From assembly GCA_016190205.1 (NCBI GenBank), contig JACPQZ010000053.1, positions 1 to 32,646 of the forward strand: a DNA stretch of 32,646 nucleotides, read 5' to 3'. The DNA is from Candidatus Omnitrophota bacterium. Lineage in GTDB: Bacteria > Omnitrophota > JACPQZ01. The position numbers and the translations under genes were made by a program. How positions within the stretch are numbered: the stretch's first letter is position 1; each line of letters starts with the position of its first letter. The notes beneath the pieces are model-generated. The model saw nothing but the letters and a program-made list of their open reading frames with translations. It ran no database searches and was not told where the DNA came from. Shown here in pieces: positions 1 to 32,646 of this stretch.

Positions 1-10
1 GGCATGAGTC

Positions 11-1228
11 GTGCAGTCTAGCCCTGTCCCCATCCTTCGGATCATCGCCCGGCTGAATATAGGGGGTCCTGCGATCCAGGCGATTACCTTAACCCAGCGG
101 CTGGGGCCCCCTCGGTACGAGTCCATTTTAGTGGCGGGCGAGACTGCTCGCGGGGAAGGGGATATGAGTTATCTGGCAGACGGGAGCTCGATTAACCTTA
201 TCAAGCTGCGCCCTCTCGGCCGTTCCATGCAACCATGGCGCGATCTAAAGGCCTGGTTAGGGATCCTGGGTATTCTCATGCGGGCTCGCCCCCGCCTGGT
301 GCATACGCACACGGCAAAAGCAGGTGCGATTGGAAGAAGTGCGGTGTGGGTCGTGAACGTTTTTCAATGGATTTTGTCCCGCCTGCGCGGGAGGCCCTTC
401 GTCCCCATTCGTACGGTGCACACCTTTCACGGCCATGTCCTGGAGGGTTATTTCGGCACGTGGCAGACAACCCTTTTTTTAAGGATAGAGCGCCTCTTGG
501 CCCGGATGACCGACCGGATCTTGGCGGTGAGCCCTTCGGTGCGGGAGGACCTCATGAGCCGCCGAATCGGGCGCCCGGAGCAATGGCGGCTCGTACCGCT
601 TGGCCTCCCTCTTAAGCATTTGCTGGCCATGGATATGCCGCGCCCCCGTCCGGCAGGCATTCATATTGGGCTTGTGGGCCGCCTGGTTCCCATTAAAAAC
701 CATGCGCTCTTGCTCGATGGCATCCAGCGGTGCCGGGATATCATAGACCAGCGTGATTTGCATTTTTCCATCATTGGGGATGGCGACGGCCGCCGGGCGC
801 TTGAGCAAAGGGTACGGTCGATGGGCATGAACGGGAGGATTGTATTCACCGGATGGGTACTTGACGTCTTAAGGATATACGGCCCGCTTGATATCGTTTG
901 CCTCACATCCCTGAACGAAGGAACGCCCGTATCCATCATCGAGGCGCTGGCTGCGGGGCGCGGGGTGATGGCGTCGGACGTGGGCGGCGTCCGTGATATC
1001 CTGGGCCCCCTGGTTCGGGATCATGGCTTGTTCAAGCAGCACGCCCATGGCCTTGTCTTCGGTTCCCGGGATGTAGAAGGTTTCCGGGCCTCCTTGTCGT
1101 ATCTCGTGGGGCGCGCCGACGAACGCCTCGCGATGGGGGCCGTGGGGAGGGCGTACGTTGGAGAACATTTTTCCCTGGAACGTTTGGTAACGGGTATTGA
1201 CAAGATTTATCAGGAGATATTGACATGA
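11..1228 (+). CDS. GT4 family glycosyltransferase
   Basis: A 405-residue GT-B glycosyltransferase that should transfer a sugar from a nucleotide donor to a lipid-linked acceptor on the cytoplasmic face of the membrane. The N-terminal acceptor domain carries a glycine-rich loop (NIGGPA, residues 16-21), HTHTAKAG (98-105) and HTFHGHVLEGYF (137-148), a pattern common in GT4 enzymes of O-antigen and capsule loci. The C-terminal donor domain has GLVGRLVPIKN (220-230) and the EX7E motif at E303/E311. An in-frame TGA at 5-7 limits the start to GTG at 11, which has no clear Shine-Dalgarno sequence; translation may be coupled to an upstream gene outside the window. It overlaps the next gene by ATGA. 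The family is clear; the sugar and linkage cannot be read. Confidence 0.92.
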   Translation: MQSSPVPILRIIARLNIGGPAIQAITLTQRLGPPRYESILVAGETARGEGDMSYLADGSSINLIKLRPLGRSMQPWRDLKAWLGILGILMRARPRLVHTHTAKAGAIGRSAVWVVNVFQWILSRLRGRPFVPIRTVHTFHGHVLEGYFGTWQTTLFLRIERLLARMTDRILAVSPSVREDLMSRRIGRPEQWRLVPLGLPLKHLLAMDMPRPRPAGIHIGLVGRLVPIKNHALLLDGIQRCRDIIDQRDLHFSIIGDGDGRRALEQRVRSMGMNGRIVFTGWVLDVLRIYGPLDIVCLTSLNEGTPVSIIEALAAGRGVMASDVGGVRDILGPLVRDHGLFKQHAHGLVFGSRDVEGFRASLSYLVGRADERLAMGAVGRAYVGEHFSLERLVTGIDKIYQEILT

Positions 1229-2208
1229 AAGCACTCATCACGGGAGGCGGTGGTTTTATAGGTTCCCATCTGGCGGATTATCTTATTGCGGAGGGGCACG
1301 CGGTGACGGTCCTGGACGATTTTTCCACCGGCAAATACGAAAACATTGCCCATTTGGACGGGCATGAGCGTTTTCAGGTGGTGGTCGGAACCATCTTGAA
1401 CGAAACACTTGTGGATAAACTGGTCGAGCGCTGCGACACCATCTTTCATCTGGCGGCGGCCGTGGGTGTGGAGCTTATTATCAAGCGTCCCCTGGAATCT
1501 CTCGTTACGAACATCCGGGGCAGTGAGATCATACTCGAGATGGCGCATCGATACCGCAAAAAGACCCTCATCACGTCAACGTCGGAAATCTATGGAAAAA
1601 ATGCAAAGGGCCCCTTTCAGGAAGACGACGACCGCGTGCTGGGCTCGCCGCTCAAGAGCCGGTGGAGCTATTCGACGGCGAAGGCCGTGGACGAGATACT
1701 GGCCTATGTCTACTGGAAGGAAAAGGCGGTTCCCACCCTCATCGTTAGACTGTTCAACACGGTCGGCCCCCGCCAGAGCGGGGCCTACGGTATGGTGATT
1801 CCCCGCTTTGTCACGAGGGCGCTGGCCCATGAGCCACTCGAAGTCCATGGCGATGGAAAGCAGACCCGGTGTTTTCTGTACGTGCGCGACGTGGTCTCGG
1901 CCCTTTCCAAATTGATGGCCAATCCCGGGGCGGTCGGACAGGTATTTAATCTGGGAAGCCAGGAGGAAGTGTCGATAGAAGAGCTGGCCCGGCGCGTGAT
2001 CAAGCTGACGAACAGCCGGTCACAAATTGTCTACGTGCCCTATCAGCAGGCGTATGAGGAGGGTTTCGAAGACATGCCCCGGAGGGTACCGGATATCACG
2101 CGGGTTCGAAATCTGATAGGTTTTAAGCCCAGCATGACTCTGGACGGGATCATCAGGAGCGTTGTGGAAAGCATGCGTCGTCCCCTCTCTGCCGTTATCT
2201 ATGAGTGA
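1225..2208 (+). CDS. NAD-dependent sugar epimerase/dehydratase (extended SDR)
   Basis: A 327-residue extended short-chain dehydrogenase/reductase acting on a nucleotide sugar. It shows the Rossmann motif TGGGGFIG (6-13), an acidic pair after beta-2 (DD31-32) that favours NAD, the catalytic Ser/Thr region TSTSEIYG (117-124) and the YxxxK pair Y149/K153. The region around RLFNTVGPRQ and the C-terminal substrate-binding part resemble UDP-glucuronate decarboxylase and dTDP-glucose 4,6-dehydratase relatives. The exact reaction (decarboxylation, dehydration or 4-epimerisation) cannot be fixed from motifs. It starts inside the stop of the upstream GT4 gene (ATGA), which implies translational coupling. 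Confidence 0.92.
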   Translation: MKALITGGGGFIGSHLADYLIAEGHAVTVLDDFSTGKYENIAHLDGHERFQVVVGTILNETLVDKLVERCDTIFHLAAAVGVELIIKRPLESLVTNIRGSEIILEMAHRYRKKTLITSTSEIYGKNAKGPFQEDDDRVLGSPLKSRWSYSTAKAVDEILAYVYWKEKAVPTLIVRLFNTVGPRQSGAYGMVIPRFVTRALAHEPLEVHGDGKQTRCFLYVRDVVSALSKLMANPGAVGQVFNLGSQEEVSIEELARRVIKLTNSRSQIVYVPYQQAYEEGFEDMPRRVPDITRVRNLIGFKPSMTLDGIIRSVVESMRRPLSAVIYE

Positions 2209-4030
2209 TTCTCTGTGGGGTGGCATGGGGCCGCCTTTGCGCGCTGCCTTGGCCGGTGGGACGGCCCTGGGCTTAACATGGCTCCTCACGCCCTGGGTTC
2301 GCCGGCTGTCGGTGCGGCTCGGCTGGGTTTCGCGTCCCGTTGAGGAACGGTGGGGCAAGCGTGCCGTGGCCCGCTTCGGGGGGGCGGCCATGTTCATCGG
2401 GTTTCTTGTCGCCGTCTTCACCTGGGTTCCGTTGGATGGCGGGTTCCTTGGGCTTATGGTGGGACTCGTTGCCGTGTTCATCTTGGGGCTCGTGGATGAT
2501 CTCAGGCGGATTCCCCCGTACACAAAGCTCCTGGTTCAGCTCATCGTCGGATGTGTGGTGGCTGCCAGCGGTACCCGGATCGAACTCATTGAGTGGACGT
2601 GGCTGTCTATCCCACTTTCTGTGTTTTGGTTTGTCTTTGTGATGAACGCGTTTAATCTGCTCGACAATATGGACGGACTTGCAGCGGGGACGGGGGCGCT
2701 GGCCGCGGGGTTCTGTGTGTGGTTTGCCGGTTGGACCGGTCAATGGTCCATTGTCATGCTGGGTTCTGTCTTATGCGGGGTCTCTTTGGGATTCTTAAGG
2801 TATAATTTCCCGCCTGCCAAGATTTACATGGGTGATTCCGGAAGTCATTTTCTGGGGTTGAGCTTGGCTGCCTTGGCCCTGCTGGGAAGTTGGCAGAATT
2901 CGACGCAGCTCCTAAGTGTCTTGGTGGTTCCAGCCCTGGTTTTGGCCGTGCCCATCTTTGACACCTGCTTTGTCATAATTCAAAGGCAGCTTCACCGGCG
3001 GCACCCGTTTACTGGAGGGGCCGATCACATTTCACATCGTTTGGCGATCCTAGGTTTGAGCGTCAGGCAGACGGTTGTTGCACTCTATGCGCTGAGTGCA
3101 GGTTTGGGGCTTTTGAGCGTGATATCCGTTACCCTCAACCCCGTTCAAGCACTGATCATCTGGCTGGTTGTGTTAACGGCGCTCGTTCTCTTTGGACTCT
3201 ACTTGGCACAGGTCAAGGTGTACCGGCTCGAAACCGTTTCACCCATCGTCCGGTCGGAGCCCTTAGCGGCCGGCCCTGTAACCCTCATTGAGACCATGCT
3301 GTTGCACAAACGTCGCCTGCTTGAGGTCCTGGTCGATTTTATGCTCCTCGGCGTTTCCTATGTCGGGGCGTATCTTTTGCGATTTGAGGGGGCCCTGGGC
3401 GCCCATGAGCAACAACTCGTCTTACAGTCGCTTCCCGTCCTTCTCGTCATTAAACTTTCTTGTTTTGGGGGCTTCGGTCTGTACAGGGGTGTTTGGCGTT
3501 ATGTCAGTCTTTCCGACATGATCGTCATCCTCAAGGCGGTCGCACTTGGGTCTGTTCTCTCTGCGCTGACCCTTTTATACTTCTGGCGTTTTGAAGGTTA
3601 TTCAAGAGCCATTTTTGTCATTGATGGGATGCTTACCTTTCTGTTGGTCGGTTCTGCCCGTGTTCTTGAACGGTTGATGGATGATTGGATCGGCGCCGCG
3701 AAAAGGGGGCGGAGAGCCGTTCTCATCCTGGGGGCCGGCGAGACGGGGGTGCGAGTCCTTCGTCATCTCCAGTACGAGAGGAGCGCTCAACGGCGAGTGG
3801 TAGGATTTATCGATGACGATCCCCGTAAAATAGGTACTCGCATTCATGGGTCTTCCGTGATCGGATCACGGCGCAATTTGGCCTCTCTCATTACCCAGCG
3901 CGGCATTGAAGAGATTCTCATCGCGATTCATGATCCGTCGGGTGAACTGCTCGAGCAGATGAGGCGCTTGTGCGAACCTTCGGGGGTCAGCTGGAGGGTG
4001 GTTCGGGCAGGGGTTACGGACGTGTTATGA
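2201..4030 (+). CDS. WecA/MraY-type polyprenyl-phosphate sugar-1-P transferase fused to a CapD-like N-terminal half
   Basis: A 609-residue membrane protein with two recognisable parts. Residues 10-340 form a multi-spanning polyprenyl-phosphate N-acetylhexosamine-1-phosphate transferase: GLVDDLRR (96-103), NAFNLLDNMDGLAAG (149-163), AKIYMGDSGSHFLG (206-219) and the His motif GADHISHRL (273-281). This would start glycan synthesis on undecaprenyl phosphate. Residues 365-609 resemble the N-terminal half of CapD/FlaA1-type proteins: four or so membrane segments including FGLYRGVWRY (425-434), then a Rossmann domain with GAGETG (511-516) and VGFIDDDPRKIG (534-545). The catalytic SDR domain that follows in CapD is absent. 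An upstream TTG at 2162 is possible, but ATG 2201 is preferred because the transferase homology begins soon after. It overlaps the upstream gene by 8 bases. Confidence 0.9.
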   Translation: MSDSLWGGMGPPLRAALAGGTALGLTWLLTPWVRRLSVRLGWVSRPVEERWGKRAVARFGGAAMFIGFLVAVFTWVPLDGGFLGLMVGLVAVFILGLVDDLRRIPPYTKLLVQLIVGCVVAASGTRIELIEWTWLSIPLSVFWFVFVMNAFNLLDNMDGLAAGTGALAAGFCVWFAGWTGQWSIVMLGSVLCGVSLGFLRYNFPPAKIYMGDSGSHFLGLSLAALALLGSWQNSTQLLSVLVVPALVLAVPIFDTCFVIIQRQLHRRHPFTGGADHISHRLAILGLSVRQTVVALYALSAGLGLLSVISVTLNPVQALIIWLVVLTALVLFGLYLAQVKVYRLETVSPIVRSEPLAAGPVTLIETMLLHKRRLLEVLVDFMLLGVSYVGAYLLRFEGALGAHEQQLVLQSLPVLLVIKLSCFGGFGLYRGVWRYVSLSDMIVILKAVALGSVLSALTLLYFWRFEGYSRAIFVIDGMLTFLLVGSARVLERLMDDWIGAAKRGRRAVLILGAGETGVRVLRHLQYERSAQRRVVGFIDDDPRKIGTRIHGSSVIGSRRNLASLITQRGIEEILIAIHDPSGELLEQMRRLCEPSGVSWRVVRAGVTDVL

Positions 4031-5235
4031 GGAAATGGGAAGGCCTTGCCCAGATTCTACAACAGGGCGGGCTTTACGCCCTGCTTTTTTTATTGCCATT
4101 TTCAAAGGCCGCCTGTGAGATTTCCTTCGGTTTCCTGTTTGCGGGATGGTTGATTGACCGCCTGAATCCTCGAACGCGTCGGGATACGATATGGATCACC
4201 CCCGCAACGCATGCGCTCCGTCTGTGGATTTGGACATTTCTGCTCGTATCCGCGCTGTCCATTCTCCGGAGCGACTACCCTATGCTCGGACTGCGCGGCT
4301 TTTTCAGCAAGTGGGCTGAGTATTTTCTGTTTTTTGTTATAACGGCGGATGTTGTCCGTCGGCCGGGCGTTGTGGGGAGGGTATTACTCTTTATGACGCT
4401 CGGAGCTGTGGGGGTCACCCTGGAGGCATATTCGCAATGGTTTCGTTTGCATGGACTATTCAGGCACTATCGGTACGATATGTTTGACAAGATGATCGGC
4501 CCCTATGAAAACCCGAACGATTTTGCAACGTACCTCATTGTTGTGATCCCGGTCTTACTTTCGACCGCACTGAGGGTACGTTGGGTCGTTAGGGTCGGCC
4601 TGGGAGTGCTCTTGACCCTTCTCCTGGTGTGTTTTCTCCAGACGGGTACCATTGCTGCCTATCTCGGGATAATGTGCAGTCTACCCGTCATTTTCTCTAT
4701 GCATCTCACGTCACGTCGGTTCGTTGGTCCATTGTTGGGCATGTTGCTCTTATCGACGGCTGCCACCCTCATCTACTTTAGCAGCGTAAAAGACCTTGTG
4801 ATGCACTTCCAGGAAATCCAGGTTAACCGCATTGCGTGGCTAAAATCTTCTCTGGCCATGATACGAGATCGTCCTTTTTTGGGGTTTGGTTTGAATACGT
4901 TCTTGTCCCATTATATGGATTACTGGGTGGGCGGAATACAGGTTCCGGTCTATGCCCACAATTGTTACCTCCAAATCGCTGCAGAAACGGGTTTAATAGG
5001 TCTTGTCATGTTCCTGGCTGTCGTCATGACACTTATGAGAAAGTTACTTACGGTTGCTCGGCGATTGAAAGACCATAAGGCAGTTTTATTGCTCGGTCTC
5101 ATCGCCGGACTCACCGCCTATTTGGTGCAGGCCGCTTTCGATACGAATTTTTTCTCACTCAGGCAGGCCGTATTGTTTTGGGTCATGGCAGGGATTGCGC
5201 TTGGGATAAGCGACCCAGCGGAGCAACGTGTTTGA
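4027..5235 (+). CDS. O-antigen ligase / polymerase family membrane protein
   Basis: A 402-residue integral membrane protein with about ten hydrophobic segments. It has the features of the WaaL/Wzy (O-antigen ligase, PF04932) superfamily: GPYENPNDFATYL (157-169 region) before a central helix, then RDRPFLGFGLNTF and AHNCYLQIAAETGLIG in the large periplasmic loop and following helix. Such proteins join finished lipid-linked glycans to lipid A-core or another acceptor, or polymerise repeat units, on the periplasmic side. The start is ATG 4027, overlapping the previous stop as ATGA; an upstream in-frame start at 3970 would lie inside the preceding gene and adds a low-complexity leader. Ligase and polymerase cannot be told apart by sequence alone. 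Confidence 0.88.
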   Translation: MRKWEGLAQILQQGGLYALLFLLPFSKAACEISFGFLFAGWLIDRLNPRTRRDTIWITPATHALRLWIWTFLLVSALSILRSDYPMLGLRGFFSKWAEYFLFFVITADVVRRPGVVGRVLLFMTLGAVGVTLEAYSQWFRLHGLFRHYRYDMFDKMIGPYENPNDFATYLIVVIPVLLSTALRVRWVVRVGLGVLLTLLLVCFLQTGTIAAYLGIMCSLPVIFSMHLTSRRFVGPLLGMLLLSTAATLIYFSSVKDLVMHFQEIQVNRIAWLKSSLAMIRDRPFLGFGLNTFLSHYMDYWVGGIQVPVYAHNCYLQIAAETGLIGLVMFLAVVMTLMRKLLTVARRLKDHKAVLLLGLIAGLTAYLVQAAFDTNFFSLRQAVLFWVMAGIALGISDPAEQRV

Positions 5236-5315
5236 TCCTATTCAGTACATTGGACTTGTAAAGAATATCTGACTATAGCAAAATATAGGATGTTCGTGTA
5301 GAGGCTTATAGCCTT
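5236..5315 (+). promoter_or_regulatory. 80-bp intergenic gap with weak promoter-like signals and a hairpin before the next start
   Basis: The first true gap in the gene array. It is AT-rich compared with its surroundings. TTGGAC at 5250-5255 and TATAGC at 5274-5279 are 18 bases apart, a poor match to a sigma-70 promoter. A 5-bp perfect hairpin, AGGCT (5302-5306) and AGCCT (5310-5314) with a TAT loop, ends just before ATG 5316 and includes most of the only Shine-Dalgarno-like GAGG (5301-5304). No terminator-like U-tract hairpin is visible. An internal promoter is plausible but unproven. Confidence 0.3.
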
Positions 5316-6569
5316 ATGCTTAAGTCATTCTTTCGGGATGCCGGTATAGTCATGTTGGGGACGTCGCTCGCCAACGTGTGCAATCTGCTTTACCAGATTT
5401 ATATGGTGCGCAACCTGGATGGCGAGGCCTTCGGCGTGCTCACGACGCTTCTGGCCTCACTCATCATCTTTTCCATCCCGTGCTTCGCCCTGCAAACCGT
5501 CATAGCCAAATGGAGCGCGGAGTTTAAGGCGAAGGCCGAAAGCGAGAAGATCCGGCTCTTCTTTTGGGATGTAGGAAAGTGGGTGTGTCTCTTTCTCGTG
5601 TTCTTTCTGGCCGTGGCGGTGTGGCAGGCAGAGACCGTGGCTGGTTTTTTGCAGATCGATGTTCCCGGCCTCATTCTGGTGACCGCAGGCTCTGTGGTGT
5701 TCGCCACTCTTCTTCCGCTCTGGCTGGGAATTCTACAAGGGCTTGAGCGGTTCGCCGTGATGGGTCTTGTCCTGATTGCCGCGGCCCTCCTCAAGGTGGT
5801 GCTGGGTGTCCTATTCGTGGAGCTCGGCTGGGCCGTCACGGGGGCCCTCCTTGCCGTCTTATTTTCGCTCTCGTTCATTATCCCCGTGCCCTGGTGGGCC
5901 TGCCGCCAGTGGACACTCCCGCCTGTGTGGAGCGGATGGCGGTGGTCCCTGGCGGAGAGCGGAGAGGCGTGCCGCTACATGCTCCCGGCGGGGTTCACCT
6001 TTCTTTGTTTTGCTGTATTGACGGGGTCGGATATGGTGCTCGTCAAGCATTTCTTTTCACCCTTCACCGCAGGGGTTTATGCCAAGGGCTCCATGGTGGG
6101 AAAGATTGTGCTCTTCCTTCCCCTGGCGGTGGGCTGGACCCTCCTCCCCAAGGCGGCAGGCCGCAGGGTCTTGAATCAAGGGAGCAGCGGACTGCTCAAG
6201 CTGAGCCTCTTGCTGGGCGCTGTGATGTGCGGGCTGGCGGTTCTGGTGTCGTTCGCCTATCCTGCTGTGTACGTGTGGCTGTTCCGCGTCGATCACCAGG
6301 AGCTCTTTGTTCCCCTGACCCGGTTTTTCTCCGTGGCCATGAGTTTTTATGCGTTGACCCAGATCATCATGATTTATCAACTGTCGGTCCGGAACCTTTC
6401 ATTTCTGGGCCCGATGCTCTTGCTCTCCTGTATCCAGTTGGGTCTCATCGTAATGTTTCATCAGTCCTTGGAGCAGGTACTGTGGATATTGTGTCTCTGC
6501 GGCGTAAGCGCCCTCGCCTTGAACGTGGTGCGCGTTGAGTGGGGGAGCTTGTCCAAGCTTTCGGCATGA
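5316..6569 (+). CDS. Wzx-type polysaccharide flippase (MOP/MATE superfamily)
   Basis: A 417-residue protein made almost entirely of hydrophobic helices (about twelve), typical of the oligosaccharidyl-lipid flippase family, which moves lipid-linked glycans from the cytoplasmic to the periplasmic leaflet. The N-terminus (FRDAGIVMLGTSLANVCNLL, residues 5-24) and the repeated pattern near residues 220-270 (YMLPAGFTFL, then FFSPFTAGVYAKGSMVGK) are characteristic: family members carry a helix-breaking segment and a Y/F-A-K/A repeat there. Its place next to the ligase and the phosphotransferase fits a Wzx role. The start is ATG 5316, with a weak GAGG 12 bases upstream inside a possible hairpin. It overlaps the next gene by ATGA. 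Confidence 0.88.
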   Translation: MLKSFFRDAGIVMLGTSLANVCNLLYQIYMVRNLDGEAFGVLTTLLASLIIFSIPCFALQTVIAKWSAEFKAKAESEKIRLFFWDVGKWVCLFLVFFLAVAVWQAETVAGFLQIDVPGLILVTAGSVVFATLLPLWLGILQGLERFAVMGLVLIAAALLKVVLGVLFVELGWAVTGALLAVLFSLSFIIPVPWWACRQWTLPPVWSGWRWSLAESGEACRYMLPAGFTFLCFAVLTGSDMVLVKHFFSPFTAGVYAKGSMVGKIVLFLPLAVGWTLLPKAAGRRVLNQGSSGLLKLSLLLGAVMCGLAVLVSFAYPAVYVWLFRVDHQELFVPLTRFFSVAMSFYALTQIIMIYQLSVRNLSFLGPMLLLSCIQLGLIVMFHQSLEQVLWILCLCGVSALALNVVRVEWGSLSKLSA

Positions 6570-8305
6570 GGGCGCAGGAGCCGTGCATCGAGTTATCGGT
6601 GGTGATGCCCGCCTACAACGAAGGAGAGCGGTTGGCGGGCAATATCACCGAGACGGTCAAGGTCCTGCGCGGGATGGGCATGTCTTTTGAGGTGGTCGTG
6701 GTAGATGACGGGTCCGGAGATGAGACGTGGAGGCTTCTGGGCGAGATGCGCGGCCGGATACCGGAGCTCGTGGCGATCCGGCAGGGGATGAATCTGGGAA
6801 AGGGACAGGCGCTCAAGAAGGGGTTTTGGAATTCGCGGGGCGGGCTCATCGCCTTTTTGGATGCTGATTTGGACGTGCACCCCTCGCAGCTTAAGGTGCT
6901 GATGGACAGGATGCGGGATACGGAGTCTCATGTTGTCATCGGTTCCAAACGACACCCCCAATCGGTCTTAAGATACCCGTTGTACAGAAAGGTCTTGAGT
7001 ACGGTCTATTTCTGGCTTGTCAAGTCGCTGTTTGGCCTGCCCATCCGGGATACCCAAACGGGCCTCAAGCTTTTCAGGCGGGAAGTGCTGGCCCAGGTGT
7101 TTCCCAAGGTACTCATCAAGAAGTTTGCCTATGACCTGGAACTATTGGTGATCGCCCACCACTTTGGGTTTAAGGTCGCGGAGGCCCCCGTTAAAATCGA
7201 TTTTAAGCGCCGTTTCGGACGGATTGGTTTAAGGACCATCCTGGATATTACGTGGGATACCCTGGCGGTGTTCTATCGTTTGACGATCCTGCGCTACTAT
7301 GATCATAAAGAGTGGGCGCCGTGGCCCCCGGATAAAGCCCCTCTCATATCCGTCCTGGTCCCTGTGAAGGGATGGGGGACCTATCTGGCGCAGTGTCTTG
7401 CGCAATGTCAATTCTTGGAATATCCATGCTTTGAAGTGATTGTCCTGCCTGACCAGGAGGTGAAAGAGGGTCCGGAGTGGGTGCATGACAAAAGAATCAG
7501 GTTCGTGCCCACCGGGCCGGTGAACCCGGGCAGAAAACGGGATATCGGGGCCCGCGAAGCCAATGGCCAAATCCTGGCCTTTTTGGACAGCGATGCGTAC
7601 CCCACGCCGGAATGGCTCACCCTGGCCACGAGACATTTTCAAAATCCGCTCGTGGCGGCGGTCGGGGGGCCCGGTGTGACTCCGGAGGAAGACAGCCTCT
7701 TGCAGAAGGTGAGCGGGCTCATTTACGAATCTCCCTTGGGCGGAGGCCCGGCCAGCTTCCGGTACACGCCCGGGACACTGCGTGAAGTGGACGACTTCCC
7801 GTCTTGTAACCTGCTCGTAAGGCGTGCGGACTTCGAAGCTGTGCGGGGGTTTAACAGCGACTTCTGGCCGGGGGAGGACACCGTGCTGTGCCGCGACCTC
7901 GTGCATCGGTTATCGAAAAAGATCGTGTACGAGCCGAAGGCCGTTGTCTTTCATCACCGGCGCTCTCTTTTCCGGGGGCATTTGAGCCAGGTGCGGCAAT
8001 ACGCCTACCACCGGGGCTATTTTGCGAAGCGTTTTCCGGAGACGAGCCGGAAGGCGGCGTTCTTTATTCCTTCTCTCTTCGTGTTGTTTGCGGCGAGCGG
8101 TCTTTTCTTGGCTTTTCTCCTGCCGCCGCTTATGCCCCTCTGGAACGCGGGGATAGCGATTTACCTGGGTGCCACCGTGCTCGCGGCCGTTCCGACGAGG
8201 CGGATAAAGATGGGAGCCTTGTTCTGGATGGGTTTGGTGCTCACGCATTTCACCTATGGAATCTTTTTTCTTATTGGATTAACTGCGAAAGGCGTTACGC
8301 GTTAG
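6566..8305 (+). CDS. Two-domain GT2-GT2 glycosyltransferase
   Basis: A 579-residue protein with two GT-A (GT2) domains in one chain. Residues 8-250 resemble dolichyl/polyprenyl-phosphate sugar synthases (DPM1/ALG5-like): VVMPAYNEGE (12-21), VVVVDDGSGDE (43-53), FLDADLD (97-103) and TQTGLKLFRR (163-172). Residues 258-500 form a second GT2: ISVLVPVKGW (261-270), FLDSDAYP (339-346), SCNLLVRR (413-420) and the general-base-like FWPGEDTVL (433-441). About two membrane helices close the C-terminus (roughly 488-575). Likely roles are a polyprenyl-P-sugar synthase coupled to a glycosyltransferase at the inner membrane. ATG 6566 is chosen because it gives an ATGA junction; a GTG at 6539 would overlap the flippase by 31 bases. 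Confidence 0.88.
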   Translation: MRAQEPCIELSVVMPAYNEGERLAGNITETVKVLRGMGMSFEVVVVDDGSGDETWRLLGEMRGRIPELVAIRQGMNLGKGQALKKGFWNSRGGLIAFLDADLDVHPSQLKVLMDRMRDTESHVVIGSKRHPQSVLRYPLYRKVLSTVYFWLVKSLFGLPIRDTQTGLKLFRREVLAQVFPKVLIKKFAYDLELLVIAHHFGFKVAEAPVKIDFKRRFGRIGLRTILDITWDTLAVFYRLTILRYYDHKEWAPWPPDKAPLISVLVPVKGWGTYLAQCLAQCQFLEYPCFEVIVLPDQEVKEGPEWVHDKRIRFVPTGPVNPGRKRDIGAREANGQILAFLDSDAYPTPEWLTLATRHFQNPLVAAVGGPGVTPEEDSLLQKVSGLIYESPLGGGPASFRYTPGTLREVDDFPSCNLLVRRADFEAVRGFNSDFWPGEDTVLCRDLVHRLSKKIVYEPKAVVFHHRRSLFRGHLSQVRQYAYHRGYFAKRFPETSRKAAFFIPSLFVLFAASGLFLAFLLPPLMPLWNAGIAIYLGATVLAAVPTRRIKMGALFWMGLVLTHFTYGIFFLIGLTAKGVTR

Positions 8306-8321
8306 AGGAGGAGCGAGTCTA

Positions 8322-10850
8322 GTGAAGATCATGATCGGATACCCGCCCATTGAATCTGACAAGGGGGTCGCGCTCCTTTCGCAGAACCGCCAGTTTCAGT
8401 ATTTTAATAATCCCACCTTCATCTATCCCGTCATTCCCGCCTATGCGGCCACTTTTCTAAAAAATGCGGGGTACGACGTACTTTGGGCCGACGGCATCGC
8501 GGAACGGAAAACCATGGATGCCTACGTCAAGGAATTCGAGGGCTTCAGGCCCGATCTCTACGTCTGCGAGGTGAAGACCCCTGTGGTCAAGCGCATCTGG
8601 GAGGCCCTGCGGATTTTGAAGGAACACCGTCCCGAAACCAAGCTGGTTCTCATGGGCGATCATATCACGGCCCTGCCGGAGGAATCCTTCGCGCACTCGC
8701 CTGTGGACTACTGCCTGACGAGCGGCAATTTTGATTTTTCGCTTTTGAATCTTGTTAATCACCTGGCCCGCGGCGAGACGCTCAAACCCGGCGTCTACTG
8801 GCGCGACGGCGACCAGGTCAAAAACAGCGGCCATTTTGTGCAGGATCAGTCGCTCCAGAACCTGCCCTTCATTGACCGAGAATTAACCAATTGGAAACTC
8901 TATGCTTATAACAATGGTAATTTCAAGCATCTGCCGGGCACGTATTCAATGATCGGCCGGGACTGCTTTGTGGCAGGCACCCTGATCGAGACGTCCGAGG
9001 GACAGGTACCGGTTGAGCACATTCACGTCAATCACTTCGCCCGCACGCACACGGGCCGCTACGGACGTGTATTCGAAGCGCGCTCGCGCCTAGTCCCGCA
9101 TACAGTGCTCGTGAAACCCTATTGCAACGTCACGGTGCAATGCACGCCCGAGCACCCTTTTTGGACGAGACGTGGATGGATGGAAGCCAAGAATCTGACG
9201 ACCGAAGATTATGTCGGTTACCGCTGCGAACGTGGGTCAAGTGACGCAACGCATCTCTACAGTCTTCCTATGGAAGAGGAAGACATGTGGTTTTACGGTC
9301 TGTATGTGGCTGAAGGCTATGCAGCTAAGCATGGGCGCCAGGACGTGACTCTCACGCTGGGGATGAAAGAAGATACCCTGCGCCAGCGACTTATGGATTA
9401 TGCCGCTCACAGGGGCTATCACGCGCGCATGAGAGTTATAAGGACGGCCCAGCAGGTTATTGTAAACGGACCCGGGTTGCTGGACGGTCTCAAAGCCCTC
9501 TTCGGGCTGGGTGCGCACTCAAAAGGAATACATCCTGCGATACAACAGCTTCCCACCGCAAAACTCCGCGCATTTTTGGACGGTTACTACGCGGGCGACG
9601 GCCATTTGGACAAACGTCATAAGGCATTGGGTTGTGTCACTGTTTCTAAGAGACTTTCCCTTGATCTTAGAAACGTGCTTCTTCGATGTAAGATTATAAG
9701 TTCAGTGTACAAAGAGGGCTTGTATGAAGGTTTCATCGGTGGGCGAGTAATACGAGGGCGCTGGGCGCCGTACCGGCTGAACGTAACGCGCCAGTTTTCA
9801 GGGGCATGGGGGCTTATCGCGCCTACTCTGTGCCCGGATACTATGGAGGGGAGGGTCCCAGCAGGGCTGCAATATGAAGGCAAGACCATTGCTTTTATTG
9901 AGAAAGATTTCGTGTGGTACAGGGTTCGCAAGATCGGCGAGGGCGGCGAGGCAACGGTCTACAATTTTTCGGTCGAAGGGGACCAGTCTTATATCGCCGA
10001 CGGCCTTGCTGTCCATAATTGTTGGTGGCGTCAGGATGGCGGTTGCACATTTTGCTCCTGGACCACGACCTTTCCTAAATTTCAGTGCGGGACGCCGGAG
10101 CACATGCTGGGCGAGGTCGAGCACCTCTCCAAAAACTATGGCATCCGGGAAGTATTTGACGACACGGGAACCTTCCCGATCGGCGGATGGCTTGAGAAGT
10201 TCTGTAAGGGGTTAATCGAACGGGGCTTGAACAAAAAGATCAGGATGGGCTGTAACATGCGGCCCGGCGCCATCGGTCAGAAAGAGTACGACATGATGGG
10301 GAAGGCGGGTTTCAGGTTTATTCTGTATGGTCTCGAATCCGCAAATCAGAATACCCTCGACCGCATCAACAAAGGCCAGAAACCAGGGGATATGTGGAAC
10401 TCCGCGCGGATGGCAAAGCGGGCGGGCTTAGACCCCCACGTCACTTGCATGGTGGGCTACCCCTGGGAATCGAAGGAAGAGGCCAGGGCCACGATCGAGA
10501 TGACCAAAAAGCTGTTCCAGCGCGGCTGGATAGACACCCTGCAGGCGACGATAGTCATCCCTTATCCCGGCACCCAGCTCTTCAAGCAGTGCGAGGAAAA
10601 GGGGTGGCTCAAGACGAGGGACTGGGATGATTACGACATGCGCGGGCCCGTGATGAAATGCCCCATACCCGATGACGAAGTCATGGCCCTCACACAGGGG
10701 ATTTACAAATCCGCGATCACGCCGCTCTATCTCGTCCGTAAGGTCTTAAGCATCCGCACGGCCGACGATGTGAAATACCTCTGGCGGGCGGTCCTGGCCA
10801 TGTGGGGGCATTTATCCGACTTTTCGCTCGACCAGGTGCGCAAGACATGA
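8322..10850 (+). CDS. B12-binding-domain radical SAM protein interrupted by an intein
   Basis: An 842-residue precursor. After removal of a 352-residue intein (residues 215-566) the extein is 490 residues. The N-terminal extein (1-214) looks like a cobalamin-binding Rossmann domain (PAYAATFLKNAGYDVLWAD, 39-57; LVLMGDHIT, 108-116). The C-terminal extein (567-842) is a radical SAM barrel: an iron-sulfur motif with Cys at 567, 575 and 578 (CX7CX2C in the spliced protein), then FDDTGTFP, ILYGLES and the end pattern VIPYPGTQLFKQ. Such enzymes make methylations, C-C bonds or rearrangements on lipids and sugars; the substrate here is unknown. Strong Shine-Dalgarno AGGAGGAG at 8306-8313, eight bases before GTG 8322. 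Overlaps the next gene by ATGA. See the separate intein entry. Confidence 0.92.
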   Translation: MKIMIGYPPIESDKGVALLSQNRQFQYFNNPTFIYPVIPAYAATFLKNAGYDVLWADGIAERKTMDAYVKEFEGFRPDLYVCEVKTPVVKRIWEALRILKEHRPETKLVLMGDHITALPEESFAHSPVDYCLTSGNFDFSLLNLVNHLARGETLKPGVYWRDGDQVKNSGHFVQDQSLQNLPFIDRELTNWKLYAYNNGNFKHLPGTYSMIGRDCFVAGTLIETSEGQVPVEHIHVNHFARTHTGRYGRVFEARSRLVPHTVLVKPYCNVTVQCTPEHPFWTRRGWMEAKNLTTEDYVGYRCERGSSDATHLYSLPMEEEDMWFYGLYVAEGYAAKHGRQDVTLTLGMKEDTLRQRLMDYAAHRGYHARMRVIRTAQQVIVNGPGLLDGLKALFGLGAHSKGIHPAIQQLPTAKLRAFLDGYYAGDGHLDKRHKALGCVTVSKRLSLDLRNVLLRCKIISSVYKEGLYEGFIGGRVIRGRWAPYRLNVTRQFSGAWGLIAPTLCPDTMEGRVPAGLQYEGKTIAFIEKDFVWYRVRKIGEGGEATVYNFSVEGDQSYIADGLAVHNCWWRQDGGCTFCSWTTTFPKFQCGTPEHMLGEVEHLSKNYGIREVFDDTGTFPIGGWLEKFCKGLIERGLNKKIRMGCNMRPGAIGQKEYDMMGKAGFRFILYGLESANQNTLDRINKGQKPGDMWNSARMAKRAGLDPHVTCMVGYPWESKEEARATIEMTKKLFQRGWIDTLQATIVIPYPGTQLFKQCEEKGWLKTRDWDDYDMRGPVMKCPIPDDEVMALTQGIYKSAITPLYLVRKVLSIRTADDVKYLWRAVLAMWGHLSDFSLDQVRKT
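8964..10019 (+). other. Full-length intein with LAGLIDADG homing endonuclease
   Basis: An in-frame insertion of 352 residues inside the radical SAM gene. It begins with nucleophile Cys1 in block A (CFVAGTLIETSEG), block B has TPEH at 61-64, and it ends in His351-Asn352 followed by extein Cys+1, the full set for standard class 1 protein splicing. Block F reads VYNFSVEGDQSYIADG, with Gln341 where His is common. The middle carries two LAGLIDADG-type motifs: FYGLYVAEG (110-118, acidic Glu117) and FLDGYYAGDG (204-213, acidic Asp212), so the endonuclease looks intact. GC falls to about 22 of 60 bases at 9661-9720. A Hedgehog/BIL-type Hint domain is unlikely because homology to the host protein resumes exactly after the insertion. 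Confidence 0.95.
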
Positions 10851-11887
10851 TTCGGGTTGCGGTCATCGGCTGCGGTGAGTGGGGGAAGAATCACATCCGC
10901 GTGTTGAGTGAGCTCAAAGGTGTTGAGGTCACGGCGCTGTGCGACCTGTCGGCAGATACCCTGGATGCCGCCACGAAGAGTTTTCCGAAAGCGCTGCGCG
11001 CACGAAATCACCGGGACGTTTTGAAGAATGAAGGGGTGGACGGCGTGATCATTTCCACACCTGCCTCCACGCATGGCCCGCTCGTGTTAGAGGCGCTTCG
11101 CGCCGGAAAGCACGTCTTGGTCGAAAAACCTCTGTGCGTCGACGTGCAGGAGGCCGAGGAGATTGCGTCGCAGGCTCTGAAGGGCGACCGCCTGGTCATG
11201 GTGGCGCACACGTTTCTCTATAACCCCGGTATCCAGTATTTGTACGAGGCGATCAAAAAGGGGGGGCTCGGCAAAATCTTTTATCTTTATTCGACGAGGA
11301 CGAACCTAGGTCCCATCCGCACGGATGTCAATGCTGTGTGGGATCTCGCTCCGCACGACATCTCCATTATCAATTTTCTGCTGGGGGGTCTGGGAGGCAG
11401 TCTTCCGGTGCGCGTGCGCGCTTCGGGAGGCGTCTTCTTGAAGAGTGGCACGGTGGACGTCGGTTTCATTACGCTGGAGTACGGGAACGGCACGCTCGGG
11501 CACATTCACGTCAGCTGGCTGGATCCCAACAAGGTGAGGCGCGTGACGGTGGTGGGAGACCGCAAGATGGCGTATTTCGACGATCTGGACACTTCTCATC
11601 CCGTCAGGATTTTTGACAAGGGGGTCATGCACCAGCGTTACCGCAAGCCGTACGAAAGTTTCGAGGATTTCCGCCTTATCGTTCGCTCTGGTTCGTGCGA
11701 GATGCCGCACATCCCCAAACGCGAGCCTTTGAAGATGGAAGTGCAGGAATTTCTTGCCCGTATCAAGGGTCGCAAGGTAGCGTCCCGCATCATCCAACGG
11801 GAGGTGGATCTAGGAATACGGGTACTGCGCGTTTTGGACGCAGTCTCCCGCTCGCTAAATAACGGCGGCAAGCCTGTGGAGCTATGA
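10847..11887 (+). CDS. Gfo/Idh/MocA family oxidoreductase
   Basis: A 346-residue NAD(P)-dependent oxidoreductase. The N-terminal Rossmann domain has VIGCGEWGKNH (6-16), STPASTHG (70-77) and the family hallmark EKPL (93-96); the C-terminal alpha/beta domain has WDLAPHDIS (165-173) with the likely catalytic His170. In glycan loci such enzymes often oxidise C3 of a UDP-HexNAc or UDP-uronic acid (WlbA/WbpB-type) before transamination, or act in sugar-amine or inositol pathways. No aminotransferase or acetyltransferase is visible in this window, so that pathway is not complete here. ATG 10847 overlaps the radical SAM stop as ATGA; an earlier in-frame start at 10802 would only extend into the upstream gene. 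Confidence 0.9.
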   Translation: MIRVAVIGCGEWGKNHIRVLSELKGVEVTALCDLSADTLDAATKSFPKALRARNHRDVLKNEGVDGVIISTPASTHGPLVLEALRAGKHVLVEKPLCVDVQEAEEIASQALKGDRLVMVAHTFLYNPGIQYLYEAIKKGGLGKIFYLYSTRTNLGPIRTDVNAVWDLAPHDISIINFLLGGLGGSLPVRVRASGGVFLKSGTVDVGFITLEYGNGTLGHIHVSWLDPNKVRRVTVVGDRKMAYFDDLDTSHPVRIFDKGVMHQRYRKPYESFEDFRLIVRSGSCEMPHIPKREPLKMEVQEFLARIKGRKVASRIIQREVDLGIRVLRVLDAVSRSLNNGGKPVEL

Positions 11888-12861
11888 AAACGTCCGTCCT
11901 CGTCACGAGCGCCGGGTCCCTGCCGGCTGTGGCGGTGATCAAGGCCCTGCGCGCCCAGTGCGAGGTCCCGCTGCGCATCGTGGGCTGTGACATGGCCCGT
12001 CTGGCGAGCGGGGCGTTTCTCGTGGACGATTTCGGGACCGTACCTCCTGCCCGCTCACCCGGCTATGTCCGTGCGCTCCTTAAGCTGGCCAGGAGGAAGG
12101 GCGTGCGCTGGATCTTCCCGGTGATGGACGAGGAACTCCTGCCCCTTTCCCGAAGCCGCGGCGCCTTCGAGCGCGCCGGCGTCGGGTTGATCATCAATAA
12201 TCCCCGCACAGTGGCCCTTGCGAAGGACAAGTGGAAGTCGTACCTCTACTGCCGCAGGCAAGGGATCCGGGTTCCGAATACCGAGCGGCTGGACGGTCGG
12301 GGCTTCCCCCGCGTCGGCTTTCCCTTCCTCGTTAAACCGCGGCGGGGCAGGGGCTCGGCGGGCGTGAGGGAGATCTTCGACCGCGCGGAGTGGAAGGCCG
12401 TGCGCCGGCGTTTTCGTGGGTGGCTCGCGCAGTCCAGGGTCAGAGGCCGCGAGTTCACGCTGGATCTGGTCGCACGGCCGGACGGAGAGGTGCTGGGATG
12501 TATTCCTCGGGAGAGGATCGTGACAAAGGCCGGTACGTCCTACAAGGGGGCTACCCGCCGCATGCCTGCGCTCAGGCATTACGCCGCGCGCATCGCGCGC
12601 GCCTTCGGTGTGGACGGGCCGGCGAATGTGCAGTGCATCGTGCGCGGAGGCAAAATCTGGTTTCTGGAACTCAACCCCAAATTCGGCACGGGGCTTTCGC
12701 TCACCGCCGCGGCGGGGGTGAATGTCCCGCTCATCCACCTCAAGATGGCCATGGGCACGTGCGTCACCGCGCGGGCGTTGGATTTTAAGCACGACCTTTA
12801 TATGCTGCGCTACTGGGAGGAGGTCTTTGTCGACGCGGGGGGTCGCGGTGTCAAACCTTAA
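11884..12861 (+). CDS. ATP-grasp ligase (carbamoyl-phosphate-synthase-like)
   Basis: A 325-residue ATP-grasp protein. The N-terminal preATP-grasp part (MKTSVLVTSAGSLPAVAVIK, 1-20) is followed by the ATP-binding lysine region FPFLVKPRRGRGSAGV (146-161, Lys151) and the metal-binding LELNPKFGTG (261-270, Glu262/Asn264). Relatives include PylC-like and CarB-like ligases that form an amide, peptide or carbamoyl bond through an acyl phosphate. Next to a Gfo/Idh/MocA oxidoreductase and GT2 genes it may attach an amino acid or similar acid to a sugar, which is an inference. It starts in an ATGA overlap and its own end overlaps the next gene by 14 bases. Confidence 0.86.
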   Translation: MKTSVLVTSAGSLPAVAVIKALRAQCEVPLRIVGCDMARLASGAFLVDDFGTVPPARSPGYVRALLKLARRKGVRWIFPVMDEELLPLSRSRGAFERAGVGLIINNPRTVALAKDKWKSYLYCRRQGIRVPNTERLDGRGFPRVGFPFLVKPRRGRGSAGVREIFDRAEWKAVRRRFRGWLAQSRVRGREFTLDLVARPDGEVLGCIPRERIVTKAGTSYKGATRRMPALRHYAARIARAFGVDGPANVQCIVRGGKIWFLELNPKFGTGLSLTAAAGVNVPLIHLKMAMGTCVTARALDFKHDLYMLRYWEEVFVDAGGRGVKP

Positions 12862-13870
12862 GATCTCTTTTTCACTTCCGGTCTTGAATGCCGCCCGCAC
12901 CCTCGAGCGCTGTCTCGAGAGCATACGCGGCCAAGATTACCCTCAGGACGATGTCGAGATCCTGGTAGCCGACGGCGGTTCAACGGACGAGACTGTTCGG
13001 ATCGCTCAGCGTTATGGCGCCCGCATCTTTGACAATCCCGCCCGCCTGGCCGATCAGGGGGCCAAGATTAACGCGCGCCATGCCTCGGGCGCGCTTTTTA
13101 TCATTTTTGCGGCGGATAACGAGCTGGGTGACAGGCGAACCTTAAGCTTCCTGTCGGATCTTTTCAGCCGGGAGCCGGATCTGGCGTCTTGCTGGGGACC
13201 GATGCGGGCTGGGCCGGGGGACCCATCCCTCAACCGCTATTACGAGCTCATCCAAAATGACCCGCTTTCCTGGTTCATCAATCGCAATCTGAAAGGGTAT
13301 TTAAGAGCCGCACGGCGCGTGAGCGTGGGGGGGCGGGAGGTCTACCTTTTCAAGGTCGATCCTGCCCGGCCGCTTATCTGGGGAGCCAACGGCCTCACGT
13401 ACCGGACCGAGTGGGTGCGCGGGATCATCACCGTGCCCGAGTTCGTGGGGGACAACGATTGTTTTCAACTTCTGATGGAGCAGGGGCACGCAGCGGTCGC
13501 GTACTGTCCTTCCTGGCGGACCGTTCACCACCATGTGGAGACGCTGTCCGGATGGGGACACAAATGGCGGCGCGATTTTGTGCGGCATTTCTTAAGCGAA
13601 CGCAAAACCCGGAACATGAACTGGGCCTTTGACCGCAGCTTCCGGCTGAAGCTTGCGCTCTGGATCCTCTACACCCTGTTTATCCCCGCGAGCCTTTTGC
13701 ATGCGCTGGTTCTGGCCCTCAAAGACAAAAGGCCCGAATGGCTCTGGCACCCGTGGGCGTCACTGGTCCAGTTTGGAGTTTACGCGACGTCGGTCCTGGG
13801 CACTTGCCAGGGCCGGTCATTTATTTCGGAGGGGATGCTCCACGGCCTTCATTTGAGGAAGGGAAGCTAG
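12848..13870 (+). CDS. GT2 family glycosyltransferase with C-terminal membrane helices
   Basis: A 340-residue GT-A transferase: SFSLPVLNAARTL (7-19), VADGGSTDET (40-49) and, at the metal-binding position, AADNE (88-92) rather than a strict DXD. A C-terminal hydrophobic pair follows (roughly 260-310: LALWILYTLFIPASLLHALVLAL, in parts), which would hold it on the inner membrane. The GTG at 12848 is chosen because a purine-rich GGGGGG stretch (12837-12842) sits five bases upstream and the GT2 fold starts directly after; the in-frame ATG at 12722 would add 42 unlike residues from another frame of the ATP-grasp gene. Donor and acceptor are not evident. Confidence 0.86.
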   Translation: MSNLKISFSLPVLNAARTLERCLESIRGQDYPQDDVEILVADGGSTDETVRIAQRYGARIFDNPARLADQGAKINARHASGALFIIFAADNELGDRRTLSFLSDLFSREPDLASCWGPMRAGPGDPSLNRYYELIQNDPLSWFINRNLKGYLRAARRVSVGGREVYLFKVDPARPLIWGANGLTYRTEWVRGIITVPEFVGDNDCFQLLMEQGHAAVAYCPSWRTVHHHVETLSGWGHKWRRDFVRHFLSERKTRNMNWAFDRSFRLKLALWILYTLFIPASLLHALVLALKDKRPEWLWHPWASLVQFGVYATSVLGTCQGRSFISEGMLHGLHLRKGS

Positions 13871-13873
13871 GCG

Positions 13874-14875
13874 ATGCCGGTCCGCAAGATCCTGGTCACG
13901 GGCGGGGCCGGCTTCATAGGATCCCATGTTGTCGAGTCGCTCGTCCGGGCGGGCTGGGAGGTAACCGTATATGATGATCTCTCCTCGGGTCGCCGCGAGT
14001 ACCTGAAACAGGTGGCGCACCATGTCCGCATGGTGGAGGGGGACGTCCTAGACACGTCTCGGCTCAGAAGGGTGCTTAGAGGACACGAGATCGTGTCTCA
14101 CCAGGCGGCACAGCTCGAGATATTCCGCGCCCTCGAAGAACCGCAATTTGATCTTAAGACGAACACCTTGGGGACTTTGAGCGTTTTAGAGGCCGCGCGC
14201 GCCGCCGGCGTAAAGCGTGTCGTGAACGCCTCCAGCGCGTGTGTGTACGGGCAGGCGAAGACCCTTCCGCAGGCGGAGTCGCATCCCCAGGAGCCCAACT
14301 GGCCGTACGGGGTGTCCAAGCTCGCCGCGGAGCATTATGTCCGCCTTTATCAAACATTGTATGGTGTGGAAACCGTGAGTTTAAGATACGGGATCGTGTA
14401 TGGTCCCCGGGAATGGCTGGGCCGGGTCTTGACCTGCTTTCTTAAAAGGGCCCTGGAGGGTAAACCCCCGGTCATCTTCGGGGACGGCAGGCAGGTGCGT
14501 GATTTTGTATTTGTGGACGACGTGGTCCGTTTCCACAACTTGCTTCTGGAACAAAACTCCTGGTCCCATTCCTGTTACAACGTAGGCACGGGGGTGGGGA
14601 CCGAGGTGCGGGCCCTGGCGGAGATGGTGAGCCGCGTAACGGGTGCTGAGGCCGAGCCCATTTATGAGGATGCTGCGGAAGGGGAGTCCTCAAGACATAT
14701 GCCGGAGCGTAAGCGTATTCCCTATGAACTAAAGGCCATGGTCTTAGGCGTCGGTCAGGCGCGGGCATTGGGCTGGGAGCCGGCCGTCTCTTTGGAAGAG
14801 GGCATTCAAAAAGAATGGGAGTGGATGAAGGAAAACCGTTCATTATGGCGCGTGTCCCGTTCCATCGCGGTGTAG
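13874..14875 (+). CDS. NAD-dependent sugar-nucleotide epimerase (extended SDR)
   Basis: A 333-residue extended SDR. It has TGGAGFIG (9-16), NAD-favouring YDDLSSG (33-39), SSACVYG (120-126) and catalytic Y145/K149 (YGVSK). The later motif SLRYGIVYGPRE and the GDGRQVRDFVFVDD region fit UDP-glucose/UDP-GlcNAc 4-epimerase-type enzymes (GalE/WbpP/CapD-like), so it probably supplies a galacto-configured precursor. Four bases separate it from the neighbours upstream, and one base downstream. Precise substrate unknown. Confidence 0.9.
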   Translation: MPVRKILVTGGAGFIGSHVVESLVRAGWEVTVYDDLSSGRREYLKQVAHHVRMVEGDVLDTSRLRRVLRGHEIVSHQAAQLEIFRALEEPQFDLKTNTLGTLSVLEAARAAGVKRVVNASSACVYGQAKTLPQAESHPQEPNWPYGVSKLAAEHYVRLYQTLYGVETVSLRYGIVYGPREWLGRVLTCFLKRALEGKPPVIFGDGRQVRDFVFVDDVVRFHNLLLEQNSWSHSCYNVGTGVGTEVRALAEMVSRVTGAEAEPIYEDAAEGESSRHMPERKRIPYELKAMVLGVGQARALGWEPAVSLEEGIQKEWEWMKENRSLWRVSRSIAV

Positions 14876-14876
14876 G

Positions 14877-16706
14877 ATGACAAGTTCCCCGATTGTGTGG
14901 ATTCTGGTTTTGGCGGCCGCTTTAAGAATCTCCGGCATCTTCTACGGACTTCCCTATATATTCCACCCGGATGAGGGGAGGCACATCCTGGAGACGTTCG
15001 GGATGGCGCAGGCAAAAAATCTCCTCCCTATCAACGGCGTCTATCCCGTGCTTCACAACTACCTGCTTCTGGCCGTATACGTTCCAATCTACTTCATCGG
15101 AAGAGTGACGGGCGCATACCAGGCGCCGGAGGACATGGGTCTCGCCGCCCTTTTGGACCCGACCCTTTTTATCGTGACGGCGCGCCTGGCCAGTGTGGGA
15201 CTCGGGGTGGGCACGGTCGGGATCGTTTACCTCATGGGGATGAGGTTTTTTTCACGCCCCATCGCCTTGACCGGGGCCCTGTTTACGGCCGTGAATTTTC
15301 TCCTGGTGCACTTTTCACAGTGGGCCCTTCCGGATCCCCTCATGATGTTTATGGCGGCGGTGTCGTTTCTTCTGATGGGGGAGTGGGTGAGGCGGCATGA
15401 GCCCTCCTATTTGCGGTGTGCCGCCCTGGCCGCAGGTCTTTCGCTCGCCACAAAGTATCAGGGTTTTTTCCTGGCCGTCCCGCTTTTCTTGGCCGCCTGG
15501 ATGGGGCCCGGACGGAGCCGCCCGGGAAGGGTAGGCAGTGTCTGCGGCCTATTTGCCCTGGCGGCATTCGTGGGCTACGCAGGGTGGTTTTTCAGGTGGG
15601 ACCGCGTGGTCACCCGGCTTTCGGACTTGGGCGGGTCCGCCCGGCTGGGGATTAGCTCAAGCCCGCTTTTCTCAAACAATGTTTTTGATTTTTCCTTCTG
15701 GTGGGGCCGGGAGCTTCTTAGGCAGCAGGATGTGATGGGCTTTCTTGTGCTTGCGGGTATCGGCTGGGCGCTCTTGCGCAGGACCCGGCTGGATTTTCTG
15801 TTCCTTTCCTTTTTGGCTGTCCTTATCTTCGGCATGTCGCAGAGCTCGATCCGCTACCTGTACTTAGGCGCAATCTTGTTCCCGTTGCTGTGTCTTTATG
15901 CGGCGCGCTTCCTGGTGGAGGCTGTCGGAGGAATGCGTTTTCGCCATGCCAAGCGCCTTGCAACGGCCATAGGCAGCCTTGCAGTTTTCATCGTGTTCGT
16001 GCGGCTTGCACCTGCCTTGTGGGTCAAGACACAGCCGGACACGAGGGAGCTTGCCAGGGCGTGGATTGAAGAACATGTGCCCGCGGGCGAAACGATCGCC
16101 ATCGATTGGTATGGTTTCGGCCCTCCTGTTCAAGGAGAAGGACCCCCTATCCTGGAGGGTCCGCGGGATCCCCTGACAGGGGGAGGGCCTCTCTCTGCCG
16201 GCCTGGCCGATCGGTATCGGACGGCTGTTGGGAAAAAAGCGGCGTACCGGGTGGTGTCCATGATTCGGCCTGCGCGTGAGCCGGAATGGCCCGCTGGAAT
16301 GCCGGCCGAGGCCGTGGAGCGCGCGGAAAAAAGTATATTCCTGCGCAGGCTCTACAGCTGGTTTCGGTTTGTGGACATAGAGACGCTTAAGTCGCAGGGT
16401 GTCCGCACGTTTGTCATTTCCAAGTTCGCGTACAACCACTTTCTTCTGGATGGCGACGTGCATAAGGACGCCTTGTTCAACCCGTTCTTTTTGGAAAACA
16501 CGCTGGCCAATAACCGGCAGGCTGCGGTTTACCGTGCCGAGCACGAGTCCGGGCTTATGTTCCACCTGGCGGACCGGGCGCGCCGTTATTATCTTGCCTT
16601 TCTCCTGCAGCCGGAGGTGCATGGGCTCGAGCTTGTCCAGGAGTTTGAGCCCAGCGGGAGGCATTGGGGTCCGGTGATCAAGATCTATCGTCTCAAGGAG
16701 GTCTAG
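14877..16706 (+). CDS. GT-C membrane glycosyltransferase (PMT/ArnT-like, GT39/GT83)
   Basis: A 609-residue integral membrane protein with about ten helices in residues 1-380, then a soluble C-terminal part of about 230 residues probably in the periplasm. The first external loop carries the GT-C acidic motif as IFHPDEGRH (28-36, Asp32/Glu33), which in the PMT and ArnT families holds the catalytic acid. The second loop has HFSQWALPDPLMMFM. Such enzymes take the sugar from a polyprenyl phosphate donor, and DPM1-like genes that could make the donor lie on both sides (6566-8305, 16711-17436). A Gly/Pro-rich loop at about residues 412-445 shows low complexity. Acceptor unknown. Confidence 0.85.
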   Translation: MTSSPIVWILVLAAALRISGIFYGLPYIFHPDEGRHILETFGMAQAKNLLPINGVYPVLHNYLLLAVYVPIYFIGRVTGAYQAPEDMGLAALLDPTLFIVTARLASVGLGVGTVGIVYLMGMRFFSRPIALTGALFTAVNFLLVHFSQWALPDPLMMFMAAVSFLLMGEWVRRHEPSYLRCAALAAGLSLATKYQGFFLAVPLFLAAWMGPGRSRPGRVGSVCGLFALAAFVGYAGWFFRWDRVVTRLSDLGGSARLGISSSPLFSNNVFDFSFWWGRELLRQQDVMGFLVLAGIGWALLRRTRLDFLFLSFLAVLIFGMSQSSIRYLYLGAILFPLLCLYAARFLVEAVGGMRFRHAKRLATAIGSLAVFIVFVRLAPALWVKTQPDTRELARAWIEEHVPAGETIAIDWYGFGPPVQGEGPPILEGPRDPLTGGGPLSAGLADRYRTAVGKKAAYRVVSMIRPAREPEWPAGMPAEAVERAEKSIFLRRLYSWFRFVDIETLKSQGVRTFVISKFAYNHFLLDGDVHKDALFNPFFLENTLANNRQAAVYRAEHESGLMFHLADRARRYYLAFLLQPEVHGLELVQEFEPSGRHWGPVIKIYRLKEV

Positions 16707-16710
16707 GGCC

Positions 16711-17436
16711 GTGGGGGCGGTGGGTACGGATGTGGAGGTCTCTGTGGTCATCCCGGCCTACAATGAGGAAAAGAATATCTACAGGGCCTTGAAGGAGATC
16801 GGGGCCTATTTTGGGGGGAAGGGGACCCGTGCGGAGTACATCGTCGTTGATGACGGCAGCCGGGATGGTACGCTCGAAGAGTCCCGGAAGGCTGCACGCG
16901 CCTTGGGTCTTCCGGTGTCTATTCTGGAAAGCGCCCACGAGGGCAAGGGCTCTGCCGTGCGCCGGGGGATGCTTCAGGCAAGAGGTGAGCGGGTTCTTTT
17001 TTGCGACGCGGATATGGCGACCCCGATTGAGGAATTTGAAAAATTTGAGCGGGTTCTTGACACAGGAGCCGATGTCGTCATCGGGTCTCGAAAAACAAGA
17101 GGCGCCCAGATCTTGAAGCGCCAACCCATCCTGCGCGAATGGCTGGGGAGGGGATTTACGGCCATCACAAATCTTTTGTTAGGTGTTCGCGTGAGCGACG
17201 TGACCTGCGGATTCAAGTGCTTCCAGCGCCATGCGATTCAGCCCTTGTTCAGCCGTCAGCGGTTATCGGATTGGAGTTTTGACGCGGAAATCCTCTATCT
17301 CGCCGCGCGCATGGGATTTAAGGTACGCGAGGTGCCCGTGCGCTGGCGTGACTCGGGGGTCACGCACGTGCGCCTGATGCGCGACATTGTGGGAAGCCTG
17401 GTAGGATTGGTGAAAATCCGGATCCTGCATCCATGA
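16711..17436 (+). CDS. Polyprenyl-phosphate sugar synthase-like GT2 (DPM1/ALG5-like)
   Basis: A 241-residue GT2 enzyme with no membrane helices: SVVIPAYNEEKNI (11-23), YIVVDDGSRDGT (43-54), HEGKGSAVRRGM (76-87), FCDADMATP (97-105) and TCGFKCFQ. This matches eukaryote-like dolichyl-phosphate beta-glucosyltransferases and their bacterial relatives, which charge polyprenyl phosphate with a hexose. It lies between a GT-C transferase and a UbiA-type enzyme, so it is a good candidate donor-maker for the GT-C proteins. The start is GTG 16711, with AAGGAGG at 16695-16701, nine bases upstream, inside the previous gene's end. It overlaps the next gene by ATGA. Confidence 0.9.
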   Translation: MGAVGTDVEVSVVIPAYNEEKNIYRALKEIGAYFGGKGTRAEYIVVDDGSRDGTLEESRKAARALGLPVSILESAHEGKGSAVRRGMLQARGERVLFCDADMATPIEEFEKFERVLDTGADVVIGSRKTRGAQILKRQPILREWLGRGFTAITNLLLGVRVSDVTCGFKCFQRHAIQPLFSRQRLSDWSFDAEILYLAARMGFKVREVPVRWRDSGVTHVRLMRDIVGSLVGLVKIRILHP

Positions 17437-18320
17437 TTCAATATATCATCCGCAGCATGCGGATTTCGCAATGGGTCAAGAATCTATTTTTTCTGGCGCC
17501 CCTCGTTTTTTCCAAAACGCTATTTGACGCGGACCGCCTGGCTCGCGCAACCGTGGGATTCGTTTTATTAAGCCTTATTTCAAGCGCCTGTTACCTGATC
17601 AACGACTGGAGGGACAAAGAGACAGACCGCCTGCACCCCGAGAAATCGCGGCGGCCCATTGCCGCCGGGCTCTTGACGGGCCGGGCCGTGTTGGGAGCGG
17701 CAGGGTTGTTGGCGGCGCTCGGCATTTTACTGGCGCTTTTCCTCTTGGGCTATTCCACCGCTTCCATTTTTGCTTTGTTTTTTCTTACAGGTCTTTGGTA
17801 TTCCTTCAGGCTGCGCGACGTCGAGTTCCTGGACATATTTGTCATCGCAGCTCTGTTTGCGCTGCGCGTCTTGGCGGGCGGCCAGGCTATCCGGGTGGAA
17901 ATCTCGGAATGGCTTCTGGCGGCCACTTTCTTTATTTCGCTCCTGTTGGCGCTGGGAAAGCGCCGGCATGAGCTTCTTATTTTGGGAGCGGGGGCGCGCC
18001 GACACCGTAAGGTATTGGGTTCCTACAGTGCGGTCCTCCTGGACCAGATGATCGCGCTCGTTGCGGCCGCGACCTGCGTGTCGTATCTTCTTTACACCCT
18101 CTCCGATTACGCCCTCCTTAAGTTTGGCACGGATGCGCTTTTTTTCACAAGCCCGTTCGTGGTCTACGGCCTCTTCCGTTTTTACGCTTTGGTTTATGAT
18201 GCGTCCAGGGACGAAAGTCCGACCGACCTTCTGCTGAAGGACGTGCGGCTGCGCGTGAATACTTTACTGTGGCTCCTGGCCATCGTCGCGCTCATCTATG
18301 GCAGGAGATTCAGCGGGTGA
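17433..18320 (+). CDS. UbiA-family prenyltransferase, likely decaprenyl-phosphate phosphoribosyltransferase type
   Basis: A 295-residue UbiA-superfamily membrane protein with about eight helices. The first Asp-rich motif NDWRDKETDRLHPEKSRRP (57-75) and the opening RISQWVKNLFFLAPL (10-24) match DPPR synthases (mycobacterial Rv3806c type), which move phosphoribose from PRPP to polyprenyl phosphate on the way to decaprenyl-phosphoryl arabinose or ribose. The second acidic motif is in RLRDVEFLDIFVIA (126-139). This suggests a pentofuranose donor is made for the GT-C enzymes. No DprE1 (FAD oxidase) is visible in this window. Start ATG 17433 in an ATGA overlap. Confidence 0.87.
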   Translation: MIQYIIRSMRISQWVKNLFFLAPLVFSKTLFDADRLARATVGFVLLSLISSACYLINDWRDKETDRLHPEKSRRPIAAGLLTGRAVLGAAGLLAALGILLALFLLGYSTASIFALFFLTGLWYSFRLRDVEFLDIFVIAALFALRVLAGGQAIRVEISEWLLAATFFISLLLALGKRRHELLILGAGARRHRKVLGSYSAVLLDQMIALVAAATCVSYLLYTLSDYALLKFGTDALFFTSPFVVYGLFRFYALVYDASRDESPTDLLLKDVRLRVNTLLWLLAIVALIYGRRFSG

Positions 18321-19336
18321 GGACGTTGGTGACCGGGGCGCCAGGCTGGCTGGGATCGCGGCTCGTGGAGATTTTGGCGGGGGACGGAAACAGAGATCCC
18401 TTCTGGGCCCGTTTCTCCCGGGCGCCGGAGAGGAGGGTCCGGTGCCTGGTGTTACCAGGATACGAGAATGGAATACCGCCGGCGTGGGATGTGGAGCGGG
18501 TGACGGGGGACGTGCGCGATCCCAAAACCCTGGCCGGGGCGCTCGAGGGGGTGGACACCGTCCTTCACTGTGTCGGGGTCATCCATCCCAGGCGGGTACG
18601 TGATTTTTACGACATCAACACTCAGGGCACGAAGAACCTGATCGCGGAGGCCGTCCGCAAGAAGGTGCGGCGTTTTGTCTTCGTGAGCTCCAATTCCCCC
18701 GCGGGGGGTCAGAGAGATCGCAGACGCTTGCATCAGGAAGATGATCCACCCGCGCCTTACCAGCATTATGGGCGGAGCAAGTGGCTGGCGGAGGAGGCCG
18801 TGCGGGACGCCGGCCGGCAAGGAGGGATCGAGACTGTCATCCTACGGCCTTGCTGGTATTACGGGCCGGGACAGCCCCTGCGTCAGACCAGGTTTTTTAG
18901 GATGATCCTGTCCGGGCGGCCGATTCTGTTTGGCGATGGGCACAGCTTGCGAAGTATGTCTTATATCGACAACGTGATACAGGGGATCCTGCTCGCGGAG
19001 TCGAACCCGCAGGCCGCGGGAAAACTCTTTTGGATTGCTGATGAAAGGCCCTATGAGACGATCGAGATCTACGAGACAGTCGCCCGCATCCTGGGCGTTT
19101 CGCTTAAAGTCCGGTACGTGCCCCGCTGGGTGTCGCAGGCGGCAAAGGGGGTGGATGCCCTTTTGCAGTCCGCAGGGATTTATCAGCAGGAAATTCACGT
19201 GGCAGGCGAGATGATTCAGGATATCGCCTGCTCGATCGAGCGGGCACGTCGGGAGCTTGGCTACCGGCCTTTCGTCTCGCTCGAAGAGGGTATGCGGCGG
19301 TCTATCGAGTGGTGCCGGAAGGCAGGAGCTCTTTAA
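18317..19336 (+). CDS. NAD-dependent epimerase/dehydratase (3-beta-HSD-like SDR)
   Basis: A 339-residue extended SDR: VTGAPGWLGS (5-14), VTGDVRDP (62-69), FVSSNSPAG (122-130) and the catalytic Y151/K155 (YGRSK). The loop SNSPAG followed by GDGHSLRSMSYIDNVIQG resembles the NAD-dependent epimerase and 3-beta-hydroxysteroid dehydrogenase-like branch, found in bacterial glycan loci with unknown substrate. The start is GTG 18317, giving a GTGA junction with the UbiA gene; the in-frame ATG at 18269 lies well inside that gene. A possible role as the reductase step after the UbiA enzyme (DprE2-like) is speculative. Confidence 0.86.
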   Translation: MRTLVTGAPGWLGSRLVEILAGDGNRDPFWARFSRAPERRVRCLVLPGYENGIPPAWDVERVTGDVRDPKTLAGALEGVDTVLHCVGVIHPRRVRDFYDINTQGTKNLIAEAVRKKVRRFVFVSSNSPAGGQRDRRRLHQEDDPPAPYQHYGRSKWLAEEAVRDAGRQGGIETVILRPCWYYGPGQPLRQTRFFRMILSGRPILFGDGHSLRSMSYIDNVIQGILLAESNPQAAGKLFWIADERPYETIEIYETVARILGVSLKVRYVPRWVSQAAKGVDALLQSAGIYQQEIHVAGEMIQDIACSIERARRELGYRPFVSLEEGMRRSIEWCRKAGAL

Positions 19337-20359
19337 GTGACGGTACTGGTGGCCGGAGGGGCGGGCTTTTTCGGCCGGGGCCTGGTGAGACGGCTCCGCG
19401 CAGAGGGCCACGAGGTGAGGGTGCTGGACCGGAGGGAGTCGCCGGAGGAACAGAAAGACATCGCCTTTTTCAAGACGGACGTGACCGATGCGGCCGGCGT
19501 TGGTGAGGCGGTCCGGGGATGCTCTCATATTTATAATCTGGTGTCGCTTCTGCCCTGTTCACGGGCAGGGAAGGACTTTTGGCGCGTAAACGTACACGGG
19601 ACCCGGGTGCTCTTGGAGGCGGCGCAGGGCGAAAAAGGCTTCCAAAAGTTTATTCATCTTTCCACGAGCGTCGTCTATGGCGTTCCCGCGGAGGTCCCCC
19701 TCAAGGAGGAGAGTCCCACCCGTCCGGTGGGAGATTACGGCCGGACCAAACTCGAGGCCGAGCGCGTGTGCCTCGCATTTCAGGAAAAGGGAATGCGCCT
19801 CACCATCCTTCGCCCCCGCTTTATTATCGGCCCCGGCCGCCTGGGGCTTTTGACGATTCTATTTGAATGGGTGCGGACGGGGCACACGATCTACACCTTA
19901 GGACGGGGGACCAACCGTTTTCAGATGCTGGGCCAGGATGACCTCGCAGAGGCCTGTGTACAGGCCGCCGCGGCGGGGGATCAGATGATTATTAATTTGG
20001 GGGCCGACCGGCTCCCCAGCGTCCGGGAAGTGCTTACGGCCCTTGCGGCTCATGCGGGGACGGGGTGCAAGGTCAAGGCGGCACCGGCCGCGCCCACGCG
20101 CCTTATCCTGCGCGGGCTGGATAAGCTGGGGCTTTCCCCCCTGGGGACCGAACACTACCTTTTGGCCGACCGGGATTACGTTTTGGATTGTTCCAGGGCC
20201 AAAAAGCTCTTGGGCTGGGCGCCCAGGCAGGATCCTCTGCGTGAGATGCAGTCTGCCTATGACTGGTACGTTGAGCACCGTAACGAGGTGGGAAAGATGA
20301 AGGGGGCGGACCGGCCCGGCGAAAAAGTTCTGCGTCTTGCGCGTTTGTTTCGTTGGTGA
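19337..20359 (+). CDS. NAD-dependent epimerase/dehydratase (extended SDR)
   Basis: A 340-residue extended SDR starting at GTG 19337 with no gap after the previous stop. It shows VAGGAGFFGRG (5-15), LDRRESPEE (30-38), HLSTSVVYG (107-115) and Y134/K138 (YGRTK). The nucleotide-binding loop has Arg residues after Asp31, which can allow NADP use. Hydrophobic-basic residues near the end (RLARLFRW) form a short tail. The order of two unlike SDRs in a row after a UbiA gene suggests successive steps on one intermediate, which is an inference. Substrate not evident. Confidence 0.86.
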   Translation: MTVLVAGGAGFFGRGLVRRLRAEGHEVRVLDRRESPEEQKDIAFFKTDVTDAAGVGEAVRGCSHIYNLVSLLPCSRAGKDFWRVNVHGTRVLLEAAQGEKGFQKFIHLSTSVVYGVPAEVPLKEESPTRPVGDYGRTKLEAERVCLAFQEKGMRLTILRPRFIIGPGRLGLLTILFEWVRTGHTIYTLGRGTNRFQMLGQDDLAEACVQAAAAGDQMIINLGADRLPSVREVLTALAAHAGTGCKVKAAPAAPTRLILRGLDKLGLSPLGTEHYLLADRDYVLDCSRAKKLLGWAPRQDPLREMQSAYDWYVEHRNEVGKMKGADRPGEKVLRLARLFRW

Positions 20360-20368
20360 GGGACCGGC

Positions 20369-21346
20369 ATGGCACTTCCCCTGGTCAGCGTTATTGTTAC
20401 GAATTGGAACGGGCTCAAGTACCTCGAGGGCTGTCTTGGCTCGCTCATCGGGGGGACGTTCCGGGATATTGAACTCATCATGGTGGACAACGGCTCCGAG
20501 GACGGAAGCGCCGCCTGGGTGATGGAGCACTACCCGGATATCCAGATCGTAAAAAACCCGTGCAACCTGGGGCTCGCCCGCGCGAGCAATCAGGGGGCGA
20601 GGCTTGCGCGCGGGCGTTATCTGTTCTTTTTTAACAACGACACGATTTCTGATCCGCACATGCTGGAGGAGCTGGTTAAGGTGATGGAATCCGATCCGCG
20701 CGTGGGGGTGGCGGGGTGTGTCACGAAGGATTTTGCGGGCGAGCGGGTCTTGAATGCGGGCGTCGCGTGCGACCGTTACGGCTACCCCTATGGGGAAGGG
20801 GAGCCGCTCTACGTCGATGCCGGGATCATGATCCGGAAATCTCTCTTCGACGAAATCGGAGGGTTTGACGAGTGCTTCTTCATATATAAGGAAGACGTGG
20901 ACCTTTGCTGGCGGGTGCTCCTCTTGGGCTGGGAGGTGCGCGTCGTACCGGAGGCGGTCTTTCACCATGACAGTTTCTGCGCCTTCGACGCCGGCGGCAA
21001 GTACCGGACGACCATCCGCAAGCGTTTTCTAAGCGAGGCGTACACACTGCGCATGCTGCTCAAAAACTACTCTGTGCGTTCTCTGCTCACGGTGCTGCCC
21101 GGGTATGCGTTTATCAATGCGGCCGAGTTCTTTTTCTTTTTCTTACGTGGCCGCTGGGACGTGGCGTTCCGGGTGTATGCGGCGAGCTACCTCTGGAATC
21201 TCTCGAATCTGGCGAGCACCTTGGGCGCGCGCCGCCGGGTGCAGAAAATGCGCAGGGTGAACGATGCCGCGATCCTCAAGCGCATGGCCAAGGGCAGCGG
21301 CAAGTGGCAGCTCCTGCGCGAACATGGCATCCCCGTGGTGGACTGA
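20369..21346 (+). CDS. GT2 family glycosyltransferase, rhamnosyltransferase-like
   Basis: A 325-residue GT2 enzyme with VSVIVTNWNGLKYLEGCL (6-23), MVDNGSEDGS (38-47), NLGLARASNQGARLARG (66-82) and the metal motif NND (89-91). The later pieces IGGFDECFFIYKEDVDLCWR (near 167-186) form the conserved family C-terminal segment with the ED acid pair. The NND and NxGxAxAxNxG patterns are typical of WbbL/RfbF-like rhamnosyl- and galactofuranosyl-type transferases. A basic C-terminus (RRRVQKMRR) with hydrophobic helices suggests membrane attachment. Its stop shares a base with the next start (TGATG). Confidence 0.9.
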   Translation: MALPLVSVIVTNWNGLKYLEGCLGSLIGGTFRDIELIMVDNGSEDGSAAWVMEHYPDIQIVKNPCNLGLARASNQGARLARGRYLFFFNNDTISDPHMLEELVKVMESDPRVGVAGCVTKDFAGERVLNAGVACDRYGYPYGEGEPLYVDAGIMIRKSLFDEIGGFDECFFIYKEDVDLCWRVLLLGWEVRVVPEAVFHHDSFCAFDAGGKYRTTIRKRFLSEAYTLRMLLKNYSVRSLLTVLPGYAFINAAEFFFFFLRGRWDVAFRVYAASYLWNLSNLASTLGARRRVQKMRRVNDAAILKRMAKGSGKWQLLREHGIPVVD

Positions 21347-23286
21347 TGTGCGGAATCTACGGTTACATTGAAGTGAACGAGGAAGGTCTCTTCGAAAGAA
21401 TGGGCCGCTCCCTGCGGCACCGGGGGCCGGATGGGGAGGGGGTGTGGTCGGACAGGAGTGTGGCCCTGGGCAATCAGCGCCTGGCGATTGTGGATGTTGA
21501 AGGCGGGAAGCAGCCTTTTGCGAGTGAGGACGGTCGGGTCCGCGCCGTTGTGAACGGCGAGATCTATAATCACGCTGAACTGCGCCGCGGCCTCGAAGCC
21601 AAAGGGCACCGTTTCCGCTCGCGCTGTGACTGCGAGGTGGCGGCGCACCTCTACGAGGAGGAGGGCCCGGACTTTGTCAAAAGCTTAAACGGGGAATTTG
21701 CCATCGCCTTGTGGGATGCTGGGTCCCGGCATCTCCTGCTTGTGCGCGACCGCCTGGGGATCCGTCCGCTCTACTACGCGGAATCAGGAAAGGGCCTCAT
21801 ATTTGCGTCCGAGACGAAGGCCATATTGGAATCCGGGAGGGTTTCCCGAACGATCAACACGCAGGCGGTGGATGACTATTTGTCTTATAGATACACGCAC
21901 GGCGAACACACTTTTTTTAGCTCAATCCGGAGGCTTCTCCCCGGGCATATCCTTGTATGGGAAGAGGGTCATGGTTCGTCTTCCCGCTATTGGTCCGTGC
22001 CCGCGGCGGGGGCTCGTGGGGGCGGGGGGGATCCCGGCCAATTTCTATCTTTACTCGAGGACTCGGTGCGTTTGAGGCTCATGAGCGATGTGCCTGTCGG
22101 GCTTTTCTTAAGCGGCGGCGTGGATTCGGCGCTCATTGCGGCACTGGTCAAGCGTGTGGGGACCGGGCGGGTGCGGACTTTTTCGATAGGTTTCGGCCGC
22201 CGGGATGATGAGCTCGCCGCGGCGAAAGAGCGGGCGCGCGCCTTGGGCACGGAGCACAGCGAGCACGAGCTAAAGCCCGCTGACCTCTACGAGCTTCCGC
22301 GTATGGTCTGGCACCTGGATGAGCCCGTGGGTGACGCCATCATCGTTCCGACGTTTGCCTTGGCCAGGATGGCGGCGGGGGAGGTGAAGGTGATTTTAAC
22401 GGGTGAGGGCGCGGATGAACTCATGGCCGGATACGTGCACCAGCGCACCCTGCTTTTTCTCGAGAACATTCTCCGTCTCGTGCCGGGGCGTTGGGTCTCC
22501 CGGGTGGTGTCCGCGTGGGTGGGCCGCCTGCCCGCGCGGTTTTTGGATCTTTTCTTTGCCTACCCCGCCCGCGCAGGGAATGAGGGGCGAGAGCGGCTGA
22601 AAAGCTATCTTGAGGATTTTGCTCACGCGGCCCGTGCCGTGGGGCACTTCACTTCTTTGTTTGAGCCGCGTGACAAAGATACGCTGTATCACAGCGAGTG
22701 GAAGCGCAACCTTTCGGAGGGAGAATTATCGGATGACGCGGCACGCCTCACCCGCTTAAACGGGGCGCGCGGAGGGCGGCTTGTCGAGCGGCTTTTGGAT
22801 GCCGAGATGGAGACCTGGCTTCCGGACTACACCCTCCACAAGCAGGACAAGCTTCTTATGGCGCATTCCCTGGAGGGCCGGGTGCCCTATCTCGATCACC
22901 GCCTGGTCGAGTGGACGGCGCCCCTCGGGCTTCGCTCGAAACTGGCAGGCGGCTCCGATAAAGTGCTCCTGCGCGAAGCGGCGGCGGGAGTACTGGGTGA
23001 GCGGGCGGCATGGCGCAAGAAACACGCCTTTTTCCTGCCCCTGGAAGGGGAGTATAATAATGCGCTCCTTGAGCTTGCGGGGCGCTACTTGGACAGAGAC
23101 CGGGTGGCGGCGAGGGGTATACTCCGGGTGGAAGGCGTAGAGCGCATCATGCGTCTTGCGCGGGGGCGCTCTCTTCTTTATACCAAGCAGCTCGCCGCGC
23201 TCCTCATTCTGGAAATTTGGTTTCGTTTGTTCGTGGATCGTGACCGTACCCTTGTGGAAACGCCAACCGTGGAGCACTTATTATGA
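21346..23286 (+). CDS. asnB: Asparagine synthase (glutamine-hydrolysing)-like amidotransferase
   Basis: A 646-residue AsnB-type enzyme. The N-terminal Ntn glutaminase has the catalytic Cys2 after Met1 removal (MCGIYGY), RHRGPDG (24-30) and GEIYNHAEL (71-79). The synthase domain has the PP-loop SGGVDS (256-261) and TGEGADELMAGY. In operons for surface polysaccharides such proteins are common; they may amidate a uronic acid or sugar acid rather than make free asparagine. That role is inferred from location. ATG 21346 gives the required Met-Cys start and fuses to the upstream stop as TGATG; an in-frame ATG at 21304 would hide the catalytic Cys. It ends in ATGA with the next gene. Confidence 0.92.
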   Translation: MCGIYGYIEVNEEGLFERMGRSLRHRGPDGEGVWSDRSVALGNQRLAIVDVEGGKQPFASEDGRVRAVVNGEIYNHAELRRGLEAKGHRFRSRCDCEVAAHLYEEEGPDFVKSLNGEFAIALWDAGSRHLLLVRDRLGIRPLYYAESGKGLIFASETKAILESGRVSRTINTQAVDDYLSYRYTHGEHTFFSSIRRLLPGHILVWEEGHGSSSRYWSVPAAGARGGGGDPGQFLSLLEDSVRLRLMSDVPVGLFLSGGVDSALIAALVKRVGTGRVRTFSIGFGRRDDELAAAKERARALGTEHSEHELKPADLYELPRMVWHLDEPVGDAIIVPTFALARMAAGEVKVILTGEGADELMAGYVHQRTLLFLENILRLVPGRWVSRVVSAWVGRLPARFLDLFFAYPARAGNEGRERLKSYLEDFAHAARAVGHFTSLFEPRDKDTLYHSEWKRNLSEGELSDDAARLTRLNGARGGRLVERLLDAEMETWLPDYTLHKQDKLLMAHSLEGRVPYLDHRLVEWTAPLGLRSKLAGGSDKVLLREAAAGVLGERAAWRKKHAFFLPLEGEYNNALLELAGRYLDRDRVAARGILRVEGVERIMRLARGRSLLYTKQLAALLILEIWFRLFVDRDRTLVETPTVEHLL

Positions 23287-24182
23287 CAGAAGAAAAAAGG
23301 GCTATCGGAAAGGCCACTATTCTCATTCCAGCCTTCAATGAAGAGGAGGCGATTCCCCCTGTCATCGAAGCCGTCCGCCGGGCCATGGACTCAAGCCGCA
23401 TCCCTTATGAAGTGCTCGTGGTGGACGACGGCTCCACCGACTCGACGCGCGAGAAGGCCTTGGCGGCCGGCGCCCGCGTCATCTCGCTTGAGACCAATCG
23501 CGGAACGGGCGCCGCGCGCACGCGGGGCATCCTCAAGGCGGAGGGGGAATGTATCGCCATGCTCGACGCAGACGGAAGCTACCCGGCCGACCGGCTGCCC
23601 GAACTTATCCGGGGCCTCGAGGCCTGTGACATGACCGTGGGGGCGCGCACGACGGAGGCCGGCACCCTTAAATTCTTGAGGGCCCCTGTGAAGGCGCTTA
23701 TTAAAGGGCTTGCCGAATATATGATGCGGAGGCGTATCCCGGATCTCAATACCGGCATGCGGGCGTTCCGCAAAAAAACCGCGTTAAGGTTTTTGTATCT
23801 TCTGCCGGACACGCACTCGTGGGTGAGCACCATTACCCTCGCGTACCTCGCGAACGGGCTCGACGTTCGTTATATGCCGATTTCTTATCACAAGCGGATC
23901 GGCCGCTCCAGCTTTCATCCGCTCCGGGATACGTACAACATGGTGAGCCTGTCGGCAAGAACGGTGATGTACTTTTTTCCCTTACGCGTTTTTCTTCCTT
24001 TGGCCTTCCTGCTCGCCGGGGCGGGGGTGGCCAAGTCACTCTACAGCTACTTCGTGTCTGTCGGGCGCCTGCAGCAGTCGGACATCGTGATCTTGCTTAC
24101 CGCTGTTATGGTGACGGCCGTGGGACTTTTGGCGGACTTAATCGTTGTGCACGGGCGGCGCATCCATATGGAGGAAGACTAG
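23283..24182 (+). CDS. GT2 glycosyltransferase, DPM1-like with two C-terminal membrane helices
   Basis: A 299-residue GT2: ATILIPAFNEEEAI (11-24), VLVVDDGSTDST (44-55), TNRGTGAARTRGI (71-83) and AMLDADGSYP (92-101). The C-terminal third carries two hydrophobic stretches (about 230-255 and 264-290), the layout of GtrB/DPM1-type polyprenyl-phosphate glycosyltransferases. This is the third such enzyme of the window besides 6566-8305 and 16711-17436, so several different lipid-linked sugars may be made. The start is ATG 23283 in an ATGA overlap. Confidence 0.89.
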   Translation: MTEEKRAIGKATILIPAFNEEEAIPPVIEAVRRAMDSSRIPYEVLVVDDGSTDSTREKALAAGARVISLETNRGTGAARTRGILKAEGECIAMLDADGSYPADRLPELIRGLEACDMTVGARTTEAGTLKFLRAPVKALIKGLAEYMMRRRIPDLNTGMRAFRKKTALRFLYLLPDTHSWVSTITLAYLANGLDVRYMPISYHKRIGRSSFHPLRDTYNMVSLSARTVMYFFPLRVFLPLAFLLAGAGVAKSLYSYFVSVGRLQQSDIVILLTAVMVTAVGLLADLIVVHGRRIHMEED

Positions 24183-24186
24183 GTCC

Positions 24187-25914
24187 ATGGACGTTTCGGC
24201 CTACGAGCGGCGTATCGCGGAGCTCCTGCCCCGGTTCTTGACCCATCTCGACAGCAATCCTTTTTCTCCCACCTTCGGCTGCATGGACCGGGACTGGTGG
24301 CACTATAAGATTCAGGCCTTCCCAAGCGCCACATACCAGCAGGGGGTGCTGGTCCTCGCGTGGCTTTACCGGCACGGGGCCCCGGGGATTCCGGCTCACT
24401 CTCCGGAGGTCCTCCGGGCCATAGCCGCAGCGCTAAAGTTCTGGGCAAAAATTCAGCACAGGGACGGCTCCTTTGACGAATGGTATCCCCAGGAGCACAG
24501 CTTTGTGGCCACGGCGTTTACCACCCATGCCGTTTCAGAAGTCTGGCTCGAGCTGGGGAACCAGATCACTAAAAGCACGGGCTGGAGCGCGAGCGATACC
24601 CTTGAGCGGGCGGGTGAATGGCTTTTGCGCCACGACGACCTTATGCTTTCGAACCACCAGGCGGGAAAGATCGCGGCGCTCCATAATTTAAGTCTCTTTT
24701 TTCCCGGCGGGAGATTCGGCACGGGTGCAAGGCTGGCACTTGAGAGGCTTATCAAGGTGCAACACCCCGAAGAAGGCTGGTTCCCTGAATATGGAGGGGC
24801 GGATCCGGGCTATCAAAGCGTGACCTTCGATTATCTGGCTCAATATTTCAACAGGTCACGAGACGACAACGTGGTCTTGCCCCTTGAAAAGGCGTCCTAT
24901 TTTCTAAGTTGGTTTCTCCACCCCGACGGATCGGTGGGGGGGACCTATGGCTCGCGGAACGCGCGCTATCTGTTCACGCATGGTCTCGAGCTCGTGGCAG
25001 ATAGAATTCCCCCGGCTGCCGCGATCCTTGACAAGATGAACCTCCTGGGAGGGGAAGACCTCCCTTGGCTGCCCAAGGGGATGGATGCGCGCTATCTAAT
25101 CTTCTTTTTCCTGCCCAATCTTTTAGGTGCGTACGAAGTACGCAAGGAAAGAAAGGAACCCCACCCGCGTGAATTTTTTCTGGAGGAGGCGACACGCTTT
25201 TTTGAGGGGGCGGGCCTATGGGTCGCAAGGCGTAAGCATTATTACGCGGTGGTAAACGTCCGCAAGGGCGGCGTCCTGCGGGCACACGCTCGCGAGCGAA
25301 CCGGTCCGGGCCGCTTGGCTGTGGTGGATGGCGGGTATTTTGTCCGGACTCGCGGTTCCCGCGTGGCGGCTTCGCACGCCTTGCAGGTGAAGCCGTCCCG
25401 GGACTTCGGATACGAGGCGAAAGAGCTCCTGCCCGGCAAGTGGAAAATATGCTGCCGCGCCCCTTTTGTTTGGGTGAAACACTTTTCTCCCAGTCCCCTG
25501 CGTCAGGCGCTATTTTATATTTTTCTTGTAACGGTGGGGAGGATTCCTTGGGTCCGGCACAAGCTCGACGCCTGGCTTCGCAACGCGCTCGTCAGGCGCC
25601 AGATCCGCGCCCCCTACCGGCTTGAGCGGACCATCGTGTTCTCTGCCGAGGGCGTTGATATTGAGGACAAAATTACGCGTTCTCGTCGCGGTGCAAGAGC
25701 GCTCTCGCTAGGCAGGGCCAACGATCACACATCCATACACGTCCCGAGCTCGCTCCAATACTCGGCGGCCGACCGGTGGGAAGGTTGGGGGGTGGAGCCG
25801 GCGGCTGTCGCCGAGCATCTCAATCAGACTGGGGAGGCGACCCTCACCCTGCACCGCGATTTTCTGAAATCGGAGCTCGAATCTGTGGAGACGCATGAAA
25901 CACGCCCGCAATGA
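24187..25914 (+). CDS. Conserved-looking protein of unknown function, alpha/alpha-toroid-like N-terminal domain
   Basis: A 575-residue protein I cannot name with confidence. Residues about 15-330 have a repeating helix pattern with aromatic loops (MDRDWWHYKIQAFPSATYQQG begins near 33; RDGSFDEWYPQEHSF near 97; HPEEGWFPEYGGADPGYQSV near 200; HPDGSVGGTYGSRN near 248), resembling the (alpha/alpha)6 barrels of heparinase II/III-, alginate lyase- and glycosidase-like families. Residues 350-575 look more beta-rich, as in the C-terminal sheet domain of those lyases. No signal peptide is visible, so it may act in the cytoplasm. An alternative is a terpene-cyclase-like toroid. It overlaps the methyltransferase by 20 bases. 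ATG 24187 is preferred over an in-frame start at 24145 lying inside the previous gene. Confidence 0.75.
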   Translation: MDVSAYERRIAELLPRFLTHLDSNPFSPTFGCMDRDWWHYKIQAFPSATYQQGVLVLAWLYRHGAPGIPAHSPEVLRAIAAALKFWAKIQHRDGSFDEWYPQEHSFVATAFTTHAVSEVWLELGNQITKSTGWSASDTLERAGEWLLRHDDLMLSNHQAGKIAALHNLSLFFPGGRFGTGARLALERLIKVQHPEEGWFPEYGGADPGYQSVTFDYLAQYFNRSRDDNVVLPLEKASYFLSWFLHPDGSVGGTYGSRNARYLFTHGLELVADRIPPAAAILDKMNLLGGEDLPWLPKGMDARYLIFFFLPNLLGAYEVRKERKEPHPREFFLEEATRFFEGAGLWVARRKHYYAVVNVRKGGVLRAHARERTGPGRLAVVDGGYFVRTRGSRVAASHALQVKPSRDFGYEAKELLPGKWKICCRAPFVWVKHFSPSPLRQALFYIFLVTVGRIPWVRHKLDAWLRNALVRRQIRAPYRLERTIVFSAEGVDIEDKITRSRRGARALSLGRANDHTSIHVPSSLQYSAADRWEGWGVEPAAVAEHLNQTGEATLTLHRDFLKSELESVETHETRPQ

Positions 25915-26746
25915 GAAAGAGAGGGTGCGGGAATATTGGGACCGGAAACCCCTTTTTACCTCGGAAATAGATCGCTGTGATCTGGTACAATATTTTAGGG
26001 AGGTGGATCGCTTAAAACGCGAGGAGATAGAGGTCTTCGCGCTTGCTTTCTGGGAGTTTGACAAGCACCGGGGGGAGGACGTTTTGGACTTAGGCTGTGG
26101 GCCGGGGTGGCTTACGGTTCAATATGCTTCCCACGGGGCAGGGGCGACGGCCCTGGATCTTTCCCAAAGCTCGCTCGCGATGACGCGAGACATCCTTAAG
26201 GATCAAGGGCTTGAGGCAGCGCTGGTGAATGCCGATTGCGAGCATCTTCCTTTTGAGAGCAACCGCTTTGATTTTGTCTCCGCGAGCGGGGTTCTGCATC
26301 ACACCCCAGACACGAGGGCGGGGGTGGGCGAGCTCTTTCGCGTTTTAAAGCCCGGCGGCAGGGCGGCGGTCAGCCTTTATTATCAAAATGCCCTTTTGTC
26401 GCCGGCACTTTTTCCAATGACGAGGCTTGTGCTCAAACTGCTCGGGATAAAAAAACCCGATGCCCGGCTGGGGAGGGCAGGAAGCGTGGAGGAGCTGGGT
26501 GCCCTTTATGACGGGGAAGGCAACCCTTATGGGCGTATCTATTCGCGGCGGTCCGCGATGGATCTTTTCAGCGGATTTAAGTTCGATCCAGCGCGGGACG
26601 TCGAGATTCATTATTTCCCCAAGCGCTTCCTGCCCTTCGGGCATTGGATACGGGGCCGCTTGTTCAAATGGCTGGATCACGCGTGCGGAACCATGATCTA
26701 CTTAAAACTTACAAAACCGGCTGGAGCATCCGATGAGCGTGCTTGA
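25895..26746 (+). CDS. Class I SAM-dependent methyltransferase
   Basis: A 283-residue methyltransferase. Motif I is VLDLGCGPGWLT (63-74), followed by the acidic ALDLS (86-90) that binds the SAM ribose, NADCEHLPF (105 onward) and VLHHTPDTR. The N-terminal leader (MKHARNEKERVREYWDRKP, 1-19) resembles the UbiE/Methyltransf_11 group. In this locus it may methylate a sugar or a glycan-linked lipid. The start at 25895 lies 20 bases inside the previous gene. Substrate unknown. Confidence 0.88.
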   Translation: MKHARNEKERVREYWDRKPLFTSEIDRCDLVQYFREVDRLKREEIEVFALAFWEFDKHRGEDVLDLGCGPGWLTVQYASHGAGATALDLSQSSLAMTRDILKDQGLEAALVNADCEHLPFESNRFDFVSASGVLHHTPDTRAGVGELFRVLKPGGRAAVSLYYQNALLSPALFPMTRLVLKLLGIKKPDARLGRAGSVEELGALYDGEGNPYGRIYSRRSAMDLFSGFKFDPARDVEIHYFPKRFLPFGHWIRGRLFKWLDHACGTMIYLKLTKPAGASDERA

Positions 26747-26759
26747 GCTGGCGTCGCGT

Positions 26760-26871
26760 GCTGCGCCCTGCGTCCTGCAGCAGTCGGCAGTCGGCTGTCG
26801 GCGGTCAACTGTGGACTGTGGACTGTGGACTGTGGACCAACGACGGACGACGGACGACGGACGACGGACGA
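26760..26871. repeat. Degenerate heptamer tandem array, about 16 units
   Basis: A continuous 7-base period over 112 bases. Units drift stepwise: GCTGCGC, CCTGCGT, CCTGCAG (26760-26780), then CAGTCGG twice, CTGTCGG, CGGTCAA, then CTGTGGA four times (26809-26836), CCAACGA, and CGGACGA four times (26844-26871). It fills most of the gap between the methyltransferase stop (26746) and the radical SAM start (26882). The right edge gives the GAGG (26870-26873) that serves as Shine-Dalgarno eight bases before the ATG. The layout resembles cyanobacterial STRR heptamer repeats in form; identity with any known family is not claimed. Confidence 0.9.
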
Positions 26872-26881
26872 GGATTTTGGC

Positions 26882-28330
26882 ATGAAGATAACAGTTGTCG
26901 TTCCCCCGAGCAAGTACAGCCGCAACGTGGCGCGCGACCTCATCTGGGGCTGCTGGTGCAAAGGCAAGCGCATCGCGGGCACCCAGTTCGATCCGGTTTC
27001 CCAGCTCATCGTGGTAACTCTGCTCAAAGAAGAGGGGCATGAGGCGCGGCTGCTCGACGCGGCCGGCTTGCAGATGGGGGTGGAAGAGGCCCAGGGCCGG
27101 ATGGCCGGCGACGATATCGCCATCGTGCTCACCAATACCGTCACGGTAAACGAAGACGCGCAGTTTCTGGCAGGTATCAAGCGCGTAAATCCCAAACTCA
27201 AGACGATCGTGTACGGAAATCACCCCACTTTTTATCCGCAGGATACGGCCGCCAAAGACGGGATGGATTTCTGCGTTCACAAGGAGGCGGAATGGGTGAT
27301 CCGTGACCTGGTGCGGGCGCTCGACCGGGGGGAGGACCCCGGCGCTGTCAAGGGCATCACCTTTAGGCGCGACGGCCGTTTCGTGACCACCGAGCCGTAC
27401 CCGTACATTCGCAATTTGGACGAACTGCCCGTTCCCGACCGCTCCCAGCTCCCACAAGGCATCACTTATTTTAACCCTATCGTAAAATTTATGCCCTTTA
27501 CCACCATGACCACGACCCGGGGTTGCCCGGCCAAGTGCAATTACTGCAGCGCCCCGCCTTTTTACGGGCGGATCTACCGCGCCCAGTCACCCCAGCGTGT
27601 GGTGGATGAGATGGCCCAGATCGAAAAGATGGGTTACCGGGAGGTTTTTTTCAGGGACGAGGTCTTCAATTACAAGCGGACCCGCGTCATGGAGATCTGC
27701 AAGCTCCTGATTCAGAACAGGATCAGGCTTTCCTGGATCGTGAGCTCACGCGTGGACACGGTAGATAAGGAGATGCTCGAGGCCATGAAGGAGGCCGGCT
27801 GTCACATGCTCCGTTTCGGCGTGGAGTCGGGTGACCAGGGGATTCTGGACAATATCGAGAAGGGGGCTACGCTCGAGCAGGCGCGTCAGGCCTTCCAGTG
27901 GATTCATGAGACGGGGCTCGAGGCACACTGCCACGCCATGATGGGGATGCCGGGCGAGACCCGCGAGACGTTGGAAAAGACCATCCGGTTTATCCTGGAG
28001 CTAGAGCCCACCACGATGACGTGCGGGATTTGCACCCCCTATCCGGGGACGCCCCTATTTGACCGGGTGCTTCAAACCAATCCCGACATCGGCGACGGGA
28101 GCCAAAAGGACCTGGCCTCGCTCCACATGCAAGGTTTTCACAACGACGTATTTACGGAAGTTCCGCAGGTGGAGCTGGCGCGGGGCATTCGCAGGCTTTA
28201 TCGAAACTTCTATTTAAGACCCTCCTATATCTGGAGGACTTTCAAGCGGCTCAAGAGTTTCGATGAACTTCGGCGCGTCGTCATGGCCGCTGGGCATGTC
28301 TTTGGTTTCTCCGTATTGGGTGAAGAATAA
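26882..28330 (+). CDS. B12-binding-domain radical SAM protein
   Basis: A 482-residue protein with a cobalamin-binding-like N-terminal domain (VVTLLKEEGHEARLLDA, 44-60; IVYGNHPTFYP, 109-119) and a radical SAM domain with the canonical cluster C215xxxC219xxC222 (TRGCPAKCNYC). Further marks are FRDEVFNY, LRFGVESGDQGIL and GMPGETRETLEKT, the usual beta-strand glycines for SAM and backbone contacts. It is the second such enzyme of the window and has no intein. Possible roles are methylation, cyclisation or rearrangement of a lipid or sugar; the substrate is not evident. ATG 26882 is preferred over a GTG at 26825 inside the heptamer array, because the array is not conserved-looking protein sequence. 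A short gap of 17 to 56 bases leads to the next gene. Confidence 0.9.
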   Translation: MKITVVVPPSKYSRNVARDLIWGCWCKGKRIAGTQFDPVSQLIVVTLLKEEGHEARLLDAAGLQMGVEEAQGRMAGDDIAIVLTNTVTVNEDAQFLAGIKRVNPKLKTIVYGNHPTFYPQDTAAKDGMDFCVHKEAEWVIRDLVRALDRGEDPGAVKGITFRRDGRFVTTEPYPYIRNLDELPVPDRSQLPQGITYFNPIVKFMPFTTMTTTRGCPAKCNYCSAPPFYGRIYRAQSPQRVVDEMAQIEKMGYREVFFRDEVFNYKRTRVMEICKLLIQNRIRLSWIVSSRVDTVDKEMLEAMKEAGCHMLRFGVESGDQGILDNIEKGATLEQARQAFQWIHETGLEAHCHAMMGMPGETRETLEKTIRFILELEPTTMTCGICTPYPGTPLFDRVLQTNPDIGDGSQKDLASLHMQGFHNDVFTEVPQVELARGIRRLYRNFYLRPSYIWRTFKRLKSFDELRRVVMAAGHVFGFSVLGEE

Positions 28331-28386
28331 TTAAAGGGGGTTTTGGGATAGCTTCTAGGCGATTCAACCTCGATCTCGTCATTCTC

Positions 28387-31300
28387 GTGCTGGCACCCGT
28401 CGCCGTTTTCCACCGCTTCCTTTTCTTCGGAATCCCGATGGAGGTGATCGGCGGCGATTCCCTGCGCGTCTGGTCCGGAAACGGGACTCCCGTCTTTGAT
28501 TTCCTGAGGTCCCTCGCGGCGGGACACGGCCTGCCGGCCTGGAGCGAATCCTTCTCCCGCCCCCACTTTAACCTGACCTCGGAACTTGCGCCCCTTTTCG
28601 AAACCCTGATCCAGTTTTTTACGCGGGATATCGCCGCCACGGTGAAGGCGGACACCTTCCTCCACCTCATCACGGGCGGGCTGGGGGCGTATTTCTTGAG
28701 CCGCCGGCTTTTTAGAGACGGGGCCGCGGCATTCTTAACCGGTCTCCTCTATATTTTTCTCCCTTTCAATATCTCCACCCTGCAGGCCGAGATGGGCAGG
28801 GCCTGGGGCCCCATGCTCGCGCCTTTTGCGTATCTCGCGCTGGTTAACGTGATCTGGAGGCCCAGCCTCATCAGTGTGTGGTCCTGCGCGTTCGTGCTGG
28901 GTCTTGCCACCCTCTGCCATCCCGAATATGTGTTTCTAACGGGATTTTTCATGGTATTCGCGGCCGCGCTCATTTTCATCTTTCGCCCTCCGCTTAATTA
29001 TGGCACGTCCCAAGTCCCACGTCCCACGCAAGCTCTTCCAGCCCTCTTCGCAGTCCTCGTCCTGTTCATCGGCCTGTGGGGCTTTCACCTCATCTTTTCA
29101 GTTCTCCACGACAATCCCTACACGGTCGTTGAATCTGTGGAAAACTGGCTTAGGCTCAAGGCCCCTCCCAGTCAGGAGGCTGTGCGGCAGTCGCAGCCGC
29201 TATGGACAGCCATAACCCTTCAGCACTGGGAATGGAGGGCCACCCCCATGACCTGGGGGATTGCGCCGCCCCTGGAACCATTATGGATCCTTCCCGGCTT
29301 GAGTTTTCTCGGGGCGGTGATCCTCGCCCCAAAAAACCGCTGGGTTTGGATCTGGACGGCCCTTGCCCTTTTCTCCCTCTGGTTTTCACTGGGGATGCGC
29401 GTGCGGCCCAGCCTTTTTGAATTCTGTCACGATCACGTGCCTCTGTTTAGTCTCGCCAGGCACCCGAACCGCTTCCTCCTCCATTATTGCCTTGCGGCTG
29501 CCCTTTTTTCGGGGCTTCTATTGAGCCGCCTCTTAACGGCGGCGCTGCGGGGGAGAGGGCTTTGGGTACGTCCCGCCGGCTGCCTCGCGCTTGTTCCTTT
29601 TATATGCGCCGGTTATCTCCAGGGCACGCATTACAACTTTACCTTTCTTCCGGTGGAACAACCTGCCTATGTGGACGCGATCCGCGGCTGGCTGGATGCG
29701 CGGGATACTGAAAATCACCGCGTCATAGACGGATCCGGGATGCCCCGGCTCTCCACGGTTTCTTTTCGAAGCCATGTCCTGGCGGATGAGCTTCTGCTGC
29801 GCTATCACGCGCGGCCTTTCTCCGCGGATCTCTTGGCCCTTTTGGGTTTTAAATACGTCGCTTTGGGTGACCGGCCCCAGGAGTATGAAAAGATGTTCGG
29901 AAAAAAGGGCTTCATGCCTGACCGCGCGGATGACGCCCAGGACCGCGCGGATGTCCTGGAGTATTTTTCGAATTTGCTGGAACGGAAAGGCGTGGCGGAG
30001 CGGCTTCTGGCACAGCCTGACTGGGTTGCGCATCGGGCCGCGGGAGCTCCTGACGTCGTCATCTTCGAAAACCGGAAGGCGTTCTCCGGTTACGAGCTTT
30101 ATCCTGCTTATGGTGTCTTGACGGTGGGAGGGCCCCATGCCTACTTCGCGCTTGCCTACCCGGAACTTAAGTCCAGGGGCCAGGTTCGTCCGGTGCCCGT
30201 TTTTCTCGCGCAAAGGGCCAATGCTGCCCGAGCGGGTATCCTGGGGGCGACGTCCTCATTTCTATTGCTTCACAACACGGGTCCTATGGATTTGTGGGTA
30301 TCCCGGGACCGGGAAAAAATCCGCTTTTTGGAGGCATACGGCGCCCGCGCGCCTGGCTGGCAGCTCGGGTTTCAAATGACGGGGCTCGCCCAGTTTAATC
30401 CGGCCCTTCCGGCTCTGGACCACGGATATCTCAACCAGCTCTTCGGGAATCTCGTTTTTTCGCGCTTCTTAATGATCACGCAGGGAGCGGCCGAGCCGCT
30501 GCGATTCACATTTGAGGTTCCAGCTCCGGCGCCGCACGAGCCTCGCCTGATGCTGTATCAAATTTTTGTACGGGCCCTGCATGCACCTGAGGCGGGCCCT
30601 GTGGAAATTTTCTTGGACGGGAGATCCCTGGGAAGGCAGGAGCTTAACCAGCGTTCCGGTCTTTGGTGGATTCCTGTGAGGGATCTCACGCTCGGCACCG
30701 GTGGTAAACACACCCTTGAAATCCGGCCCCTCGCACAGGGCTTTGTGGGTATTGATGGGGTTCTGATCGAGCCTCTAGAGGTTGTCGCGGAGGGGCTCTT
30801 GAACGCGCGAAAGGATTTTTCAAATCTTTCCGATCTCTATCTCGTAACTCGGGATCGTGTCCTCAATGCACCCGAAGGGGGAAAGACCTGGGTGGATCTG
30901 CGCAAGCCGGGGACCTATGAGGTTCACCTCGATGCAGATGGTCCGGTTGAAGTGGAGGTTGACGGTGCTCCAGTATCTCCTGGTGCGGCCATTGAACTAG
31001 AAGAAGGTTCGCACGCGATACTTCTGCGCGGGGCAGTGGACACGTTTCGAAGTCTTTTGGTGAAGGATACCGCGAGAGAGGCCAGGATTCCGGCAGTTAA
31101 GGAATTTTCGTACCAGCGGGTGGGGGCAGACCGCATGGATTTTCAGGGGGAGTCGGACTCCCCGTACTTTATGATGCAGCCCGAGACCTATTTCCCGGGC
31201 TGGCAGGCCGATTGGAACGGTCGCGCCACGCCCCCCCTCATTTCGCACCTTTTCCTGAACGCCTATCCCGTGTCCGAGTCCGGGCGGGTTCAGGGACGCA

Positions 31301-31416
31301 TTATTTACCGCAATCCGGTACTTACGGCCCTGGGTTGGTTGAGCGCGCTCATTTTCTTGATTCCCATCGCTCTTTTAGTTTTCAAGAGTAGGCCGCGTGT
31401 AAGGCAACAGACGTGA
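28387..31416 (+). CDS. Large YfhO/GT-C-like membrane protein with beta-rich C-terminal region
   Basis: A 1009-residue protein in the form from GTG 28387. It has about twelve membrane helices in residues 1-420, a long soluble region (about 420-980) with segments typical of carbohydrate-binding modules (VEIFLDGRSLGRQEL; YEVHLDADGPVEVEVDG), and a final TM helix (about 973-1000). The end pattern MQPETYFPGWQADWNG is characteristic of YfhO-like and PF10131-like proteins. Relatives are GT-C enzymes such as mycobacterial AftD, so it may add a sugar to a periplasmic glycan. No Shine-Dalgarno precedes GTG 28387; an AAAGGGGG at 28333-28340 suggests translation may start at ATA 28348, giving 1022 residues. 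A small heptamer repeat lies inside at 29004-29024. Confidence 0.8.
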   Translation: MLAPVAVFHRFLFFGIPMEVIGGDSLRVWSGNGTPVFDFLRSLAAGHGLPAWSESFSRPHFNLTSELAPLFETLIQFFTRDIAATVKADTFLHLITGGLGAYFLSRRLFRDGAAAFLTGLLYIFLPFNISTLQAEMGRAWGPMLAPFAYLALVNVIWRPSLISVWSCAFVLGLATLCHPEYVFLTGFFMVFAAALIFIFRPPLNYGTSQVPRPTQALPALFAVLVLFIGLWGFHLIFSVLHDNPYTVVESVENWLRLKAPPSQEAVRQSQPLWTAITLQHWEWRATPMTWGIAPPLEPLWILPGLSFLGAVILAPKNRWVWIWTALALFSLWFSLGMRVRPSLFEFCHDHVPLFSLARHPNRFLLHYCLAAALFSGLLLSRLLTAALRGRGLWVRPAGCLALVPFICAGYLQGTHYNFTFLPVEQPAYVDAIRGWLDARDTENHRVIDGSGMPRLSTVSFRSHVLADELLLRYHARPFSADLLALLGFKYVALGDRPQEYEKMFGKKGFMPDRADDAQDRADVLEYFSNLLERKGVAERLLAQPDWVAHRAAGAPDVVIFENRKAFSGYELYPAYGVLTVGGPHAYFALAYPELKSRGQVRPVPVFLAQRANAARAGILGATSSFLLLHNTGPMDLWVSRDREKIRFLEAYGARAPGWQLGFQMTGLAQFNPALPALDHGYLNQLFGNLVFSRFLMITQGAAEPLRFTFEVPAPAPHEPRLMLYQIFVRALHAPEAGPVEIFLDGRSLGRQELNQRSGLWWIPVRDLTLGTGGKHTLEIRPLAQGFVGIDGVLIEPLEVVAEGLLNARKDFSNLSDLYLVTRDRVLNAPEGGKTWVDLRKPGTYEVHLDADGPVEVEVDGAPVSPGAAIELEEGSHAILLRGAVDTFRSLLVKDTAREARIPAVKEFSYQRVGADRMDFQGESDSPYFMMQPETYFPGWQADWNGRATPPLISHLFLNAYPVSESGRVQGRIIYRNPVLTALGWLSALIFLIPIALLVFKSRPRVRQQT
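29004..29024. repeat. Short heptamer repeat inside the YfhO/GT-C-like gene
   Basis: Three consecutive 7-base units, CACGTCC (29004-29010), CAAGTCC (29011-29017) and CACGTCC (29018-29024), followed by a partial CACGCAA. The 21 bases equal seven codons, so the frame is kept; they encode a Pro/Gln/Ser-rich loop (about residues 206-214) between two membrane helices. The period matches the larger array at 26760-26871, though the unit differs. Confidence 0.8.
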
Positions 31417-31451
31417 CGAGACACTTGTGTGACGCACACCCAAGGGGTATC

Positions 31452-32531
31452 ATGATCAAGCGTACGGTTGAGGAGGAAGTGGAAGAGCTCAATCATTCCA
31501 CGACCCAGAGGGCTCAACAGTGGCTCCGGGAAGGGCGGCGCACGCATTTTATCTCCCTTGCGCTCGTCTCGCCGGCGCGATTCCTTCTCAAGTCTCTTTG
31601 TCTGGGCGGCTGGTGGGGCCGGATGGGGGCTTGGCGGCGGGCAGGACTTGAGTGGTACGGTGAGATCATCGCTTTTGCCAAATATTGGGAGGCGCGGCAG
31701 CTTGCCCCTGCCCATACTTATGCGTGGGAAAAAGAAGAGCAGGTTGGCGGCGCCTATCCGGTGGGAGTGGTCCCTGTGAGCGTGGTGGTGATCGCCAAAA
31801 ACGAGGAGGCTCGCCTGAAGGAGTGCCTGGATTCGGTCCGGTGGGCGGGTGAGATCATCGTGGTGGACGATGAAAGTACGGACGGGACCGTGCAAGTGGC
31901 TCGCGCGTATACGCAGGAAGTCTTTAGCCGGCGCATGGAAAACGAGGGGGCCCAGCGCTCGTTCGGTTATGAGAAGGCGCGTTTTACATGGGTCTTGAGC
32001 CTGGATGCGGATGAACGGGTGACCCCGCGCCTTGCGGCTTCCTTGCGCGAGGTGACCCTTTCGGGGGCGGGCGCCGCCGACGGCTACAGCGTGCCGTCGC
32101 GCAACGTCATCCGGGGGCGGGCCGTGCGCTGGGGAGGCTGGTACCCCAACGCGAAACTGCGTTTTTTCCGTAGGGGAACGCTCTCATTTGAAAATGTGGA
32201 AGTGCACCCCCGCGTCATCTTCCGGGGCAAAAGCGGGCCCTGCCTGGAGGGAGACCTTGTCCACCTCGTCTACCGGGACTTCCATGACGCGGTTCGAAAG
32301 ATCAACCGGCAGACGACGCTCGAAATCAAGAAGTGGCTGCGTGAGAACCGCAAGGGGGGCCCCTGGCTCATGCTCCGGAAAACGCTAGACCGCTTTCTAA
32401 AGAGTTACTTTATCAAACAAGGCTTCCGGGACGGCTTTCTGGGCCTCATAATGGCCTCGTTTGGAGGGTTCTACCAATTCCTAAGCTACGCGAAGTACTG
32501 GGAGGCGAAGCATAGACGCGATTCATCATAA
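31452..32531 (+). CDS. GT2 family glycosyltransferase with duplicated C-terminal module
   Basis: A 359-residue WaaE/KdtX-type GT2. The catalytic part is at about 109-280: SVVVIAKNEEARLKECLDSV (110-129), IIVVDDESTDGT (135-146), LSLDADERV (182-190) and RWGGWYPNAKLRFF (226-239). The C-terminal module (272-353) ends in YAKYWEAK. The N-terminus (about 3-82) repeats this module without gaps, ending in FAKYWEAR; I count about 19 identities in 70 positions between 13-82 and 284-353. ATG 31452 has AAGGGG (31442-31447) just upstream and is chosen over GTG 31413, which would overlap the upstream stop as GTGA and add 13 unlikely residues. It would work on the cytoplasmic face on a core or chain sugar. 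Confidence 0.87.
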   Translation: MIKRTVEEEVEELNHSTTQRAQQWLREGRRTHFISLALVSPARFLLKSLCLGGWWGRMGAWRRAGLEWYGEIIAFAKYWEARQLAPAHTYAWEKEEQVGGAYPVGVVPVSVVVIAKNEEARLKECLDSVRWAGEIIVVDDESTDGTVQVARAYTQEVFSRRMENEGAQRSFGYEKARFTWVLSLDADERVTPRLAASLREVTLSGAGAADGYSVPSRNVIRGRAVRWGGWYPNAKLRFFRRGTLSFENVEVHPRVIFRGKSGPCLEGDLVHLVYRDFHDAVRKINRQTTLEIKKWLRENRKGGPWLMLRKTLDRFLKSYFIKQGFRDGFLGLIMASFGGFYQFLSYAKYWEAKHRRDSS

Positions 32532-32538
32532 GAGAACC

Positions 32539-32632
32539 GTGCCGGCCCCTTGGGCCGCCGTCTGTATTGCGTCCGGCGTGCCTCAATCGGGCCGATCTCA
32601 AGCATCCAGGATACTGCACCCGGGGCCGGCAC
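32539..32632. repeat. Inverted repeat with 11-bp perfect arms at the window end
   Basis: GTGCCGGCCCC at 32539-32549 pairs perfectly with GGGGCCGGCAC at 32622-32632, 72 bases apart. Within it, CGGCCC (32543-32548) and GGGCCG (32552-32557) form an alternative 6-bp hairpin with a CTT loop. There is no run of T residues after the arms, so a classical intrinsic terminator is not supported. It may be a REP-like or miniature mobile element, or a structured RNA, but only the pairing is seen. The rest of 32532-32646 shows no gene. Confidence 0.65.
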
Positions 32633-32646
32633 CCTTCTTCGCGAAA

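Follow-up and report, generated by a model that had tools for sequence, protein, structure and literature searches.

A Candidatus Omnitrophota bacterium very probably encodes a selfish class 1 homing intein of the LAGLIDADG type, located in a B12-type radical SAM enzyme at an indispensable residue, the first of its cluster cysteines. The gene lies in the window analyzed here, that is, the whole stretch of 32,646 nucleotides of contig JACPQZ010000053.1 (assembly GCA_016190205.1), and all features described below are on its forward strand. Among radical SAM enzymes, this cysteine is a new insertion point for inteins, and the element that occupies it is of a known kind. The original prediction placed an intein at positions 8964-10019, splitting the host between Asp214 and Cys567, and the sequence motifs, the profile matches and the gapless alignment of the 490-aa joined exteins all agree with this assignment, to a degree far outside what chance would give.

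The precursor gene and its intein

The precursor gene, which combines a B12-binding/radical SAM enzyme with an in-frame intein, occupies positions 8322..10850 and is a single open frame of 842 aa with a GTG start and without stops or frameshifts. The N-extein (residues 1-214; 8322..8963), delimited by alignment to intein-free homologues, comprises a B12-binding-like domain and the first barrel strand, which precedes the cluster motif in the model of the intein-free homologue L054, and ends in ..GTYSMIGRD. The C-extein (residues 567-842 and the stop codon; 10020..10850), delimited in the same manner, is the radical SAM barrel and matches Pfam Radical_SAM at residues 573-727 (55.3 bits). The Pfam B12-binding match in the N-extein reached 23.1 bits, under the cut-off of 32.1, and the nearest NCBIfam models, HpnJ and BchE, scored far under their cut-offs. 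The model of L054 is confident (pLDDT 90.9), and its matches in the PDB are AprD4, MgmA, TsrM, OxsB, CysS and TokK. The host gene is surrounded by genes for glycosyltransferases, epimerases, an O-antigen ligase and an asparagine synthase, and because it sits in such a glycan-type cluster, the enzyme likely acts in glycan or lipid-sugar chemistry. The same cluster contains a second B12-binding/radical SAM gene (26825-28330), which lacks an intein, and two open reading frames, 24145-25914 (589 aa) and 28387-31416 (1009 aa), that have no Pfam match at 1e-5.

The intein spans 352 aa, from Cys1 to Asn352, corresponding to residues 215-566 of the precursor (8964..10019), as delimited by profile matches and by alignment to homologues that lack it. 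The splicing blocks include the block A nucleophile Cys1 (8964..8966), identified in the sequence and in an alignment with ten other inteins; block B, TPEH (T61-H64; 9144..9155), which is the TxxH motif of class 1; and blocks F and G, VYNFSVEGDQSYIADGLAVHN, ending in His351-Asn352 (9957..10019), which were recovered with Pfam Intein_splicing (39.8 bits against a cut-off of 35.8) and with NCBIfam intein_Cterm (28.1 bits on the precursor against a cut-off of 15.6). The first LAGLIDADG motif, FYGLYVAEG (9291..9317), contains the acidic Glu117 (VAEG) and aligns with PI-PkoII (2cw7, E 0.0044) and related inteins; the second, FLDGYYAGDG (9573..9602), contains the acidic Asp212 (AGDG) and was found by alignment and with Pfam LAGLIDADG_3 (43.6 bits against a cut-off of 22.5). 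Membership in class 1 follows from Cys1, TxxH, His351-Asn352 with Cys567 directly behind it, the exact junction and the lack of the insert in homologues, and the two motifs with their acidic residues identify a LAGLIDADG homing endonuclease. The block F Asp column is occupied by Asn334, as it is by Asn in most of the ten aligned inteins; since this Asp is common but not obligatory, the class assignment is unaffected.

In tblastn searches, residues 1-352 of the intein matched inserts in mycobacteriophage genes over the full length, at about 27% identity, and phage and plasmid searches yielded distant inteins only. The AlphaFold model of the precursor has pLDDT under 50 across most of residues 215-577 and provided no usable model of the intein, so the intein fold is deduced from the sequence. 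The third-position GC of the intein (0.585) is lower than that of the 23 window genes (0.70 +/- 0.05), as for acquired DNA, with the lowest gene segments also at 0.58.

The insertion site in the host family

The joined exteins align end to end with uninterrupted homologues at 41-66% identity, without a gap at the junction. The most similar intein-free homologues are 65-66% identical; identity reaches 66% in Chlamydiae, Nitrospiria and other metagenome-assembled genomes and is 41-56% for uninterrupted homologues from the same phylum. In the phylogenetic tree the window host clusters with sequences from Chlamydiae and Gottesmanbacteria and not with the bulk of the hosts from its phylum. In about 120 homologous loci from many bacterial and archaeal groups (a count that takes in a few loci fetched twice and two precursors with an intein at the third cysteine), the window insert is missing and the sequence is continuous through the site. 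The Arg-Asp ahead of the site and the Cys behind it are near-invariant.

In agreement with the original prediction, sequence and homologue alignment place the +1 residue of the intein at the first Cys of CWWRQDGGCTFC, the CX7CX2C cluster motif (10020..10055) formed by C567, C575 and C578, all three invariant in homologues. Judged from the sequence, the two predicted uses of this one cysteine, as the +1 splice residue and as a cluster ligand, are real. CX7CX2C is present in 18 of the approximately 120 loci, the remainder having CX4CX2C, and the loop of the closest sister sequence, L056, is longer still. An origin of CX7CX2C as an insertion scar was considered and ruled out, given that the 18 homologues that share it are intein-free and the loop varies in length; with L056 and these 18 loci all having long loops, the longer loop is a trait of the family.

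No intein at the same site was detected in 384 genomes of the phylum, searched with both the host and the intein, in viral contigs, or in the best 80 contig loci, a search in which lower-scoring intein-bearing relatives could be missed. A second, intein-free copy of the host was not seen in the genome of the window at E <= 1e-40. No closely related allele, empty or filled, was seen, because a single genome represents the window's class in the comparison. The suggested novelty of the insertion thus stands for the exact site, found nowhere else searched, but not for the type of host, as inteins in radical SAM enzymes are already known.

The proposal that the host binds no cluster until splicing is complete finds no support in that form: because the insert precedes the first cysteine, it leaves the motif with all three cluster cysteines undivided within the C-extein of the unspliced protein. 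A cluster on the precursor, if formed, would tie up the +1 splicing nucleophile. Substrate would very likely be kept out by an insert of 40 kDa at the active-site loop, and the precursor is presumably inactive.

Inteins at iron-sulfur cysteines across the phylum

Inteins are abundant in this phylum, with Intein_splicing matches in 142 of the 384 genomes and nine or more in some of them. Two members of the same host family, L046:6771-8219 (genome G107) and L047:6574-8016 (genome G268), are interrupted by a different intein immediately ahead of the third of their cluster cysteines, with the junctions CWWGKCTF↓C..(K/S)N↓CSWP (arrows mark the splice sites). The second cysteine of the host is at -3, and Cys1 of the intein replaces the third ligand, restoring CX4CX2C in the precursor. 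These inteins share with the window intein the enzyme family, the cluster loop and the full-length LAGLIDADG type, but end in Lys-Asn or Ser-Asn, whereas the window intein ends in His-Asn, and they are only 22-23% identical to it and are therefore not its alleles. Occupancy of the third-cysteine site is patchy: it is filled in G268 and empty in G373 of the same genus, and the closest kin of the third-cysteine hosts in the tree (75% identity) lack the intein. A viral search with the third-cysteine intein gave no match.

Other iron-sulfur proteins of the phylum are interrupted in a comparable manner. An NrdG2-type activase (L145) has an intein before the third radical SAM cysteine (CNFRCPY↓C), as do four AmmeMemoRadiSam radical SAM enzymes (L153, L155, L158 and L164), at C-x-x-x-C-x-Y↓C-Q-N-W. 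In IscU/NifU scaffold proteins (L146, L147, L149-L152, L154 and L165), inteins are placed at either of two ligand cysteines: seven genomes have the site GNPV↓CGD and one has the site FKTFG↓CGAA. Across the endonuclease half, identity between the third-cysteine and the IscU inteins is about 32%. The window intein is just 22-26% identical to any of these inteins, so the insertions at the first and third cysteines look independent on sequence grounds. In DnaG primase (L159 and L160), inteins interrupt the sequence right at a cysteine of the zinc ribbon (HCFG↓CG). A literature search at the level of titles and abstracts, whose coverage mostly excludes subscription papers, for inteins together with radical SAM, IscU or NifU found no such sites reported.

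These loci form a natural series of inteins on iron-sulfur ligands, including the first and third cysteines of one family, two other radical SAM families and two IscU sites. The series is a more interesting by-product of the analysis than the window intein itself: with matched sites that either have or lack a Cys at -3, it makes directly testable whether inteins ever act as regulators gated by metal or redox state or are pure parasites.

Splicing, homing and known systems

Splicing of the window precursor would most likely follow the standard route, in which an N-to-S acyl shift at Cys1 would be followed by transfer to Cys567 (+1), cyclization of Asn352 and an S-to-N shift. The product would be the 490-aa enzyme, in which Cys567 would go on to bind iron. 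The endonuclease of the intein is predicted to cleave DNA. Under selfish homing, DNA at an invariant catalytic cysteine would always be available as a target, the host cysteine would supply the +1 nucleophile for free, and imprecise loss of the intein would destroy the enzyme; regulation of splicing is presumably missing. A selfish insertion at a catalytic site, as put forward in the original prediction, is supported by the anatomy of the element, its intact splicing and endonuclease residues, the empty sites in homologues, the sporadic presence of inteins in the family and the usual pattern of placement.

A continuous reading frame is all that would speak for the 352 residues being a normal accessory domain of the host family rather than an intein, and this reading has next to no probability. 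The check proposed for it, an alignment of homologues, refuted it, as the insert is missing from the roughly 120 loci mentioned above, across many bacterial and archaeal groups, and the intein profiles matched above their curated cut-offs. A dead or cleaving intein, with exteins that are no longer ligated and a gene that is either inactive or working as two pieces, is likewise highly improbable. It would be in line with the Asn that replaces the usual block F Asp and with the Asp at -1, a residue that can favor side cleavage at the N-junction of an intein. However, Cys1, TxxH, His-Asn, the +1 Cys and both acidic residues of the endonuclease are intact, the frame is free of stops and frameshifts, and the exteins retain the invariant residues of the host family.

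A further reading is a switch gated by the cluster or by redox state, in which the insert would be retained on account of its +1 Cys belonging to the intact CX7CX2C of the precursor: a [4Fe-4S] cluster or oxidation there would cap this Cys and hold the enzyme unspliced until reducing, cluster-free conditions release it. For the window intein we consider such a switch quite unlikely; its phylum-wide version, in which inteins repeatedly settled on ligand cysteines that would double as splicing nucleophiles in the precursor, so that cluster occupancy or oxidation would gate maturation post-translationally, we consider unlikely. At the third-cysteine site, Cys1 of the intein would complete a CX2C with the second cysteine of the host; at the first-cysteine site of the window, the +1 Cys would act within the intact CX7CX2C. 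The contiguity of the three cluster cysteines in the precursor and the recurrence of inteins at the third cysteine of the host family, in NrdG2 and AmmeMemoRadiSam enzymes and at the two IscU sites are consistent with gating, and there are precedents: splicing of the Pyrococcus abyssi MoaA intein, in a radical SAM host, is reported to be blocked by a disulfide between Cys-3 and Cys1 (Callahan et al. 2011, as reviewed in PMC3922620 and PMC10663303), and a mycobacterial DnaB intein is oxidized through a disulfide (PMC6195587). Against gating in the window host, positions -5 to -1 are MIGRD, with no N-extein cysteine near the junction; because the residue at -3 is not a cysteine, the MoaA-type redox trap is missing.

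Nor do the iron-sulfur sites need a special reason, because many inteins of the phylum occupy non-metal catalytic sites. Inteins of the phylum interrupt GyrA, GyrB, UDP-sugar dehydrogenases, RNR and further proteins at conserved non-metal residues, and DnaG too at a conserved position. The genome of the window has a second intein, in GyrA, after GQGNFG (G000:C27:59166-60701; L001 and L002), with an endonuclease region that looks to be of the HNH type. The host has just ten near-invariant C/S/T positions, the three cluster cysteines among them, so that the chance of both intein sites falling on cluster cysteines is about 0.07 (3/45 pairs). According to PMC3359363, the mean distance to active-site residues is 8.3 A for native intein sites and 21.1 A for the remaining C/S/T sites. 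Given the wealth of inteins at non-metal sites in the phylum, this chance and the clustering of inteins near active sites, placement at a cluster cysteine is the usual intein pattern, and gating is a minority hypothesis relative to selfish homing.

Among known systems, MoaA of P. abyssi, as the reviews describe it, resembles the window host in that the intein lies within an oxygen-sensitive radical SAM enzyme, with catalytic cysteines at the junction. Unlike MoaA, in which Cys-3 pairs with Cys1, the window host has Gly at -3 and no upstream cysteine at the junction; the MoaA geometry, Cys at -3 together with Cys1, is instead shared by L046, L047, L145, L153, L155, L158 and L164. The intein-containing tetraether lipid synthase Tes (NCBIfam NF045703) also combines a radical SAM enzyme with a LAGLIDADG intein, and its profile weakly matches the window intein. 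Tes is, however, a different enzyme, and the profile coordinates suggest that its intein sits at or close to the third cysteine rather than ahead of the first. In Mycobacterium smegmatis DnaBi1, the P-loop intein, the residue at +1 likewise coordinates a metal in the mature host, where it is catalytic (PMC6195587). DnaBi1 is a class 3 mini-intein without an endonuclease and with Ser at +1, whereas the window intein belongs to class 1, contains an endonuclease and has Cys at +1.
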